The notes beneath the pieces were generated by a model that saw only the letters and a list, made by a program, of their open reading frames with translations, ran no database searches and was not told the DNA's origin. A program made the translations under genes and the position numbers. Below, one piece after another: positions 1 through 64,000 of a stretch of DNA of 64,000 nucleotides (position 1 is its first letter; every line of letters begins with the position of its first letter). The stretch comes from Pontibaca salina (lineage in GTDB: Bacteria; Pseudomonadota; Alphaproteobacteria; Rhodobacterales; Rhodobacteraceae): the NCBI RefSeq assembly GCF_016307205.1, contig NZ_JAEIJD010000006.1, positions 124,001 to 188,000 on the forward strand, read 5' to 3'.

Positions 1-305
1 ATCGCCGTGCCATAACCGAAGACCAATCCACCCAATACTGCCGCCCAAGGGTTCCAGCCTTGGGCCAGATAAGCGGGTCCGGACGCGTCCAGCCAGCCGG
101 CCCAGATCAGGCTGAAGGTACCCAAAATCGCGACGCCAATAGCCACCCCCCACATGCGCAGGCGCAGATCGCTGCTGGAATAAAAGTAGTCTTCAAGGGC
201 GCCTAGCGTACAGAACCCTCCAAGGCGCGCTGCAAGGCCGAGTAGCCCGCCACTTAGGAGGCCTATAAGGGCTACGACCAGCGGCTCGCCCAATATTTCA
301 ATCAT
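1..305 (-). CDS. YeeE/YedE family membrane transporter, 5' part
   Basis: The first 101 codons of a minus-strand gene that runs off the left edge. The translation opens MIEILGEPLVVALIGLLSGG, a hydrophobic first membrane segment. It continues with FCTLGALEDY, a Cys-containing turn like that of YeeE/YedE (DUF395) proteins. A second membrane segment follows, then a third beginning with a Gly-rich LGGLVFGYGTA stretch typical of the family. Family members move sulfur compounds such as thiosulfate across the inner membrane. That would suit the sox genes elsewhere in the window, but the 3' part is missing, so the substrate is open. The start is the ATG at 305. Confidence 0.65.
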   Translation of the reverse strand, partial: MIEILGEPLVVALIGLLSGGLLGLAARLGGFCTLGALEDYFYSSSDLRLRMWGVAIGVAILGTFSLIWAGWLDASGPAYLAQGWNPWAAVLGGLVFGYGTA

Positions 306-637
306 GGATCTTCTCTGTCTTAGTGCCGATTAACCCGAACTTGTGATAAGCGCCATTCACGCGCCGATTCCGCAAGGGGACACTAGACCAAGTACAACCA
401 ATTGTCGCGTATGTGAAACGCTGTGCGGTAACAACTGAGAATGTTCGCGCCCAAGCCGGTGAACCCGCCAATCAATCCCATTTATCACCGAATCTGCCGG
501 CGCTCTGGAGGTGGAGGCAGTCCAGAATACCATGAAGATTGCGCAGTTGACGATTGGGTCGCATGACCTTGAGAACCTTACGTCACTTGGCCAGCAGATC
601 TTTCGACTGACGCGCCGGGATATGGAGAAATAGGCGT
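306..637. other. Intergenic stretch without a recognised gene
   Basis: This 332-bp stretch lies between the YeeE/YedE-like gene and folA. It holds a short plus-strand open frame at about 532-633 (MKIAQLTIGSHDLENL, then about 17 more residues) that also reads open upstream. This could be the tail of a decayed gene, but I do not recognise it. No clear terminator or promoter was seen. Confidence 0.4.
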
Positions 638-1117
638 CTAAGTCCGCCTCAGGTATTCATGCAAGCGGCAGGCCGGCTTGTCGCTCCGGAGCGGTTGCAC
701 ACTGATCGCGTCCCACGCGGTAAAATCGACCTTAGGGAAAAATGTGTCGGCATCGTCGATTTCGATGTCCACTTCGGAAATCAGCAGCCTGTGTGCCAGC
801 GGCAGCATCTCTTTGTAGATACGCGCGCCGCCAATACCGTAAATACGCCGGTGGCCTTGGCCGTGCGCAAGCTCAATAGCCGCCGTGATCGACGGAACCA
901 CGACCTCGGCAAGCTCTGGATCGGAGGAAACCACGATATTGAAGCGTCCGGCCAATGGCCGCACCGGCAGGCTATGCCACGTATTCCGCCCCATTATGAC
1001 CGCTCCGCCCAATGTTTCGCGCTGGAAAAACTTCAGATCTTCGGGAAGATGCCAAGGCATGACACCATCGCGACCGATGGCTCCGTTTCTGGCGCGCGCG
1101 ACAATAAGTGTAATCAT
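638..1117 (-). CDS. folA: Dihydrofolate reductase
   Basis: Reduces dihydrofolate to tetrahydrofolate with NADPH in the cytoplasm, serving thymidylate, purine and methionine synthesis. The 159-aa product has normal bacterial length. It shows the family start MITLIVARARNGAIGRDG, the substrate-site MPWHLPEDLKFF with the catalytic acidic residue near 27, the NADPH-site IMGRNTWHSL, and the later IYGIGGARIY loop. In many proteobacteria it lies directly after thymidylate synthase, and here the few bases upstream are a decayed thyA 3' end. The start ATG at 1117 gives the conserved N terminus. Confidence 0.95.
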   Translation of the reverse strand: MITLIVARARNGAIGRDGVMPWHLPEDLKFFQRETLGGAVIMGRNTWHSLPVRPLAGRFNIVVSSDPELAEVVVPSITAAIELAHGQGHRRIYGIGGARIYKEMLPLAHRLLISEVDIEIDDADTFFPKVDFTAWDAISVQPLRSDKPACRLHEYLRRT

Positions 1118-1120
1118 TAT

Positions 1121-1250
1121 TCAGACCGCTACTGGTGATGGGATTGTTGGATCAGGATCAAAGCCGTTGTTCTCGAAATCGTCATAACGGACGTCAAAGG
1201 TGATGGCACGTTACGTTTGATTCTCAAAGTCGACAGGGGCAAAAATTGCA
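1121..1250 (-). pseudogene. thyA: Thymidylate synthase 3' remnant
   Basis: Just upstream of folA on the same strand, the frame ending at 1121 reads ITFDVRYDDFENNGFDPDP and closes with a PVAV terminus. This closely follows the C-terminal end of ThyA (IFDYRFEDFEIEGYDPHP then APVAI in E. coli). A piece just upstream in another frame (LRIKRNVPS, about 1207-1233) resembles the preceding ThyA segment (LIIKRKPES), so one indel separates the two. Nothing further upstream resembles thyA. The gene has therefore been lost except for its last 40 or so codons. The identification is from motif recall, not a search. Confidence 0.6.
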
Positions 1251-1309
1251 ATCTTACGTATGGCGAAATCCGGCGAAAGGGATGGTATAACTAAAAACAG
1301 ATCGGAAAA

Positions 1310-1386
1310 TGGCGACCCGGGGAGGACTCGAACCCCCGACCAAGAGCTTAGAAGGCTCCTGCTCTATCCAGCTGAGCTACCGGGCC
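1310..1386 (-). tRNA. tRNA-Arg(TCT)
   Basis: The minus strand folds as a full tRNA: acceptor GGCCCGG pairing with CCGGGTC, D arm with AGCTCAGCTGGATAGAGC, anticodon loop CCTTCTAAG with anticodon TCT, T arm with GGTTCGAGTCC, discriminator G and an encoded CCA. Confidence 0.97.
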
Positions 1387-1605
1387 GTGCGCGTTCTACT
1401 ACCACCATGGTATAGGGGTTGGAAGGTGGAAAAAATGCAAAAAACACTCGGATTTATCCGCCCTTGAGCTTCACTTTGCCGGGCGGACTCAGGTCCGTTC
1501 CGGGCTGTTGGGTGCTTCGTATCTGTTCTCATCGTGCCGCTGAAAGCCGCGCCACCCTTGTCGGTTAACTTTACATTCCAGTTCCGGGCGATAGCCTTAG
1601 GTGCT

Positions 1606-2973
1606 TCAGCTGAGGCCGATCAGCGAAAGCGCCATGCCGAGTAACGCCGAGCCAACAAGGACCGTGACTGGACCCAGCCCGAAGCGAAGCACCGCTACAA
1701 GTGCAGCCAATACCATTGCCGCAGCCGCCAGATTCACCGTAGCCCAGACCGGCACATCAAGTTTCAGACCAAAGGCCGTGAGGGGGCGCATCTCGTCGAA
1801 AATCACGTGCAGGCCGAACCAGACGGCAAGGTTCAGGATGACGCCGACTACGGCTGCGGTAATCGCGGTCAGGGCGGCGGTCAGCAACGCGTTGCCCCGC
1901 AGCCGCTCGATGAAGGGAGCACCGAGGAAAATCCACAGGAAACAGGGCGTGAAGGTCACCCATGTTGTCAGAAGCCCGCCCAGCATTGCTGCAAGCAAAG
2001 GGGGCAAGCTGCCTGCTTCGCGGAAAGCGCCCATGAATCCGACGAACTGCGTCACCATGATGAGCGGTCCCGGCGTGGTTTCGGCCATGCCAAGCCCGTC
2101 CAACATCTCGCCCGGAGCAAGCCAGCCGTAGTTCTGCACCGCCTCCTGCGCGACATAGGCGAGCACCGCATAGGCACCCCCGAACGTCACCACGGCCATT
2201 ACGCTGAAGAAGCCTGCGATCTGGGCAAAGACATTGGCCGGACCCAAGCCTGCAAAGAGCATGGAGACCGGCGCCAGCCAGAGCACGAGGAACACCGCCG
2301 AGATGCGAAACGCCCAGCCACGGTTGACCTGCGTGTGCTCCGGCGACTCTTCACCCAGAAGCGTATCGGCGTCATCGACCATCTTCGCGCCCAGTTTGCC
2401 GTGGCCGCCGCCGGACTGAAACGCAGGCAGGCCTGCACGCGCACCGAAAAACCCGATCAGGCCCGCCCCCAGTATGATCAGCGGAAAGGGCACGGCGAAA
2501 CCGAAGATCGCCACGAATGATGCGGCGGCGATGGCGACCATCGCCCCATTTGTCAGAGCGCGCGCACCGATGCGGATGACCGCCTGCACGACGATGGCCA
2601 GCACCGCAGCCTTGAGCCCGAAAAACAGCGCCTCAACCGGCCCCACATTGCCATAGAGCGCATAGATCCAACTGAGCGCCATGATCGCCACGACGCCGGG
2701 AAGAACAAACAGGACGCCGGCAATGATGCCGCCAAGCGTGCGATGCATCAACCAGCCGATATAAACCGCGAGTTGCATTGCTTCTGGCCCCGGCAGCAGC
2801 ATGCAATAGTTAAGCGCATGGAGGAATCGCTTTTCCCCAAGCCAGCGTTGTTCCTCGACGAGGATGCGATGCATGAGTGCAATCTGTCCGGCGGGCCCGC
2901 CAAAGCTGAGCAGGCCGATGCGGGCCCAGATGCGGGTGGCCGCAGCCAGGGTTGGATATTCATGTTGCTGCAT
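1606..2973 (-). CDS. chrA: Chromate transporter, ChrA family
   Basis: Inner-membrane carrier of the CHR family, whose studied members export chromate. The 455-aa product has the long two-domain form. The N-terminal half carries FGGPAGQIALMHR, then MLLPGPEAMQLAVYIG. The C-terminal half repeats the plan with FGGAYAVLAYVAQEAV and TPGPLIMVTQFVGF. About ten to twelve hydrophobic segments are separated by a polar central linker (about residues 190-220). The paired FGG and PGP motifs are diagnostic. No chrB regulator is adjacent. A divergent DUF3422 gene starts 181 bp away. Confidence 0.93.
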   Translation of the reverse strand: MQQHEYPTLAAATRIWARIGLLSFGGPAGQIALMHRILVEEQRWLGEKRFLHALNYCMLLPGPEAMQLAVYIGWLMHRTLGGIIAGVLFVLPGVVAIMALSWIYALYGNVGPVEALFFGLKAAVLAIVVQAVIRIGARALTNGAMVAIAAASFVAIFGFAVPFPLIILGAGLIGFFGARAGLPAFQSGGGHGKLGAKMVDDADTLLGEESPEHTQVNRGWAFRISAVFLVLWLAPVSMLFAGLGPANVFAQIAGFFSVMAVVTFGGAYAVLAYVAQEAVQNYGWLAPGEMLDGLGMAETTPGPLIMVTQFVGFMGAFREAGSLPPLLAAMLGGLLTTWVTFTPCFLWIFLGAPFIERLRGNALLTAALTAITAAVVGVILNLAVWFGLHVIFDEMRPLTAFGLKLDVPVWATVNLAAAAMVLAALVAVLRFGLGPVTVLVGSALLGMALSLIGLS

Positions 2974-3154
2974 CAGTCTGCCTTTGGCTTATTGGTGGGC
3001 CAGGTGCGGATTCCTCGCCGGTATCCCGTACCCAGTGACAGAAGTCGAACTGGCGCTGTATCCCAGTTTCCAACTGAGGTGCAAAGCTGCCTTTGAACCG
3101 CCAGCATTAAGTCGTATCGGGGGAGTCCACCTCGTTCAATAACGAAAGATAGGA

Positions 3155-4432
3155 ATGGTCATCGTGATGGAACCGCAGCGCCCAATTGAAGAACCCGCGC
3201 CCAACTGGTCTTTTCACGACGATCGCGAGACGGTCGTGACGGAACCGCATGCGCGCCCATCGATCCCGGTCGGCCCGCAGGATCTGGTTTTGCACCTTGG
3301 CCTCAAGTGCGGGGAGGCCGCGCAACTGCGATTGTTCGAAATCCTTAAAATCGACCCAGAAACGATAAACGCGCGGCACTGGATGAAGCAATGTGCGGTG
3401 TTTCGCTCGAAAGTGGAACAGCACACCGAATTTACCTCGATCACACTCCTGTTTCCGCAAACGGGTGACGATGCAAGCTGGACCGGCCTTCTTGCGGAAA
3501 TAGCGGCTGTCAACGAGGTTGAGATCATCACCCTTACCAAAGTGGTGATGGAGGGGTCCTCTTGGAACGAAGATCCGTCTTCACCATCCGACAGACGGTA
3601 TTACGGCGGCACGATGCGCGGCGGGATGGCAGTCCGCTCTACGCTTATTCCGGACCGGGCGGGTTTTATCACTTATCACGTCCATTCTCCCGGTGGCACC
3701 CCAGAAGCAACCGGTCGGCGGGTCCAGCGCCTCATTGAAATGGAGACTTACCGGACATTATGCTTGCTGGGTTTGCCACTGGCGAGACGGACTGGTGACC
3801 GGCTTGCGCAAAACGAGAGTCGGCTGATCAACATCGTCAGATCCATGGGCGCTGAGGGTTCGGACGATGATGAGAGGCTTTTTGAAGCGCTCTCGCGCTT
3901 ACTGCAAAGCAGCAATGCAGAGCGCGCTTCGACACGGTACCGCTTTGCAGCCAGTCTCGCCTATTACAATCTGGTTCAGCACCGGTTGACCTCGCTGGAA
4001 GAGATGGAACTAGGCAGCTTGCAAACAATCACCGGCTTCGTCCGTTCCCGACTGGACCCGAGCATGGCCACCATCGAAAGCGTCGCGGAAAGGCAAAAAG
4101 TGCTGATCAATGATCTATCGCAAGCCTTATCGCTTTTGCGTACACGGATCGATCTGGGACTGAACCGGGACAATCAACAATTGTTGAAATCTCTCGATGC
4201 GCGCAACCGGCAACAGGTCTTGATTGCGCAAACCGTTGAGGGCCTGTCCGCAGTCGCTATTACCTATTATGCTGTCGGTCTGCTCTCTTATGTCCTGAGG
4301 GCGGTAGATCCTGTTATGCCGCCATATTTGCCGCACGCAATGCTCATCGCGATCTCGGTTCCGTTCGTTTTAGGAGCGGTTTGGATTTCACTCCACCGCA
4401 TGCGGGCCAGATGGGACAAACATTCGAAATAA
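3155..4432 (+). CDS. DUF3422 family membrane-anchored protein
   Basis: A 425-aa member of DUF3422, a proteobacterial family without an assigned reaction. The signature near the N terminus is present: HDDRETVVTEPHARPSIPV, where the family usually has N/T-E-x-H-A-R-P. A long charged middle part follows with RLQN-type heptads suggesting coiled coil (about residues 270-350). The C-terminal end has two membrane segments, about 365-388 (GLSAVAITYYAVGLLSYVL) and 393-415, so most of the protein probably faces one side of the inner membrane. Starts at 3155 or 3167 (both ATG) are possible. It is divergent from chrA. Confidence 0.85.
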   Translation: MVIVMEPQRPIEEPAPNWSFHDDRETVVTEPHARPSIPVGPQDLVLHLGLKCGEAAQLRLFEILKIDPETINARHWMKQCAVFRSKVEQHTEFTSITLLFPQTGDDASWTGLLAEIAAVNEVEIITLTKVVMEGSSWNEDPSSPSDRRYYGGTMRGGMAVRSTLIPDRAGFITYHVHSPGGTPEATGRRVQRLIEMETYRTLCLLGLPLARRTGDRLAQNESRLINIVRSMGAEGSDDDERLFEALSRLLQSSNAERASTRYRFAASLAYYNLVQHRLTSLEEMELGSLQTITGFVRSRLDPSMATIESVAERQKVLINDLSQALSLLRTRIDLGLNRDNQQLLKSLDARNRQQVLIAQTVEGLSAVAITYYAVGLLSYVLRAVDPVMPPYLPHAMLIAISVPFVLGAVWISLHRMRARWDKHSK

Positions 4433-4550
4433 AACAGTCATAGGTGATGGTTGCCATGGCTTGATCGGGCAGTCTTTCCACGGGAGCAGAAGTGGACGCA
4501 GGATTTCGGACCAGTTGCCAAGCTCTGGCGGCTGACGACGGAAGACCCCT

Positions 4551-4808
4551 ATGGCGACGCGGACACGCAATTCGGCTCAGTTCAAGGCTAATGTTGCGCT
4601 TGAGGCCATCCAGGCAGAATTGACGATGCCCGAACAGGCCAGGAAATACGGTATCCATCCAGCGACTATCGATGGCTGGACGGAGGTGGCGATTGAGAGC
4701 ATGGTGTCGGCGTTAAGCCGGAAGGCCGAGGTGGCACCGGCAATCCCGCAGAAAGATCGGGAGAAGCTGCATGTCCCGGTGCCCGGCTACATATGTTGGC
4801 TTGGGTAA
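4551..4808 (+). pseudogene. IS3-family OrfA transposase remnant
   Basis: The first about 74 codons match the helix-turn-helix OrfA of IS3-group elements (RNSAQFKANVALEAIQAEL, then ARKYGIHPATIDGW). After EKLH the frame leaves the family sequence and soon stops, and no OrfB follows. The element is therefore broken. It is the first of several IS scraps that run to about 11 kb. Confidence 0.7.
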
Positions 4809-5094
4809 GAGGGGGAGATTGGCCAGGTGGGGTGGAACACGATATTTGTTAATAGCCTCTAGCCTTACCCACAGGGCTGGAGGCAAAGCGCGGTGAGCAG
4901 AACCCACCCCGATCTTAGCGCCCGGCGACTATGCGCGTGGCTGTTGCTGGCACGCGCCAGCCGACTTTGGCGGCCGCGTGGTGAAGACGCCGAGACTCTG
5001 ACGTTCAAGGGAATCTTCGTCGAACAGGCAGTATCTCTGGCCAGGCGCTGCTTGCCCGCCTCTGGAATTCTTTCGAAGAAGTATAATAAAGGCT
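4809..5094. other. Non-coding, no recognised content
   Basis: Between two IS3-type scraps. Short open frames here have no family features I can name, and I see no regulatory element. Confidence 0.3.
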
Positions 5095-5339
5095 CACGCT
5101 GACCCTTTCACCCCTCCAGTGCATGTAAACTTGCTCTGCAGAGCCGCCAGTTCGATCTGACTATCATTTCGACCGAATGCTATTTGCGTATCTTGCGACG
5201 GATGCTCTTGACCAGCTTGTCTGCCGCGTCGTTTGATGATTCCGATATTCTGTCCGTCTTCGCCCCTTAAAGGCTGCGTTGATCCAGGCCCTTTGCAAGG
5301 ATGCATGAATTTCGAGCCGTTCATTTTAGCCAAACTCAT
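5095..5339 (-). pseudogene. IS3-family OrfA remnant (second subgroup)
   Basis: The minus strand reads SSNDAADKLVKSIRRKIRK, then a stop, then HSVEMIV. This is the N-terminal pattern of a different IS3-group OrfA (KAAAxxLVKxIRRKTRxxYSAEEKIRIV), with a nonsense codon and a loss of similarity soon after. A related scrap lies at about 19.43-19.54 kb and an OrfB piece, perhaps of the same group, near 10.1 kb. Confidence 0.5.
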
Positions 5340-5430
5340 TGATAGCGCTCAAAGGAAATGTACAAAACTACGACAGTTCCTGTTTCCCGTCTTGCAATAC
5401 CTGAACTGATCGTTCACATACCACGGCTAT

Positions 5431-5520
5431 GGAGCGGTGGCCGAGTGGTCGAAGGCGCACGCCTGGAAAGTGTGTAGGCGGGGAACCGTCTCGAGGGTTC
5501 GAATCCCTCTCGCTCCGCCA
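5431..5520 (+). tRNA. tRNA-Ser(GGA)
   Basis: A 90-nt class II tRNA: acceptor GGAGCGG pairing with CCGCTCC-type 3' arm, anticodon loop CTGGAAAG (anticodon GGA), a long variable arm, T arm GGGTTCGAATCCC and encoded CCA. The DNA after its 3' end resembles that after tRNA-Ser(CGA) at 48.2 kb, and decayed mobile DNA follows, as at tRNA integration sites. Confidence 0.97.
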
Positions 5521-5926
5521 TAATTGCCTGCTAGGTTGTTGTTTTTAAACAAAAGCCGAAAAGCCTATCCCCCTATATATCCCCCTGCATGAACCGGATT
5601 GCTTTGGACGGTGCTGGAGCACGACAGTGCTGTGATGATCTTGGGCAAGCCGGGGACTGCTCTTGATTGCCCGCTTAGCCAGCAAACGTCGGCTTCCCGG
5701 ATTTGACTGGATCTTCCAGCGATAGCCTCAGGCAGTTTCAACCGAAAAGTTGTAAATGTGGTGAAAGAGGAGCCGGTCGCCCGATGCACGCGGTCGGGCC
5801 GCTGGCGAGTAGGCGGGCTAAATCGGAGATTTTCTACATCCCTTTGGCCGCCAGTGCGGCTACGCGCATGACCCTATGGCCGCCGTGCGACTGATCAAAA
5901 ACGTCCTCTTTGGCGCTGCCGGCTGA
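5521..5926. other. Flank of tRNA-Ser(GGA), possible attachment-site remnant
   Basis: No gene is recognised. Bases 5536-5594 contain an AT-rich tract followed by two near copies of TATCCCCC (about 5575-5586) ending at an ATG. A similar arrangement follows tRNA-Ser(CGA) on the other strand at about 48.1 kb. The remaining 330 bp have only short meaningless frames. Confidence 0.35.
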
Positions 5927-5939
5927 TCATGCCAGGCAC

Positions 5940-6454
5940 TTCATCGACACTGACGCCGAGAAACGACGCCATATCCTCAACAAGGATGTCGCGCTCGGCG
6001 CGCAATGGGCCGACCCGTGTAGCCCTTCAGAGTGCGTAAGCCCTTGCGCATGCGCTTGAATCGGCGGGCATGGGCGTAGCGCCCCACCTGAGCCGTCAGC
6101 CGCGGTCCAAGCCGCGTAGCTCTGACGCAGGCCGATCCCCAGTTCTTGGGCCAGCGTGACGAGCCGTTGCCGGGCACGCTCATAGGGCCGGGTGTCAGTC
6201 GGATAGGCGATGTCTTTCTCCATCACCGTGGTATCTACGATCACCTTTTCAGAGCTTCGGTGATCGATGACACCGCTGGTACGACCCGCTTCAATCGTCT
6301 TGGTCAGAAGCCATTCATCGCCTTCCTCGCCGATCCGCGTGCGCCAACGTGTCAGCGCCTCGAGCCACACCAATTCGTGGCGTATATCGATCAAGTCGGT
6401 CAGCCGTGGCCGCAAAAGATCGTCCTGCTCAGTCTCTCGGGATTTGGCTCTCAT
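5940..6454 (-). pseudogene. IS5-family transposase remnant
   Basis: The minus-strand frame opens MRAKSRETEQDDLLRPRLTD, the N terminus of an IS5-type transposase. It jumps over an internal deletion to LTRWRTRIGEEGDEWLL and keeps KVIVDTTVMEKDIAYPTD, the first catalytic Asp region. After about residue 115 the family sequence continues in another frame (RLTAQVGRYAHARRFKRMRK, then TLKGYTGR), showing a frameshift. The 3' part is missing. The element is inactive. Confidence 0.75.
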
Positions 6455-6808
6455 CGCGGCACCACAAATTTCAGGGTTTCTGCGGCCAGCCTACCAAACC
6501 CTGCGAATCAAGAGCACCAAGACCCCGCAAAAACACATAGAATCAACGCCTCAATGGTTGTTCGGAGTCGACTGCAAAGAGGCGCGATGGCCACCAGCCA
6601 AGCCGCACGCGTAGCCCCAAGCATAGCTCCGCGTGCGGCCTCCTACTCCACTCGCTGGGCCACCACCTTCCGGAATTTCCTGATGGCAAAGAGACTTCGC
6701 GCCCATAGTCTGGCGCAATGTCGAACGGGCCTTGGACGGATGAAAAGAGCGGGTCGGCACGCGAACGTTAAGCGCGCACCGACCCAAACGCACGTTCAGC
6801 CCTGGCGG
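6455..6808. other. IS edge and unassigned sequence
   Basis: The first about 100 bp are probably the end of the IS5-type element. The rest, up to the amide hydrolase gene, contains an 80-codon minus-strand frame (6551-6793) with no recognisable motif, which I do not accept as a gene. Confidence 0.3.
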
Positions 6809-7882
6809 TTAATTCCCCGACATCCAGGCAATCGGTTCCGCCGGTTCAAACTCTGCCGAAACCTCTCCGGCGAGCCTCGTGTCGCGCCCCAGCGGAATGG
6901 TTCTTGTTCCGGACCCCTCAGAGAAGTCAATGCCATCCAGGTCCACCCAAAGGACGGATGGGTCAATCACAGACTCGAAGTACCACGTCTTGTTTTCTTG
7001 ATCAGCCACGGTCCGCCACAGCGTCATGGAAATGTTCGGATGATCGGGGTCTTTCATGCCTACCGGCACCCCAATCGCACGGATCAACGAGAAGGCCGCA
7101 GCGGTCGCCAGATCGTCGTCTTCATATTTCGGCGTGCTGCTCAACAGATAATCCGTGCGCACGAAGCGGTCTGCAGCATTGATGGTGCCGGGAAGAAATC
7201 GATTGCCGCCAATTGTTCTCCAATAGTTCACAAGACCCAATTGTTCATCGAAGACTGGTGAATTTGTCATCACTTTGTGGTCCCGACTGTGATGGATCTT
7301 GAGGGCACCGTCGATGTACTCGAAAATCGCAGAATCGCCACCCGCATCGGAAATCGAAAGATGCACGGCCGCTGCCTGGCCGTTGGGCAGGGTCGGTGCC
7401 ACGACAGTGAAGGGGTCGTCCTCCATAGCCACAACTGCCTCGGCCACGGTGGCGAAGTTGTCGAGAAAGTATTGATTCCACGCTCCGACCGACAAGGTCG
7501 GCTTCCCAGTTTCGGCCGCGTCGCCAAAATCAGATTCGGCGAGGTACAGAACATTGGCGACCAGTCCAGCCTCGTTCATGCCATCTGCATTTGCTGCATC
7601 GTAGAAGGATGCGAAGACCGATCCGTATTTGGATGTCCACGTGATCGGATTATCGCCGGCGCCGCCATTCTGCTCCATACCTCTGGGGTACACCCAGATT
7701 GCGGTGCGCGCGGTTGGGTCGTTCCAGTCCATCCCGCGCGCGGTTATGAAGTTGCCAGCGCCGGTTTCATAGACAAGACGTGTGCATGCCTTAGCGTGCT
7801 GCAATGGTGCGAGCGTCACCGCCATCAGGGCGCAGGCAGCTGTCTGCAAGACTCTTCGGTAGGTTCGGGGGCGGGTTTTCAT
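6809..7882 (-). CDS. Linear amide C-N hydrolase, choloylglycine hydrolase/penicillin V acylase family
   Basis: A secreted Ntn-hydrolase of 357 aa. Residues 1-32 form a signal peptide with a positive start (MKTRPRTYRR), a hydrophobic core and an AKA cleavage site. The mature protein would begin with Cys33 (CTRLVYETGAGNF), the N-terminal nucleophile of this family. Further family features are TARGMDWND (about 47-55), GMNEAGLVANVLYL (about 101-114), HLSISDAGGDSAIFEYIDG (about 173-191) and VMTNSPVFDEQL. Substrates in the family include bile-salt conjugates, penicillin V and N-acyl amides such as homoserine lactones. The substrate here is unknown. It stands alone among IS remnants. Confidence 0.88.
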   Translation of the reverse strand: MKTRPRTYRRVLQTAACALMAVTLAPLQHAKACTRLVYETGAGNFITARGMDWNDPTARTAIWVYPRGMEQNGGAGDNPITWTSKYGSVFASFYDAANADGMNEAGLVANVLYLAESDFGDAAETGKPTLSVGAWNQYFLDNFATVAEAVVAMEDDPFTVVAPTLPNGQAAAVHLSISDAGGDSAIFEYIDGALKIHHSRDHKVMTNSPVFDEQLGLVNYWRTIGGNRFLPGTINAADRFVRTDYLLSSTPKYEDDDLATAAAFSLIRAIGVPVGMKDPDHPNISMTLWRTVADQENKTWYFESVIDPSVLWVDLDGIDFSEGSGTRTIPLGRDTRLAGEVSAEFEPAEPIAWMSGN

Positions 7883-8240
7883 GATGCTTTCCTAATGAGG
7901 GAGTTCTGGATTCCGACTGAGAACTGACGGGTCGATCAGATAAGTTATAATATAATATTCGTAGGTCAATGCAGATAGCAACGAAGCCCCCCACGGGCGG
8001 CGCAAGCTGCGCGAGATTTTCGACCGCGCTGCCGTTCGTCGCGGTCCTGACCGATGTCTCGGTTGCTGACCAAGTAGTCGTTTTATCTGGGTCCGGCTCT
8101 GTTGCACAAATCGGGTGATGGCCAAGGCTCCCCTTTCCCGGACGGACTCATCCGACGGCTATCGTGACAGGTATGCCAAGTGCGGTATAGCCGTTCAGCA
8201 CGGCGATACGGACTTGCATTTCTGCAACCTGGCGGTCGAA
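7883..8240. other. Promoter region and IS edge
   Basis: Bases about 7936-7965 are strikingly AT-rich (ATAAGTTATAATATAATATT on the plus strand) and sit upstream of the minus-strand amide hydrolase, so they may hold its promoter. At 8094-8112 the sequence GGCTCTGTTGCACAAATCG resembles the terminal inverted repeat of several transposable elements. Confidence 0.35.
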
Positions 8241-8513
8241 GTTCGAAACACGACAGAGCCCGCGAACGGCGAACTCCGCGTCATCGGTATCGACGACTGG
8301 GCCTGGCGCAAGGGACAGAGATACGGCACGTTGATCTGCGATCTGGAGCGACGCCGGGTTGTCGACCTGCTGCCGGACCGGGAACCAGCCACGGTCGAGG
8401 CCTGGCTGCGTGACCGCCCCGGGATTGAGGTCGTGGCCCGTGACCGCAACGGCGGTTATCGCGGCGCCGTCGCGCGCGCCTTGCCGCAGGCGCTTCATCC
8501 TCTTGTCTTATGA
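8241..8513 (+). pseudogene. ISL3-family transposase fragment
   Basis: Internal piece of an ISL3-type DDE transposase. It carries the first catalytic block GIDDWAWRKGQRYGTLICDL, then RRRVVDLLPDREPATVEAWL and VVARDRNGGYRGAVARALPQA. Neither the N-terminal zinc-finger part nor the part after the second Asp is present, and the frame ends at 8513. It is a clear relic. Confidence 0.75.
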
Positions 8514-8615
8514 ATGAGGTGGTTCCTGTGCGAGATTGGAGCCACTGCCCGGCACGTCATTATGACGGGCAGTGGCGGAGGTCGGACCGTTCCCCTCTTG
8601 GCCGTTATGGGCCGT

Positions 8616-8824
8616 CTATGAGTATGGTCGCCCCCGCTTGGTAAGCTCCTTGCCTCGCCCAAATTGAGCGAAAAGGACCAAACCAAGCTGATCCTCAAGA
8701 CGCTTCATCTGCATACTAATTGTTGGTGCGCCATATTCAAACGCCCTACGGCTTCAGAGAAGTTGCCGGTTTCCGGAATGACCAGAAAACTGCGTAGTAA
8801 CATTAGATCAAGCACCCAATTCAT
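8616..8824 (-). pseudogene. LysR-type regulator N-terminal remnant, frameshifted
   Basis: From the ATG at 8824 the frame reads LDLMLLRSFLVIPETGNFSE and then AVGRLNMAH, a LysR winged-helix start. One missing base then shifts the frame, and the continuation TISMQMKRLEDQLGLVLF, GRGKELTKRG is found in the next frame until a stop at 8616. The 209-nt length (one short of 70 codons) fits a single-base deletion. The effector domain is absent. It is divergent from the haloacid dehalogenase gene, where an activator of that gene would be expected. Confidence 0.7.
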
Positions 8825-8915
8825 CAAACTCCTCGATGATTTCTTCAATATGTTTGTCTTTTTTATGATACGTAACGATTTATCTGTCTGGCAACACTGC
8901 CTTAAGGAGATTCCC

Positions 8916-9620
8916 ATGAACCAGCCCATCAAGGCGATTGCCTTTGACGCCTATGGCACTTTGTTTGACGTCTATTCCGTTGGAGCATTGGCAGAGAGAT
9001 TCTTCCCCGGAAAAGGGGCTGCCATCGCGTCTACTTGGCGTGACAAACAGATTGAGTACACCCGCCTGCGAACGATGTGCGACCACTACGCTGATTTTTG
9101 GCAGGTTACTGGCGATGCATTGGATTTTGCCGCTGAATTTCACGAACTGAATCTGAACACGCCCCAACGCGCCGCACTAATGGATCAATACGCCCAACTG
9201 ACGGCTTTTGAGGAAAACGCTGGTGTCTTGGCGCAACTGAAAGCGGCTGGTCTCCAGTTGGCGATCCTATCAAACGGTACGCCCGCGATGTTGGATTCAG
9301 CGTTGGAGGCCTCTGGGTTGGCGGAATATTTCGATCATGTCCTTAGTGTCGACAGCGTGCGTCGTTTTAAGACCGCACCGGAGGCTTATCAAATGGGGCC
9401 GGATAGCTTTGGCTTAGATGTCTCAGAGGTTCTGTTTGTCTCTTCTAATTGCTGGGACATTTGCGGGGCCACATGGTTTGGCTACACCACGATCTGGCTC
9501 AACCGCTATAGCCATCCCTTGGAGCGATTGGGCGTCACACCGCATCGGATTGGCACATCATTGGCGGATGTTGCCGATTTCGCGAAAGAACTGGCCCTAA
9601 GCAGACGTGAACACAAGTAG
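8916..9620 (+). CDS. Haloacid dehalogenase, type II (HAD superfamily)
   Basis: Cytoplasmic hydrolase of 234 aa. Type II haloacid dehalogenases convert L-2-haloalkanoic acids to D-2-hydroxy acids. Motif I is FDAYGTLFD with the nucleophile Asp10. Motif II is LAILSNGTP. The lysine of motif III is in RRFKTAPEAYQ. The last motif is FVSSNCWDICGATWFGY, where the family has SSNxWDxxGA. These features separate it from phosphatase-type HADs. The start at 8916 follows AAGGAGA (8904-8910). The frame is open further upstream, but only the short form starts at the family N terminus. A broken LysR gene lies divergently next to it. Confidence 0.92.
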   Translation: MNQPIKAIAFDAYGTLFDVYSVGALAERFFPGKGAAIASTWRDKQIEYTRLRTMCDHYADFWQVTGDALDFAAEFHELNLNTPQRAALMDQYAQLTAFEENAGVLAQLKAAGLQLAILSNGTPAMLDSALEASGLAEYFDHVLSVDSVRRFKTAPEAYQMGPDSFGLDVSEVLFVSSNCWDICGATWFGYTTIWLNRYSHPLERLGVTPHRIGTSLADVADFAKELALSRREHK

Positions 9621-9935
9621 TACTGGATCTCCCATGCTTGCTATCCTTTTCGAATTCAATCCACCCGCGGAAGCAGACAGGAGTAGCCGGAGATCGCCGC
9701 GAGCACTGCAATCTGGCACATCAATATCTGGAACCACTGTTCGCGTCAGGTTCTGTGCGGGCTTCCAAAGCCGAGGAAAGGCTCTTAACCGACCTCGGAT
9801 GCGGCGCAGCGTTTCATGACTTGATATGGTGCAGTGTCAGCGTCGGTTTGACAGTGTGGGAGGGCAGGGTGGATTGGAGAAGCTGTCATGCGAACAGCAT
9901 ACTTACCCGCCATTCGCGCACTTCGCCCCGCTTGA
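9621..9935. other. Unassigned sequence before integrase remnant
   Basis: One frame (9638-10009) is open for 123 codons but has no family features I recognise. A HEAT-like or capsid-like reading is not supported. It probably belongs to the decayed insertion. Confidence 0.3.
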
Positions 9936-10107
9936 AGCAAAGGGCGCATCGTCGGTCAGAAGCGACCGCTGAAGCCCAAACATGTCTGGGCGATCCGCGT
10001 AAGGCTTGAGCTGGCTGAGAGCCATCGAGAGCTTTCCCTGTTCAACATGGCCATCTACTCTAAACTTGTCCGTCATCATATAAAATGGGATTTCAGAGCG
10101 GCTTAAA
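9936..10107 (+). pseudogene. Tyrosine recombinase (integrase) N-terminal fragment
   Basis: The frame reads GRIVGQKRPLKPKHVWAIRV, then LELAESHRELSLFNMAIYSK, which matches the start of a common proteobacterial integrase type (KHVWAIRxxLQ...RDLALFNLAIDSKLRGCD). Similarity breaks after SKL at about 10077, where IS3-type sequence begins. No Arg/His/Tyr catalytic residues remain. Confidence 0.55.
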
Positions 10108-10325
10108 CCTTGGAGGCTCTGGCTCGTTGGTGTGAATGATTATGTGGCTTGTTTATGGTGTTGCAAGCGGCCAGATCGCCAGAGATGTGGCAGGGCCCGT
10201 TGTCGTTGAGCAACCGCGGCTTGAGGCGCACGACCGCCTGGTCGCAACCCGATTCCGCCAGGGCGAGCCCGATAGTGTCGGTCACATCTGCGGCACGCAT
10301 GGTGCTGCAGAGCTTGGCGGATCAT
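10103..10325 (-). pseudogene. IS3-family OrfB fragment
   Basis: Minus strand: KLCSTMRAADVTDTIGLALA, then ESGCDQAVVRLKPRLLNDNG and SGDLA. This is the central part of an IS3-group OrfB, including the Asp-Asn of the second catalytic motif (LNDNG). Both ends are cut, by integrase sequence on one side and an IS5 piece on the other. Confidence 0.7.
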
Positions 10326-10958
10326 CCGGCCCCGGATCGTCGGGGGGCATGTCCTTCGCCTTCGGCTGGAAGCTTTATATCGACGCCCAAGCTTTGATCA
10401 ATGTGCCATCAACCGAAAATTGCTCATCCCTCATTCGGGACATTGCTGCGCAATACCCTGCCGGGCAATAGATAAAAGTGGTGCCACCTCGCGGAGCGCC
10501 AGGATCGCCCCCTTTCGGCAGATTACTCCGAAATCGCTTGCGATCCCGGTTCTTGGAGAACACGGTTGCGACCCAAACGTTCGTCGGGAAAACAACGCCC
10601 CACGCTGTTTTCTTTTCCTCCTCACCGTCGATGCCAAGACCGACGAACCAGCGAAACATCGGGTTGTATTGCATCTGGTCCATCAACTGGCACTCGGTCG
10701 AGCGGAAAACAGGATCTGGATCAGGCTGGCCCGGATCGGGCGCTCGGGGGCAATCGAAGGGCGGTCGAAATTAGCATAGAGCGGAGCGAACTCGCCGACG
10801 AGGCCGGCAAGAGCGTCGTTGACCAGTTGTCGGAACTTGCGCAGCGGATGTCTGGCGAGAATGCGCTCCTCAAGATCGACGTAGCTGAACAGCAAACCGC
10901 TCGTTTCATCTGTCCCGCGCGTCTTGCCCCCACCACGCTCCCGACGCGGAGGAGTCAT
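10326..10958 (-). pseudogene. IS5-family transposase remnant, frameshifted
   Basis: Two minus-strand frames together give an IS5-type transposase N-terminal half. From 10958 comes LFSYVDLEERILARHPLRKF, GEFAPLYANFDRPSI and PIRASLIQ. From about 10686 in another frame comes YNPMFRWFVGLGID, TVFSKNRDR, then DEQFSVDGTLIKAWASI. Extra sequence (about 10450-10540) interrupts it, and a stop precedes SFQPKAKD. It is inactive. Confidence 0.75.
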
Positions 10959-11427
10959 GTTCTCAAATCGAGTTCCAGAAGAGACAATTTCAGCACCTTT
11001 TTAAAGCTCCGAGTGAGAGTTTCCAGGATTTCAGCTGCTGTATATTTTAGAGAAAACTGTCGCCATTCACGCCTCTATCCACATGACATTTTTTTAAGAC
11101 TTAGCGCACGACTGTTCTCGCCGACCGGCGTGAATTTGGTAAGATATCGTAAAGGGTGCCTAATTGTCCTGGCAGAGACAGGATCGCATCCGTCTGACAG
11201 CACCCCGAATTAACTAAATAGCGGTCTTACCACATTTCAGACTGCCATAATTAGACGGCTTGCCGAATCGCTTGGTTGGGGGGTAACGTTTATGTGACAG
11301 CCATGGGTTCAATGAAGAAGCCGCCGTCGTTTTACTGAAATACAGGCCGCTAAACGGCGGTGTGGCAACGATGCCTCTGCGATGCGTGACGCATCGGCAG
11401 GGGCCTTGCGTGTTCTGGGGATGGGTC
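10959..11427. other. Upstream and leader region of the amide operon
   Basis: No gene is recognised in the 469 bp before the AmiC-like gene. The left part is AT-richer than its surroundings (about 11030-11160) and may contain the promoter. The right part holds a GC-rich hairpin listed separately. Leader RNA is of interest because the operon encodes an ANTAR antiterminator. Confidence 0.4.
11374..11403 (+). promoter_or_regulatory. Leader hairpin upstream of the AmiC-like gene
   Basis: A 13-bp stem (CCTCTGCGATGCG against CGCATCGGCAGGGG with one bulged G) closes a TGA loop, 25 bp before the chosen start. ANTAR proteins such as AmiR act on paired leader hairpins, so this could be part of such a target. 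There is no U-run after it, and I could not find a convincing second hairpin with the usual six-base loop. Confidence 0.35.
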
Positions 11428-12582
11428 ATGGCAAGACTGGAACTTACGGCTGGAGTGCTGCTGTCGCGCAGTGGATCCTATGACGCGGTAAGCAACGCCA
11501 TGTATGCTGGCACCGTTCTGGCCATCGACGAAATCAACCAAGATCCGGGGGCTGGGGTTTTTATAAAACCGGTGGCGGTCGATCCTGGGGGGCAGTTGGC
11601 GGGGTATGTCGACGGCGCGCGCACTTTGTTGCAGGATCACCGTCTGGAACATGTTGTCGGCTGCTATACCTCGTCCAGTCGAAAAGAGGTGCTGCCCCTG
11701 TTCGAGAAGGCCGATGCGCTGCTATGGTATCCGTCGCATTACGAGGGGTTCGAAACCTCGGAAAACATCGTTTACAGCGGCGCGGCACCGAACCAGCACA
11801 TCGTTCCGCTGACGGGCTATCTCCTATCGCATTTCGGTTTGCGCGGCTGGCTGGCGGGGTCCAACTATGTCTGGGCGTGGGAAAACAATCGGATCCTGCG
11901 TGAGGCCTTGTGCGCTTCCGGTGGCAGCATTCTGGGCGAGCGGTATTTTGCCATGGGCGATACGGATCTTGAGGATCTGGTGCATCAGATCGTCGCGGAT
12001 CGGCCGGATTACGTTTTCACCACGCTGATCGGCAGGTCCGGCATTACATTTTTGAAAATGTTGCGCGCCGCCTGTGACGCTGCGGGCATTGATCAGGCGC
12101 GTGAAATGCCCACCGCCAGTTGCAGCCTGTCGGAAACCGAATTGCCGCTGATTGGGGCATCGGCGGCGGGGCATCTGTCATCCTCGGTTTATTTCTCAAC
12201 CATCGACACACCCGAAAATGATCGGTTCAGGCGTCGCTGGGCGGCGCGGTTTGGACATTTGGGGCATGCGTCAGCGGATGCAGAAACGGCCTATGTAGCC
12301 GTGCATCTTCTGGCGCGAGCCGCTGCCCGTGCGGGCAGCGTGCGTTTCGAGGCCGTACGCGACGCCGCGCGAGGCCTTCAGTATGACGCGCCGCAGGGAA
12401 AGATCACGGTTGACCCTGAAAACCTGCATTGCTGGATGTGCCCACGGATTGGCAGATCGCGCGCTGATGGCACCTTTGATATCGTGATGGACAGCCCCGT
12501 GGCGATCCGCCCAGATCCCTATTTGACATGGGTGAGCGATATGGGCGGAGCACGCGGGCCGGACCTGCGCGTGATTCGATGA
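11428..12582 (+). CDS. amiC: AmiC-like amide sensor, periplasmic-binding-protein fold
   Basis: A 384-aa protein with the type I periplasmic-binding fold of AmiC and the urea/amide-binding family (LTAGVLLSRSGSYDAVSNAM, then VVGCYTSSSRKEVLPLFEKA and WYPSHYEGFETSENIVYSGA). It has no signal peptide, so it should act in the cytoplasm. In Pseudomonas AmiC binds short amides and releases the antiterminator AmiR. The next gene, overlapping by ATGA, encodes an AmiR-like protein, which supports the same pairing. The start at 11428 follows GGGG at 11417-11420 and gives the family N terminus. An upstream ATG at 11362 would put a GC-rich hairpin inside the coding region. Confidence 0.85.
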   Translation: MARLELTAGVLLSRSGSYDAVSNAMYAGTVLAIDEINQDPGAGVFIKPVAVDPGGQLAGYVDGARTLLQDHRLEHVVGCYTSSSRKEVLPLFEKADALLWYPSHYEGFETSENIVYSGAAPNQHIVPLTGYLLSHFGLRGWLAGSNYVWAWENNRILREALCASGGSILGERYFAMGDTDLEDLVHQIVADRPDYVFTTLIGRSGITFLKMLRAACDAAGIDQAREMPTASCSLSETELPLIGASAAGHLSSSVYFSTIDTPENDRFRRRWAARFGHLGHASADAETAYVAVHLLARAAARAGSVRFEAVRDAARGLQYDAPQGKITVDPENLHCWMCPRIGRSRADGTFDIVMDSPVAIRPDPYLTWVSDMGGARGPDLRVIR

Positions 12583-13235
12583 GCCGGACAATCATCAAGA
12601 ATTTTCGCGGCTTGCGGGCTTTGCTGCTAATGCACACCAGCACGGGCCGCGACACGCTGGAACGCACGTTGGGCAAGCTGGGCCTGATCGTGACCGTGAC
12701 CGGTGACCTCCCCGATTGCAGGGACATTGCCGCGCGTTTCGATCTGGTATTTTTCGATGCCGACGATGGTGCGCATAGTGCATTGTGCAATGCGCAGCTG
12801 CCGAATGTCCCCATGATCGCCCTAGTCGGCAGCGAAGCGCCCAGCCACCTTGCCCGTGTCGTCCGGTTCCGCGCCGCCAGCCATATCCCTAAGCCGGTGC
12901 GCAGTTCCGGCGTGTTCACCGCTATCCTGCTAGCGGTCAACGAGCATGCGGCGCGAATGGCGCAGGAAAAGGAAATGCAATCCATGCGTCGCCGCCTTGC
13001 CGGACGGCGCTGTGTCATTGAGGCCGTGCTGGCCCTGATGAAATCGCGCAACGTCGACGAACACACCGCCTATGGTTGGCTGCGTCACGAGGCGATGCGC
13101 CTGCGGATCCCGCTAGAGACCATGGCCCGCCAAGTTCTAGGCAAGGTTGTCCGCAGCGACCGAGGTTCATCACAAAAGACCGAGCAAATCGGCGCATTGA
13201 ACGACACCGACGATCAACCAACAGAGGAGAAATGA
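12579..13235 (+). CDS. amiR: AmiR-like response regulator with ANTAR domain
   Basis: A 218-aa RNA-binding antiterminator. Residues about 15-125 form a degenerate receiver domain (LRALLLMHTSTGRDTLERTL, FDLVFFDADDG) without a clear phospho-acceptor setting, as in AmiR, which is controlled by AmiC binding instead. A helical linker leads to the ANTAR domain at about 140-195 (RRRLAGRRCVIEAVLALM, then DEHTAYGWLRHEAMRLRIPL), with the usual Ala and aromatic positions. The start overlaps the amiC stop. By analogy it would let RNA polymerase pass terminators in the leader when amides are present. Confidence 0.88.
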   Translation: MSRTIIKNFRGLRALLLMHTSTGRDTLERTLGKLGLIVTVTGDLPDCRDIAARFDLVFFDADDGAHSALCNAQLPNVPMIALVGSEAPSHLARVVRFRAASHIPKPVRSSGVFTAILLAVNEHAARMAQEKEMQSMRRRLAGRRCVIEAVLALMKSRNVDEHTAYGWLRHEAMRLRIPLETMARQVLGKVVRSDRGSSQKTEQIGALNDTDDQPTEEK

Positions 13236-13236
13236 A

Positions 13237-14484
13237 GTGACCGACAGACATAGTAGTTTATTCGCCAAAGGTTTAATGGCCGGTGCTGCGATGGCGCTTG
13301 CCCTCGCATGTCCTGCCTTTGCCCAGGACGGCCCGATCAAGATCGGCGTTTTGGAGGATCAATCGGGCGATTTTGCCGCCGCAACCATGGTCAAGGTCCA
13401 TGCCATCCAGCTTGCAGCCAAGGAAATCAACGATGCGGGCGGCATCGATGGGCGCCCCGTCGAGCTGGTGGTTTACGATACGCAATCCGACAACCGTCGT
13501 TTTCAGGAATTCATGCGCCGGGTGTTGCAATCCGACAAGGTGGATGCCGTCTTTGCCGGCTTCTCGTCCGCCTCGCGCGAGGCGTATCGACCCATCGTCA
13601 ATCAGTTCGACGGGCTGGCGTTTTACAACAACCAGTATGAAGGCGGGGTGTGCGACAGCAACATGATCGTCACCGGCGCGGTGCCCGAACAGCAGTTTTC
13701 GACCCTTATCCCGTGGATGATGGAAGAATACGGGCCGAACGTTTATACCATCGCAGCGGACTACAACTTTGGTCAGATTTCAGCCGAATGGGTGCGTCAG
13801 ATCGTCGAGGAAAACGGCGGCAATATGGTCGGTGAAGAGTTCATCCCGCTAGGGGTGTCGCAGTTTGGCCAGACCATCCAGAACATTCAGGCCGCCGATG
13901 CTGATTTCGTAGTAACCCTGATCGTGGGCGCGGCGCAGGCGTCCTATTACGAACAGGCGGCGGCGGCCAATGTGGGCCTGCCGATGGCATCGTCCGTCAA
14001 CGTTGGACAGGGGTATGAGCACAAGCGGTTCAACCCGCCCAGTCTGGCCAACATGTATGTCACCACCAACTATATCGAGGAAATCGACACGCCTGCCTCC
14101 AAGGCGTTCGTCGAAAAGTTCCACGGGATGTTCCCCGATGAAACCTACATCAACCAAGAGGCGGCAAACTCCTATATCGCCATGTATCTCTACAAGCAGA
14201 TGGTGGAACGCGCAGGCAGCACAGATCACGATGCGATCCGGGCCGTGATCGCTGAGGGCGACGTGTGCTTTGAGGGGCCGTCAGGCAACACCTGTCTGGA
14301 TCCACAAAGCCAGCACATGTCGCACACGATTTATCTGGCCAAAGTAGGCGATGATCATTCGATCACGTTCCCCAAGGTCTGGGAGGATATCAAACCCTAC
14401 TGGCTGGGCGAAGCGGGTTGCGACCTGACCAAGAGCGACCCAAGCGCGCAATATACGCCATCGTCGCCTCCACCGGCGCAATAA
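13237..14484 (+). CDS. Urea/short-chain amide ABC transporter substrate-binding protein
   Basis: A 415-aa secreted binding protein of the UrtA/FmdD group. Its signal peptide runs to about residue 29 (GLMAGAAMALALACPAFA, then QDG). The mature start IKIGVLEDQSGDFA is typical, followed by INDAGGIDGRPVELVVYDTQ, and FYNNQYEGGVCDSNMIVTGA as in amide/urea binders. The start is GTG at 13237, since the nearby ATG at 13232 gives only two codons. GAGGAG at 13224-13229 is well spaced. It follows amiR by one base and shares its fold with the AmiC-like sensor. The formamidase at the operon end suggests formamide, acetamide or urea as ligand. Confidence 0.88.
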   Translation: MTDRHSSLFAKGLMAGAAMALALACPAFAQDGPIKIGVLEDQSGDFAAATMVKVHAIQLAAKEINDAGGIDGRPVELVVYDTQSDNRRFQEFMRRVLQSDKVDAVFAGFSSASREAYRPIVNQFDGLAFYNNQYEGGVCDSNMIVTGAVPEQQFSTLIPWMMEEYGPNVYTIAADYNFGQISAEWVRQIVEENGGNMVGEEFIPLGVSQFGQTIQNIQAADADFVVTLIVGAAQASYYEQAAAANVGLPMASSVNVGQGYEHKRFNPPSLANMYVTTNYIEEIDTPASKAFVEKFHGMFPDETYINQEAANSYIAMYLYKQMVERAGSTDHDAIRAVIAEGDVCFEGPSGNTCLDPQSQHMSHTIYLAKVGDDHSITFPKVWEDIKPYWLGEAGCDLTKSDPSAQYTPSSPPPAQ

Positions 14485-14503
14485 CCGCCTAAGCGACAGA
14501 CCG

Positions 14504-14530
14504 CCGGGCGGCTGACCCCGCCCGGTATTT
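14504..14530 (+). terminator. Intercistronic hairpin after the binding-protein gene
   Basis: A perfect 8-bp stem CCGGGCGG/CCGCCCGG (14504-14511 and 14518-14525) with a six-base loop is followed by TATTTT. It lies between the binding-protein and permease genes. Such elements often protect the upstream mRNA or partly end transcription, making binding protein more abundant than membrane parts. Confidence 0.6.
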
Positions 14531-14557
14531 TCCCTTGACGATCTGGGAGTATTATTG

Positions 14558-15430
14558 ATGGCCCTGTTTCAGAGCCTATTTGGCATGTTGTATCAATTCG
14601 GTGATACCTTCGCGTTTCTGGTGATCGCCTGCGCCGGGCTGGCCGTAATTTTTGGCATGATGGGCGTCATCAATCTGGCGCATGGCGAATTCATCATGTG
14701 CGGCGCTTATGTCACCGCCAGCTTGGCGCGCGTGGGTGTGCCGTTGCCGATGGCGGTACTGGCAGGCGCGCTGGCCGCTGGATTCGTCGGCGTGATCGTC
14801 GAGCGGTTGGTGATCCGGCATTTGTATCACCGCCCATTGGATTCGATTATCGCGACATGGGGCATCAGCCTGATTGCGACGCAGGGTGTGCTGATCTTTC
14901 TGGGATCGACGATGCAGGGCGTCGGCACGCCGTTGGGCAGTGTCGATATCGGCGGGCGGTTTTATTCGATCTATCGTTTCGTGCTGATGGGCGCGGCTGT
15001 TGGTCTTCTTGGTGGGCTTTACCTGCTGTTCTATCATACTCGCTTTGGCGTGATTGCGCGGGCGACCATTCAGAAGCCGCAGATGGCCCATGCGTTGGGT
15101 GTGAACACCGGACGCATGTATGGTCTGACATTCGGGTTGGGCGCGGCGTTGGCCGGGCTTGCCGGGGGGCTATATGCGCCGACGATGACGATGGTGCCGA
15201 CGATGGGCGCGACCTTTATCGTTGAAAGCTTCGTAACCGTTGTTGTTGGTGGCGCAGACATCTTTGTGGGGGCCGCTCCCGCCGTCGCGATCCTAGCGTT
15301 TATCAAGACCGGGCTGACGGCCTGGTATGGTCAATTGTTCGGGCAGATCGGCCTGCTGGTGACCGTCATTCTGGTGATCCGGGTTCTGCCCGGTGGCCTG
15401 TCGGGTTGGCTGAAGGGGACCACACGATGA
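14558..15430 (+). CDS. Branched-chain/urea-type ABC transporter permease (UrtB-like)
   Basis: A 290-aa inner-membrane permease of the LivH/UrtB type with about eight hydrophobic segments. Visible features are GLAVIFGMMGVINLAHGEFI near residue 30, the LivH signature, then RTRFGVIARATIQKPQMAHA-type cytoplasmic EAA loop (here YHTRFGVIARAT, MAHALGVNTGRMYGL) contacting the ATPases. The ATG at 14558 is preceded by GGGAG (14545-14549). A TTG three bases earlier is less likely. Its stop overlaps the start of the next permease. Confidence 0.9.
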   Translation: MALFQSLFGMLYQFGDTFAFLVIACAGLAVIFGMMGVINLAHGEFIMCGAYVTASLARVGVPLPMAVLAGALAAGFVGVIVERLVIRHLYHRPLDSIIATWGISLIATQGVLIFLGSTMQGVGTPLGSVDIGGRFYSIYRFVLMGAAVGLLGGLYLLFYHTRFGVIARATIQKPQMAHALGVNTGRMYGLTFGLGAALAGLAGGLYAPTMTMVPTMGATFIVESFVTVVVGGADIFVGAAPAVAILAFIKTGLTAWYGQLFGQIGLLVTVILVIRVLPGGLSGWLKGTTR

Positions 15431-16512
15431 CCGAGACCTCCAACGGCACAGGTTCATCCCAGCCGCGCCTCGCATTTCTCAGGCGCCTTGAGGGTCCGCA
15501 GACCATGGGGCGCGGCCCGTTGTTTTGGGGGGCGGCCGCCGTCGCCGTAATGATTGCGGTCGTCTATCCGCTCATGGCGGATGCGTGGACCGTAGGGAAT
15601 ACAGCCTATTTTATGATCTGGACCTTCATGGCCATGGGGCTGGGCTTGGTATGGGGGTACGCAGGCGCGCTTAGCTTCGGGCAGACCGCGTTTTTCGGAT
15701 TGGCGGGATATACCTATGGTGTATTGACGCTGAATTTCGGAGCCGCCTACGGGCTGACCATAGTTGCATTGCTACTGTCGGTCGCCTTGGGCGCACTGTT
15801 CGCCGTAGTGATCGGTTATTTTATGTTCTACGGGCGCATTCAGGGCGTGTTCATCGGCATTGTCACCCTGTCGGTCACACTGGTTATGGAAACCTTCATG
15901 TCCCAGACCGCCGGTCCGCAATGGCGCATTGGCGAGGCCCGTTTGAACGGGTTCAATGGCATGTCCGGCATATCGCCTTTGACCGTGCCGTGGCCAGGGG
16001 GCGATCTGGTGCTTTTTCCGGGGCCGATACTGTATTATGTACTGCTGGGCCTGCTGGTGCTGTGCTATCTTGGCCTGCGGATCCTGCTGAATTCACCGTT
16101 TGGGAATGTGTTGGTCGCAATCCGCGAGAACCCGCACCGGGTGGGGATGCTGGGCTATGATGTGCGTCTCTATCAGATGCTCGCGTTTGCCATCGGCGGC
16201 GGTTTTGCCGCCCTATCCGGCGCGCTTTATACTGCCTGGGGCCAGTATATCACACCGTCCAGCATGGGCCTAACCGCGGCTGCGCTGCCGATTGTGTGGG
16301 TGGCTGTAGGGGGAAGGCGCGATATCACAGCGACGCTGATCGGCACTCTGGCCGTGCTTTACGGTTTTCAGGCGCTGACCATCTATGGCAGTCAATATGC
16401 CCTCGTCGTCATGGGCGCACTATTGCTGTTCACGGTGCTGGTTGCGCCGCAGGGATTGGTTGTTGCGGGCATGAACCTTGTTGCGCGCCTGTTTCGGAGG
16501 GCGCAGCGATGA
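15427..16512 (+). CDS. Branched-chain/urea-type ABC transporter permease (UrtC-like)
   Basis: Second permease, 361 aa, LivM/UrtC type. A polar N-terminal stretch of about 30 residues precedes the membrane core. Family features are LGLVWGYAGALSFGQTAFFG (about 80-100), which is the LivM signature, and the cytoplasmic loop LNSPFGNVLVAIRENPHRVG, MLGYDVRLYQMLAFAIGG. The start ATG overlaps the preceding stop as ATGA, and its own stop overlaps the next gene the same way, indicating translational coupling through the operon. Confidence 0.9.
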   Translation: MTETSNGTGSSQPRLAFLRRLEGPQTMGRGPLFWGAAAVAVMIAVVYPLMADAWTVGNTAYFMIWTFMAMGLGLVWGYAGALSFGQTAFFGLAGYTYGVLTLNFGAAYGLTIVALLLSVALGALFAVVIGYFMFYGRIQGVFIGIVTLSVTLVMETFMSQTAGPQWRIGEARLNGFNGMSGISPLTVPWPGGDLVLFPGPILYYVLLGLLVLCYLGLRILLNSPFGNVLVAIRENPHRVGMLGYDVRLYQMLAFAIGGGFAALSGALYTAWGQYITPSSMGLTAAALPIVWVAVGGRRDITATLIGTLAVLYGFQALTIYGSQYALVVMGALLLFTVLVAPQGLVVAGMNLVARLFRRAQR

Positions 16513-17231
16513 CGAAATTGTTGCAGGTCAGCGGGCTGTGCAAGGCATTCGGCGGCGTAGTCGTGGCCGATAAGATCGACTTTTCGCTGTCGGCCGGGGC
16601 GATGCATTGTCTGATCGGCCCGAACGGCGCGGGTAAATCCAGTTTTTTCCGCTTACTTTTGGGGGAACACGCGCCTGATGCAGGCACGATAACCTTTGAT
16701 GGAGATGATATAACGCACCTGCGCTCGTTTCAGCGTATCCGGCGAGGGATCTCGGTCAAGTTTCAGGTGCCGGGCATTTTCAAAGCCCTGTCGGTGCGCC
16801 AGAATCTGGAGGTTGCGTTTCAAAGTCATCTGTCCGGTTCCCAGCTGGAACAGACGATCCACGAGATGCTGGAGTTTACTGAACTGTCGCATGTCGTCGC
16901 GACGCCCGCCGGAGTCCTCTCGCACGGGCAACAGCAATGGCTGGAAATTGCCATGGCGGTCGGGGTCGAACCTAAACTCTTGCTGCTGGACGAACCAACG
17001 GCAGGCATGTCGCCGGATGAAACGCGCAAGACGGGGGATATGCTGAATGAACTGAACAATCGCGGCATCACCATTCTGGCCGTCGAACACGACATGGCCT
17101 TTGTCGAGCAGATCTCGAAACGGGTGACGGTGCTGCATTTTGGGTCCATTTTCGCCGAAGGCACCATCGCCGAAATCGTCGATCACATGGGCGTGCAGGA
17201 AATCTATTTGGGGACGGTCGATGATGGATGA
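16509..17231 (+). CDS. ABC transporter ATP-binding protein (UrtD/LivG-like)
   Basis: ATPase of 240 aa that powers the importer from the cytoplasmic side. Walker A is GPNGAGKS (about 37-44) and Walker B is LLLLDEPTAG. The signature motif is LSHGQQQWLE, where Gly is replaced by His as in UrtD proteins, and the switch is AVEHDM. KFQVPGIFKALSVRQNLEVA is also UrtD-like. ATGA overlap with the upstream permease fixes the start at 16509. Confidence 0.92.
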   Translation: MTKLLQVSGLCKAFGGVVVADKIDFSLSAGAMHCLIGPNGAGKSSFFRLLLGEHAPDAGTITFDGDDITHLRSFQRIRRGISVKFQVPGIFKALSVRQNLEVAFQSHLSGSQLEQTIHEMLEFTELSHVVATPAGVLSHGQQQWLEIAMAVGVEPKLLLLDEPTAGMSPDETRKTGDMLNELNNRGITILAVEHDMAFVEQISKRVTVLHFGSIFAEGTIAEIVDHMGVQEIYLGTVDDG

Positions 17232-17934
17232 TCCGCTGCTTGAAATCTCGGAACTGGTTGGTGGCTACGGCGGTGAATCCGTGTTGCAAGGCGTGAATCT
17301 GACCATAAAACCGGGCGAAATCGTCGCCGTTGTGGGCCGCAATGGCGTGGGTAAAACTACCCTGATGCGCACGCTTACTGGCCTGTTGCGCCCCTCGGCC
17401 GGCACCATCCGGTTCGCCGGGCGAGACATCACCTCCGAGGGCGCGGATATGCGTGCCCGATCCGGAATCGGCTATATCCCACAGGGCCGCGAAGTGTTTC
17501 CCGAACTGACGATCCGCGAGAACCTGTTGGTGGGCGAGGGCGCCGGAAAAACACGGGGCGCGCCGGATTATGAGATGATCTATCGCTTTTTCCCCATCCT
17601 GAAAGAGCGCGCGCGCCAGCGCGCCGGCACCCTGTCCGGAGGGCAGCAGCAACAGCTGGCCATTGCTCGCGCGATGATCGGCAATCCGCGCCTGATGTTG
17701 CTGGATGAGCCGTCCGAGGGCATTCAACCATCAATCATCAAGGATATCGCGCGAAATGTGCGCACGCTGAACCGCGAAACCGGCGTTGCCGTGCTGCTCG
17801 TCGAGCAGAACCTAGAATTGATCGTGTCGCTGGCCGACCGGGGACACGCGATGGAAAAGGGCTGCATCGTGGCCGACATGGACGCGGATGAAATCCGCTC
17901 AGCTAGTGAGGTCCGCAAACATTTGACCATCTGA
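17221..17934 (+). CDS. ABC transporter ATP-binding protein (UrtE/LivF-like)
   Basis: Second ATPase, 237 aa. Walker A is GRNGVGKTT, the signature is LSGGQQQQLAIARAM, Walker B is LMLLDEPSEGIQP and the switch is LVEQNLE. GYIPQGREVFPELTIRENLL is typical of the LivF/UrtE branch. It overlaps the end of the first ATPase by 11 bases. Starts at 17221 and 17224 are both ATG. Together the five genes give one binding protein, two permeases and two ATPases, the complete importer type for branched amino acids, urea or amides. Confidence 0.92.
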   Translation: MMDDPLLEISELVGGYGGESVLQGVNLTIKPGEIVAVVGRNGVGKTTLMRTLTGLLRPSAGTIRFAGRDITSEGADMRARSGIGYIPQGREVFPELTIRENLLVGEGAGKTRGAPDYEMIYRFFPILKERARQRAGTLSGGQQQQLAIARAMIGNPRLMLLDEPSEGIQPSIIKDIARNVRTLNRETGVAVLLVEQNLELIVSLADRGHAMEKGCIVADMDADEIRSASEVRKHLTI

Positions 17935-17992
17935 TCGAACGCCTGTCCGGAAGATTGAATTATCCAAGATCACCAGAAAAGGAGCACGAAAA

Positions 17993-18979
17993 ATGACCTG
18001 GCTCAGCACTTCTATCATGGCCCGTAAGGGTGTCGCGAAAGGTGTCGAAGGGGCACATCACAAGATCACGATCGAGGATCAGGGCGAATTCCACTATGTC
18101 TATGGCCCCTACGCCAAACCGGTTCTAGAGGTCGATCCCGGCGCGGTCGTGACCGTGGAAACTCACGACGCATTCGAGGGCGCCATATCAGAAGTCGTGG
18201 ACAATCCATCATCGCTGTTGAATTTTCCGTTCCTCAATCCGCAGACCGGCCCAATCTATGTTAAGGGCGCTGAAAAAGGCGATGCGCTGGCGGTTAGGAT
18301 CATTTCAATCAAACCGCGCGGACCGCAACCTGTCGGAACCACCTGTCTCTTGACCGAGTTTGGGGGCCTCGTCGCCACCGGGGATACCGCGCTCTTGAAC
18401 GCGCCCCTGCCTGAACGGGTGAAAAAAATCAACGTGGACGAAGACGGCGTCTATTGGTCTGATACCCTGACTTTGCCCTATGAGCCGTTTATCGGCACAA
18501 TTGGAACCTCGCCGCAGATCGAGGCAATCTCGTCGCTTCAGCCCGACTATTACGGCGGCAACATGGACGTGCCGGATGTCGCGCCGGGATCGATTATCTA
18601 TCTGCCGGTGAATGCCGAAGGCGGGTTGCTCTATCTGGGCGATTGCCACGCCATTCAGGGTGACGGCGAACTGTGTGGCGTGGCGTTAGAAATGCCCGCG
18701 ACGGTAGAAATACACATCGACCTGATCAAGGGGCACGGCAATGGCTGGCCGCAATTGGAAACCGAAGAGCGGATGATGTTCATCGGCTCGGCTCGCCCGA
18801 TGGAAGACGCCGCCCGGATCGCGTATCGCGAATTGGTGCGCTGGGTCGCCGCCGAAACCGGCCAAACCGAAAGCGATGCATATATGCTGCTCACCATGTG
18901 CGGCAAGGTTCGGCTCGGAAACATGGTCGATCCAAAATACAGTTTGGGGGCCGCCATCGAAAAGCGTTTTCTCAAATAA
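17993..18979 (+). CDS. fmdA: Acetamidase/formamidase family amidohydrolase
   Basis: A 328-aa cytoplasmic enzyme of the FmdA/AmdA family, which splits formamide or acetamide into ammonia and the acid. Family blocks are VEVDPGAVVTVETHDAFEGA-like near residue 45, TGPIYVKGAEKGDALAVRI (about 82-100), then PYEPFIGTIGTSP, GGNMDVPDVAPGSIIYLPVN and LYLGDCHAIQGDGELCG. The length fits the shorter, acetamidase-like branch rather than the 400-residue formamidases. It is 58 bp after the second ATPase with GGAG at 17981-17984, so it is the last gene of the amide operon and the enzyme that would use what the importer brings in. Confidence 0.9.
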   Translation: MTWLSTSIMARKGVAKGVEGAHHKITIEDQGEFHYVYGPYAKPVLEVDPGAVVTVETHDAFEGAISEVVDNPSSLLNFPFLNPQTGPIYVKGAEKGDALAVRIISIKPRGPQPVGTTCLLTEFGGLVATGDTALLNAPLPERVKKINVDEDGVYWSDTLTLPYEPFIGTIGTSPQIEAISSLQPDYYGGNMDVPDVAPGSIIYLPVNAEGGLLYLGDCHAIQGDGELCGVALEMPATVEIHIDLIKGHGNGWPQLETEERMMFIGSARPMEDAARIAYRELVRWVAAETGQTESDAYMLLTMCGKVRLGNMVDPKYSLGAAIEKRFLK

Positions 18980-19081
18980 CGCTGCAAAGAGTTCTGGAGC
19001 GTTCCTCAGTCATTCAGATTCAGGAAACCTAGATTGGCTGCAATGTGGCTCCCTGCTTTGAGGCGGATTTATGGGTCACAG
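18980..19081. other. Short spacer after the amide operon
   Basis: No strong terminator was seen between the formamidase stop and the IS630-type scrap that follows. Confidence 0.3.
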
Positions 19082-19273
19082 ATGCGCAAGCCACATCCAA
19101 CCGAACTGCGAACGCATGTTGTTGCGTTCGTCGATGAGGGCCACGGACACCGCGCATCGGCGCGGCATTTTCTGGTGACACCAAGGTTCGTGAACGAACT
19201 GAGTATACTGAGGCGCGAAACAGCGTCGTTTATGTCGCGGCCTCAGGGCAGTGGCGGCGGGCATGGCAGGTGA
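19082..19273 (+). pseudogene. IS630-family transposase N-terminal fragment
   Basis: The frame MRKPHPTELRTHVVAFVDEG, HGHRASARHFLVTPRFVNEL, then ILRRETASF is the DNA-binding start of IS630-type transposases (RxxVVAFVEEGxxHRxAARHFxVSxRFVN). The frame ends after 63 codons and no catalytic part follows. Confidence 0.7.
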
Positions 19274-19429
19274 GCTATGCCCGCAAGTTGGGGGCGGTGT
19301 GATCCGGCGGCAGTTTGAATGCTGCTTGATTCCGCTTTGGAATCAATAATTTCAATAATCTCGGGCTGCGGTTAGCTCCAACGGGTTTGCGCAATTTGAT
19401 TTGCGCCGACATCATCAGTTGGAACACCA

Positions 19430-19545
19430 TGGGAAGGCCAGTTTTGCCGCGGGGCTTTTGACCAGCTTCTCAGCCGCATCCTTTGATGATCCGGGTTTCT
19501 TGTTCAAGTTCGTTCCTCGAAAGTTAAGATGAACCAGAAACCCTC
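19430..19545 (-). pseudogene. IS3-family OrfA remnant, start only
   Basis: Minus strand reads LNKKPGSSKDAAEKLVKSPA, the first 20 or so codons of the same IS3 subgroup as the scrap near 5.2 kb (SSNDAADKLVKSIRRK). The similarity includes nearby non-coding bases (plus strand GACCAGCTT, CGTTTGATGAT-like stretches at both sites). Confidence 0.45.
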
Positions 19546-19611
19546 CGTTGTTCAAGTTTTGAAACTGTCCGACAGCTGCTGACGTCAGAGATTACCCTCT
19601 GGTACGCGGTG

Positions 19612-20001
19612 TCAGCGCGTCTGTTCGTCCGACCTGCAGAATAAATCATAGACGAGTTCCATGATTTGTCGTGGGCGATGGTCTCTTAGGGAGTAATAGA
19701 TCGTCTTGCCCTCCCGGCGAGGCTGGACCAGCCCCTCCAGACGTAGGCGAGCCAGTTGTTGCGAAACTGCGGCCTGCCGAGCAGAGAGAAGATCTTCAAG
19801 TTCGGTGACCGACTTTTCCCCGGTCGCGAGATGACACAGGATCATCAGTCGCCCCTCATGGCCGATTGCCTTTAGAAAATTCGCCGCCTTTGTGGCGTTA
19901 TGCATCATGCGCTCGAGCTCGTCGTTGCTCGTGTTCTCGTCAAAGACCGGCAGGCCAGAATCTGTCGCTGGTTCGGGTGTTTCCGGGTGTACGTTCATCA
20001 T
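19612..20001 (-). CDS. soxR: ArsR-family sulfur oxidation regulator SoxR
   Basis: A 129-aa winged-helix repressor. The core starts with KAANFLKAIGHEGRLMILCH and continues with the recognition helix SARQAAVSQQLARLRLEGLV and the wing RREGKTIYYSL. In Paracoccus-type clusters SoxR represses sox genes without reduced sulfur. The Cys in the first helix region (MILCHL) and one near the C terminus (DLFCRS) correspond to the pair used for sensing in related repressors, though I infer that only from position. Its start overlaps the soxS stop as ATGA. Confidence 0.9.
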   Translation of the reverse strand: MMNVHPETPEPATDSGLPVFDENTSNDELERMMHNATKAANFLKAIGHEGRLMILCHLATGEKSVTELEDLLSARQAAVSQQLARLRLEGLVQPRREGKTIYYSLRDHRPRQIMELVYDLFCRSDEQTR

Positions 20002-20426
20002 CCTGAGAGCTCCTGCGCCTGTGCTCGCTCCATCATTTTACTTAGCAACCCCCAGAAAAAATCTTCTCCTGGATACCCCTCTATCCGCCCGACCTCTCTG
20101 CCGTCCAGTAACAGTACAAAAGTCGGCGTGAAATGTAGCTTATTCGCGAAGCTTATACCTTTGGGTGCCGTGTCTTTTATATCCATCCGGCGCAGCGGCG
20201 CGGCTTGCCCTTCAGGCGTCTTGGGGTAGATCGGTGCGATTTCTTCGTCCCAGCGAGCGCACCAGATACAGCCCGCCTCTTCCACCATGATAAGCGCCAT
20301 CGCTCCGGCGGCCGCAGCATCCGGAGTTTCGGCGGAATCGGCTTGCAGAGGCTTAGACAGTAATATGAGCACCACTGTCAGAGCGGCTATCAGCGCAGTT
20401 ATGATGAGCTGTCCAGAGCGTAGCAT
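19998..20426 (-). CDS. soxS: Periplasmic thioredoxin-like protein SoxS
   Basis: A 142-aa thioredoxin-fold protein with an N-terminal membrane anchor or signal (about 8-28, LIITALIAALTVVLILLSK). The redox motif is CIWC in EEAGCIWCARWDEEI, and the cis-Pro region is FTPTFVLLLDG. In Paracoccus SoxS keeps the SoxY cysteine in a usable state and activates the Sox system. It is translationally coupled to soxR and divergent from soxV, with 76 bp between them. Confidence 0.9.
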   Translation of the reverse strand: MLRSGQLIITALIAALTVVLILLSKPLQADSAETPDAAAAGAMALIMVEEAGCIWCARWDEEIAPIYPKTPEGQAAPLRRMDIKDTAPKGISFANKLHFTPTFVLLLDGREVGRIEGYPGEDFFWGLLSKMMERAQAQELSG

Positions 20427-20451
20427 CGGATTAATTCAGTCTCTTGTTTGC

Positions 20452-20477
20452 GCAATATGTAATTTGAATATATGAAT
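20452..20477. promoter_or_regulatory. Candidate SoxR operator in the soxS-soxV divergent region
   Basis: Reverse-strand ATTCATATAT, 6 bp, TACATATTGC shares the ATTCAyATAT half and the CATATTG half with sites before soxB, soxG and the DsrE gene. It lies between two divergent starts, where a repressor would control both. Confidence 0.45.
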
Positions 20478-20502
20478 TTTGCAAGTCAAGATGGGGTTCC
20501 CG

Positions 20503-21243
20503 ATGTTCGATGTAACTTTTGCCGGCGCAGCCCTCGCAGGGCTGCTGTCCTTCCTCTCGCCCTGTATCCTGCCGATCGTGCCGTTCTATCTGAGTTATCT
20601 CGGAGGTGTAAGTATGAACCAAGTTTCGGCAGAGGCAAAGCTTAGCGGGGCGGTGCGTATCCGGGCAATGCTGTCGGCGATCGCGTTTGCGCTAGGCGTT
20701 ATCACCGTGTTTGTCGCGCTTGGTGCCACTGCCACTGCTTTCGGGCAGGTGGTGCGCGAATATTTCGATATCCTGCGCTGGGTGGCCGCGGCAATCATCA
20801 TCGCGATGGGATTGCATTTTCTGAACGTGATTCGCATCGGCTTCCTGTATCGCCAATTCCGGGCCGACGCCGGCGAGACCTCTAACATGAGCATGGTAGG
20901 GGCTTACGTGATTGGACTGGCCTTCGCGTTTGGCTGGACACCCTGTGTCGGGCCGGTGCTGGCCGCGATCCTGTTTACCGCCGCAGGACAGGAAACCACC
21001 ATGACCGGTGCGATGCTGCTCTTCGTTTATGGCCTTGGCATGACGCTGCCCTTCATAGTTGCGGCCGCATTCATCGGGCCGTTTATGCGCTGGATGACGC
21101 GGTTTCGCCGCCATCTTCCAAAAATTGAAAAGGCGATGGGTTTGTTGCTGGTCGCTTTTGGCGTTCTTATCGCAACCGATTCAATAGGTCTTATCGCGTT
21201 CTGGCTTTTGGAGACCTTTCCGATCTTCATGCGACTCGGCTGA
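20503..21243 (+). CDS. soxV: CcdA-family thiol-electron transporter SoxV
   Basis: A 246-aa inner-membrane protein with six predicted membrane segments. The conserved cysteines lie in SFLSPCILPIVPFYLSYLGG and AFAFGWTPCVGPVLAAILF, the two halves of the CcdA redox pair. SoxV passes electrons from cytoplasmic thioredoxin to a periplasmic partner (SoxW or SoxS) for SoxY reduction. The start at 20503 gives the usual MFDVTF terminus. ATG at 20491 is an alternative. SoxW, usually next, is missing here. Confidence 0.9.
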   Translation: MFDVTFAGAALAGLLSFLSPCILPIVPFYLSYLGGVSMNQVSAEAKLSGAVRIRAMLSAIAFALGVITVFVALGATATAFGQVVREYFDILRWVAAAIIIAMGLHFLNVIRIGFLYRQFRADAGETSNMSMVGAYVIGLAFAFGWTPCVGPVLAAILFTAAGQETTMTGAMLLFVYGLGMTLPFIVAAAFIGPFMRWMTRFRRHLPKIEKAMGLLLVAFGVLIATDSIGLIAFWLLETFPIFMRLG

Positions 21244-21775
21244 ATCCCGTGCTGTGTTGATGTGGGGCCAAGCTTGCCGTCGCCTGTAGGGACTTTTGGC
21301 TTTTGCCGCCGAGCGGGCGCATCAGGCTATACAAGGCGACATCGGGTCGGGCGAGGCGATTAGGGCCGATTGGCGTTCTTGAAACCGACTGAATCTGATA
21401 GCGAAACTCGTAGCGAGAAGTGGCGCGTCGGTTGGGGATTCTTTTCACCCTGAGATTTTCATGTCCGAGCAAGCGGGTAAGAATCGGCGGGCGGAAAACA
21501 GCGCCGTCGCGGAGGTGCCGGGCGTCATCGGCGCAGACACAACGCCCGGCAGATCACATATCGCGCCGAAAATGACCATTTTCCTAATAATATTAAGGGA
21601 TTTTGGTGTCATGATAGATTACAATAGGGCGCGCGACACCCGGCGGGATGGCCAGAGGCATAGACTAATTCGCAGACGTGAATTTGAGCTTGCTTTAAGT
21701 ATTCTTTGTGGCCTACGGTATACCGCAGCGATCGGAGGCACGTGGACAGCGATCGGTGGCACGTGGAAGAGAGGC
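21244..21775. other. Gap where soxW normally lies, with a 21-bp tandem duplication
   Basis: This 532-bp stretch between soxV and soxX has no thioredoxin gene and no recognisable soxW remnant on either strand. A frame from about 21461 is open into soxX but has no family features. Bases 21728-21748 and 21749-21769 are tandem copies of GCGATCGGWGGCACGTGGAMR, immediately before the soxX ribosome-binding site. Confidence 0.45.
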
Positions 21776-22273
21776 ATGAAAATGCGAGGGATTATGAGGC
21801 TAAGTATTGTTTCAGTGGTGAGCGTCTTGCTCGGCACGGGCATCGCCAGCGCCGAATCTGTCGACCCGACAGAGGTGCAATACGACGAGTACGGTGCCGT
21901 CGAGGCATCGCTTTCGGGCGTGCCCGGTGATCCAGCAAGCGGCGCCGAAATCATGAAGTCCAGAGCCAAGGGCAACTGCATCGCCTGTCACGAAGTAGAG
22001 GTACTTAAAGACGCGCCGTTTCACGGAGAAGTGGGGCCGGCGCTGAATGGTGTCGGGTCGCGTTGGAGCGAGGCTGAAATGCGCGGAATCGTGGCCAATG
22101 CGAAAATGACCTATGACGGCACGATGATGCCGGCTTTCTACAAGACCGAAGGCTTCATCCGGCCCGGCGACGGCTATACTGGCAAAGCCGGCAAAGAGCC
22201 TCTGCCGCCGATCCTGTCGGCGCAGGAAATCGAGGATGTTGTCGCGTTTCTGATGACGCTGAAAGAGGAATAG
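21776..22273 (+). CDS. soxX: Sulfur oxidation monoheme cytochrome c SoxX
   Basis: Small periplasmic subunit of SoxAX, which joins thiosulfate to the SoxY cysteine. The 165-aa protein has a signal peptide (MRLSIVSVVSVLLGTGIASA) and one heme site CIACH in GNCIACHEVEV. Distal Met is likely in YDGTMMPAFYKTEGF. The region VGPALNGVGSRWSEAEMRGI is SoxX-like. The start at 21776 has GAGAGG just before it. The longer open frame is not supported because it lacks a signal peptide at its start. Confidence 0.93.
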   Translation: MKMRGIMRLSIVSVVSVLLGTGIASAESVDPTEVQYDEYGAVEASLSGVPGDPASGAEIMKSRAKGNCIACHEVEVLKDAPFHGEVGPALNGVGSRWSEAEMRGIVANAKMTYDGTMMPAFYKTEGFIRPGDGYTGKAGKEPLPPILSAQEIEDVVAFLMTLKEE

Positions 22274-22321
22274 GCACCGCCACATAAGGCCGGTGCCACA
22301 AATGAGACCAAGGAGACCATC

Positions 22322-22738
22322 ATGGACATTACACGACGCGAAACGCTTGCGCTGGCCGCCGGCGCTGCGCTTCTAACCGTGCTGCCGTTCCGCGCATCAG
22401 CGTCGATTGACGATCTGATAAATGAATTCACCGGCGGCGCCGAAATCGGCGAGGGCGGCTTAGAGTTGACCGCCCCAGAAATTGCCGAAAATGGTAATAC
22501 TGTGCCAATCGAAGTTTCGGCCCCCGGCGCAACGGCGATCGAAGTTTACGCTGCAGGCAACCCAACACCGCCGGTCGCGACCTTCAATTTCGGCCCGTTG
22601 GCCGCGCGCCAGTCGGCCTCGACCCGGATCCGCCTTTCCGGTACGCAGGATGTGATTGCCGTGGCCAAAATGGCCGATGGTAGCTTCGTGCGCGCCACCA
22701 AAGAAGTAAAAGTCACGATTGGCGGCTGCGGCGGCTAA
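22322..22738 (+). CDS. soxY: Thiosulfate-carrier subunit SoxY
   Basis: A 138-aa protein with a Tat-type leader (TRRETLALAAGAALLTVLPF, cut after RASA). The C-terminal GGCGG carries the cysteine on a swinging arm to which sulfur intermediates are attached during the Sox cycle. It is exported with SoxZ. GAGACC-type ribosome-binding bases sit just upstream, and soxZ follows after 22 bp. Confidence 0.95.
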   Translation: MDITRRETLALAAGAALLTVLPFRASASIDDLINEFTGGAEIGEGGLELTAPEIAENGNTVPIEVSAPGATAIEVYAAGNPTPPVATFNFGPLAARQSASTRIRLSGTQDVIAVAKMADGSFVRATKEVKVTIGGCGG

Positions 22739-22760
22739 TCCAGACACGAGGAAAACCACA

Positions 22761-23090
22761 ATGACTACAGTTGTAAGACCCCGCGTACGGGTACCCGGCT
22801 CGGCAAGTGCAGGCGATGCTGTTACGATCAAGACCCTGATCAGCCACAAGATGGAATCGGGTCAGCGCAAGGATAGCGACGGCAATATTATCCCGCGTTC
22901 GATCATCAATCGCTTCACCTGCGACTTCAACGGCGAGAACGTGATCGACGTCACTCTCGAGCCGGCGATTTCGACCAACCCCTATTTCGAGTTTGAAGCC
23001 ACAGTGCCGGAATCGGGTGAGTTCCAGTTCACCTGGTACGATGATGACGGGTCGGTCTACGAAGACACCAAATCGATCACGGTTGAGTGA
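22761..23090 (+). CDS. soxZ: SoxY partner SoxZ
   Basis: A 109-aa protein with no signal of its own, exported in complex with SoxY. It begins TTVVRPRVRVPGSASAGDAV and contains LISHKMESGQRKDSDGNIIP and RSIINRFTCDFNGE, as in SoxZ. The immunoglobulin-like fold ends DGSVYEDTKSITVE. The start at 22761 follows GAGGAAAA. A start upstream at 22719 would overlap soxY and adds a non-family sequence. Confidence 0.95.
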   Translation: MTTVVRPRVRVPGSASAGDAVTIKTLISHKMESGQRKDSDGNIIPRSIINRFTCDFNGENVIDVTLEPAISTNPYFEFEATVPESGEFQFTWYDDDGSVYEDTKSITVE

Positions 23091-23097
23091 CGACAAC

Positions 23098-23147
23098 TGC
23101 CACCCCGGTGCTCGTGCGCGACAGTCGCTTACAGTGCCGGGGTGGCA
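23098..23147 (+). other. Long stem-loop between soxZ and soxA
   Basis: TGCCACCCCGG (23098-23108) pairs perfectly with CCGGGGTGGCA (23137-23147) across a 28-base loop. It follows soxZ by 8 bases. There is only a short T-run afterwards, so this may stabilise or process mRNA rather than end it. Confidence 0.5.
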
Positions 23148-23196
23148 CGCCCTTTTGAAATCGTTTTGGGGCAGGCAATCTTGAGCGAGGCATGAC

Positions 23197-24051
23197 ATGA
23201 TGAAGAAAGTACTGACGGTTAGTTCTGCACTACTGATGTCTACCGTACCGGCGCTCGCCCGAGGACCGGATGACAACACTCTGGTCGTAAATGGCGAAAT
23301 CGAGATGGTTACGAAGACCGAAGCGCCGGCGCATTTGGACGGGGTGCTGCCCGAGATCATTTCGGGTTGGCATTACCGTTCGGAAGAAACGCAACAGTTG
23401 CAATCAGACGATTTTGAAAACCCCAGCATGATCTTTGTCGATGATGCCGAGGAGGCGTGGAACACGGTCGAGGGGAGCTCCGGAAACTCCTGCGCTTCGT
23501 GTCATGAGGATGCCGCCGAGAGCATGGTCGGTGTCTCTGCCACCTATCCGAAATGGAACGAGGAAGCAGGGCAGGTTTACACATTGCAAAATCAGGTCAA
23601 TGCCTGTCGCACAGAGCGCATGGGGGCCGAGCCTTGGGCTTACGATGCCGGCCCTGCGTTGAATATGGAAGCGCTGATTGCCAGCCATTCGCGCGGCATG
23701 CCGGTCAATGTAGCGATCGACGGACCCGCCGCCGAGACTTGGGAGCAGGGCCGCGAGATCTATTACACTCGCTATGGGCAGCTTGAACTTGCTTGCTCCA
23801 ACTGCCACGAAAATAACAACGGTAACCACATCCGCGCCGACCACCTGAGTCAGGGCCACATCAACGGCTTTCCGACCTACCGTCTGCGCAACGCTGCGCT
23901 AATCGGCACACAGAGCCGGTTCCGCGGCTGCATCCGCGACACCCGCGCTGAAACCTTCGCAACGGGTTCACCCGAACTCGTGGCGCTGGAACTCTACGTG
24001 CGCTCACGCGGCAACGGTCTGTCGGTCGAAGGTCCGGCGGTTCGTAACTAA
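23197..24051 (+). CDS. soxA: Diheme cytochrome c SoxA
   Basis: Catalytic subunit of the SoxAX thiosulfate-conjugating complex. The 284-aa precursor has a signal peptide ending at about residue 21 (VPALA). Two heme-binding motifs are present, CASCH (about 102-106) and CSNCH (about 201-205). The cysteine of RGCIRDTRAETFATGSPE (about 248) is the active-site persulfide ligand. Both hemes are retained, so this is the two-heme form, as in Rhodovulum and Paracoccus. Confidence 0.95.
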   Translation: MMKKVLTVSSALLMSTVPALARGPDDNTLVVNGEIEMVTKTEAPAHLDGVLPEIISGWHYRSEETQQLQSDDFENPSMIFVDDAEEAWNTVEGSSGNSCASCHEDAAESMVGVSATYPKWNEEAGQVYTLQNQVNACRTERMGAEPWAYDAGPALNMEALIASHSRGMPVNVAIDGPAAETWEQGREIYYTRYGQLELACSNCHENNNGNHIRADHLSQGHINGFPTYRLRNAALIGTQSRFRGCIRDTRAETFATGSPELVALELYVRSRGNGLSVEGPAVRN

Positions 24052-24060
24052 CCAAACAGT

Positions 24061-24089
24061 CCCGCGCCGATGTAAGGCGCGGGGTTTTT
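24061..24089 (+). terminator. Intrinsic terminator after soxA
   Basis: CCCGCGCC (24061-24068), a seven-base loop, GGCGCGGG (24076-24083), then G and TTTTT. It is a textbook terminator and separates soxXYZA from soxBCD. Confidence 0.85.
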
Positions 24090-24098
24090 CGCAACCCA

Positions 24099-24126
24099 CG
24101 CATTCACATATGCGTATGTATTGAAT
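24099..24126. promoter_or_regulatory. Candidate SoxR operator before soxB
   Basis: The imperfect dyad ATTCACATA, TGCG, TATGTATTGAAT directly follows the terminator and precedes soxB. Bases 24099-24117 (CGCATTCACATATGCGTAT) match 17 of 19 bases of the site before the DsrE gene. A separate soxB promoter under SoxR control is inferred. Confidence 0.55.
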
Positions 24127-24149
24127 CTAAGATAGAAAGAGAGCCAGAG

Positions 24150-25847
24150 ATGATCTCCCGCCGCGATTTTCTTCAGGTTTCCATGGCAGCCTCGGCGCTA
24201 GTTGGCGCATCGGGCTTTGGCAACTGGTCCCGACTGGCCGCGCAGCAGCGGCTGACGCAGGATCAGCTGCTGGAGTTTGACAGCTTTGGCAATGTGACTC
24301 TAATCCATATGTGCGACCTGCACGCACAGCTCAAGCCGATCTGGTTCCGTGAGCCGGAAATTAACCTAGGGGTCGGTGAGAACAAGGGCCTTGTGCCCCA
24401 TATTACCGGCGCAGATTTCCGCCGCCTGTACGGAATCGAAGACGGCAGCCCCAGCCATTACGCATTGACCTACAATGATTTCTCGGCTCTGGCGCATAGC
24501 TATGGCAAGATGGGCGGGCTGGATCGAGTGTCCACTGTCGTCAAGGCGATCCGCGCTGAACGCCCCGGTGCGTTGCTGCTCGACGCCGGCGATACATGGC
24601 ACGGCTCCTACGGCTGTTATCACACGCAAGGGCAGGATGTGGTCAACGCGATGAACCTGCTGGAGCCAGACGCGATGACCTTCCATTGGGAGTTCACCCT
24701 CGGCTCCGAGCGGTTGCGCGAACTCGTCAATGGTCTGCCGTTCGCAGCGCTGGGGCAAAACATTTTTGACGCTGAGTGGGACGAGCCGACCGAGGAATTC
24801 CCGCCCTATACGTTCTTTGAGCGTGGCGGTGCCAAGATCGCGGTCATCGGTCAGGCGTTCCCCTATATGCCGATCGCGAACCCCGGCTGGATGTTCCCGG
24901 AATACAGCTTTGGTATCCGCGACCAGCGCATGCAGGAAATGGTCGACGAGGTGCGCGCTAAGGGTGCCGACGTCGTGGTTTGCCTAAGCCACAACGGCTT
25001 TGACGTGGACCGCAAGATGGCGGGCGTTGTGAACGGCATTGACGTGATCCTGTCGGGCCACACCCACGATGCGCTGCCCGAGCCGGTGATCGTGAACGAT
25101 ACGGTGATCGTGGCCTCGGGCTCGAACGGCAAGTTCATCTCTCGGGTCGATCTCGACGTACAGAACGGACAGATGCTGGGCTTCCGGCACAAATTGATCC
25201 CGATCTTCTCGGATGTGATCGAAGCCGATCCAGAGATGGCCGCCCAGATCGACGCAGACCGCGCGCCATACGAGGACAAACTGACTGAAGTCATCGGCCA
25301 GAGTGAGGATCTGCTTTATCGTCGCGGTAACTTCAACGGCACTTGGGACGACCTGATTTGTCAGGCGCTCCTATCCGAACGCGATGCCGAGATCGCCATG
25401 TCGCCCGGCGTGCGTTGGGGGCCGTCGATCCTGCCTGGTGCAGACATCACCCGCGAGGACATCTGGAACGTCACTTCGATGACATATCCCAAAGCCTACC
25501 GGACTGAAATGACCGGCGAATATATCAAGGTCGTGATGGAAGATGTGGCCGATAACCTGTTCAACCCTGATCCTTACTATCAGCAGGGCGGCGACATGGT
25601 GCGGGTTGGCGGCATGGGCTACCGGATTGACGTCTCGAAGCCTCAAGGCGAGCGGATCAGCAATCTCACACTGCTGGCCACAGGCGAAGCGATTGATCCA
25701 GAGCGCAGCTATGTGGTCGCCGGTTGGGCCTCGGTCAACGAGGGCACGGAAGGCCCCGATATCTGGGATGTGGTCGAGGCGCATATCGCCAAACAGGGCA
25801 CCGTGAGCACCCCGCCTAACACCAGCGTCGAAGTCGTCGGCGCATAA
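24150..25847 (+). CDS. soxB: Thiosulfohydrolase SoxB
   Basis: A 565-aa periplasmic di-manganese hydrolase that releases sulfate from SoxY-bound thiosulfonate. Residues 1-32 form a Tat-type leader (MISRRDFLQVSMAASALVGA). Metallophosphatase motifs are IHMCDLHAQLKP, LLLDAGDTWHGS, ALGQNIFD, CLSHNGFDVD and ILSGHTHDALP. The SoxB-specific MTFHWEFTLGSERLRELV is present. The C-terminal 5'-nucleotidase-like domain follows from about residue 380 (RRGNFNGTWDDLICQALLSE). Confidence 0.96.
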   Translation: MISRRDFLQVSMAASALVGASGFGNWSRLAAQQRLTQDQLLEFDSFGNVTLIHMCDLHAQLKPIWFREPEINLGVGENKGLVPHITGADFRRLYGIEDGSPSHYALTYNDFSALAHSYGKMGGLDRVSTVVKAIRAERPGALLLDAGDTWHGSYGCYHTQGQDVVNAMNLLEPDAMTFHWEFTLGSERLRELVNGLPFAALGQNIFDAEWDEPTEEFPPYTFFERGGAKIAVIGQAFPYMPIANPGWMFPEYSFGIRDQRMQEMVDEVRAKGADVVVCLSHNGFDVDRKMAGVVNGIDVILSGHTHDALPEPVIVNDTVIVASGSNGKFISRVDLDVQNGQMLGFRHKLIPIFSDVIEADPEMAAQIDADRAPYEDKLTEVIGQSEDLLYRRGNFNGTWDDLICQALLSERDAEIAMSPGVRWGPSILPGADITREDIWNVTSMTYPKAYRTEMTGEYIKVVMEDVADNLFNPDPYYQQGGDMVRVGGMGYRIDVSKPQGERISNLTLLATGEAIDPERSYVVAGWASVNEGTEGPDIWDVVEAHIAKQGTVSTPPNTSVEVVGA

Positions 25848-25875
25848 CTAACACTTGTAAATGAGGAGCCTGAAC

Positions 25876-27159
25876 ATGTCTGACACGTTCAAGGGTAAAG
25901 GCGCATCGCGCCGCGCGTTCCTGCGCGGTAGCGTCGCCGCCGTAGCCGGCGCGGCAGCCGCCGGAAGCGCACGGGCGGCAACGCCCGATCCGCTGATCAC
26001 CGAGGTCCAGGATTGGGCCAGCGGCTTTGGCGCGCCGGTTGACGACGCGCCCTATGGTCTGCCGATCCGCTTCGAGAGCGATGTGGTGCGCCGCAATGTG
26101 CCCTGGCTGACGGCGGATACGATCTCGTCGATCAACTTTACGCCGATTCACGCGCTGGACGGCACGATCACCCCGCAAGGCTGTGCCTTCGAGCGGCACC
26201 ATTCCGGTGCCATTGAGCTCAAAAAGGAAGATTACCGCCTGATGATCAACGGGCTCGTCGATACGCCGCTGGTCTTTACCTACGAGGATCTCGAACGGTT
26301 CCCGCGGGAAAATCACGTCTATTTCTGCGAATGCGCCGCGAACTCCGGCATGGAGTGGGCAGGCGCACAGCTAAACGGCGCCCAATTCACTCACGGGATG
26401 ATCCACAACATGGAATATTCCGGTATTCCGTTGCGCACGCTGCTGGAAGAAGCAGGTCTCGGGGCGGCGGGTGATCTGTCCGACAAATGGGTCTATGTCG
26501 AAGGCGCTGATGCGTCGTCGAATGGCCGCTCAATCCCGATGGAAAAGGCACTCGACGACGTGCTGGTTGCGTTCAAGGCGAACGGCGAAGCGCTGCGTAT
26601 GGAACATGGCTATCCCGTGCGGCTGGTGGTGCCGGGTTGGGAAGGCAACATGTGGCTCAAGTGGCTGCGTCGCATCGAAGTGATGGACGGGCCGGTTGAG
26701 GCACGCGAGGAAACCTCGAAATATACCGACCTGTTGGCAGACGGTGTTGCGCGCAAGTGGACCTGGGTGATGGATGCGAAATCGATCATCACCGCGCCCA
26801 GCCCGCAAATGCCGATAAACCACGGCCCGGGTGCCTTGGTAATCACCGGTCTGGCATGGAGCGGCCACGGGCGCATTACGCGCGTGGATGTTTCGAAGGA
26901 CGGTGGCAAGACTTGGGAGACCGCGCGTCTGGCCCGCGAGAGTGAGACCAAGGCGCTGACCCGCTTTTATCTCGACACCGAATGGGATGGCTCGGAGATG
27001 CTTTTGCAGTCGCGCGCCATTGACGAGACCGGTTATGTCCAGCCGACCAAAGCGCAACTGCGCGAAATTCGCGGTCTGAACTCCATCTATCACAACAACG
27101 CCATCCAGACATGGCACGTGGATTCCAATGGTGAGGCGGAAAATGTCGAAGTATCTTAA
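25876..27159 (+). CDS. soxC: Sulfane dehydrogenase molybdenum subunit SoxC
   Basis: A 427-aa sulfite-oxidase-fold protein. With SoxD it oxidises the sulfane sulfur on SoxY, so the cluster should oxidise thiosulfate fully without sulfur globules. The Tat leader has SRRAFLRGSVAAVAGAAAAG. The molybdenum ligand Cys is in FCECAANSGMEW (about 150). GYPVRLVVPGWEGNMWLKWL is the Moco-domain signature and a dimerisation domain ends the protein. The start at 25876 is preceded by GAGGAG at 25863-25868. The upstream ATG at 25861 overlaps that site. Confidence 0.95.
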   Translation: MSDTFKGKGASRRAFLRGSVAAVAGAAAAGSARAATPDPLITEVQDWASGFGAPVDDAPYGLPIRFESDVVRRNVPWLTADTISSINFTPIHALDGTITPQGCAFERHHSGAIELKKEDYRLMINGLVDTPLVFTYEDLERFPRENHVYFCECAANSGMEWAGAQLNGAQFTHGMIHNMEYSGIPLRTLLEEAGLGAAGDLSDKWVYVEGADASSNGRSIPMEKALDDVLVAFKANGEALRMEHGYPVRLVVPGWEGNMWLKWLRRIEVMDGPVEAREETSKYTDLLADGVARKWTWVMDAKSIITAPSPQMPINHGPGALVITGLAWSGHGRITRVDVSKDGGKTWETARLARESETKALTRFYLDTEWDGSEMLLQSRAIDETGYVQPTKAQLREIRGLNSIYHNNAIQTWHVDSNGEAENVEVS

Positions 27160-28183
27160 CCTGAGCGCGGCGGCGCTCATCCTCTCGGGCCTCACTGCGC
27201 CGGCGCTGGCCGACGGCTTCGGGCTGGGGCGTGAGGCGCTGCCCGAAGAAGTCGCGGCGTGGGATGTTGCTGTGCGCCCAGACGGCACCGGCTTGCCTGA
27301 AGGATCGGGCGATGTGTGGACCGGCGAAGAAGTGTTTACCGATTACTGTGCAGCCTGTCACGGTGACTTTGCCGAAGGGGTCGACAACTGGCCGCAACTG
27401 GCGGGTGGGCGAAACACGCTGACCGACGATCGTCCGGTGAAGACGGTGGGCTCCTACTGGCCCTATCTGTCGACCGTGTGGGACTATGTGAACCGCTCGA
27501 TGCCATTTGGCGCGGCGCAGACCCTGAGCGCCGACGAGGTCTACGCAATCACCGCCTATATCCTTTATTCCAACGACATCGTGGGTGATGATTTCGTGCT
27601 CAGCCACGAGAATTTCCTTGATGTGGAAATGCCCAATGCTGACGGGTTCATCGTCGACGATCGGCCCGAAACGGAATACCCGTTGTTTAGCACCGAGCCG
27701 TGCATGGAGAACTGCAAGGAGAGCGTGGAAATCACCATGCGAGCCAGCATTCTTGACGTGACGCCGGATGAGGGCAATGAGGACGCGGCGCAAGACGAAG
27801 CACAGGACGAAGCCGCTGCAGCACCCGCTGCGGACGAAACCACGACCGCAGCGCTTGACGCTGCATTGGTGGCCGAGGGTGAGAACGTGTTCCGCCAGTG
27901 CCGCGCCTGTCACCAGGTGGGCGACGGCGCCAAGAACCGGGTTGGCCCGATGCTAAACGGTATCGTCGGTGCCCCTGTGGGCGCGGTTGACGGCTTCAAC
28001 TATTCCAAAGCCATGGCTGAAGCCGGGCAAAATGGGATGGTCTGGACGGAAGATGAGCTGAAACTTTTCCTGGCTAATCCTCGCGAACATATGAAGGGAA
28101 CAAAGATGTCCTTCGCCGGATTGCGCAAGGACGATGATCTCGCCGCAATGGTCGAGTATTTGAAATCTTTCCCAGCAGAATGA
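27143..28183 (+). CDS. soxD: Sulfane dehydrogenase cytochrome subunit SoxD
   Basis: A 346-aa diheme cytochrome c, partner of SoxC. The signal peptide is YLNLSAAALILSGLTAPALA. The first heme site is CAACH (about 69-73) in a SoxD-specific domain with SYWPYLSTVWDYVNRSMPF. An acidic, Ala-rich linker (about 205-238) leads to a mitochondrial-type c domain with CRACH, VGPMLNGIVG and KGTKMSFAGL. The start at 27143 overlaps the soxC end by 17 bases, so the two are coupled. Confidence 0.95.
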   Translation: MSKYLNLSAAALILSGLTAPALADGFGLGREALPEEVAAWDVAVRPDGTGLPEGSGDVWTGEEVFTDYCAACHGDFAEGVDNWPQLAGGRNTLTDDRPVKTVGSYWPYLSTVWDYVNRSMPFGAAQTLSADEVYAITAYILYSNDIVGDDFVLSHENFLDVEMPNADGFIVDDRPETEYPLFSTEPCMENCKESVEITMRASILDVTPDEGNEDAAQDEAQDEAAAAPAADETTTAALDAALVAEGENVFRQCRACHQVGDGAKNRVGPMLNGIVGAPVGAVDGFNYSKAMAEAGQNGMVWTEDELKLFLANPREHMKGTKMSFAGLRKDDDLAAMVEYLKSFPAE

Positions 28184-28188
28184 TCAAG

Positions 28189-28214
28189 CGCGCGCCGGCC
28201 CATGCTGGCGCGCG
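28189..28214 (+). terminator. GC-rich hairpin after soxD
   Basis: CGCGCGCCGGC and GCTGGCGCGCG form an 11-bp stem with one G-U pair and a four-base loop, 5 bases after the soxD stop. No U-run follows, so termination may be partial or factor-dependent. Confidence 0.5.
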
Positions 28215-28274
28215 GCTCCGGTTTCTGGCAAGCTATGCGCCATCGCTATTGCCAATGAAGGAGTTACGCCTCTC

Positions 28275-28709
28275 ATGAAAAAACTATTTGGTCCCGTCAT
28301 CGCGTTGTGTATCGCTGCGGCGCCTGCGCTCGCAGAGGATCAGGTCATCACGCGAAGCTATGACGGTAGCTATGAAGACGCGCTTTTCAGCCTTGAGAAT
28401 GCGATCGTCAACCGGGGCTTGGTGATTGATCATCGCAGCAGCGTCGGTGACATGTTGGAGCGTACCCGTGCCGATATCGGCGGCGAAAAAATCTTCGACT
28501 CAGCAGATGTTTTCCTGTTTTGCTCGGCGCAGATCTCGCGTCAGGTGATGGAGACCGACCCGGCGAATATCGCCTATTGCCCTTACGGAATCTTTGTGAC
28601 GAACCGTGACGGTGAGATCGAAATCGGCTATCGCAGTTACCCTGATGAATCCATGGACGCAGTTGAAGAGCTGCTTGATGAGATCGTCGCGGACGCGACC
28701 GCGTTTTAA
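28275..28709 (+). CDS. DUF302 family periplasmic protein
   Basis: A 144-aa product with a signal peptide (LFGPVIALCIAAAPALA). The body, VITRSYDGSYEDALFSLENA then INRGLVIDHRSSVGDM-like (here IVNRGLVIDHRSSVGDMLER), has the DUF302 pattern. Two cysteines (VFLFCSAQIS and IAYCPYGI) are at positions typical of the variant found beside sox clusters. Its function is unknown. It sits 91 bp after soxD on the same strand and is probably the last gene of that unit. Confidence 0.8.
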   Translation: MKKLFGPVIALCIAAAPALAEDQVITRSYDGSYEDALFSLENAIVNRGLVIDHRSSVGDMLERTRADIGGEKIFDSADVFLFCSAQISRQVMETDPANIAYCPYGIFVTNRDGEIEIGYRSYPDESMDAVEELLDEIVADATAF

Positions 28710-29174
28710 GAGCCTGCACAGCATCGGCCCATTTGCGCTTGATACAGGCTCAAAACGACTGGGACCAAGGTTTCCAACAGCCATCTGGCATCCAGCATTG
28801 GTCCGGTGGACTTTGCGGTTATCCATAAAGGTTTGCGGGCTCTTGTTCGGCACTGCGAGCAAGCTCCGACAAAATTGGCGAGGCTTTTCCCGCCTCGCCA
28901 ATTAGCGCTTTTCTCGGGCTGCGTTGCTGCGGTGTGGCCGCGATAAACCGCCCAGAACTTACCTGAAATATTTTCCGCACCACCCGCTTTTTTTTGGGGG
29001 TGAGGAAGCGGGACGAGGGGTCTCGGTCTTGCCAGCGACAAGCTCCGGATATTCAGCCCGGATTTATCGGATGATGAGGCAAGACCAATATGCTTTAGCA
29101 AGGAAGTTCAGGGCAGTAGCACGGCTATAGGACGTGTTGCCCCGACATTTCCGTTCAATCAGCGGCGCTTGCCG
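28710..29174. other. Convergent gap with a perfect inverted repeat
   Basis: A 465-bp region between two converging operons with no recognisable gene. AATTGGCGAGGC (28873-28884) and GCCTCGCCAATT (28892-28903) form a perfect 12-bp stem with a seven-base loop, a possible two-way terminator. A run of eight T (28989-28996) lies further on. Confidence 0.45.
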
Positions 29175-30119
29175 TCACTCCCATTCCATTTGCTCGTAAA
29201 CGCGGCCCGCGTTCTTGGTGGCCAGTTCATCGAAGGTATCGAGCAGGGTATAGGGCGATTGATCGACGTAGTAGGCGTCGGTTAGGTCACCGCCCGCGTC
29301 GATATGTTCGCGGATCTGGCCGCGCAGATATTCGAGATAGCCCTTAGTGTATTTGCGCACCTGCGCCATGTTGGTTGGATGGCCATGGCCGGGGATCACA
29401 TAGGTCGCGCCGAGCGGTTCGAAAGCGTTGTCCCAAGTCTCCAGCCAATCCGCAGTGTTGGTATTCTCGAAGATTGGCAGCATCCGTTCGTGAAACGCCA
29501 TGTCTCCGGAGATCACCAGCGATTGCTTGGGCAGCCAGATAACGATGTCACCGGGGCTATGCGCGGGGCCGAGATGGCGCGCTTCGATTCGGTAATCACC
29601 CAGTTCGATGATGTATTCATCCTCAAAGGTCTCGGTCGGCAGGACCAGTTCGGTGCCTTCGCCCCGCTCTTTGTTGAGCCGCATCATATCGGCGAGCGAT
29701 TGCGGCCCGTAGTTTTCGAATTCACGCGCGGCATCCACATGGGCGATGATCGGCACGCTCTGTTCAGCCCAATAGCCATTCCCGAGGGCGGCATGGCCTT
29801 GTCCGTTTTCATTGAAAACCGCGACAACCGGCTCGTCGGTGACGGCACGGATCTCTTCGTGCAGTGCTTGCGCCAGCCCATAGGCCCCGCCGGCATTTAC
29901 AACTACCACGCCCTCGCCGGTGACGATGAAGCTCAGGTTGTTGTTGTGGCCTGCGTTTTCATATGTGGGCGCTGCGGTGGCGCCGATAGCGGACCAGACG
30001 CCGGGAATGAACTCAACCGGCTTGGAATAAAGCAGCGAGCCGGGATATTGATCGGCAATCTTCTCACTGGCTGCGGCGGGCAGGGCGAGAAGAGCGAGCG
30101 CAAAAGCGAGACGTAACAT
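29175..30119 (-). CDS. soxH: SoxH-like metallo-beta-lactamase-fold hydrolase
   Basis: A 314-aa secreted protein (signal peptide MLRLAFALALLALPAAA). Its MBL-fold landmarks include LSFIVTGEGVVVVNAGGAYG, GPAHSPGDIVIWLP, LVISGDMAFHERMLPIF and YVIPGHGHP. The first metal motif, normally T-H-x-H-x-D-H, reads F-N-E-N-G-Q-G-H here, so two His and the Asp are replaced while later ligands remain. In Paracoccus soxG and soxH encode such proteins next to the sox genes. Thiol-ester or persulfide hydrolysis has been suggested. It follows soxG directly in the same unit. Confidence 0.8.
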   Translation of the reverse strand: MLRLAFALALLALPAAASEKIADQYPGSLLYSKPVEFIPGVWSAIGATAAPTYENAGHNNNLSFIVTGEGVVVVNAGGAYGLAQALHEEIRAVTDEPVVAVFNENGQGHAALGNGYWAEQSVPIIAHVDAAREFENYGPQSLADMMRLNKERGEGTELVLPTETFEDEYIIELGDYRIEARHLGPAHSPGDIVIWLPKQSLVISGDMAFHERMLPIFENTNTADWLETWDNAFEPLGATYVIPGHGHPTNMAQVRKYTKGYLEYLRGQIREHIDAGGDLTDAYYVDQSPYTLLDTFDELATKNAGRVYEQMEWE

Positions 30120-31027
30120 CAGATTTCCTCCGGAACAAAAATATAACCAGCACCATGTTTTTCGGCACGGCCGAGTCCGCCGGGCAGGTGGAACCCGATA
30201 AGGCGCATTTTCTCGGCGCTGATTTGATCAAAGAGACGCAGACGCGTGGCAATACCGGTTTCAGGATCTTGGTCGGCGCTTGAAGGCCAGTCCGGATGAT
30301 CAAAGGCCAGATGATGATTGCCGATGGCATCGCCCACCACAAGCAGCGTTTCGCTACCTTGGTTAACCGCAAAGGCCATGTGCCCCGGTGTATGGCCGAA
30401 GCTGGCCAAGGCTGTGACGCCGGGCAGGATGTTTTCGCCGTCTTTGATCGGGGTCATGCGGTCGGCGATCGCTTCGAGTCGTCGCTTGGCCCCTATTGCA
30501 AAGGATTGCCGCTCGGCACCAATAGTGTCGACAGTATCGTCCGCGAGCCAGTAATCGCGCTCCTTAGTGCCGATATAATACTCTGCGTTGGAAAACAGTG
30601 GTTCGTCAAAATCGTCCAGCAGGCCCCAGATATGGTCAGGATGTCCATGAGTGATCACAACGTCGGTGATATCTTCAGGCGCGAGGCCTAAAGCGTCGAG
30701 CGCTGCGTCAAGCTTTCCGGCGCTGGGTTGAAAGTCGGGGCCAGCACCTGCGTCGAACAGAACCACATGATCGCCGTGGCGCAGAAGCGTCAGATTGCAT
30801 TCTGGAGTCAGCGTTTCATCAGAGAGACCGTGTTTCGCGATGATCGGGGCGACATCCTGCGAGGGCAGGGCGCCGAAGGTGAGATCAACCGGGAGGGTCA
30901 AGTGCCCGTCACTGAGGGTGTCCACCCGCATTTCGCCCAAAGCCAGACTTGACCAGACAGGGCCGGCGCTGGCCAGCCCGGCGGCAGCACCCAGCCCGGT
31001 AAGTAGCTCCCTACGTGTCAGCACCAT
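30119..31027 (-). CDS. soxG: SoxG-like metallo-beta-lactamase-fold hydrolase
   Basis: A 302-aa MBL-fold protein with a Tat-like leader (LTRRELLTGLGAAAGLASAG). The metal sites are intact: THGHPDH (about 130-136), GHTPGHMAF, VVGDAIGNHH and the last His in IGFHLPGG. It is coupled to the SoxH-like gene, whose start codon abuts its stop. The pair is transcribed toward the end of the soxBCD unit. The substrate is unknown. Paracoccus SoxG is the nearest named counterpart I can offer. Confidence 0.75.
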   Translation of the reverse strand: MVLTRRELLTGLGAAAGLASAGPVWSSLALGEMRVDTLSDGHLTLPVDLTFGALPSQDVAPIIAKHGLSDETLTPECNLTLLRHGDHVVLFDAGAGPDFQPSAGKLDAALDALGLAPEDITDVVITHGHPDHIWGLLDDFDEPLFSNAEYYIGTKERDYWLADDTVDTIGAERQSFAIGAKRRLEAIADRMTPIKDGENILPGVTALASFGHTPGHMAFAVNQGSETLLVVGDAIGNHHLAFDHPDWPSSADQDPETGIATRLRLFDQISAEKMRLIGFHLPGGLGRAEKHGAGYIFVPEEI

Positions 31028-31041
31028 CCCGTGCCCTCCAT

Positions 31042-31067
31042 TTCACAATATCGTATGCGAATATGTA
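31042..31067. promoter_or_regulatory. Candidate SoxR operator before soxG
   Basis: TTCACAATATCGTATGCG, then AATATGTA resembles the soxB site (TTCACATATGCGTATG...TGAAT), 15-40 bp before the soxG start. Confidence 0.4.
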
Positions 31068-31212
31068 GGAGTAGGGCGTGAATGGCAAGCTGCTCATGAT
31101 GGCTTTGGGCTGTCGTTTAGCGGCAGGACGGCGGACGGCAGACAGGGCTAAAACATTGCTCGGACACCGCGCGATTGGCTTGGAAGGCTGCAAAAGGACG
31201 GTTCTGAAAAGA

Positions 31213-31235
31213 GGGCCCGAATTGCTGCCGGGCCC
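31213..31235 (-). terminator. Terminator of the DsrE-family gene
   Basis: GGGCCCG and CGGGCCC form a perfect 7-bp stem with a nine-base loop. In the minus direction it is followed by TCTTTTC. It lies 23 bp after the DsrE gene. Confidence 0.6.
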
Positions 31236-31257
31236 TGCACTAAATCACTTCGGAACT

Positions 31258-31719
31258 TCAAGGTTTGATATAGGTATAGCCTTGGGCTTGCAGATGAGCG
31301 AGTTCGGCCACCCCTGACGGGACGATATCGGATTCCCAGACATCATAAAGGTCTTCGTCAAAGCTGATATCTCGACCCTCAAGCGTGTTGTTACAAACCT
31401 CAAAGGCGACGCCCTGTGATTTCAATGAGCCGACGATAGTTTGCAAAGTATCGTCTTCGTTAGCGTTCATTAATAGGTTCACACCATTACCATGCAGCAC
31501 CACCTTTAGATCAAGGTTGTCGGCACCAACCGCGTTGATATGGTTTTGTATATTGCGCATGGCGCTCTTGTAACCGGTCGACTGATCCCCGCCTTTGTCA
31601 TTGATATGATATACAACTTTCTGTGTGCCATAGCCTTCCGCCACGACGTCACTGGCCGAGATAAATGAAAACGCAATCGTAGCGCTAAGCGCCACAATGA
31701 GCATGTGCAGACGAGTCAA
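31258..31719 (-). CDS. Secreted DsrE-family protein
   Basis: A 153-aa protein with a signal peptide (MLIVALSATIAFSFISA, cut near VVAEG). The mature part has the DsrE/F fold pattern: VVYHINDKGGDQSTGYKSAM, IQNHINAVG, LKVVLHGNGVNLLM and VAFEVCNNTLEGRDI, with a single Cys at about 110 at the place of the sulfur-carrying Cys of DsrE proteins. Periplasmic DsrE-like proteins are often found near sox genes and may bind or carry sulfur. A candidate SoxR operator lies in its promoter. Confidence 0.85.
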   Translation of the reverse strand: MTRLHMLIVALSATIAFSFISASDVVAEGYGTQKVVYHINDKGGDQSTGYKSAMRNIQNHINAVGADNLDLKVVLHGNGVNLLMNANEDDTLQTIVGSLKSQGVAFEVCNNTLEGRDISFDEDLYDVWESDIVPSGVAELAHLQAQGYTYIKP

Positions 31720-32382
31720 TTTTGTTTCTCCCTTAAATATCGTCGGCGTTTGTCCTATGCCGACACCCTCATCTTACATACAAGATGGTGAATGAAAACG
31801 TAAATGCGTATATGTGAATGCGAAGGCGCGACCTATTCACCTGTCGCGGTCGGAGTCTTGGCGAAGGCTCAAGACCGCTGCAGAGTGCGTTAAACCTGAA
31901 AGCGCGCGACGAAGACTTGCAACCATGCGGCGTGCTGCAGGTGAAGCGATGGCAGCCTGGTGCTGCCAAATATCAGTCGCGCCGGTCCTGGCTGCCAATA
32001 ACACCGCAATTATTTGGTTTTTCCGGGACGATTAAGCGTGACTTCGTAACTCGGCTCGGGCCGCGTGAATAATTATTCGCCATTGCGGATCGATTCCAAC
32101 ATGACCGCATGCTGGCGCACAGCCATCAACGGTGTTTTTGATTTTGGTGTTTTGGCGCCGCTAAACGTGATCCGGCCCAAACATCGGTCCAGATCATCGA
32201 AGGACATCGGGAGCAATACTGGCTGCGCTGTCCTGTTGGGCGTAAAGTTTAGCAAATACTGTTATTGAGTTTCAGCAGTCATCGGGCGCTGCGTGTCAGC
32301 TTGTTGGCCGATCCAGCGCCCGCCTTGTGAGCGATTGGGCCGAGAACGGCGTTGACGTGTTAGAATATCACATCTATACGGC
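31720..32382. other. DsrE promoter region and unassigned sequence
   Basis: The left end holds the DsrE promoter and the operator at 31804. The rest has short frames only. One (minus, 32073-32255, 60 codons, FDDLDRCLGRITFSGAKTPK) looks like a protein piece but I cannot name it. The region probably contains relics of mobile DNA. Confidence 0.35.
31804..31822. promoter_or_regulatory. Candidate SoxR operator before the DsrE gene
   Basis: On the minus strand CGCATTCACATATACGCAT, 17 of 19 bases equal to the soxB site at 24099-24117. It is 85-103 bp upstream of the DsrE start. Confidence 0.5.
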
Positions 32383-32556
32383 TGGCGACGGTTTTCCGAT
32401 ATCGGAATGAAAAGGGAATGCAGTGCGGGCGAAAAGTCCTATGCTGTAGCTGCCCCCGCAACTGTAGGCGGATAGTCTTTGCCAGAGGCCACTGGGGCGA
32501 TCCCGGGAAGGCGGCAAAAGGCGCTGATCCGCGAGCCAGGAGACCTGCCGTCAGCC
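32383..32556 (+). promoter_or_regulatory. Cobalamin riboswitch
   Basis: All conserved blocks occur in order: GACGGTTTTCC, AAAAGGGAA, GCCCCCGCAACTGTAGGCGG, GGCCACTG, GGGAAGGCGGC and the B12 box GAGCCAGGAGACCTGCC at about 32533-32549. It precedes the TonB receptor and BtuDFC-type genes and should shut them off when adenosylcobalamin or a related cobamide is abundant. Confidence 0.95.
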
Positions 32557-32713
32557 GTTGTCACACGTGAACACATTGGGCGGGGTGTCCGATGCGGTAA
32601 CCATCGGCCCATCTGCAAGGGGTGGCGAATGGCGCGTTTACGGTGACGGTGAAGTTATCGCTGGAGCCACATTCGTGCGCAAACCGTTCCACTCTCCGCC
32701 CCCACGTCGTGAC

Positions 32714-34855
32714 GTGTCGGAAATTCTATTTGTTCTTGCCTCCATCTCAAACCACCGCCGGAACGCGGCCCTGATTGCCTTAGCGAGTATCATCGCTTCG
32801 CCTTTAGCCGCGCAGCCGTCGGAAAGTAAGGATGCCAATGCAATCTGGCTGGGCACCATCACGCTAGATGGGGCTTCGGTCGGCTCGGGCCTTGATCTGC
32901 AGACACCGTCAAATGCGGGTAGCCGGTTGGATTTGACACCCTTTGAAACCCCTGCCAGCGTGCAAGTGATCGACAGCGAGACAATCCGCCAACGCGCCCA
33001 GCGCGACGTCAATCAGGCTATTGTTCAAAACAGCACAGGTATCAGCTTTCACGGCTCGCCGGGCAATGGTGGCACATCGTTCAGCATGCGCGGTTTCACC
33101 GGACACGGTTCGGTGACCCGGCTTTATGATGGCACAAGGCTGTATCCCGGTTCTGGCACCGTTACCTTTCCCTTCGACAGTTGGAGTGTCGATCGCATCG
33201 AAATTCTGAATGGCCCCGCCTCGGTGTTGTATGGCGAGGGCGGTGTTGGCGGTGCGATCAACATCATCCCCAAGAAGCCACTGACCGATTACAGCCGCAA
33301 CGAGATCCGCACGACGCTTGGCACCGACGGCCAGCGCGGCGTGGCATTCGGCAGCGCCGGACCGCTTAACGAGGCGCTCGCCTATAGTTTTGATATCAGT
33401 GGCAATGCTTCGGACGGATGGCTGGATCGCAACCCCACATCAAGCCTGTCGTTCTCCGGCGCGCTGCGTTGGCAGTTGACCGACGATCTGTCGCTCACCT
33501 TGTCACATGCTTACAGCGACAATCAGCCCGGCACCTATTTCGGCACGCCACTGGTGGATGGCAAGCTCGACACGCGGGTGCGCTATCGCAATTACAACGT
33601 TGCGGATGATCTGGTGCGCTTCAAGGATGGCTATACCCAGCTGCAGGCCGAATGGAGGCCTGCTGACAATATCACCTTGAAAAGCAACACTTATTACCTG
33701 ACCAGCGACCGCAATTGGCGCAACGTTGAAGGCTACAAGTTCAACACTGAATCTGGCAAGGTGGACCGCAGTGTCTACATCGCGATCAACCATGATCTGG
33801 AACAGGTCGGTCATCGCACCGATGCCACGATCACGACCACGCCGGGCGGGATGGAAAACACCACGACCATCGGTTTCGATGTGAACCGGATCAGTTTCAA
33901 GAACACCAATAATTCGCCCTATGAAGGTTATTCGGAGGTTGATTTCCTGAACCCAGAGCCGGGGGTTTTTGGCCCTCATACGCTGACAACCAACACCGAT
34001 ACGACCACAAACCAATATGCATTATTTGTGGATAACCGGCTGAAAGTGAACGATCAATGGGCGGTGGTCGGCGGTCTGCGTTATGATCATTTGCGCGTCA
34101 GCCGTGTCGCTCCGGCCTTTACCACAGATTTTGATTCCCTCAGTTGGCGCCTCGGGCTGGTTTATAATCCGGTCCCGGATGTTGCGCTCTACGCGCAATA
34201 TTCACGCGCCGCCGAGCCGATCGGCAATATGCTGTCGCTGCGTGACGACTATAAAGATCTGAAGCTGACCACGGCGCGTCAAGCAGAGGTCGGCGTGAAA
34301 TTCGCCTTCCTTGACGGCCGCGCCGACGCGACCCTTGCGGCTTATCGCATTGTCAAAAACGATCTGCTGGCGCGCGATCCCGATGACCGAAGCGTCACCA
34401 ATCAAATCGGCCAGCAAAGCTCAAAAGGACTCGAGGCTGCCATCGGTCTGGAGGTGACGCCGAGCCTGCGCATCGATATGAACGGGGCGTTGGTGTCCCC
34501 CCGTTATGATGATTATATCCAGTCTGAAACAACCGACTATTCGGGCAGGCGCCCGGCCAATACGCCGCGCCGGGTTGCCAATATCTGGGGGTCTTGGGGC
34601 TTTGCCGAGGGCTGGACGGCGCGGGCAGGGGCGCATTACGTGGCCGAGGCTTACACCAGCGACAATAACTTAACGACCCGCCCGTCTTACACGCTGGTCA
34701 ACGCCGGGCTCCAATGGGCTCCGCGCGAAAATATGACGCTCGATCTGAATATCTACAATCTCACCGATCGAATCTATGCCAGTTCGGGCGGCGCGACCCA
34801 ATGGTTGCTCGGCGCGCCGCGCAGTGCCTCGCTCGACCTTCATATCCGGTTTTAA
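32714..34855 (+). CDS. TonB-dependent outer-membrane receptor, probably cobamide uptake
   Basis: A receptor of about 713 aa. The plug domain begins with TPFETPASVQVIDSETIRQR and contains SFSMRGFTG and VLYGEGGVGGAINIIPKKPL. The 22-strand barrel follows with the closing aromatic SLDLHIRF. By sequence it resembles the siderophore-type receptor branch, but the B12 riboswitch upstream and the BtuDFC-like genes downstream point to corrinoids. A signal peptide is visible (RRNAALIALASIIASPLAAQ), yet no ATG precedes it in frame. The start is uncertain: GTG 32714 is used here, with GTG 32585 or TTG 32558 as alternatives. Confidence 0.85.
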   Translation: MSEILFVLASISNHRRNAALIALASIIASPLAAQPSESKDANAIWLGTITLDGASVGSGLDLQTPSNAGSRLDLTPFETPASVQVIDSETIRQRAQRDVNQAIVQNSTGISFHGSPGNGGTSFSMRGFTGHGSVTRLYDGTRLYPGSGTVTFPFDSWSVDRIEILNGPASVLYGEGGVGGAINIIPKKPLTDYSRNEIRTTLGTDGQRGVAFGSAGPLNEALAYSFDISGNASDGWLDRNPTSSLSFSGALRWQLTDDLSLTLSHAYSDNQPGTYFGTPLVDGKLDTRVRYRNYNVADDLVRFKDGYTQLQAEWRPADNITLKSNTYYLTSDRNWRNVEGYKFNTESGKVDRSVYIAINHDLEQVGHRTDATITTTPGGMENTTTIGFDVNRISFKNTNNSPYEGYSEVDFLNPEPGVFGPHTLTTNTDTTTNQYALFVDNRLKVNDQWAVVGGLRYDHLRVSRVAPAFTTDFDSLSWRLGLVYNPVPDVALYAQYSRAAEPIGNMLSLRDDYKDLKLTTARQAEVGVKFAFLDGRADATLAAYRIVKNDLLARDPDDRSVTNQIGQQSSKGLEAAIGLEVTPSLRIDMNGALVSPRYDDYIQSETTDYSGRRPANTPRRVANIWGSWGFAEGWTARAGAHYVAEAYTSDNNLTTRPSYTLVNAGLQWAPRENMTLDLNIYNLTDRIYASSGGATQWLLGAPRSASLDLHIRF

Positions 34856-34856
34856 C

Positions 34857-35633
34857 ATGGCGCTGGATCTGCAGGTGCGCGACCTGTCTTGGGGGCCGCG
34901 CCCAGACCGGCGGATCATCGAAGCGATCAGCTTTGATGTCCCGGCCGGATCGACCACGGTGATTGTCGGCCCGAATGGGGCCGGCAAATCCACGCTGCTG
35001 CGCAGTATCTACCGGCAAAACCGCCCCACCACCGGGAAGGTACTGGTCGGCGGGCGCAATATTTGGCGGCTCTCCATGCGTGATGTCTCGCGCCTGATCG
35101 CGGCAGTACTGCAAGAGGTTGCGCCGGATTTCTCCTTTACCGTGCGTGAAGTCGTTGCAATGGGCCGCATCCCCTATTGCCGGGGGCTTTTTGCGCACGG
35201 CAGGGCCAATGAGCAGATCATCGAAAAAGCATTGGCCGACTTTCGACTTATTGAGTTCGCAAACCGTTCCTTTAGCAGGCTTTCAGGCGGTGAAAAGCAG
35301 CGGGCATTGCTGGCGCGCGCGATCGTGCAAGAGCCCCAACTGCTGATTTTGGATGAGCCGACCAACCATCTGGATATCCGCCACCAGCTAGAAATCATCG
35401 AAATGCTGAAACGTCTGAACCTGACGGTTCTGATCACGCTGCATGATCTGAATTTGGCCGCGTCTCTTGCGGATCAGGTGCTGGTCATGCGTCAGGGTCG
35501 GATCTGCGCAATTGGCCCGCCACTGGCCACATTGACGGCGCAGACCATTCGCTCGGCTTTTGATGTCGAAGCCCATATCGACCACCATCCCCGCACCGGA
35601 AAGCCGCGCCTGTCCTTTGATCTGTCTCCTTGA
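34857..35633 (+). CDS. btuD: ABC transporter ATP-binding protein, cobamide type
   Basis: A 258-aa ATPase of the FepC/BtuD group. Walker A is GPNGAGKST (about 39-47), the signature LSGGEKQRALLARAI, Walker B LLILDEPTNHLDIRHQ, and the switch His is in LITLHDLNLAA. The start is one base after the receptor stop codon, so the genes are tightly coupled. The partners are the binding protein and permease that follow, and the riboswitch upstream sets the substrate as B12-like. Confidence 0.88.
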   Translation: MALDLQVRDLSWGPRPDRRIIEAISFDVPAGSTTVIVGPNGAGKSTLLRSIYRQNRPTTGKVLVGGRNIWRLSMRDVSRLIAAVLQEVAPDFSFTVREVVAMGRIPYCRGLFAHGRANEQIIEKALADFRLIEFANRSFSRLSGGEKQRALLARAIVQEPQLLILDEPTNHLDIRHQLEIIEMLKRLNLTVLITLHDLNLAASLADQVLVMRQGRICAIGPPLATLTAQTIRSAFDVEAHIDHHPRTGKPRLSFDLSP

Positions 35634-35643
35634 AAGCTTTGCA

Positions 35644-36594
35644 ATGAATTATCTGGTTTTACTGCTTTCCACCGCCGTCCTGTTTCTGGCGGCACAGCCT
35701 TCTTTGGTTAACGCCTTTCCACTCACAGTCATCAGCTGCGACCGTGAGATGACCATGGTCTCCCCACCAGAGCGCGCGATCGCCCATGGTTCTAATCTGG
35801 TCGAAATCATGATGGCCCTGGGGCTGGAAGATCGGATGCTGGGCTATACTGGGCGCATTAACATCGACGAAACGGAAGGGCTGTATCCAGGCGTAACACA
35901 ACTGCGCCAGCTTCAGCGCGACACGCCCAATCTGGAAATGATTTTGGATGCCGAGAGCGACTTTTATTTTGCCGGTTGGAGCTATGGTATGCGCGTCGGC
36001 GGAGAGGTCACGCCAGACAGCCTCGCCCGCTATGATGTCCCGGTCTATGAACTGTCAGAATCCTGTATCAGGCTGGGCCAGAAAAATGGCGCAAGCTTCG
36101 ATTACCTGTACCGCGACCTCGAAAATTTGGCAGCAATATTCGGCGTCCCCAACCGCGCTGAGGCCTTGATTTCGGACTATCGCAATCGGCTTGAGAAGGT
36201 GCTGGCACAGGTCGCTCAGCGCGAGCATTGGCCACGTATTTTTGTCTATGATTCCGGAGAAAAGGTTCCGTTCACGGCCGGCGGATTTGCCATGCCGCAG
36301 GCGATTATCACAGCTGCCGGGGGCGAAAATATCGCCGCAGATATCGACAACAGTTGGGTGCGCATCGATTGGGAAACCGTGGCTGCACGCGACCCGGAGG
36401 TGGTTGTGATTGTCGATTACGGTGCGATTACCGCTGCAGAAAAAATTACATATATTAAAGAACACGCAGCCCTTTCTCATATTTCCGCCGTGAGAAATGA
36501 CCGTTTTTTGGTCCTAAGTTATAGTGATCTGACGCCCGGGCCTCGCAATATTGATGCGGTTGAGCGATTAGCTGATTTTCTGATTGCGGGCTGA
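35644..36594 (+). CDS. btuF: ABC transporter substrate-binding protein, cobamide type
   Basis: A 316-aa periplasmic binding protein of the helical-backbone (BtuF/FepB) type. The signal peptide covers about 1-24 (YLVLLLSTAVLFLAAQPSLV, cut near VNAFP). Further features are RAIAHGSNLVEIMMALGLED, the MLGYTGRIN loop, and DWETVAARDPEVVVIVDYGA, the common C-lobe motif. Metal-siderophore binders look similar, so the B12 assignment rests on the riboswitch and gene order. It begins 10 bp after the ATPase gene. Confidence 0.82.
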   Translation: MNYLVLLLSTAVLFLAAQPSLVNAFPLTVISCDREMTMVSPPERAIAHGSNLVEIMMALGLEDRMLGYTGRINIDETEGLYPGVTQLRQLQRDTPNLEMILDAESDFYFAGWSYGMRVGGEVTPDSLARYDVPVYELSESCIRLGQKNGASFDYLYRDLENLAAIFGVPNRAEALISDYRNRLEKVLAQVAQREHWPRIFVYDSGEKVPFTAGGFAMPQAIITAAGGENIAADIDNSWVRIDWETVAARDPEVVVIVDYGAITAAEKITYIKEHAALSHISAVRNDRFLVLSYSDLTPGPRNIDAVERLADFLIAG

Positions 36595-36610
36595 ACGGGA
36601 GGTGAGGGCA

Positions 36611-37630
36611 TTGTCGAGCTGGCGTTTTATCGTGATCTGTATAATCGGCGTCGTTCTCTGCCTGTTATCGATCACGCTGTCGGTTAGTATCGGCTCGACC
36701 AAGATCCCTGTTCGTACGGTCTGGTCTATTGTGCTGCATAAACTATCCCTGACTTCGGTTTCGCCGGATTGGGGTTTGGGGCGCGAAAACATCGTGTGGA
36801 ATCTGCGACTGCCCCGCGCGCTGTTGGCCGCATTGGTCGGGGCGGGCCTTGGGGTCGCGGGTGGCGTGATGCAAAGCGTGACCAGAAATCCTCTTGCTGA
36901 CCCGCACTTGTTGGGGGTCTCGGCCGGAGCAGGATTTGGCGCCAATCTGGCCATCCTGTTGGTCGGAAATTTATTAGGTGTGTTGACGGTACCGCTGTTT
37001 GCCTTCGCAGGCGCGCTGGCGGCTACTTTTGTCGTTGTTTTGGTGGCGGGATTCAGCGCCAGCATAGGGCCCACGCGGCTGGTGCTGGCGGGGCTGGCGG
37101 TGTCCTTTGTTATAGCGGCTGGCAGCAATGTGCTGATCATGCTGGCGGATCCGCGTGCGATCAGTTCGGTAGTGTTTTGGATGTTAGGGAGCTTCGGTTT
37201 CGCGCAATGGAACAATCTTTTGATTCCAGCCGTCGCCTTGCTGTTCAGCCTAATCGTTTTTTTCCGTTATTCGCAGCAGCTCAATGCCTTGGCGATGGGC
37301 GACGAGAGCGCGGCCACGCTGGGGATAAATGTCCGCCGTCTGCGGGTTCTGATCCTCACCGTCAGCGCCCTTCTGACGGGGGTCTTGGTGGCCTTTTCCG
37401 GTATGATTGGTTTTGTCGGCCTGATGATGCCACATATCGCGCGGTTGCTGATCGGTGGGGACAATGGCCGGGTGCTTCCAGCCAGTGCTTTGCTGGGTGC
37501 AATCTTCCTTGTGCTGTCAGACGTTGCTGCGCGAAGATTGACAGCCCCAAACGACATGCCCATCGGCGTGGTAACCGGATTGATCGGGGGGCTCTTCTTT
37601 ATAGCTCTGCTGACCCGGTACCGCGAGTAG
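36611..37630 (+). CDS. btuC: ABC transporter permease, cobamide type
   Basis: A 339-aa FecCD/BtuC permease with about ten membrane segments. Diagnostic stretches are RLPRALLAALVGAGLGVAGG, MQSVTRNPLADPHLLGVSAG, LGINVRRLRVLILTVSALLT and FVGLMMPHIARLLIGGDNGR, including the cytoplasmic loop that contacts the ATPase. No ATG is near the family start. TTG 36611, after GGGAGGTGAGG, is chosen, and GTG 36602 is an alternative. It is the last gene of the riboswitch unit. Confidence 0.85.
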   Translation: MSSWRFIVICIIGVVLCLLSITLSVSIGSTKIPVRTVWSIVLHKLSLTSVSPDWGLGRENIVWNLRLPRALLAALVGAGLGVAGGVMQSVTRNPLADPHLLGVSAGAGFGANLAILLVGNLLGVLTVPLFAFAGALAATFVVVLVAGFSASIGPTRLVLAGLAVSFVIAAGSNVLIMLADPRAISSVVFWMLGSFGFAQWNNLLIPAVALLFSLIVFFRYSQQLNALAMGDESAATLGINVRRLRVLILTVSALLTGVLVAFSGMIGFVGLMMPHIARLLIGGDNGRVLPASALLGAIFLVLSDVAARRLTAPNDMPIGVVTGLIGGLFFIALLTRYRE

Positions 37631-37646
37631 CAAAAGCGATCACGGC

Positions 37647-37683
37647 AGCGGGCAAATCCGATTGAACGCAATATGCCCTAAGC
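37647..37683. repeat. 37-bp direct repeat, copy 1
   Basis: AGCGGGCAAATCCGATTGAA, then CGCAATATGCCCTAAGC. It matches 32 of 37 bases of the copy at 40000-40036, in the same orientation. It lies just after the BtuC gene. Confidence 0.7.
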
Positions 37684-37752
37684 TGCCAAAAACCACTCGG
37701 CGAATCGGGGGAGCAGCACAAATATCGGCCCGTTCTGCAGCGCAACGGCTTG

Positions 37753-38232
37753 TTATATGGCGGTTGTTTCCGTTGCTGCAGAGCCTCGATCCACGAAACG
37801 TGCAAAAGCCGCCAAGGTTTCCTCGCTGACGTGGTGCTCGATGCCTTCGGTATCGGCTTCGGCGATGTCCGGGTCAACGCCGAGCGCAATCAGAAAATCA
37901 CGCACCAGAACATGTCGGCGGCGCGATTCCTGGGCGATTGTGCGGCCTTTTTCCGTCAGCACGAGTGGCTGATAAGGCGCGTCTTCGATCAGGCCATCGC
38001 CGACCAGACGCTGTACGCGGTTGGTGACCGTTGCGTTTGACACTCCGAACCGCTCGGCCAGATGGCTGGTGCGCACATCATCTTGGACCCGCGCCAGCTC
38101 GGCAATCATTTCCACATAATCCTCAACGATCTCGCGACGGTGGGCGTCGCGCACCCGTTTGAAGTTATGCGCGTGTTTTTCAGCGGACGGAACATCCGGG
38201 TAAGGGCAGGGGGGATGGGGTTTGGTCTCCAT
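37753..38232 (-). CDS. mntR: Manganese-responsive regulator MntR (DtxR family)
   Basis: A 159-aa DtxR/MntR-type metal-dependent regulator. The winged helix is EDYVEMIAELARVQDDVRTS, LAERFGVSNATVTNRVQRLV. The metal-binding and dimer part has RRRHVLVRDFLIALGVDPDI, EADTEGIEHHVSEETLAAF with the His-His pair and Glu/Asp ligands of MntR. It faces the OrfX-like and superoxide dismutase genes across a 143-bp region with two dyads, so it probably controls them and itself. In other bacteria MntR turns off mntH or turns on mneA-type exporters. None is in this window. Confidence 0.9.
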   Translation of the reverse strand: METKPHPPCPYPDVPSAEKHAHNFKRVRDAHRREIVEDYVEMIAELARVQDDVRTSHLAERFGVSNATVTNRVQRLVGDGLIEDAPYQPLVLTEKGRTIAQESRRRHVLVRDFLIALGVDPDIAEADTEGIEHHVSEETLAAFARFVDRGSAATETTAI

Positions 38233-38268
38233 GCAGACATCCTACCCATTAGACCGTGCGGATACAAT

Positions 38269-38286
38269 ATTTAGCTTCAGCTAAGA
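38269..38286. promoter_or_regulatory. Candidate MntR operator 1
   Basis: ATTTAGCT, TC, AGCTAAGA, an imperfect dyad in the mntR-orfX divergent region. It shares the TTTAGC...GCTAA core with the second site, 31 bp away centre to centre (about three helical turns). Confidence 0.55.
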
Positions 38287-38299
38287 ATCTGATTGACTC

Positions 38300-38317
38300 A
38301 TTTAGCCGAGGCTAAAT
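38300..38317. promoter_or_regulatory. Candidate MntR operator 2
   Basis: A perfect dyad ATTTAGCC, GA, GGCTAAAT between mntR and the OrfX-like gene. The form fits DtxR/MntR-type operators. Confidence 0.6.
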
Positions 38318-38375
38318 ATATTGCCCGTGGGCTCGACGAGATCGGGTCAGAACGGATCAGGTAAAGGAGTGGTTC

Positions 38376-38909
38376 ATGTCCGATCTACGCCAGGCCGCAC
38401 CCCCACAGGTTGCGGATTTTCAAACAACATATGCGACCGATCGGAATTGGCAGCATCTTATGCGCACCGCAAATACTGCCTATCAATGCGGTGATCAGGT
38501 TGCCGCCCTCGGCTATTATCGAAACGCTCTGCAAGAGGCGGAACGATTGATTGCATGTGCGGAACGTTGCAACGGCCCTGAAGCCGCGGCGATGATTCTG
38601 GTGATCTCGCACCACAATATTGCCCAATTGGCTGCTGAATCGGGTCATTGGGATCTTGTCCGGCAGCATTATCAAGAGCCCTTCGACCGTTTGCTGGCCT
38701 TGGCAAGCCTCCCCACGACTCCGAACCAGTTGCGGCAAGCCTGCGTTGAGAACCTCAAACAGGCCACCATCGCATTGGCCACACATCTGCAGACTAGCGG
38801 CGCTCCCGGTGAAGCCGTTGCTCGGGTAATCAATAGGGCGCGCTGCGTGGTGTCCGCTCCATCCGACAGATCCGAAAGGCCCGCTCCGGCCAGACCACGT
38901 TTCTCATAA
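38376..38909 (+). CDS. OrfX-like hypothetical protein preceding superoxide dismutase
   Basis: A 177-aa helical, possibly TPR-like cytoplasmic protein: NWQHLMRTANTAYQCGDQVA, ALGYYRNALQEAERLIACAE, then AMILVISHHNIAQLAAESGH, and QACVENLKQATIALATHL. No signal or membrane segment. The ISHHN-type motif and its position remind me of the conserved orfX between fumC and sodA in Pseudomonas. That likeness is from memory and needs checking. It has its own ribosome-binding site AAGGAG and precedes sod by 31 bp. A role in metal stress is an inference from the operators upstream. Confidence 0.65.
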   Translation: MSDLRQAAPPQVADFQTTYATDRNWQHLMRTANTAYQCGDQVAALGYYRNALQEAERLIACAERCNGPEAAAMILVISHHNIAQLAAESGHWDLVRQHYQEPFDRLLALASLPTTPNQLRQACVENLKQATIALATHLQTSGAPGEAVARVINRARCVVSAPSDRSERPAPARPRFS

Positions 38910-38940
38910 TCCTAACCATCTGCTCAAAGAAGGAAGTTAA

Positions 38941-39543
38941 ATGTTTTCGCTCCCCGAATTGCCCTACGCCATGGATGCGTTGGCACCCTCGATGTCTGCC
39001 GAGACGCTGGAGTTTCATTTCGGCAAACATCACAAGGCCTATGTCGACAAGCTGAATGAACTGATTTCTGGCACCCCGCTTGAGGGGCTTCCATTGGAAG
39101 ATGTGATCCGTAAATCCGCTGACGATCCGGCACTTGCACAATTGTTCAATCAGGCGGGTCAGCATTGGAATCACACCCATTTTTGGATGGGGATGCGCCC
39201 CGGCGGAGGTGGTGCCATGCCCGGGCATTTGGAAAAGCGCCTCATCACGGATTTCGGCTCCATCGAGGCGTTCCGCGCGGAATTCGCGCAGGCCTGTCTG
39301 ACGCAGTTCGGATCGGGATGGGGCTGGCTGGTTTTTGACGGCGACAAGCTGTCTGTCACCAAGACGCCGAATGCGGAAACGCCGATCACCGAGGGTCATG
39401 CCGCGCTACTGACCTGTGATGTGTGGGAGCACTCTTATTACATCGATCACCGCAACCAGCGCCCGAAATATGTTGAGACCTTCCTGAATGATTTGGTCGA
39501 CTGGCAAGTGGTTGCTGACCGATTAGAGGCCGTGACCGGGTGA
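38941..39543 (+). CDS. Fe/Mn superoxide dismutase
   Basis: A 200-aa cytoplasmic SOD. Metal ligands are His in LEFHFGKHHKAYVDKLN (about 27), His in AQLFNQAGQHWNHTHFW (about 75-80), and the Asp/His pair in DVWEHSYYIDHRNQRPKYVE. The last block is the family signature. Metal choice (Fe, Mn or both) cannot be set from motifs alone. The MntR-type operators two genes upstream favour manganese or a manganese/iron switch. AGGAAG precedes the start. Confidence 0.95.
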   Translation: MFSLPELPYAMDALAPSMSAETLEFHFGKHHKAYVDKLNELISGTPLEGLPLEDVIRKSADDPALAQLFNQAGQHWNHTHFWMGMRPGGGGAMPGHLEKRLITDFGSIEAFRAEFAQACLTQFGSGWGWLVFDGDKLSVTKTPNAETPITEGHAALLTCDVWEHSYYIDHRNQRPKYVETFLNDLVDWQVVADRLEAVTG

Positions 39544-40079
39544 GCCGGAGGCCATTATTTTAAGCATTCAAGTCAACGCCGGGACGATCTGATCGTCGGG
39601 AAGATTGTCCCGCCGTTGGCACCGCCCCCACAGCGGGGGCATGCCGGAATGGGTTTAGCCCAGCGCCACAATCGGGAACACGATTGTTCATTCACGAAAA
39701 ACCATCCACTACACCCCGCTGAGTTGATCGCGGTCTCCTCTGGCGCGTGGGACGGCGTAGGCTTTCCGGTGTCAACTGCCCCAGTGCGCAAGCATCCATT
39801 TTCAAAGTTCACCGAACTTGTAGGCGGCCGAGCGCTCGTAGAGGGAAACGACCCTTCCCGAGAATATTCATTTTGGCCGCGATGGCAGGGTTATGGAAAT
39901 CCGTTTCCGGCATATAAGACTAGCGTGTTGCGTTTGAGTGGAGTCAATTTTTCGCCTGCCGTCATGCGGTAGCGGTTGCGCAGAAAAGGCATTCATAACA
40001 GCGGCCAAATTCGTTTGAACGCAACATGCCTTAAGCGTATCCGCCGAATGTTCGTGCGGAGATCAGGAAAGCTCGTCGT
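39544..40079. other. Region after sod without a recognised gene
   Basis: GCCCCC and GGGGGC at 39624-39640 form a short hairpin. Frames on both strands (39573-39812 minus and 39616-39972 plus) lack family features and the reading is probably decayed mobile DNA. The second copy of a 37-bp repeat lies at 40000-40036. Confidence 0.4.
40000..40036. repeat. 37-bp direct repeat, copy 2
   Basis: AGCGGCCAAATTCGTTTGAA, then CGCAACATGCCTTAAGC, 32 of 37 bases equal to copy 1 and in the same orientation. It lies 44 bp before the CAP-protein gene. Confidence 0.7.
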
Positions 40080-40583
40080 ATGTTGAGCCTCTTACGCCAC
40101 TTCTTTGGGCTGTCGCTGGTGGCGATCCTTGCGGCTTGCAGCGATGGTTCAGCGGTTATCGAAGCTCGGGTTGAGGAGAATGCGGGACCGGATAATTTCG
40201 AAGTGAGCCGATTGCTTGATGATATTCGGATGCAAAACCGGCTACCCGGTCTAAAGCGGTCGCCCCGGCTGGATGTCGCGGCCCGTCGGCATGCCACCGA
40301 TATGGCGCGCAACGGGTTCTTCTCGCATCAGTCTCCTACGACAGGGGCTGTCGGCGAGCGGGTATCGGCAAGCGGCTATCAGTGGTGCTTCGTTGCGGAA
40401 AATATCGCGCGTGGTCAGCGAACGGAAGCGGTTGTGCTGAACTCGTGGTTGCGCTCACCGGGCCACCGCAAAAACATCCTGTCTAAGCGGGCAGAGGAGT
40501 TTGGCTTTGCAAGGGCGAGCGAACCCGGAGCCGCCCAGAGACCGGTCTGGGTTATGGTTCTTGCGGGGCGCCGGTGCCGTTGA
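40080..40583 (+). CDS. CAP-domain lipoprotein
   Basis: A 167-aa lipoprotein with the lipobox LAAC at about 17-20 and a short acidic linker, followed by a CAP (SCP/PR1) domain: LLDDIRMQNRLPGLKRSPRL, ARRHATDMARNGFFSHQSPT, CFVAENIARGQRTEAVVLNSW and SPGHRKNILSKRAEEFGFA. His and Glu of the CAP cavity are present. Bacterial CAP proteins are of unknown role. It overlaps by 32 bases at its 3' end with the converging cyclo-ligase gene. Confidence 0.88.
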   Translation: MLSLLRHFFGLSLVAILAACSDGSAVIEARVEENAGPDNFEVSRLLDDIRMQNRLPGLKRSPRLDVAARRHATDMARNGFFSHQSPTTGAVGERVSASGYQWCFVAENIARGQRTEAVVLNSWLRSPGHRKNILSKRAEEFGFARASEPGAAQRPVWVMVLAGRRCR

Positions 40584-41136
40584 AGTTTAACACGCGGCTT
40601 TGCGTGACCAACATGTCGAGCGGCTGATCCGTCGGCTCAAGCGGAAGTGACTCGGCTTCCTGTTGGTCAAAGGCGAAGCCGATGGCCAGCGTCGGGCGAC
40701 GCTGGCGCAAGAGTTCAAGCGTGCGGTCGTAAAAGCCTCCGCCATAGCCCAGCCGCCCGCCATAAGCATCGAAGGCGACCAGTGGCACGATGACCAGTTC
40801 CGGTTCGAAGAATTCGGGTTCTGCCGGAATTGCCGCGCCGAAAGGGCCATCTACCAGCGGCATATCCGGGGTCCAGCGGGCAAAGTTCAGCGGCTGATCG
40901 GGACCGGGGATTACCGGTATGCCGACCGGCCCATGGGCAGCCGCTTCGGCCATGGCGGGCAGGGGGTCGATCTCGGTGCGGATGGGCAGATAGCCCGATA
41001 GCGGCATGCCGCGATAGCGCGCGAGCACCGCAGCAAGATGCGCTGCTGCATCCTTGCCGCTGGCCGCATGGGCCGTTTTGCGCCGTGCGAACGCGTCTTT
41101 GCGGGCTTTGGTTTTGTCTTTGGTCAAATCAGTCAT
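40552..41136 (-). CDS. 5-formyltetrahydrofolate cyclo-ligase
   Basis: A 194-aa cytoplasmic enzyme turning 5-formyl-THF into 5,10-methenyl-THF with ATP. The basic start KDKTKARKDAFARRKTAHAA, SGYLPIRTEIDPLPAMAEAA, LVIVPLVAFDAYGGRLGYGG GFYDRTL (GxGGGFYD is the ATP-loop signature) and C-terminal FAFDQQEAESLPLEPTDQPL all fit. It is coupled to mgtE by a four-base overlap. Confidence 0.93.
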   Translation of the reverse strand: MTDLTKDKTKARKDAFARRKTAHAASGKDAAAHLAAVLARYRGMPLSGYLPIRTEIDPLPAMAEAAAHGPVGIPVIPGPDQPLNFARWTPDMPLVDGPFGAAIPAEPEFFEPELVIVPLVAFDAYGGRLGYGGGFYDRTLELLRQRRPTLAIGFAFDQQEAESLPLEPTDQPLDMLVTQSRVLNFNGTGAPQEP

Positions 41137-42509
41137 AACAGTACGACCGTAGCAAGCCCGAGGAAGATGAAAAAGCCCATAATATCAGTGGTGGTCGTGA
41201 CAAACGTTCCCGATGCCAGCGCCGGATCTACGCCGACTTTCTCCAAAACCACCGGCACCACAGTTCCGACAAATCCGGCGATAATCATATTGCACAGGAG
41301 CGCGACGCCGATCACCGCACCCAGCATGGGCGAGTGAAACCACAACATGCCGACCGTTCCCAGCACGGTGGCGAAGACTAAGCCGTTTAACAGACCTACG
41401 GTCAATTCACGCCGCACCACGCGCCACACATTCGATCCGGTCAGATCGCGTGTGGCCAGGGCGCGCACCGTCACGGTCAGCGATTGGGTTCCCGCATTGC
41501 CACCCATCGAGGCAACGATGGGCATGAGGATCGCCAGCGAAACCAGCGCGGCAATCGACGCCTCGAATTGGGAGATCACCAGCGACGCACAAATCGCCGT
41601 GCCGAGATTGACGCCAAGCCAGGGAAGGCGCCGTCGGGACGTTGCTGCCACCGTGTCTGAAAGCGAGCTTTCCTCGTCGACACCGGCCAAACGCAAGATG
41701 TCTTCTTCATGCTCTTCGTCCAGTATGCTCATCGCGTCGTCAATGGTGATGACACCAACCAACCGCCCGTCGTCATCGACCACAGGGGCCGAGATCAGGT
41801 GATACTGGTTAAAGGTATAGGCGACATCGCCTTCGTCCTGCGTAGCCGGGAAAATCTGGAAGGACTCCGCGGCGATATCGGCCAGCCGAGTATCGCGGCG
41901 CGAGCTCATCAGCTTGCCCAGCGTCACGTTGGCCACAGGCCGCAGGCGTGGATCGACCAATACTACATGATAGAACTGTTCGGGCAGATCATCGGCACGG
42001 CGCAGATGGTCGATCGCCTGACCAACGGTCCAGTGTTCGGGGGCCATCACCACCTCGCGCTGCATCAGGCGGCCGGCGGAATATTCCGGATAGGACAGAG
42101 ACTGCTGCACAGCGACACGATCCGAATCCTCAAGTGCGTGCAGAATGGCCTGTTGCTGCGGGTGCTCCAGGTCCTCGACCAGGTCCACGACATCGTCGCT
42201 TTCCATGTCGCGCACCGCCTCTGCCAGAACCTGTGGCGTCAGCAGGCCGATCACCTCTTCGCGGATGTTGTCGTGAAGTTCCGACAGGATCTCGCCATCA
42301 AATTCACGATCATAAAGACGGATCAGACGAGCCCGGTCATAGGGGCCGATCTGTTCCAGCAGGTCGGCGATGTCGGCCGCGTGCAGCGGCTCCATCAATT
42401 CAATCAGCTTTTGCCGGTCGTTGGTTTCCACCGCATAGAGAATCGCAGCCACGGCCCTGCGATCCAGGGGGTGCGCCTCGGTGTCGGGGTGGTCGATCTG
42501 GTCGTTCAT
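41133..42509 (-). CDS. mgtE: Magnesium transporter MgtE
   Basis: A 458-aa Mg2+ channel/transporter. A cytoplasmic superhelical N domain (about 20-130, LIELMEPLHAADIADLLEQI) is followed by two CBS domains (about 135-260, PEYSAGRLMQREVVMAPEHW, SAPVVDDDGRLVGVITIDDA) and five membrane segments with PIVASMGGNAGTQSLTVTVR at the pore. Mg2+ binding between the cytoplasmic domains closes the channel. The start at 42509 follows GGAGAA. An upstream ATG at 42530 is possible. Confidence 0.94.
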   Translation of the reverse strand: MNDQIDHPDTEAHPLDRRAVAAILYAVETNDRQKLIELMEPLHAADIADLLEQIGPYDRARLIRLYDREFDGEILSELHDNIREEVIGLLTPQVLAEAVRDMESDDVVDLVEDLEHPQQQAILHALEDSDRVAVQQSLSYPEYSAGRLMQREVVMAPEHWTVGQAIDHLRRADDLPEQFYHVVLVDPRLRPVANVTLGKLMSSRRDTRLADIAAESFQIFPATQDEGDVAYTFNQYHLISAPVVDDDGRLVGVITIDDAMSILDEEHEEDILRLAGVDEESSLSDTVAATSRRRLPWLGVNLGTAICASLVISQFEASIAALVSLAILMPIVASMGGNAGTQSLTVTVRALATRDLTGSNVWRVVRRELTVGLLNGLVFATVLGTVGMLWFHSPMLGAVIGVALLCNMIIAGFVGTVVPVVLEKVGVDPALASGTFVTTTTDIMGFFIFLGLATVVLL

Positions 42510-42636
42510 GCGCAATTCTCCGCCGTTCATTCCGTAGATAGGGGAAGGCGGCGGAAAATAACAATGGCAATAGCGCAATTTACCTTGGCCAGCCCCGGCG
42601 GTAGTCTGGCGTATGGACCAGATGAAAAGGCGCGAC

Positions 42637-43935
42637 ATGACGGAAAAGACGATCCTGACAGGGCAGGTGCTATCCTTTGACGGCTGTCCGTTCGACGGGG
42701 AGGCGACTGCGGCGGCACAGCTGGACGAGGCGATCTGCATCCAGAACGGACATATCGTTGCCGTGGGGACTGCGGAGCGCTTGAAGGCCGATGCCCCCGG
42801 CGTGCGCGTCGTTGATCATGGTGCGCGGGTCATCATGGCCGGGTTTGTCGATGCCCATGTGCATTACCCGCAGACCGCGATCATCGCCAGTTGGGGCAAG
42901 CGGCTGATCGACTGGTTGAATACCTATACCTTTCCCGAGGAGATGCGGTTTGGTGATGCCGATTATGCCAGCGAAATCGCCAATCGCTATCTGGATCTGA
43001 CGGTGGCGCATGGGGTGACCACCATGTGCAGCTATTGCACCATCCACCCCGCAAGCGTCGAAGCGTTTTTCGGGGCGGCTCAGGCCCGTGGGCAGCGCGT
43101 GGTGGCGGGCAAGATCTGTATGGATCGTAACGCGCCCGAGGGGCTGCGCGACGATGTGCAATCGGCCTATGACGACAGCAAGGCGCTTATTGCACGCTGG
43201 CACGGGGTGGACCGATTGGGCTACGCGATCACGCCACGATTCGCGCCGACCTCAAGCCCCGCGCAATTGTCGGCGCTGGGGGCGCTGTGGCGCGAACATC
43301 CCGATTGCCTGATGCAGACCCATCTGAGCGAACAGGTCGATGAAATCGCATGGGTGCGCGAACTTTACCCGGATGCGCGGGATTATCTCGACATATATGA
43401 AACCCACGGGCTGCTGGGCGCGCGGGCGGTCTATGGCCACTCCATCCATCTTGAACCACGCGAGCGTGACCGACTGGCCGAGACCGGCGCCGCGTTGGCG
43501 CATTGCCCGACCTCTAACAGCTTCATCGGCTCGGGCCTGTTCGACATGACGGGGCTGATCGCGCAAGGTCAGCGCATCGGGCTGGCCAGCGACACCGGTG
43601 GCGGATCGTCGTTCTCGATGCTGCGCACTATGGCAGCGGCTTACGAGGTGGCGCAGTTGCGCGGCCATGCCTTGCATCCGGCGCAGCTGCTGTGGCTGGC
43701 CACCGTCGGTTCGGCCCGCGCGCTGCATCTGGATCATCTGATCGGCAATGCGGTGGTCGGAAACGAGGCGGATCTGGTGGTGCTGGATCTGGCCTCAACC
43801 CCGGCCATCGCGCAACGCGCCAATCGGGCCGGGGATATTTGGGAGGCGGTGTTCGCTACGATTATGATGGGCGACGACCGCGCTATTGCTGATGTTTGGA
43901 TTGGCGGCAAACAGCGTGCGCTTATTCGGGCGTAA
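42637..43935 (+). CDS. guaD: Guanine deaminase
   Basis: A 432-aa amidohydrolase converting guanine to xanthine. Metal site DAHVHYPQ (about 78), SYCTIHPAS, MQTHLSEQ with the second His, and the last Asp in GLASDTGGGSSFSM. The guanine-specific motifs PQTAIIASWGKRLIDWLNTY, TFPEE and NSFIGSGLFD are present. The start at 42637 (MTEKTILTG) follows AAAAGG. ATG 42613 is an alternative. Its end overlaps the converging hisN-like gene by 14 bases. Confidence 0.93.
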   Translation: MTEKTILTGQVLSFDGCPFDGEATAAAQLDEAICIQNGHIVAVGTAERLKADAPGVRVVDHGARVIMAGFVDAHVHYPQTAIIASWGKRLIDWLNTYTFPEEMRFGDADYASEIANRYLDLTVAHGVTTMCSYCTIHPASVEAFFGAAQARGQRVVAGKICMDRNAPEGLRDDVQSAYDDSKALIARWHGVDRLGYAITPRFAPTSSPAQLSALGALWREHPDCLMQTHLSEQVDEIAWVRELYPDARDYLDIYETHGLLGARAVYGHSIHLEPRERDRLAETGAALAHCPTSNSFIGSGLFDMTGLIAQGQRIGLASDTGGGSSFSMLRTMAAAYEVAQLRGHALHPAQLLWLATVGSARALHLDHLIGNAVVGNEADLVVLDLASTPAIAQRANRAGDIWEAVFATIMMGDDRAIADVWIGGKQRALIRA

Positions 43936-44716
43936 CCCGCAGCAGTTCCAATGCCGCCTTGTGCAATGTCGGGTTCGCCGCTGCCAGCACCCGACCGCCG
44001 AGTTGCGCAGGACCGCCACGCCAATCGGTCACGATACCGCCCGCCGCCTCGATCACCGCGATGGGTGCCTGAATGTCATAGGCATTCAGCCCCGCCTCGA
44101 TCACAAGGTCGATATGCCCGGCGGCCAGCAACGCATAGGCATAGCAATCCATGCCGAACCGCGTCAGCATCACGGTCTCGCTGACTCTTTCAAACCCTGC
44201 GCGTTCGTCAGCAGAGCCGACGCCGGGATAAGTTGAAAACAAGATCGCATGATCCAGAGTTTGCGTCGCTCGGGTTTTCAGTGCCCGCCGTTCCTGCCGA
44301 GCGACCAGTTCCGCCATCCCGCCAGCGCCGATGAAGCGCTCGCCAGTATAGGGCTGGTCGATGACCCCCAAGAGCAGCCCGGTATCATCCGACAGCGCGA
44401 TCAGCACACCCCATGTCGGCGTGCCACTCAGAAAAGCGCGGGTGCCGTCGATCGGGTCAAGTACCCATAGTCGGCCGCTGGCACCGTCCACCCGTCCGAA
44501 CTCTTCGCCCCAGACGCCATCCTCAGGACGGTGTTGTGCCAGCAGATCGCGCATCGCGGTTTCCGCAGCGCGATCTGCGATAGTCACGGGGTCGAAACCT
44601 TTGGTCCATTTGTTATCGGCAGACAGATCGGAGGAGCGAAAATGCGGCAAGATCGCCTTGCGTGCTGCATCCGCCAGCAGGTGGGCGACTTCAAGATCGG
44701 ACAATACATTATTCAT
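43922..44716 (-). CDS. hisN: Histidinol-phosphatase, inositol-monophosphatase family
   Basis: A 264-aa Mg2+-dependent phosphatase of the IMPase fold. Motif WGEEFG with the first metal Glu, DPIDGTRAF (about 87-95) and the late AYDIQAPIAVIEAAGGIVTD. The sequence NKWTKGFDPVTIADRAAETA is the HisN-like variant used for histidinol phosphate in alphaproteobacteria. Other IMPase-family activities are possible. Confidence 0.85.
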   Translation of the reverse strand: MNNVLSDLEVAHLLADAARKAILPHFRSSDLSADNKWTKGFDPVTIADRAAETAMRDLLAQHRPEDGVWGEEFGRVDGASGRLWVLDPIDGTRAFLSGTPTWGVLIALSDDTGLLLGVIDQPYTGERFIGAGGMAELVARQERRALKTRATQTLDHAILFSTYPGVGSADERAGFERVSETVMLTRFGMDCYAYALLAAGHIDLVIEAGLNAYDIQAPIAVIEAAGGIVTDWRGGPAQLGGRVLAAANPTLHKAALELLRVTPE

Positions 44717-44790
44717 GCGCCGGAATTGCCAGCTTGTGTCATGAGATGCAAGCTGGGGCTTCGGGGCAGGGGCGATGAGGGAACCGGGAA

Positions 44791-45171
44791 TCAGGCCACG
44801 TCGCTTAGCACACGCGCCAGATCAAACAGTCGACGACGCTGGTTTTCGGGAATGGCGTAGTAGGACCGCACCAAATCCAGCGCTTCCTTGTCTCCCAGCA
44901 AATCGGCGGGAATTGTGCCTTTTTTCCCGGCACTTGCGGGGCGTTCTTCATCCTCTTTTAGCCCATCAAAGAAGAAGCTGACAGGGACATCCAGCGTATC
45001 TGCGATATCCCACAGACGAGATGCGCTCACACGGTTTGCGCCAGTTTCGTATTTCTGGATTTGTTGAAATTTGATCCCGACCTGTTCGGCCAGTTGTTGC
45101 TGCGTCATTCCAATCAGCCAGCGCCGATGGCGAATGCGCTTTCCGACATGGACATCTACTGGATGGGTCAT
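44791..45171 (-). CDS. XRE-family helix-turn-helix regulator
   Basis: A 126-aa regulator. The HTH is at about 14-65 (GKRIRHRRWLIGMTQQQLAE, QVGIKFQQIQKYETGANRVS), followed by a C-terminal extension with PADLLGDKEALDLVRSYYAI, found in a group common in alphaproteobacteria. The start at 45171 is preceded by GAGGAACC. Target unknown. Confidence 0.88.
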   Translation of the reverse strand: MTHPVDVHVGKRIRHRRWLIGMTQQQLAEQVGIKFQQIQKYETGANRVSASRLWDIADTLDVPVSFFFDGLKEDEERPASAGKKGTIPADLLGDKEALDLVRSYYAIPENQRRRLFDLARVLSDVA

Positions 45172-45494
45172 CGTAGGTTCCTCTGTTATCGTCCAATGCG
45201 GACCATTGCGCGCGACCGCAGTGATCGCGCTTTTCATAGGTATGGCAGGCCGATTAGAGTCCCCACTCTCGACCCTCACTCACCGCTGGCCAGTATCGCG
45301 TTTATCTAGGGTTAGTTCAAGAAAGTTGTTTCCCGTAAGCTGTATGTTGCTTCCGGTTGTATGTGCGGTATAGACGCTACACTGTTGACGATAATGCAGG
45401 TTTTTCGCTCTCGGTTGAATCGCAGATCGCGACAATTTGATGTAATGACGAGAGTTGAGAGCATATAAGCGAGCGCCAGAAAAAGGATTTCGCG
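45172..45494. other. Divergent promoter region
   Basis: A 323-bp gap between the XRE regulator and the quinone oxidoreductase. No gene. I see no clear operator, but promoters for both directions must lie here. Confidence 0.35.
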
Positions 45495-46454
45495 ATGCAA
45501 GCCTATCGCATCACCGCGCCAGCCTCCGCACCGCAACTCTGCGAGGTTCCAATTCCGTCGCCGGAACGGGGTCAGTTGCGGGTGGATATTCGCGCCTGTG
45601 GATTGAACTTTGCCGATCTGCTGATGATCAAAGGCACCTATCAAGACACGCCACAACCGCCGTTTACGTTAGGAATGGAACCGGCGGGTGTCGTCACTGC
45701 TGTGGGCGAGGGGGTCAAAGGGTTCGCCGTTGGTGACCGGGTAATGATCTATGGTGGGCAGGGCGGGCTGGCTGAGCACGGAGTATTTGACTCCGTTCGC
45801 GCAGTTCATCTTCCGAGTGCAATGAATTTCGACGATGCCGCCGCATTCCAGATCGCCTATGGCACCAGCCATCTGGCACTGGATTATCGCGCCCGGTTGC
45901 AATCCGGCGAGACCCTGCTGGTCACCGGGGCTGCAGGGGGCGTGGGCCTGACCGCTGTGGAAATCGGTAAGCTGATGGGCGCGCGGGTGATCGCACAGGC
46001 GCGCGGGGCCGATAAGCTTGAGGCTGCCCGCAACGCTGGGGCCGATCATCTGATTGACGCGGACTCCGGGGATTTGCGCGAGCAATTGCTGGACCTGGGC
46101 GGGGTTGATGTGGTCTACGACGCGGTCGGCGGCGATGTGTTCAAGGCGGCATTCCGGGCCTGCCGCCCCGAAGGCCGGTTGTTGACCATCGGTTTCGCCA
46201 GCGGAGAGGTGCCGCAAATTCCGGCCAATCACTTGCTGGTCAAGAACTTGTCGGTGCTGGGGCTTTATATCGGCGGGCTGGTCAAGACCCGCCCTGACGT
46301 GGTGCGCGAGAGTCTGCAAACCCTGTTGGGTTGGTATGCAGAGGGCCGGTTGAAGCCCCATATCAGCCACATTCTGCCGTTGGAGAGTGTTGAAAAAGGG
46401 TTGGATCTGCTGCGCCGCCGGGCCTCGACCGGAAAAGTGGTCATCCGGACCTGA
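45495..46454 (+). CDS. NADPH:quinone oxidoreductase, zinc-free MDR family
   Basis: A 319-aa cytoplasmic reductase. GroES-like N domain (CGLNFADLLMIKGTYQDTPQ, PFTLGMEPAGVVTAVGEGVK) and Rossmann domain with TGAAGGVGLTAVEIGKLMGA. The zinc Cys/His ligands of alcohol dehydrogenases are absent. The substrate is not set by sequence, and quinones or enoyl thioesters are candidates. GATT-type spacing with AAAAAGG just before the start. Confidence 0.88.
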   Translation: MQAYRITAPASAPQLCEVPIPSPERGQLRVDIRACGLNFADLLMIKGTYQDTPQPPFTLGMEPAGVVTAVGEGVKGFAVGDRVMIYGGQGGLAEHGVFDSVRAVHLPSAMNFDDAAAFQIAYGTSHLALDYRARLQSGETLLVTGAAGGVGLTAVEIGKLMGARVIAQARGADKLEAARNAGADHLIDADSGDLREQLLDLGGVDVVYDAVGGDVFKAAFRACRPEGRLLTIGFASGEVPQIPANHLLVKNLSVLGLYIGGLVKTRPDVVRESLQTLLGWYAEGRLKPHISHILPLESVEKGLDLLRRRASTGKVVIRT

Positions 46455-46654
46455 TCGGCGCTCGGCGGTAGTGTCGATGTTGGGTTCAACCACCATCCTA
46501 CGCAGTGGCAAGTGCGGAAATCATTGTTTCAGTCAAAATGAACGTGAATAAGCTGATCTGAATACTTGATTTAGATGCCAGGTTTTCCGATATTCAGCAC
46601 AACGCTGGCGGAAGACACTCGGTCGGCAACAGAAATACCTGTAGGAGAACGCAA

Positions 46655-47404
46655 ATGGCTCAATTCGACACCCACCGGACCACCGGTCACACGGCGGCCG
46701 GCGCGCGCGGTGCCGTAATCGACGAGGGGCTGCGCGCCCACATGAATAAGGTCTATGCGACCATGTCGGTCGGCACCCTGCTGACCTTTTTGGTCGCTTG
46801 GGCCGTTGGCACATCGCCCGCGCTGCTGTCAATATTCCGTGATCCTGCCACCTTGCAGCCAAATATCCTCGGCTGGATCGTCATGTTCGCGCCACTGATC
46901 ATGGTGTTTGCGTTCAACTCGGCGCTACAGCGCATTTCCGCAGCAGGTGCGCAGCTTTTCTTCTACGCATTCGCGGCGATCATGGGCCTGTCGATGGCGT
47001 GGATCTTTGTTGCCTTTACCGGCCTGTCCATTGCTAACGTATTCCTGGTGACTTCAATCTCGTTTGCGGGGCTGTCGCTGTTCGGCTACACCACCAAAAA
47101 AGATCTGTCCGGCATGGGAACCTTCCTGATCATGGGCGTGATTGGCCTGGTCGTGGCGATGCTGGTCAATCTGTTCCTGCAATCGCCCGCTATCATGTTT
47201 GCGGTCTCTGTACTCGGCGTGCTGATCTTTGCGGGCCTGACAGCCTATGACACCCAGAAGATTAAAACGACCTATCTGCAACATGCGCACAGCGGCGACG
47301 CCGAATGGCTGGGCAAGGCAGCGATCATGGGTGCGCTCAGCCTCTACCTTGATTTCATCAACATGTTCATGTTCCTGCTGAGCATCTTTGGAAACCGAGA
47401 GTAA
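46655..47404 (+). CDS. Bax inhibitor-1/YccA family membrane protein
   Basis: A 249-aa protein with seven membrane segments. The cytoplasmic start is followed by INEGLRAHMNKVYATMSVGT-like (here DEGLRAHMNKVYATMSVGTL), FNSALQRISAAGAQLFFYAF, ITSISFAGLSLFGYTTKKDL and AYDTQKIKTTYLQHAHSG, all hallmarks of the family. Members act as calcium leak channels or interact with FtsH. It has a good ribosome-binding site GTAGGAG and a terminator of its own. Confidence 0.94.
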   Translation: MAQFDTHRTTGHTAAGARGAVIDEGLRAHMNKVYATMSVGTLLTFLVAWAVGTSPALLSIFRDPATLQPNILGWIVMFAPLIMVFAFNSALQRISAAGAQLFFYAFAAIMGLSMAWIFVAFTGLSIANVFLVTSISFAGLSLFGYTTKKDLSGMGTFLIMGVIGLVVAMLVNLFLQSPAIMFAVSVLGVLIFAGLTAYDTQKIKTTYLQHAHSGDAEWLGKAAIMGALSLYLDFINMFMFLLSIFGNRE

Positions 47405-47431
47405 AGCGGGCCAAACGCAAGCCTAAATACA

Positions 47432-47466
47432 AAACCCGTCAAGCCTTTGCTCTGGCGGGTTTTTTT
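47432..47466 (+). terminator. Terminator of the Bax inhibitor-1 gene
   Basis: AAACCCGTCA and TGGCGGGTTT form a 10-bp stem with one G-U pair, 11-base loop, then TTTT. It is a clear intrinsic terminator 28 bp after the stop. Confidence 0.85.
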
Positions 47467-47579
47467 GCGCCATCCTGCGATATGCTCACATTAGAGCATA
47501 TCGGCCCTGATCGGTTTCAGGATTTTCAAGGCGCTCTGTCTGTGATTTTCTTCTGCGGAGTCAGATATGGGGGTCAAAG

Positions 47580-47699
47580 ATGGGTAAGCCGCATCCTTTT
47601 TGCCTCGCGCAGCTGGCCGAGCGCGGGCTCACTCGCGAAGAACAGGCAGCCAAATGCGGCATGCTCAGAGGATCACCGATTTACTCGGCGAGTTCTTGA
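47580..47699 (+). pseudogene. IS630-type N-terminal scrap
   Basis: MGKPHPFCLAQLAERGLTRE, EQAAKCGMLRGS resembles the HTH start of IS630-type transposases (MGKPHP...GLTREEAAAKxGVSxGSA). It ends after 39 codons. Confidence 0.45.
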
Positions 47700-47751
47700 G
47701 TTCAGAATCTTGAGGCCATGCTGTGAATGAGTTTGGCCAAGGGCCGGTTTT

Positions 47752-48150
47752 GAATATGATTTGTGGCCTCACCGCACAGATCGACATTCGCAAAGCGGCA
47801 AGAGTGGTCGGTACGCTCCTATAGGTGATCGACTTTGACGGCGAGCGGATCGTCACGACCTCGACCCGCACCAATCTTGGTAGTCGCCGCCAATGGTTCC
47901 TCTGCACTGCAGGCGATCGGCGCTGCGCGATCATTTACTGGCGCGGCGAGGGACCCGCAGCGCATCCCTCCCTGCAAGAGCTGTCACCGGAGTCGCTGTT
48001 CCAGTTTCCGGTTTCCGAAAGCGGACGATCGTTTGTTCAGGGCGGTGGACAGGAGCAGCCATCACTTCCGCAAACTTATCGCGGTACCGCCATGTTCCAG
48101 CGCCTTCCGAGACGGACCGGGACATGGTGGGGGATATATCGGGGATAGGT
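47752..48150 (+). pseudogene. Zinc-finger-like conserved hypothetical, decayed
   Basis: Pieces in different frames follow a protein type common in alphaproteobacterial mobile regions: IDIRKAARVVGTLL, then FDGERIVTTSTRTNLGSRRQ, WFLCTAGDRRCAIIYW, later DRLFRAVDRS, then RGTAMFQRLPRRTGTWWGIY. Intact relatives have two CxxC-type pairs and a C-terminal KGMxxxTY motif. Frameshifts and a stop show decay. It adjoins tRNA-Ser(CGA). Confidence 0.4.
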
Positions 48151-48192
48151 TTTCTTGCGGTCGTTTGAAAACAATAGTTTGGCATAGGCCTT

Positions 48193-48282
48193 TGGCGGAG
48201 AGACAGGGATTCGAACCCTGGGAAGGCTTGCACCCTCAACGGTTTTCGAGACCGCCCCGTTCGACCGCTCCGGCACCTCTCC
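48193..48282 (-). tRNA. tRNA-Ser(CGA)
   Basis: A 90-nt class II tRNA on the minus strand: acceptor GGAGAGG, anticodon loop TCTCGAAAA with anticodon CGA, long variable arm, T arm GGGTTCGAATCCC and encoded CCA. Confidence 0.97.
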
Positions 48283-48757
48283 GCGGGGTCTGGTGGGACC
48301 ACTTAATCGGGATCAAGCCGCGTGACAAGGGGGTACCTTGGAATAATCGCACTAGGGTTTCCTTGACGTAGAAAGCTATACGAGGCAATCACCATAGCCG
48401 CCGCTCGGAAACCCGTCGTAATCGGGAACACTTTGTCTAAACACGTGAGAAACTGGGGTGGTCGGAGTGCCCGAGAGATACAGTTGCTAAATATTCGGGC
48501 GGACCATTTCAATGGGCAGTCTTAGCGCCACCATCGCCCAGGCCCTGATGTGGCCGTACAGTCGGGCCGAGCATGATATCCGATCCCGAACCTCTTTCAG
48601 AACCGCTCTGGCCCTGAAGATCGCAGGTTGCCGTAAGGAAATGTAATGATCCGGGAAGAAACAAGTTGCGCTTCCGGGCGCAAACAAACTTGAGCTTGCT
48701 CGAATCGGCACTGCATTGCATCGTGAAAATATTCCTATTTATTTCACGACGAAGCAG
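48283..48757. other. Non-coding stretch before the XRE-cupin gene
   Basis: No gene or known element recognised in 475 bp. The last about 40 bp (TATTTATTTCACGAC) are AT-rich and may carry the promoter of the next gene. Confidence 0.35.
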
Positions 48758-49330
48758 ATGCACCGCCCGTTTTCCAGTCAACCTTGTAGTCTTGGCGCTG
48801 ATCTGCGCGCGCTGCGCAAGACGCGTGGTCTGACGCTGGCGCAATTGGCACAGCGGCTGGGGCGGTCGCTGGGCTGGCTCAGCCAGGTTGAACGCGATCT
48901 GTCGGGGCCGTCGCTTGAAGATCTGCGTGAAATTGCGGCGGCGCTGGATGTGCCGCCGTCCATGTTGGCGACACAGAGCCGCGCACCTGAGCGAGAGGCG
49001 GGTTTTATCGTGCGTCAGAACGGACGCCGTCCGATTGGCAAACGCATCCCCGGGCTTGGCGAAGAATTGCTGTCCCCCGATCTCACCGACAGTATTGAGG
49101 TGGTTCATTCTACGTTTGCGCCGAATAGCCGCCTGCCGCAGCCAATCAGCCGCCCAACACAGGAAGTCGGCTATTTGGTGAGCGGGTGTCTGGATCTGAC
49201 CATCGCCGAGCGGTGCTTCACGATCCATCCGGGCGACAGTTTCCGTATTCGCGGCGAGACGTTCCAGTGGAGCAACCCTTATGACCAGCCGGCTGTGGTG
49301 ATCTGGATCATCGCCCCGCCGATCTATTGA
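48758..49330 (+). CDS. XRE-cupin transcriptional regulator
   Basis: A 190-aa regulator with an HTH at about 12-66 (LGADLRALRKTRGLTLAQLA, QRLGRSLGWLSQVERDLSGP) and a C-terminal cupin (RPTQEVGYLVSGCLDLTIAE, IHPGDSFRIRGETFQWSNPY). This layout is common for regulators of amine and amino-acid catabolism. It is 49 bp upstream of, and in line with, the first GcvT-type dehydrogenase gene, so it is probably its local regulator. The start is the first ATG, and an upstream TTG at 48716 is less likely. Confidence 0.88.
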   Translation: MHRPFSSQPCSLGADLRALRKTRGLTLAQLAQRLGRSLGWLSQVERDLSGPSLEDLREIAAALDVPPSMLATQSRAPEREAGFIVRQNGRRPIGKRIPGLGEELLSPDLTDSIEVVHSTFAPNSRLPQPISRPTQEVGYLVSGCLDLTIAERCFTIHPGDSFRIRGETFQWSNPYDQPAVVIWIIAPPIY

Positions 49331-49379
49331 TGCCGCACCGGGCGATTTTTGAACTCGGCGCAGTCGGGAGGAGAAAGCG

Positions 49380-51827
49380 ATGAGTGAATTGACAGAGACC
49401 GCGCGGGTTGTGGTTATCGGTGGCGGTGCCGTCGGGGCCTCGGCCTTGTATCATCTGGCTTTGGCAGGGTGGTCCGATTGCGTGCTGCTGGAAAAAAACG
49501 AGCTGACCGCAGGCAGCACCTGGCACGCGGCGGGCAATGTGCCGACGTTCTCGACCGCGTGGTCGGTGATGCACATGCAGCGCTATTCAACCGAACTCTA
49601 TCGCCGTCTGGGCGACGCGGTGGAATACCCGATGAACTATCACGTCACCGGCTCGCTGCGCCTTGGGCATTCACCCGAACGCGTGCAAGAGTTCCAGCGC
49701 GCGCGCGGCATGGGCCGCTATCAGGGTATGGATATGGAAATTCTGAGCCCGAGAGAGGCGCAGGCGCTGTATCCGTTTCTCGCGATCCACGATCTGGCGG
49801 GGGTGCTCTACGATCCCCATGATGGCGATATCGATCCGGCGCAGCTGACTCAGGCGCTGGCCAAGGGCGCGCGCGATCTGGGCTGCCGCATCGAGCGGTT
49901 TCGCCCCGCGACCGGAATCAGCCGTAAGGATGGCGAATGGATCGTCCACACGGCCAAGGGTGATATCCGCTGCGAATATGTGGTCAACGCCGCTGGCTAT
50001 TACGCACAGCGGGTGGGCGAATGGTTCAAGCCCTTCGGCGGGCGCACGGTGCCGATGATGGTGATGAGCCATCAATACATGCTAACCGACGAGATCCCCG
50101 AGATCGCCGACTGGACGCGTGACCACGGCAAGCTGCCGCTGCTGCGGGATGTGGACAGCTCTTATTACCTGCGGCAGGAAAAGACCGGGCTGAACCTTGG
50201 TCCTTATGAGCGCAACTGCAAGGCCCATTGGGTCTCACCTGACGACCCCATGCCCGAGGATTTCAGCTTCCAGCTTTACCCTGACGATCTGGAACGGCTG
50301 GAATGGTATATCGAAGACGCCATGGCGCGGGTGCCGCTGCTGGGCAGCGTCGGCGTCAATAAGGTCATCAATGGCCCGATCCCCTATGCGCCCGACGGTC
50401 TGCCACTGATCGGGCCAATACCGGGGGTGCCCAATGCGTTCGAGGCTTGCGTGTTTACCTTTGGCATTGCACAGGCGGGTGGGGCGGGAAAGGTGCTGGC
50501 CGAATGGATCGTTGAGGGCGCGACCGAGTGGGACATGTGGGCCTGTGATCCGCGGCGCTATACTGCCTATGCCGACAATGATTATTGTATCGCCAAGGGG
50601 ATGGAGACCTATGGCCACGAATACGCCATGCATTTTCCCTGGCACGAATGGCCCGCCGGGCGGAACCGGCGGTTGTCGTCCCTGCACGATCGGTTGAAGG
50701 CAGCGGGCGCGCAATTCGGACCCTATAACGGCTGGGAGCGGGCCAACTGGTTTGCGCAGCAAGGCGACGATACGTCCGAGGCGGCAACCCAGACCTGGGA
50801 CCGCTCAGGCCCGTGGGAAAAACGCATTCGCGAGGAATGCCATGTGGTGCGCGATGGCGTCGGCGTAATTGCGATCAGCGGTTTTACCCGGCTCAAGGTC
50901 GAGGGGCCGGGGGCGCGCGATTTCGTCGACGGGCTGACCGCGTCGCGTCTACCGGAACCGGGGCGCATCGGGCTGGCCTATTTCCCCGACCATCGCGGCC
51001 GTATCCTTACCGAGTGTTCAGTTATGGTGCATGGTTCGGACGAGGTCGGCCTCATCACGGCCGCCGCCGCGCAATGGCATGACGGCGAATTGTTGCGGCG
51101 GCAGGCCCCAAAGGGGATCACCGTCAGCGATCATTCCGACGCGGTGGAATGTCTGCTTGTAACCGGACCCAAGACGCGCGAGATCCTCGAGCCGCTGACC
51201 GAAGGCCACGACCTGATGGCGCCTTGGCTATCGGTCAGCATGACGGGCAAGGTTGCGGGCGAGGATTGCGCGCTGATCCGCGTCTCTTTTGCTGGCGAAC
51301 TGGGCTGGGAGATCCATTGTGCGCCCGATAGCGCCGGGACAATCTGGGATGCGTTGCTTGATGCGGGGGTAAAACCCTTTGGCATGTATGCGCTGAATTC
51401 TCTGCGCCTCGAAAAGGGCTATCGCGCGTGGAAGGGTGATCTGACCAGCGATTACACCTTGCTTGAGGGTGGGCTGGATCGTTTCATCAAATTGGACAAG
51501 CCGCAGGATTTCCCCGGCAAGGCGGCATTGCTGCACGAGAAACAGCAGGGCAGCCCCAAGCAGTTCGTGACATTGATCGTCGATGCCGATACAGCGGATG
51601 CGCCCTCGATGTCGACGATCTGGCATGAAGGCGAGATCGTCGGAGAAACCAATTCCGGCGCGTGGGGCTACCGTGTCAATGCTTCAATCGCGCTGGGCAT
51701 GATCCGCAGCGATCTTGCGCTACCGGGCACCGAGGTCGAGATCGAAATCTACGGCGATCGCTGCCGCGCCATCGTCCAGCCTGATCAGCCGCTGTGGGAT
51801 GCAGATAACGAAAGGCTGCGCGCATGA
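49380..51827 (+). CDS. FAD-dependent dimethylglycine/sarcosine dehydrogenase-like protein with GcvT domain
   Basis: An 815-aa two-domain flavoprotein. The N half is a DAO-type oxidoreductase with VVVIGGGAVGASALYHLALA (FAD site, about 10-30) and AGSTWHAAGN, the His context of covalent FAD in the dimethylglycine and sarcosine dehydrogenases. From about residue 430 come the FAO-type linker and GcvT domains (GFTRLKVEGPGARDFVDGLT, VSFAGELGWEIHCAPDSAGT), which bind tetrahydrofolate and catch the released C1 unit. Substrate could be dimethylglycine, sarcosine or another methylated amine. The methyltransferase gene starts inside its last codons. Confidence 0.88.
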   Translation: MSELTETARVVVIGGGAVGASALYHLALAGWSDCVLLEKNELTAGSTWHAAGNVPTFSTAWSVMHMQRYSTELYRRLGDAVEYPMNYHVTGSLRLGHSPERVQEFQRARGMGRYQGMDMEILSPREAQALYPFLAIHDLAGVLYDPHDGDIDPAQLTQALAKGARDLGCRIERFRPATGISRKDGEWIVHTAKGDIRCEYVVNAAGYYAQRVGEWFKPFGGRTVPMMVMSHQYMLTDEIPEIADWTRDHGKLPLLRDVDSSYYLRQEKTGLNLGPYERNCKAHWVSPDDPMPEDFSFQLYPDDLERLEWYIEDAMARVPLLGSVGVNKVINGPIPYAPDGLPLIGPIPGVPNAFEACVFTFGIAQAGGAGKVLAEWIVEGATEWDMWACDPRRYTAYADNDYCIAKGMETYGHEYAMHFPWHEWPAGRNRRLSSLHDRLKAAGAQFGPYNGWERANWFAQQGDDTSEAATQTWDRSGPWEKRIREECHVVRDGVGVIAISGFTRLKVEGPGARDFVDGLTASRLPEPGRIGLAYFPDHRGRILTECSVMVHGSDEVGLITAAAAQWHDGELLRRQAPKGITVSDHSDAVECLLVTGPKTREILEPLTEGHDLMAPWLSVSMTGKVAGEDCALIRVSFAGELGWEIHCAPDSAGTIWDALLDAGVKPFGMYALNSLRLEKGYRAWKGDLTSDYTLLEGGLDRFIKLDKPQDFPGKAALLHEKQQGSPKQFVTLIVDADTADAPSMSTIWHEGEIVGETNSGAWGYRVNASIALGMIRSDLALPGTEVEIEIYGDRCRAIVQPDQPLWDADNERLRA

Positions 51828-52717
51828 GCGATATCATTCTTCTTGATGGCGGCATCGGACAGGAACTGGTCAAGCGGGCAGGCGATCCGGCAACGCCGCT
51901 CTGGTCCACACGGGTCATGATGGATCAGCCGGATATGGTCGGTGAAGTGCATTCGGATTATTTTGCCGCGGGTGCAACTGTGGCCACCACCAATACCTAT
52001 GCGCTGCACCGCTCGCGGCTGGAGCGGGCCGGGCTTGAGGATGACCTGCCGGCGTTGATCGACATTGCCGTCACGCAGGCTGAAATGGCGCGCAGTAAAC
52101 ATGGCGGGCGCATCGCCGGCGCACTTGGTCCGCTATATGCATCCTACCGTCCGGATCTGACGCCTGATCCGGACGACGCCGCGCTGAAATTTCGTGAACT
52201 TGTGCAACTGATGACCCCGCACGTCGATCTGTTCCTGATTGAAACCCTGTCCTCGTTGCAAGAGGCCGAAGGCGCTTTGCGTGGCACCCAAGATTGCGGC
52301 AAACCAGTCTGGCCGGCGCTGACGGTGCAGGATGACGACGGCACCCGCCTGCGCTCGGGCGAGCCTTTGGCCGAGATCGCGCCGCTGATCGACCGGTTTC
52401 GCCCCGAAGCGGTGCTGCTGAACTGCTCGCGCCCCGAGGCCATTACTCAGGGGCTGGATCATCTGAAGCCACTTGGCCGCCCCTTCGGCGCCTATGCCAA
52501 CGGCTTTACGCATATCACACAGGCGTTCCTGCAGGACGCGCCGACGGTCGACGCGCTTGAACAGCGGCAGGATCTGACGCCAGCAGCCTATGCCGATTTC
52601 GCGATGGACTGGGTAGAGCAGGGCGCTACCATCGTCGGTGGTTGCTGCGAGGTCGGCCCCGCCCATATTGCGGAACTGGCCCGACGCCTGCGCGCCGCCG
52701 ATCATCGCATCGTCTGA
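51824..52717 (+). CDS. Homocysteine S-methyltransferase family protein
   Basis: A 297-aa zinc methyltransferase of the homocysteine S-methyltransferase fold. LLDGGIGQELVKRAGDP starts the barrel. The zinc Cys are in LLNCSRPEA (about 202) and the pair in VGGCCEVGP (about 280). It probably moves a methyl group from betaine, S-methylmethionine or a similar donor to homocysteine. Between two dimethylglycine-type dehydrogenases, a betaine role (giving dimethylglycine) is attractive. It overlaps the preceding gene by four bases, 19 bases before the next. Confidence 0.85.
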   Translation: MSDIILLDGGIGQELVKRAGDPATPLWSTRVMMDQPDMVGEVHSDYFAAGATVATTNTYALHRSRLERAGLEDDLPALIDIAVTQAEMARSKHGGRIAGALGPLYASYRPDLTPDPDDAALKFRELVQLMTPHVDLFLIETLSSLQEAEGALRGTQDCGKPVWPALTVQDDDGTRLRSGEPLAEIAPLIDRFRPEAVLLNCSRPEAITQGLDHLKPLGRPFGAYANGFTHITQAFLQDAPTVDALEQRQDLTPAAYADFAMDWVEQGATIVGGCCEVGPAHIAELARRLRAADHRIV

Positions 52718-52736
52718 GGCCGGAAAGGACAGCATC

Positions 52737-55175
52737 ATGCCCGATCTTCCCCAAACGGCCCGCGTGGTCATTATCGGCGGTGGCATCGTCGGCTGTTCGG
52801 TCGCCTATCACCTGACCCGGCTAGGATGGCGTGACGTGGTGCTGCTGGAACGCAAGCAATTGACCAGCGGCACCACATGGCACGCTGCCGGGTTGATCGC
52901 GCAACTGCGCGCCACCGCCAACATGACGCGGCTGGCGAAATACAGTCAGGAACTTTACGGCGAACTTGAGGCGGAAACCGGGATTGCCACCGGATTCCGT
53001 CGGGTCGGTTCGATCACCGCCGCGCTGAGCGGCGAGCGGCTGGAAGAACTGCGCCGGCAGGCGGCGATGGCGCGGGCCTTCGGCGTTGAGGTCGAAGAGA
53101 TCGCGCCGGACGACATTGCTGGGCGCTATCCGCATCTGAACATTGACGGCGTGCGCGGCGGGGTCTGGCTGCCCAAGGACGGGCAGGGCGACCCCGGCAA
53201 CATCACGTTGGCGCTGGCCAGAGGTGCCCGCCAGCGGGGGGCGCTGATTGCCGAGCACACCAGCGTCACCGGCCTGACCCGCGACGGGCGGCGCATCAGC
53301 GGGGTTGATTGGCAGGGGCGCGAAGGGGGTGGCCATATCGCCTGTGACGCAGTGGTGAATTGCGCGGGGATGTGGGGCCACGAGCTGGGCCGCATGGCTG
53401 GCGTCAACATTCCGCTTCAGGCCTGCGAGCATTTCTATATCGTCAGCGAACCGATTGCCGGGCTGGGTCCGCTGCCAGTGCTGCGGGTCCCGGACGAATG
53501 CGCCTATTACAAGGAGGATGCGGGCAAGCTGATGCTTGGCGCGTTCGAGCCTTTGGCCAAGCCATGGGGGCCGATCCCGGCGGAATTCGAGTTCGACGAA
53601 TTACCGCCGGATTTCGACCATTTCGAACCGATTCTTGAGATGGCAGTGAACCGGATGCCGATGCTGGGGCAGGCGGGGATCCACACCTTCTTTAACGGAC
53701 CCGAAAGTTTTACGCCGGACAATGCCTATCACCTCGGCCTCGCGCCCGAAGCCGACAATCTATGGGTCGCCGCCGGGTTCAATTCGGTCGGGATCCAATC
53801 GGCCGGGGGCGCGGGCATGGCACTGGCGCAATGGATGGAGGACGGCGAAAAGCCATTTGATCTGGGTGATGTGGACATTTCTAGAATGCAGCCGTTTCAG
53901 GGCAACCGTCGCTATCTGCGCGAACGCGCCAGCGAAACCCTGGGGCTGCTCTATGCCGATCACTTTCCCTTTCGGCAGAAAACCAGCGCACGCGGCATCA
54001 GGCGCAGTCCCTTCCACGCGCTACTGGCCGCGCGCGGCGCGGTATTTGGCGAATTGGCCGGATGGGAGCGCGCCAACTGGTTCGCGCGCGAGGGGCGAGA
54101 ACGCGAGTATCGCTATAGCTGGAAGCGCCAGAATTTTTTTGCCAATGTGGCCGAAGAACTGGCAGCCCTGCGCACCGGCGTCGTCATCTATGACATGTCG
54201 TCTTTCGGCAAGCTGCGCGTCGAGGGACCGGAGGCCGAGGATTTCCTGAATCATGTCTGCGGTGCCAACATGGCGGTGCCAGAAGGCCGGATCGTCTATA
54301 CCCAGTTTCTGAACCCGCGCGGCGGGATCGAGGCGGATGTAACCGTGACCCGCTTGTCCGAAACCGCCTATCTGGTGGTGACACCCGCGGCCACACGGCT
54401 GGCCGACGAGATCTGGCTTCGCCGCCATCTGGGTGAGCGGCGCGCGATCATCACCGATGTGACAGCGGGCGAGGGCGTGCTGGCGGTGATGGGGCCAAAA
54501 GCACGCGAATTGATGCAGGCGGTCTCACCAAATGACTTCTCGAACAGCGCCTTCCCCTTCGGAACGGCGCAACAGATCGAACTCGGCCTTGGCCTCGCGC
54601 GGGCGCACCGCATCTCCTATGTGGGCGAACTCGGCTGGGAAATCTATGTCAGTGCCGACATGGCCGTCCATATATTTGAAACGCTCTGGCAGGCGGGGCA
54701 GGAACTTGATTTGAAACTGGCTGGGCTGCACATGATGGATTGCGCCCGGATGGAAAAGGGGTTCCGCCATTTCGGCCATGACATCACCTGCGAAGATCAT
54801 GTGCTTGAGGCCGGGCTGGGCTTTGCGGTCGAGACTGGCAAGCCTGCATTTATCGGTCGCGAGGCGGTGCTGCAAAAACGCGAGGCAGGACTTGACCGTC
54901 GGCTGGTGCAGTTCCGTCTGCGCGACCCCGAGCCGCTGCTCTACCACAACGAACCGATCCTGCGTGACGGACAGATTGTCGGCCATCTGACATCCGGTGC
55001 CTACGGGCATCACATCGGGACGGCGCTGGGCATGGGCTATGTGCCCTGTTCGGGCGAAAGAGCGGCCGATCTGCTTGGCTCGACCTACGAAATTGACGTC
55101 GCGGGTACGCGCGTGGGGGCAGAGGCGTCGCTGGCGCCGTTTTATGACCCGAAATCCGAGCGCATGCGGGCCTGA
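52737..55175 (+). CDS. Second FAD/GcvT-type dehydrogenase (dimethylglycine/sarcosine type)
   Basis: An 812-aa paralogue of the first dehydrogenase with the same layout. FAD site VVIIGGGIVGCSVAYHLTRL, SGTTWHAAGLIAQLR with the covalent-FAD His context, and C-terminal GcvT domain with YDMSSFGKLRVEGPEAEDFL, RISYVGELGWEIYVSADMAV, MEKGFRHFGHDI. It resembles the sarcosine or dimethylglycine dehydrogenases more typically than the first. Two successive enzymes would fit two successive demethylations to glycine. The long open frame upstream overlaps the methyltransferase gene. The start at 52737 has GGAAAGGA before it. Confidence 0.88.
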   Translation: MPDLPQTARVVIIGGGIVGCSVAYHLTRLGWRDVVLLERKQLTSGTTWHAAGLIAQLRATANMTRLAKYSQELYGELEAETGIATGFRRVGSITAALSGERLEELRRQAAMARAFGVEVEEIAPDDIAGRYPHLNIDGVRGGVWLPKDGQGDPGNITLALARGARQRGALIAEHTSVTGLTRDGRRISGVDWQGREGGGHIACDAVVNCAGMWGHELGRMAGVNIPLQACEHFYIVSEPIAGLGPLPVLRVPDECAYYKEDAGKLMLGAFEPLAKPWGPIPAEFEFDELPPDFDHFEPILEMAVNRMPMLGQAGIHTFFNGPESFTPDNAYHLGLAPEADNLWVAAGFNSVGIQSAGGAGMALAQWMEDGEKPFDLGDVDISRMQPFQGNRRYLRERASETLGLLYADHFPFRQKTSARGIRRSPFHALLAARGAVFGELAGWERANWFAREGREREYRYSWKRQNFFANVAEELAALRTGVVIYDMSSFGKLRVEGPEAEDFLNHVCGANMAVPEGRIVYTQFLNPRGGIEADVTVTRLSETAYLVVTPAATRLADEIWLRRHLGERRAIITDVTAGEGVLAVMGPKARELMQAVSPNDFSNSAFPFGTAQQIELGLGLARAHRISYVGELGWEIYVSADMAVHIFETLWQAGQELDLKLAGLHMMDCARMEKGFRHFGHDITCEDHVLEAGLGFAVETGKPAFIGREAVLQKREAGLDRRLVQFRLRDPEPLLYHNEPILRDGQIVGHLTSGAYGHHIGTALGMGYVPCSGERAADLLGSTYEIDVAGTRVGAEASLAPFYDPKSERMRA

Positions 55176-55211
55176 CTTGCCCTTGTTGTAGCGGAACATT
55201 AGGCAGGCGCA

Positions 55212-55865
55212 ATGCAACCGGGTTATGAATACGCGCCACCTGACACGCCGCTTCACATCCTGCACGAGGATGCGCACTTGATCGCGGTGAACAAGCCGTC
55301 GGGCTTGCTGACTGTGCCCGGCAAGGGCCCAGCCTTGCGCGACTGCCTGATCGAGCGGCTGCGCGAAATGTACCCGGAAATATTGCTGGTGCATCGGTTG
55401 GACCGGGACACATCCGGCGTGATCGTCTTTGCCCTGACGCGCCATGCGCAGCGCCATCTCAGCCTCCAGTTCGAGCGCCGGCACGCGAAGAAATCCTATC
55501 TGGCACATCTGACAGGGCAGTTAACGCCGGAAAGCGGCACCGTCGATTTGCCGCTGACCGCAGATTGGGAAAACCGCCCGCGCCAGATGGTTTGCCACGA
55601 CCGGGGCCGCAGCGCGCAGACTGATTGGCATGTGCTGCGCCACGAGGGCGACACGACCCAGGTGCGTTTGATTCCGCATACCGGGCGCAGCCATCAGCTA
55701 CGGGTGCATATGCAGGTGCTGGGCCATCCGGTGCTGGGGGACCCGCTCTATGCCGGCACAGCGGCGGCGGCGCATCCGCGCCTGATGCTGCATTCCGAAG
55801 AACTGAGCCTGCGCTGCCCCGGCACCGGCGCCGAAATGACATTCCGCGCCGACAGCGAGTTCTGA
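55212..55865 (+). CDS. RluA-family pseudouridine synthase
   Basis: A 217-aa RNA-modifying enzyme that turns uridine into pseudouridine in rRNA or tRNA. Motif HRLDRDTSGVIVFAL (about 61-75) holds the catalytic Asp. Further blocks are DAHLIAVNKPSGLLTVPGKG, RPRQMVCHDRG and LIPHTGRSHQLRVHMQVLGH, PVLGDPLYAG. No S4 domain is present, as in RluA itself. The target site is unknown. Confidence 0.92.
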   Translation: MQPGYEYAPPDTPLHILHEDAHLIAVNKPSGLLTVPGKGPALRDCLIERLREMYPEILLVHRLDRDTSGVIVFALTRHAQRHLSLQFERRHAKKSYLAHLTGQLTPESGTVDLPLTADWENRPRQMVCHDRGRSAQTDWHVLRHEGDTTQVRLIPHTGRSHQLRVHMQVLGHPVLGDPLYAGTAAAAHPRLMLHSEELSLRCPGTGAEMTFRADSEF

Positions 55866-55895
55866 AACCGGGTCGCGGCGAGACCTCTGTTTCGC

Positions 55896-57335
55896 CTATT
55901 CCGATGTCCAGCCGCTGACGGCTTTGACCTCGAGAAAATCCAAGATCCCCCACAGGCCGCCTTCACGACCATTGCCCGATTGTTTCATTCCGCCAAAGGG
56001 CGCTCCGGCCCCACGGCTCTGACCGTTCATCTCAATCATCCCCGACCGCAGGGCACGCGCCATGCGGTTGGCGCGGGCCGCATCCTGAGTCTGAACGTAG
56101 TTGGTCAGACCATAGGGCGTGTCATTGGAAATCTCGATGGCCTGCTGCTCGGTCTCAAAGGGGATGATCGACAGCACCGGCCCGAAAATCTCCTCCCGCG
56201 CGATGGTCATGTCATTGGTCACATCGGCGAAGACGGTCGGCCTGACGAAATACCCCTTGTTGTACCCTTCCGGACGACCGGTGCCACCGGTGACAAGGCG
56301 TGCGCCTTCGTCGATGCCTTTCTGAATCAGATTCTGAATCTTGTTCCATTGGACCTCGTTCACGACCGGGCCGATATGGCGTCCTTCGTCATGGGCGGTG
56401 CCGATTTCGACCGCTTGGGCCACCTGTGCGGCGGTGTCGACGGCCTGATCATAGATCTCGCGCTGGACCAGCATGCGGGAAGGGGCATTACAGGATTGGC
56501 CGGTATTGTTCATCATGTGCATCACGCCGCGTTTCACGGCCTTGTCGTCAGCATCGGCAAAGATCACGTTGGCGCCCTTGCCGCCCAATTCGAGATGCAC
56601 TTTTTTCAGCGTTTCGGCGGCGTTTTTGGAAATCGCTGTGCCGGCACGGGTCGAGCCGGTAAAGCTGATCATGTCCACATCGGGATCGGCCGAAAGCTGG
56701 CTGCCCACACCCGCACCATCGCCGTTTACCAGATTGAACACGCCGGACGGAAAACCGGTTTCGTCCATAATTTCGGCAAAGATGATGGCATTCAGCGGGC
56801 TTTGCTCAGACGGTTTCAGCACCATCGTGCACCCAGCAATTGCCGCTGCGCCGACCTTGAGCGTGATCTGGTTCATCGGCCAGTTCCAGGGCGTGATCAG
56901 CGCCGCAACGCCAACCGCCTCGTGAATGATGCGGCTGTTAGGAGCATGGTCGCCCAGCGGTTGCTCGAACTCGAATGTCTTGGCGGCACGCAGAAAGTTT
57001 CCGAGATGATTAACGCCGGCGGTGACCTGCTGTGCGCGCGCCATATCGATGGGTGCGCCCATTTCCATGCTGATCGCGCGCGCCAAATCTTCGTAGCGCG
57101 TTTGGTAAACCTCAATCAGGTTTTCGACCAGCGCGATCCGTTCCGCAGCGGGCGTGGCCATCCAGCCGGGCAGGGCGGCCCGCGCGGCGGCAACCGCGGC
57201 ATCGGTATCTTCCTTGCCGCCCAGCGAAATGACCGCGCAGGGGGCTTCGGTCGACGGGTCGATGACCTGAAAATCGTTGGGCAGCGCCGGGTCAACCCAT
57301 TTTCCGTTGATATAGAACTGACGTTTCTCGATCAT
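55896..57335 (-). CDS. NAD(P)-dependent aldehyde dehydrogenase
   Basis: A 479-aa cytoplasmic enzyme. Cofactor site PWNWPMNQITLKVGAAAIAG, FTGSTRAGTAISKNAAETLK, general base in LELGGKG and catalytic Cys in NNTGQSCNAPSRM. C-terminal EIFGPVLSIIPFETEQQAIE and FGGMKQSGNGREGG are standard. Substrate not clear; betaine-aldehyde or aromatic aldehydes are among options. The ATG at 57335 is chosen, as a longer frame from 57416 adds non-family sequence. Confidence 0.92.
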   Translation of the reverse strand: MIEKRQFYINGKWVDPALPNDFQVIDPSTEAPCAVISLGGKEDTDAAVAAARAALPGWMATPAAERIALVENLIEVYQTRYEDLARAISMEMGAPIDMARAQQVTAGVNHLGNFLRAAKTFEFEQPLGDHAPNSRIIHEAVGVAALITPWNWPMNQITLKVGAAAIAGCTMVLKPSEQSPLNAIIFAEIMDETGFPSGVFNLVNGDGAGVGSQLSADPDVDMISFTGSTRAGTAISKNAAETLKKVHLELGGKGANVIFADADDKAVKRGVMHMMNNTGQSCNAPSRMLVQREIYDQAVDTAAQVAQAVEIGTAHDEGRHIGPVVNEVQWNKIQNLIQKGIDEGARLVTGGTGRPEGYNKGYFVRPTVFADVTNDMTIAREEIFGPVLSIIPFETEQQAIEISNDTPYGLTNYVQTQDAARANRMARALRSGMIEMNGQSRGAGAPFGGMKQSGNGREGGLWGILDFLEVKAVSGWTSE

Positions 57336-57505
57336 CGCGATGTCTCCGCTATTGCATTGGCCCGGTGCGGGACCGGGATTCGGCGGCACTTTGTCACCGG
57401 CGCGGGTCAGGGGCAAGGGAGGGGATGTAAGCCGCGCTAGGAATGATTAAGTATGGGTTCGTCACGAGTAGACCATATAAAAACCACTCATTAAAGGAGA
57501 GCGCC

Positions 57506-58153
57506 ATGAGCTTGCGTATCAACGACACGGTTCCGAATTTCACGGCCGAGACTGATCACGGTCAGATTCAGTTTCACGACTGGATCGGTGACAACTGGGC
57601 GATCCTGTTTTCCCACCCCAAGGATTTTACACCGATCTGCACCACCGAATTCGGCGCCACTGCACAGATGGAAGACGAATGGGCCAAGCGCGGCACCAAG
57701 GTAATCGGGATCAGCGTGGACGGCGTCAAGGAGCATAAGGAATGGAAGGGCGATATCGAAAAGGTCGCAGGCGCACCGGCCAATTTCCCGATCATCGCCG
57801 ATGAAGGGCTGGAAGTTTCCAAGATGTTTGACATGCTTCCCGCCGATGCCTATCTGCCCGATGGCCGCACCGCCAATGACAGCGCCACTGTCCGCGCCGT
57901 GTTCATCATTGGGCCGGACAAGAAGCTCAAGCTGTCGATGACCTATCCGATGAATGTGGGCCGTAACTTTGCCGAAATTCTGCGCGCGCTTGACGCCTTG
58001 CAGACCGCCGCGAAAGAGAACGTGGCCACCCCGGCGAACTGGCAGGTCGGTGAGGACGTCGTTATCCCACCATCCGTCAGTGACGAGGACGCCAAGAAGA
58101 AATATGGCGAGTTCGAATCCGTCCTGCCCTATCTGCGCAAAACGAAGCTTTAA
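57506..58153 (+). CDS. 1-Cys peroxiredoxin (Prx6 type)
   Basis: A 215-aa peroxidase. The peroxidatic Cys45 is in HPKDFTPICTTEFG. Arg of the active site is in SATVRAVFIIGPD and the C-terminal extension (PANWQVGEDVVIPPSVSDED) is typical of the Prx6 group. No resolving Cys is placed as in 2-Cys enzymes. The start at 57506 has AAAGGAGA before it. Confidence 0.94.
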   Translation: MSLRINDTVPNFTAETDHGQIQFHDWIGDNWAILFSHPKDFTPICTTEFGATAQMEDEWAKRGTKVIGISVDGVKEHKEWKGDIEKVAGAPANFPIIADEGLEVSKMFDMLPADAYLPDGRTANDSATVRAVFIIGPDKKLKLSMTYPMNVGRNFAEILRALDALQTAAKENVATPANWQVGEDVVIPPSVSDEDAKKKYGEFESVLPYLRKTKL

Positions 58154-58161
58154 TTATTAAC

Positions 58162-58186
58162 ACAGGGGCGCCTTAGGTGCCCCTGT
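58162..58186 (+). terminator. Hairpin after the peroxiredoxin gene
   Basis: ACAGGGGCGCC and GGTGCCCCTGT pair over 11 bases with one G-U pair and a three-base loop, just after the stop. A U-run is missing. Confidence 0.5.
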
Positions 58187-58225
58187 CGCTCAGCTATACG
58201 GTAAGCGCCATATCAGCTTACGAAG

Positions 58226-58252
58226 ACGCGCCCGGAGCCGGGCCGGGCGCGT
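58226..58252 (-). terminator. Hairpin after pnp
   Basis: ACGCGCCCGG and CCGGGCGCGT form a perfect 10-bp stem with a seven-base loop between the peroxiredoxin and pnp 3' ends. No strong T tract follows in the minus direction. Confidence 0.5.
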
Positions 58253-58260
58253 TGTTGAGT

Positions 58261-60396
58261 TCAGTTTTCGGCGGTTTCGTCCTTGCGGATCTCCTCGCCG
58301 GTCTCTTGATCGACCATCTTCATCGACAGGCGGACCTTGCCGCGGTCGTCAAAGCCCAGCAGTTTGACTTTGACCTCCTGACCCTCTTTCAGAACATCCG
58401 ACGGGTGGTTCAGGCGGCGGTTTTCGATCTGGGACACATGGACCAGCCCGTCGCGCTTGCCGAAGAAGTTCACGAAGGCGCCAAAATCAACGATTTTCAC
58501 CACTGTTCCGGTATAGACCTTGCCGGCTTCGGGCTCGGCCACGATCGAGTGGATCATGTCATAGGCCTTCTGGATCGCATCAGCATTGGGCGAGGCGATC
58601 TTGATTGTGCCCTCGTCGTTGATGTCCACCTTGGCACCCGAGGTCTCGACGATCTCGCGGATCACCTTGCCGCCCGATCCGATGACTTCGCGGATCTTGT
58701 CGGTTGGAATCTGCATGGTTTCGATGCGCGGCGCGTGAACGCTGAACTCGCCCGCGCCGGTGATCGCCTTGCCCATCTCGCTCAGGATATGCAGCCGGCC
58801 GTCTTTCGCCTGAGCCAGCGCCTTTTCCATGATATCGGAGGTGATACCGGCCACCTTGATGTCCATTTGCAGGCTGGTGATCCCGTTTTCGGTACCGGCC
58901 ACCTTGAAATCCATGTCGCCGAGGTGATCCTCGTCGCCCAGAATATCGGACAGGATGGCGTAAGAGCCGTCCTCTTCAAGGATCAGGCCCATGGCCACGC
59001 CAGCCACGGCACTTTTCAGCGGCACACCGGCATCCATCATCGCGAGCGAGCCACCGCAGACCGACGCCATTGAGGACGAGCCATTGCTTTCGGTGATTTC
59101 GGCAACCAGACGGATGGTATAGGGGAAATCGGTGGCAGCAGGCAGAACCGCCTGCAGCGCGCGCCAAGCCAGTTTCCCGTGTCCGATCTCACGCCGACCG
59201 GGGCCGGACACGCGGCCAACCTCGCCCACCGAATAGGGGGGGAAGTTGTAATGCAGCATGAAGTTCGATTTGAAATTGCCATGCAGCGCGTCGATGAACT
59301 GTTCATCATCGCCGGTGCCCAGCGTGGTCACGACCAGCCCCTGTGTTTCACCACGGGTGAACAGCGCCGACCCGTGGGTACGCGGCAGCAGGCCGGTTTC
59401 GCAGACAATTGGGCGAATTTCGTCGCTGCGGCGTCCGTCGATCCGCTTGCCGGTTTTGACCACATCGCCGCGCAGAACCGATGCTTCCAGCTGTTTCAAC
59501 GCCGAGCCGAGGTTTTCGTCCTCAAGCTGCCCCTCGCTCAGCGCTTCCTTGATCGCTTCGCGGGCAGCGGCAACGGCGGCGGTGCGCTCCTGCTTGTCAG
59601 TGATCGCGAAAGCGGCGCGCATCTTGTCTTCGCCAGCCGCTTTCACCGCGTCATACAGCGCCGAGTAATCGGCGGGCTGGAAATCGAACGGCTCCTTTGC
59701 GGTTTCCTCGGCCAGCGAGATGATCAGGTCGATCACCGGCTGGATCTGCTCATGCGCGAATTTAACCGCGCCCAGCATTTCGGCTTCGGTCAGCTCATAA
59801 GCCTCGGACTCGACCATCATCACGGCGTCTTTGGTGCCCGCGACCACCAGATCAAGACGCTGTTCCGGGTTCAGGCGCAGGTCTTGCATGTCGTCGACGG
59901 TAGGATTCAAGACATATTCGCCATCCGAGAATCCGACCCGGCAGTTGGCAATCGGCCCCATGAAGGGCACGCCCGAGATTGTCAGCGCCGCCGAGGCAGC
60001 AATCATTGCCACCATGTCGGGGTCATTGACCAGATCATGGGACAGCACGGTGCACATCACCAGAACTTCGTTTTTGAAACCGGGCACGAACAGCGGACGA
60101 ATCGGCCGGTCAATCAATCGGGCGGTCAGCGTTTCCTTTTCGGTGGGGCGTGCCTCGCGCTTGAAGAAGCCGCCGGGCACCTTGCCCGCTGAGTAATATT
60201 TTTCTTGATAATGTACGGTCAGCGGAAAGAAATCCTGACCGGGTTTTTGTTCGCGGGCAAAAGTCACGTTGGCCATGACCGAGGTTTCACCCAGCGTGGC
60301 AATGACCGAGCCATCTGCCTGACGGGCAACCTTGCCCGTTTCCAATGTGAGCGTTTCTTCGCCCCATTGCATCGATTTCGTCGTTACGTTGAACAT
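58261..60396 (-). CDS. pnp: Polynucleotide phosphorylase
   Basis: A 711-aa phosphorolytic 3'-5' exoribonuclease. Two RNase PH domains (about 1-225 and 310-540) with [27 protein letters not shown] and the second [20 protein letters not shown]. Then KH ([20 protein letters not shown], about 560-620) and S1 ([20 protein letters not shown], about 625-695). Degradosome or stand-alone mRNA decay role. It lies after rpsO, the usual order. Confidence 0.96.
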
Positions 60397-60597
60397 CTAC
60401 GTTTCCTAAATCGGCCATTCGGCCATTGCTTAGGGGGCGAATTCCCCCTGACCCCGGTATCTTCTTTGTCAAGCGCTGGGGTCCGGGCGCCGGATTTCAG
60501 ATTGCGTCGACATACCGCAGATTGACCGTGATGGAAAGCGCTTGCGGACGGTCAAGCATCACATTGCCAGTGATGGGCGAGCAGGGGAGAGGAAAGC

Positions 60598-60624
60598 AAA
60601 AACCGCGCCGGGTGGGCGCGGTTT
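60598..60624 (-). terminator. Terminator between rpsO and pnp
   Basis: AAACCGCGCC and GGCGCGGTTT form a 10-bp stem with a five-base loop, followed in the minus direction by TTGC with U-rich stem end. Typical rpsO terminator with read-through into pnp. Confidence 0.7.
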
Positions 60625-60704
60625 CGGTGTCTTGCGGTTACTTGGTGCCGGATCGCAGAGTGTCCTTGCTTGCCCGCTTGTCGGCACGCGTCGATCTGCT
60701 CAGC

Positions 60705-60974
60705 TTAGCGGCGCAGGCCCAGACGTTTGATCAGGTCCTTGTAGCGGGCCTCATCCTTGGCCTTGGTATAATCCAGCAATTTGCGGCGTGTTGCGACCAT
60801 TTTCAAAAGGCCACGGCGACCGTGGTTGTCTTCCTTATGGGTCTTGAAATGCTCGGTCAGAGTGGCAATGCGCGAGGACAGGATCGCAATCTGCACCTCG
60901 GGCGAACCGGTGTCGCCTTCCTTGGTTGCAAATTCTTTCATCACGCGTTGTTTTTCTTCGGCGGTAATCGACAT
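60705..60974 (-). CDS. rpsO: 30S ribosomal protein S15
   Basis: The 89-aa S15 protein, which binds 16S rRNA at the central domain. The start [20 protein letters not shown], then [40 protein letters not shown] and [12 protein letters not shown] are full-length and canonical. The long open frame upstream (to 61289) is not coding. Confidence 0.97.
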
Positions 60975-61126
60975 CGGGGTCTCCTTGGTTAGGGTTTGTC
61001 GGAATGGCTCTGGCCGGGATGTCGTCCAGCACAGGCCCGTGGAGGGAACCGCTTCAGACCGGCATGGGGCCGAATCCGTTGCGGCTGCGCGCCTATAGAC
61101 GGTATTTTCCGAGGTGGCAAACGGTT

Positions 61127-61636
61127 TCAGGGGAGCCAGAGTTGGGGTTGCTGCGAATAGGGCAGGTAAAGCGGATGTTTGGGATGACCCGCCTTGCTGA
61201 GACCGAGGTGATAGATTGGCTTGCCGCTTTGGTGCAAAAGATCTGCGATCTGCGGGCCGCGATCCAGATGGGCGCCATGCGTGCCCCAAGCCGCAATAGT
61301 CTGTTCGGCCCAGTCTAGACCGTCAAGAATTGCGGCGTCATTGGCAGGCCCGACCGGGTCCGCAGCCGCGCGCATGGCGCGGGGGTCGGTGTCGCGCCAG
61401 GCGAATATATTGGTCACGCGAAACGCGCCAAATCCTAATGTGCGGGCGCGCCGTTCGCAGCGCTCGACGGTGGGGTCGTTCTGCATTTCGGTCGCAGTCG
61501 AGGGGTTCAACATCACGAAATGCGCGCGTTTTCCGCGCGCGTCCCACACGCGCGTCAAACTATAGCGATAGCGTTCGCAATCCGAATAGATCGCGGTTGA
61601 TGGCGCATCGCCTTTGGTGTGGGTACGGGTGATCAT
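61127..61636 (-). CDS. DUF1643 family protein
   Basis: A 169-aa protein of DUF1643, function unknown. Signature: [60 protein letters not shown] and [10 protein letters not shown]. Its start overlaps the truB stop, so it is expressed with it. The block [12 protein letters not shown] is diagnostic. Confidence 0.9.
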
Positions 61637-62544
61637 CAGGTGTTGAACACGCGGCTGGGGTGCAATTCGCCCGCCTTGTAAGTGCCGACAGCCAGCGCAC
61701 GCCCATCGAGCGAGGCCCAAGCCTCGTCGCCGTATTCCACATCCGCGGCGATCACGAGGCCGGGATTGCCATTGCGCAGACGGGCGGCACCTTCGGGCGT
61801 GCAGCGCACTTCAGGCAGGTCCGAAAGCCCGGTTTCCAGCGGCAGGATATGGGAATCAAGTTCGGGTGTGCGCGCGAGTGCCTCAACCTGCTCGAGCGTC
61901 AGGCCGTCTTCGGCATCGAACGGCCCCGACCAGATCCGGCGCAGTTGGGTGACATGGCCCAGACATCCCAACGCCTGCCCCAGATCGCGTGCGATCGAGC
62001 GCACGTAACCGCCCTTGCCGCAGGTCATTTCCAGCGTGACGTGATCCGCGTCCGGGCGGTCGGTCAGCAGCAGTTCCTCGACCCAGAGCGGGCGGGCAGC
62101 GATTTCCATCTGCTCACCGCCACGGGCGCGTTTATAGGCGCGTTCGCCATCGATCTTGACGGCCGAAAACTGCGGCGGGACCTGCATGATGTCGCCAACG
62201 AACTGCCCTAGCGCCGCCTTGATCGCGTCATCCGTGGGGCGCAGATCACTGGTGGCAGTCACCTCGCCCTCGGCATCGTCGGTATTGGTTTCCTGACCCA
62301 GCCGCACGGTGAATTCATAGGCCTTAAGCGCATCGGTGATATAGGGCACGGTTTTGGTTGCCTCGCCCAGTGCAATCGCCAACACCCCGGTCGCATCGGG
62401 ATCAAGCGTCCCGGCATGGCCTGCCTTTTTCGCATCCAGCGCCCAGCGGACCTTGTTCACAATCGCGGTCGAGGTCGGCCCGGCCGGTTTGTCGATCACC
62501 AGCCAGCCGGAAATATCGCGCCCTTTTTTCTTGCGTGCCATCAT
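61636..62544 (-). CDS. truB: tRNA pseudouridine-55 synthase TruB
   Basis: A 302-aa enzyme making pseudouridine 55 in tRNA. Motifs: [40 protein letters not shown] with the catalytic Asp, [39 protein letters not shown], and [23 protein letters not shown]-like C-terminal part ends the protein. ATG at 62544 or 62541 follows AAGGA. The frame opens at 62565 but with less support. Confidence 0.95.
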
Positions 62545-62593
62545 CCATTCCTTGTCGATAAGCACGGTCGCCTAGCCGATGGTGCTGCGCGCG

Positions 62594-63337
62594 TCAATCG
62601 CGCGGCACGGTCACCCCGACCACCGGACCCATGGCAAAGCCAAGATCCTTGCGCTTGATCACCGGGGCATAAAGCCGTGAAATATTGCCGTCGAAATAGA
62701 GCGCGTTGGGGATCTCTAGCGCGTCGCGAAAAAAGCTGCCAAATTCATGAAAGGTGACGGAATTGCGCGAGATCACGAACACTGCGCGGCTGCCGTCAGC
62801 ACTGGTTCCGACACCGTTGCGAATATAGCGCGAAGTGCTGTCGATCAGGAAACGCGGGTGCAATTCACCGTTAATCACCAGCATCGGGCCGGATTGTGTC
62901 GCGTGCCGGCATTCGGGGGCTTCATCAACAAAGGCCAATGTCTCGAACACATCGGCGCGGTCATCTCTGATGCAAAAGACGCCATTGGGCAGCAACCCGA
63001 AATTGCCCGGCCCCGAATCGGAAATCACGCGCATTTCCTCGTTGCCGTTTTCGACATATAAGCCGACCGGCGCGCGGTCGCTGTGATACATGCCCGCATT
63101 CATTGCGAACGCAAGCTTGCGCCCCTCAACGGCCAGCGCTGTTTCGATGGTCGAGAACTGTCCTAGAACAGTGCCCGAATCGTCGCGTAAAAACAGCCGC
63201 AAATCGGCGTTTTCCGCGTCCACAATACAGACTGCATAGCCATTGCCCGCATATTCATGATTCTGACAGTGGACCGGGTCGCCAGCGGCGGCGGTCGCCA
63301 GCAAAAGCAATAGCGCGGCGACCCCCGCTCGGATCAT
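62594..63337 (-). CDS. Phosphodiester glycosidase-like (DUF2233) secreted protein
   Basis: A 247-aa protein with a signal peptide ([18 protein letters not shown]). The DUF2233/NAGPA fold appears in [54 protein letters not shown] and [14 protein letters not shown]. Relatives remove N-acetylglucosamine from phosphodiesters. Coupled by a four-base overlap to rbfA. Confidence 0.85.
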
Positions 63338-63729
63338 TTCTCCAGATCGCGGCGGACCGCCTCCTGATTCAGCAATCGGCGGGTCTCGTCCATCTGGTCA
63401 AAGGTCTTGTCCAGACGAAAACGCAAGTCGGGCGCAAATTTCAGCGCCAATTGCTTGGCAACTGCGCGGCGCAATTCGTTCTTGTTATCAGCGAGCAGAC
63501 GCACAACGCTATCTTGACCTTCTCCGCCTAACGGCAGGACATAGGCAGTCGCCACACGCAGATCGGGCGAAACCCGCACTTCGCCCACGGTGATCGACAT
63601 GCGGCTTAGGTCAGCATCGTGGAGGTCGCCGCGCGCCAGTACATCTGACAGCGTGCGCCGGATCAGTTCGCCCACCCGCAGCTGACGCTGCGTCGGGCCG
63701 GGTCCATCATGGAATTTGTTCTTGGCCAT
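63334..63729 (-). CDS. rbfA: Ribosome-binding factor A
   Basis: A 131-aa 30S maturation factor: [40 protein letters not shown] and [20 protein letters not shown] show the KH-like fold. It begins the rbfA-truB unit on the minus strand, divergent from dapB by 85 bp. Confidence 0.94.
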
Positions 63730-63814
63730 GGCGCTGACTTAGGCGTTAACAGAGGTTTTGCCAAGCGGGCATTGATTGGATACTCAGCAACCATCTGTGA
63801 GGAAAGGGCGTAAC

Positions 63815-64000
63815 ATGACACAACTGCCGGGAATCGTTATCACCGGGGCATCGGGTCGCATGGGCCAGATGCTGATCCGCACCGTTGCGGGCAGCGCAAA
63901 GGCCCGGCTTGTGGGCGCGGTCGAGCGCACCGGCCACAGCTGGATCGGTCAGGATGTCGGGGTTGCGATGGGCGGTGCAGAACTGGGTGTATCGGTGACC
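63815..64000 (+). CDS. dapB: 4-hydroxy-tetrahydrodipicolinate reductase, 5' part
   Basis: First 62 codons of DapB, the lysine/diaminopimelate pathway reductase. The N-terminal Rossmann site [20 protein letters not shown] and the following [18 protein letters not shown] are family features. It runs off the right edge. GAGGAAAGG precedes the start. Confidence 0.93.

Follow-up and report, generated by a model that had tools for sequence, protein, structure and literature searches.

A predicted self-regulated amide-scavenging operon of Pontibaca salina and its conserved candidate leader RNA

In the amidase system of Pseudomonas aeruginosa the regulator genes are not the first in the gene order. 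The system has hexaloops upstream of a terminator (PMC3369931). In Enterococcus faecalis, the leaders recognized by EutV are described as carrying two hexaloops separated by linkers of 5-12 nt, the second hexaloop being mutually exclusive with the terminator, and antitermination is impaired when the linker is extended to 14 nt or by 20 nt (PMC3369931, PMC8934654). According to the EutV structure, one dimer is unable to hold both loops of one RNA simultaneously (PMC8934654). Linkers of 2-25 nt were accepted in a survey of actinobacterial ANTAR systems. From a plasmid of Klebsiella sp. KOS9, an operon has already been published that unites amiC and amiR with an acetamidase gene and four ABC genes; acetamidase activity is reported for lysates of the strain, and the enzyme and importer were named AmiE and "cluster 5" (PMC13209695). 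Urt-like importers encoded beside an acetamidase/formamidase gene have been described in B. japonicum (blr0968-0973; PMC3098086) and in P. veronii Yu15, where amiC and amiR are stated to be absent (PMC13209695); amide transport was suggested by the authors in both cases (PMC3098086, PMC13209695). In Methylophilus methylotrophus, fmdCABDEF joins amide importer genes with a PF03069 formamidase and is induced by formamide and urea, as summarized in a review (PMC10781810).

In this study, a 64,000-nucleotide stretch of the P. salina genome (the window) was analyzed. Eight genes on the same strand fill positions 11428-18979, and profile searches bore out the families that the initial annotation had assigned to them:

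11428..12582, + strand: amiC-like cytoplasmic ligand sensor (predicted; profile and structure alignment, pocket residues)
12579..13235, + strand: AmiR-type ANTAR antiterminator (predicted; profile search, alignment)
13237..14484, + strand: urtA-like substrate-binding protein (profile search, alignment, pocket residues)
14503..14526, + strand: GC-rich hairpin after urtA, 5' of the permease genes
14561..15430, + strand: urtB-like permease (profile searches)
15427..16512, + strand: urtC-like permease (profile searches)
16509..17231, + strand: urtD-like ATPase (profile searches)
17224..17934, + strand: urtE-like ATPase; alternative start 17221 possible (profile searches)
17993..18979, + strand: short acetamidase/formamidase-family amidase (profile searches, alignment)

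The row is tight, as had been noted, but its overlaps are not mostly of the ATGA kind, which occurs at three of the seven junctions (12579-12582, 15427-15430 and 16509-16512); urtD and urtE overlap by 8 nt (11 nt with the urtE start at 17221), and gaps of 1, 76 and 58 nt separate the genes at the other three. No family was recognized by Pfam search in the minus-strand ORFs at 10375-10958.

The sensor matched PF13433 with 396.6 bits and, by inspection, has no signal peptide, in agreement with the initial annotation; its residue 8 aligns with residue 10 of AmiC. The product of the adjacent gene exceeded the cut-offs of both AmiR_N (PF21332, 39.1 bits) and ANTAR (PF03861, 46.7 bits), confirming it as an ANTAR regulator, and the ANTAR stretch appeared well kept on inspection of the AmiR proteins of these loci. 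The importer comprises a substrate-binding protein (SBP, UrtA) with a signal peptide, again by inspection, two PF02653 permeases and two PF00005 ATPases. The amidase belongs to the FmdA family as proposed (PF03069, 125.2 bits against a cut-off of 27). It is of the short type and aligns to 5ubu at 1.5e-124, including the GGNxD and GDxHxxxGDGE stretches, motifs that were our own choice; of these stretches, the first Asp-bearing and the GDG parts also align with 2ii1.

A search for the eight-gene order in relatives, suggested earlier, found it at 17 other alphaproteobacterial loci (18 including the window, 17 of them complete; L035 ends at a contig end). The grouping thus exceeds chance, and the combination of sensor, regulator, importer and amidase is not peculiar to the window locus. 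A UrtA of this kind was present in 11 of the 388 family genomes examined, and in every one of these 11 amiC-amiR is immediately upstream. The initial annotation would have taken sensor and ANTAR genes unlinked to the transporter as counter-evidence; of the three more distant genomes of the class found with UrtA, one is rearranged, and the other two show neither amiC nor amiR within the 16 kb retrieved.

Description of the transporter as a five-part importer of urea/amide type holds for its five-part, Urt-like make-up; "urea-type" applies by descent only, because Trp120 and Asn246, which P. marinus UrtA requires for urea binding, are replaced in both importer and sensor. The urea pocket of the P. 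marinus protein (Trp120, Ser122, Tyr141, Gln144, Glu146, Tyr190, Asn246, and Ser274) was checked at positions that we mapped via alignments to 7s6e and 8tg1. In the window SBP, Trp is replaced by Phe and Asn by Val, with Ser, Tyr, Gln, Glu, Tyr, and Ser retained. The Trp120/Asn246 positions are F/V in all 16 type I SBPs and Y/I in all 16 type I sensors, and these pocket residues, as far as sequence can tell, argue against urea as the ligand of importer and sensor. Handling of urea by both proteins would be in line with the database names, as plasmid records call relatives of UrtA urea ABC transporter SBPs, and UrtA, at 602 bits, exceeds the 494.8 bits set as cut-off for urea_ABC_arch. It is nevertheless very improbable: in addition to the replaced pocket residues, only one of the five subunits, the SBP, passes the curated Urt cut-offs, with UrtB, UrtC, UrtD, and UrtE below every one of them, and urease genes are located elsewhere in the same genome, adjoining another urt cluster. 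We argue that "urea binder" is a misnomer for the SBPs of this clade. As for the enzyme, named acetamidase/formamidase, the family assignment stands; formamidase identity is a guess, because the amidase scores 74.8 against the cut-off of 500 of the FmdA formamidase profile (NF045496). That this PF03069 enzyme is a specialized amidase for another carboxamide, not formamide or acetamide, seems rather unlikely. Such a substrate would suit a short-type enzyme scoring so far under the FmdA cut-off, the SDR oxidoreductase gene that follows fmdA on Palleronia, Paracoccus, and Methylobacterium plasmids, and a sensor pocket (YPSHYEG/NYVWA) unlike that of the type III sensor (YPTPYEG/DYIYP); however, an SDR gene was not seen directly 3' of fmdA in the window, and the bulky W and H of the sensor pocket would suggest a small ligand.

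Antitermination had been proposed for this locus without naming a leader. A conserved leader was located here before amiC, with a hexaloop P1, a hexaloop P2, and then a terminator overlapping P2:

11260..11289, + strand: possible promoter (TTGCCG, 18 nt, TAACGT), found by eye; upstream of P1, L034 and L072 have a similar TTGCC stretch
11305..11322, + strand: P1 hairpin; core 11308-11319 (core pairs probability 0.98), hexaloop AAUGAA at 11311-11316 (A1, G4)
11347..11360, + strand: middle hairpin CCGC-UAAACG-GCGG in the 44-nt linker, possible by sequence
11364..11375, + strand: P2 hairpin GGC-AACGAU-GCC, hexaloop 11367-11372 (A1, G4); mutually exclusive with the terminator
11373..11404, + strand: terminator stem-loop, -23.3 kcal/mol, overlapping P2
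11405..11413, + strand: degraded U-tract CTTGCGTGT, 3 T among the first 8

Both window hexaloops follow the A1 and G4 rule by sequence, as do both loops of nine of the 18 leaders, the window among them. Of P1, the middle hairpin and P2, only P1 is favored in the window by the energy model: the probability of P2 is 0.06 in an RNA ending at P2 and 0.00 in the whole leader, and that of the middle hairpin is 0.01-0.05, since a longer linker hairpin (11323-11361) is favored. The middle hairpin is equaled by 14.8% of shuffled linkers. Neither the possible promoter nor the terminator was among the matches of the consensus scan, and an Rfam search (E up to 5) returned only one chance miRNA match.

The hexaloops P1 and P2 are 52-56 nt apart, and the linker between them measures 40-44 nt in 13 of the 18 loci; the 44 nt of the window are outside the ranges described for eut leaders and in the actinobacterial survey. 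The 12 aligned leaders (mean identity 60%) all share C13, A14, and G20 in P1 and GGCA...GCC in P2. P1 and P2 together with the lower stem of P1 comprise 13 pairs, 7 of which show a two-sided change (shuffles, 2.5), although the pairs of P2 are constant throughout, further pair types are not above shuffles (146/500), and the covariation score was higher in two slid controls than in the real alignment. Complementarity allows 13 of 15 leaders to form a linker hairpin of 4 bp or more adjoining P2, against a mean of 1.7 and a maximum of 6 in shuffles; minimum-energy folds of the whole leader (n = 15) contain it in 10 cases and a complete P1 in 11, and the energy model favors P2 in 8 of 15 RNAs ending at P2. 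At least 5 T of 8 follow the terminator stem in 15 of the 16 leaders measured, the window being the exception (U-tract score 2.51 vs. 3.79-5.81 in the others). Stability of the whole leader relative to shuffles is uneven (z of -0.98 to -5.56 in 12 leaders, -2.08 in the window), and, in the alignment as it stands, the terminator helix is paired in just 69.8% of cells. The hexaloops of L138 and L139 keep A1, with U or A at position 4, and are not accompanied by a good linker hairpin; their tracts are TTTCTTGC and TTCTCGTC, that of L139 being weak, and neither leader matched the covariance model R1.

R1 was built from 12 training leaders using the pairs of P1 and P2 only, because MAFFT left the linker hairpins unaligned. 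Its reach beyond these leaders was small (L094, 24.9; L036, 19.9; L106, 14.9; and L095, 14.2 bits). Within the genome of the window (150 of 1374 candidates scored) it returned the window, a training leader, at 80.6 bits and one site with E of 0.996, which is no proof of a single target since an 18.1-bit R1 site at L055, in the same genome, was missed. Leaders with short linkers were recognized by scanning plus reading at 4 of 12 loci (L055, L058, L060, and L064). An automatic search under strict rules, which demanded A1 and G4 in each loop and 5 or more T among 7, failed to pick up the window and 7 of the 15 other type I loci, whose leaders were read by eye; in L072 it chose a P1 different from the one read by eye, and it also matched one locus of other layout (L098, L082). 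One leader scan gave 0 shuffle matches, yet 5 of its 10 real matches looked like chance, so no rate was used.

The genes, their order, and elements of the leader are conserved. Based on these comparisons, the eight genes and the leader probably constitute an amide-scavenging operon that regulates itself and belongs to a conserved kind, for which the ligand, AmiR binding, read-through, and enzyme substrate are predicted. When amide is absent, AmiC would keep AmiR inactive, the leader would stop at the terminator just 5' of amiC, and operon output would be low. Binding of a small amide to AmiC would release AmiR; free AmiR would bind hexaloop P1, then P2, on the nascent leader and keep P2 from the terminator, allowing RNA polymerase to transcribe through amiC-amiR-urtABCDE-fmdA. 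The importer would take up the amide and the FmdA-family enzyme would cleave it to ammonium and acid. Induction would be self-reinforcing, since amiC and amiR are located behind the terminator. We tentatively suggest that the leader is a variant ANTAR antiterminator class, in which a linker hairpin, free in sequence and fixed in place, bridges the distance between the hexaloops, and that AmiR proteins of this clade recognize loops with wide spacing; in most members the hairpin would fold away part of the 40-44 nt. The suggestion is weakened by the minimum folds, which hold the hairpin in 10 rather than 13 of the 15 leaders and not in the window. If it is true, searches limited to linkers of at most 25 nt would miss such leaders.

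Thus antitermination, the switch put forward by the initial annotation, is likely in the family, and the AmiC/AmiR-headed unit with its conserved order stands; the switch of the window may be leaky or lost, because its U-tract is degraded and P2 is improbable even in an RNA ending there. With a probably weak terminator and a disfavored antiterminator fold, basal expression is probably above that of relatives. There is almost an even chance that the switch is broken altogether, such that termination in the leader has been lost, expression of the operon is constitutive or depends on its promoter alone, and AmiC and AmiR are relics or act elsewhere. The tract CTTGCGTGT, set against the T-rich tracts of the 15 other leaders, and the disfavored P2 and middle hairpin of the window fit a broken switch, but P1 and the terminator stem are intact, A1 and G4 are kept in both hexaloops, the AmiC pocket letters are those of the other 15 type I sensors, and the tract of L139 is weak as well. 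The energy model alone cannot decide, since L073 likewise disfavors P2 despite a good U-tract. Its folds weaken the self-regulated reading and strengthen both this alternative and that of an ordinary attenuator not read by AmiR. The latter is improbable: AmiR-leader binding is a prediction and EutV antitermination suffers from a longer linker, but loop letters of the ANTAR type are fully or almost fully conserved at two sites 52-56 nt apart upstream of the AmiR gene, and known ANTAR leaders show the same overlap of P2 with the terminator.

We propose that the self-regulated operon is a compact unit for scavenging amides, equipped with an RNA switch of its own and common to related bacteria. 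Its leaders are natural material for probing the maximum spacing of two ANTAR hexaloops, a point left by the EutV structure (PMC8934654). Among the described systems, fmdCABDEF of M. methylotrophus differs in that its formamidase is ~45 kDa in size and that it includes a porin and three importer genes, and the review's account of it does not mention an AmiC/ANTAR protein (PMC10781810). The locus resembles blr0968-0973 and the Yu15 cluster in the placement of urtABCDE-like genes next to a PF03069 or fmdA gene; as described, those clusters also hold amiE. It shares with the reported KOS9 operon the joining of amiC, amiR, amidase, and ABC genes (PMC13209695). Plasmids of Klebsiella variicola (L108) and P. 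canadensis (L109) carry two permeases, an SBP, an annotated acetamidase/formamidase gene, and an ATPase, a make-up that we infer to be that of the KOS9 operon; their importer, unlike that of the window, is not urtABCDE, and the R1 search found no type I leader in them. As in the P. aeruginosa AmiC-AmiR system, a PBP-fold sensor is paired with an ANTAR regulator containing AmiR_N, and hexaloops precede a terminator (PMC3369931); in contrast, the regulator genes come first here, behind the terminator, together with a Urt-like importer and a PF03069 amidase. The leader resembles the described EutV leaders in its dual hexaloops and in the mutual exclusion of P2 and terminator, and differs from them in a linker of 40-44 nt, in 13 of 18 loci, as opposed to 5-12 nt.

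Gene calling and profile searches identified eight genes on one strand at 11428-18979, preceded by a structured leader:

11305-11322, first hexaloop hairpin of the leader (P1), with UUC-AAUGAA-GAA
11364-11375, second hexaloop hairpin (P2), GGC-AACGAU-GCC, 44 nt of linker after P1
11373-11404, terminator, whose 5' arm shares the 3' arm of P2
11428-18979, eight genes on one strand: amiC-like sensor, AmiR-type ANTAR protein, urtA-, urtB-, urtC-, urtD- and urtE-like importer genes, PF03069 amidase (fmdA)

The sensor matched AmiC at 2.5e-65, the regulator AmiR at 7.3e-13, the substrate-binding protein (SBP) 8tg1 at 4.8e-72 and the amidase 5ubu at 1.5e-124. The gene families named in the initial annotation were thereby borne out; the ATGA overlaps said to prevail occur at only three of seven junctions, the others being one longer overlap and three gaps (1, 76 and 58 nt). 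The operon is real, recurrent and largely as first described. A GC-rich hairpin is predicted directly 3' of urtA in 15 of the 16 loci checked; none was found in L035, where the gap is 21 nt. GC-rich hairpins after an SBP gene keep SBP mRNA in excess. Two minus-strand ORFs just upstream (10375-10958), by eye a broken IS5-type transposase, gave no Pfam hit. Downstream (19612-22273) lie genes for an ArsR-type regulator, thioredoxin-like and DsbD-like proteins and cytochrome c, which we take to resemble part of a sox cluster.

With AmiR as the query, matches were found in 49/198 genomes of the family at E 0.001 and 9/394 at E 1e-30, in 12/385 of the class at E 1e-12 and in 2/292 of the order at E 1e-30, the window's genome included each time. 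One of two other genomes of the genus had only a 29% AmiR hit, the other no hit. The window's gene order was found in 18 loci, window included: L034 (Poseidonocella pacifica; same contig as L071, counted once), L035 (truncated at a contig end), L036, L037, L038, L072 (a Pseudotabrizicola MAG), L073 (Acuticoccus kalidii), L091-L095, L138, L139 and the plasmid loci L103 (Palleronia), L104 (Paracoccus liaowanqingii) and L106 (Methylobacterium currus). On all three plasmids an SDR oxidoreductase gene comes next after fmdA. All these loci except L138 and L139 were found through AmiR searches, and UrtA was used as a query to test linkage free of that bias. In the family, 11/388 genomes matched at E 1e-110, and amiC-amiR stood directly upstream in 11/11. 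The class draw gave 4/308 genomes at E 1e-90: the window's own; G384, with amiC-amiR diverging from an fmdA-urtABCDE unit; and two more, G265 and G280, whose fetched 16 kb contained neither amiC nor amiR. Thus the tie of sensor and ANTAR genes to the transporter is clade-specific, not universal. No AmiC-AmiR, Urt and FmdA operon was among the literature matches listed, whose coverage excludes most subscription journals.

Other layouts exist. Four plasmid loci (L105, L107, L108, L109) are annotated as amiC-amiR, two permeases, SBP, acetamidase/formamidase and ATPase; many further fetched loci resemble them, judged by low-identity labels. A Klebsiella plasmid operon, described in the accessible text of PMC13209695 as amiC, amiR, 'amiE' and four ABC genes, in a strain whose lysates had measured acetamidase activity, probably has this layout. 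The window's genome carries three ANTAR genes. In its second AmiC-AmiR system (contig C10, L055 676-10180), urtABCDE is followed by an ORF containing a ClpB_D2-small domain, then by amiC, amiR and a PF01425 amidase; dual-hexaloop leaders (linkers of 11 and 10 nt) precede urtA and the amidase gene. A third amiC-amiR pair (C37:1-20000; L113, L056) lies past a urt-urease cluster; the SBP there has YTT and FPTFYEG at the positions of WxS and YxxQxE in urea UrtA.

Urea binding by P. marinus UrtA requires Trp120, Ser122, Gln144, Tyr190 and Asn246, according to the accessible part of PMC10392092. We mapped these residues through the alignments with 7s6e and 8tg1; L138 and L139 lie outside the pocket alignment. 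The Trp and Asn positions are F and V in 16/16 SBPs of the window's type, and the Trp, Gln and Asn positions are Y, H and I in 16/16 sensors of that type. The C10 sensor has YPTPYEG and DYIYP, a pocket close to that of AmiC chain 1qnl (YPNPYEG, DYIYP). Judged from sequence, the ligand of the window system would be a small amide, with formamide as first candidate.

Twelve aligned leaders share a mean identity of 60%, with P1 C13, A14 and G20 and P2 GGCA...GCC invariant. P1, its lower stem and P2 pair in 85.5% of cells, compared with 30-56% in slid controls, and two-sided changes occur in 7/13 pairs (shuffles 2.5). The P2 pairs show no variation among aligned leaders, further pair types are not in excess over shuffles, and two slid controls exceed the real pairing in covariation score. 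The terminator helix, as aligned, pairs in 69.8% of cells. P1 and P2 are 52-56 nt apart in 13/15 leaders (43 in L106, 88 in L094). The hexaloops of L138 and L139, AAAUGU and AAAUGC, have U at position 4, as in P1 of the short-linker L058 leader; perhaps AmiR proteins have a second loop code. On a R. leguminosarum plasmid (L110, ~9760-9948), a stretch that resembles a terminator and contains GGC-UAUGUA-GCC was seen between amiR and a nitrilase-family gene.

Antitermination, proposed in the initial annotation as the switch, is supported in the family by this leader of unusual build, and there is good reason to doubt a working leader in the window's genome. P2 is in the minimum fold of the RNA ending at P2 in 8/15 leaders; the window, where the energy model disfavours it (probability 0.06), is not among them. 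The terminator stem (-23.3 kcal/mol) is as stable as those of other leaders, but in the tract after it 3 of the first 8 nt are T, whereas the 15 other leaders measured have 5-8. The tract of L139, TTCTCGTC, is likewise weak, so the window's is the weakest seen, yet not the sole weak one. Given this tract and the disfavoured P2, we put a broken switch in this genome at slightly under an even chance.

Judged by base complementarity, 13/15 leaders have a linker hairpin of 4 bp or more that ends no more than 4 nt from P2 (shuffled linkers: mean 1.7, maximum 6), its sequence varying freely; for the window linker alone, 14.8% of shuffles match the real hairpin. The energy model places it in the minimum fold of 10/15 leaders, 7 nt from P2 in L095, and it is missing from that fold in the window, L092, L073, L094 and L106. 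The entire window linker folds instead into a longer hairpin (11323-11361), with the 5' arm of P2 paired to sequence before P1. Once the best hairpin within 10 nt of P2 is set aside, 20-33 nt are left unpaired in 16/18 leaders. L106 and L139 have no linker hairpin and linkers of just 31-33 nt; L138 has a weak AU-rich hairpin in 32 nt. L094 and L036 have longer linkers with, by eye, a second hairpin; the 78-nt linker of L036 carries TCCGGCTGCGCCGGA in two copies, as if the hairpin were duplicated. No description of such a hairpin was found in the accessible parts of the ANTAR-leader literature examined. In the urtABCDE-amiC-amiR layout, own genome included, the four loci where dual hexaloops were found have linkers of 5-11 nt. 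An actinobacterial survey accepted linkers of 2-25 nt (PMC8164766, accessible portion). In eut leaders, as far as the available text of PMC3369931 and PMC8934654 describes them, the linker is 5-12 nt, in contrast to 44 nt in the window, and 14 nt, or 20 nt added, impairs antitermination.
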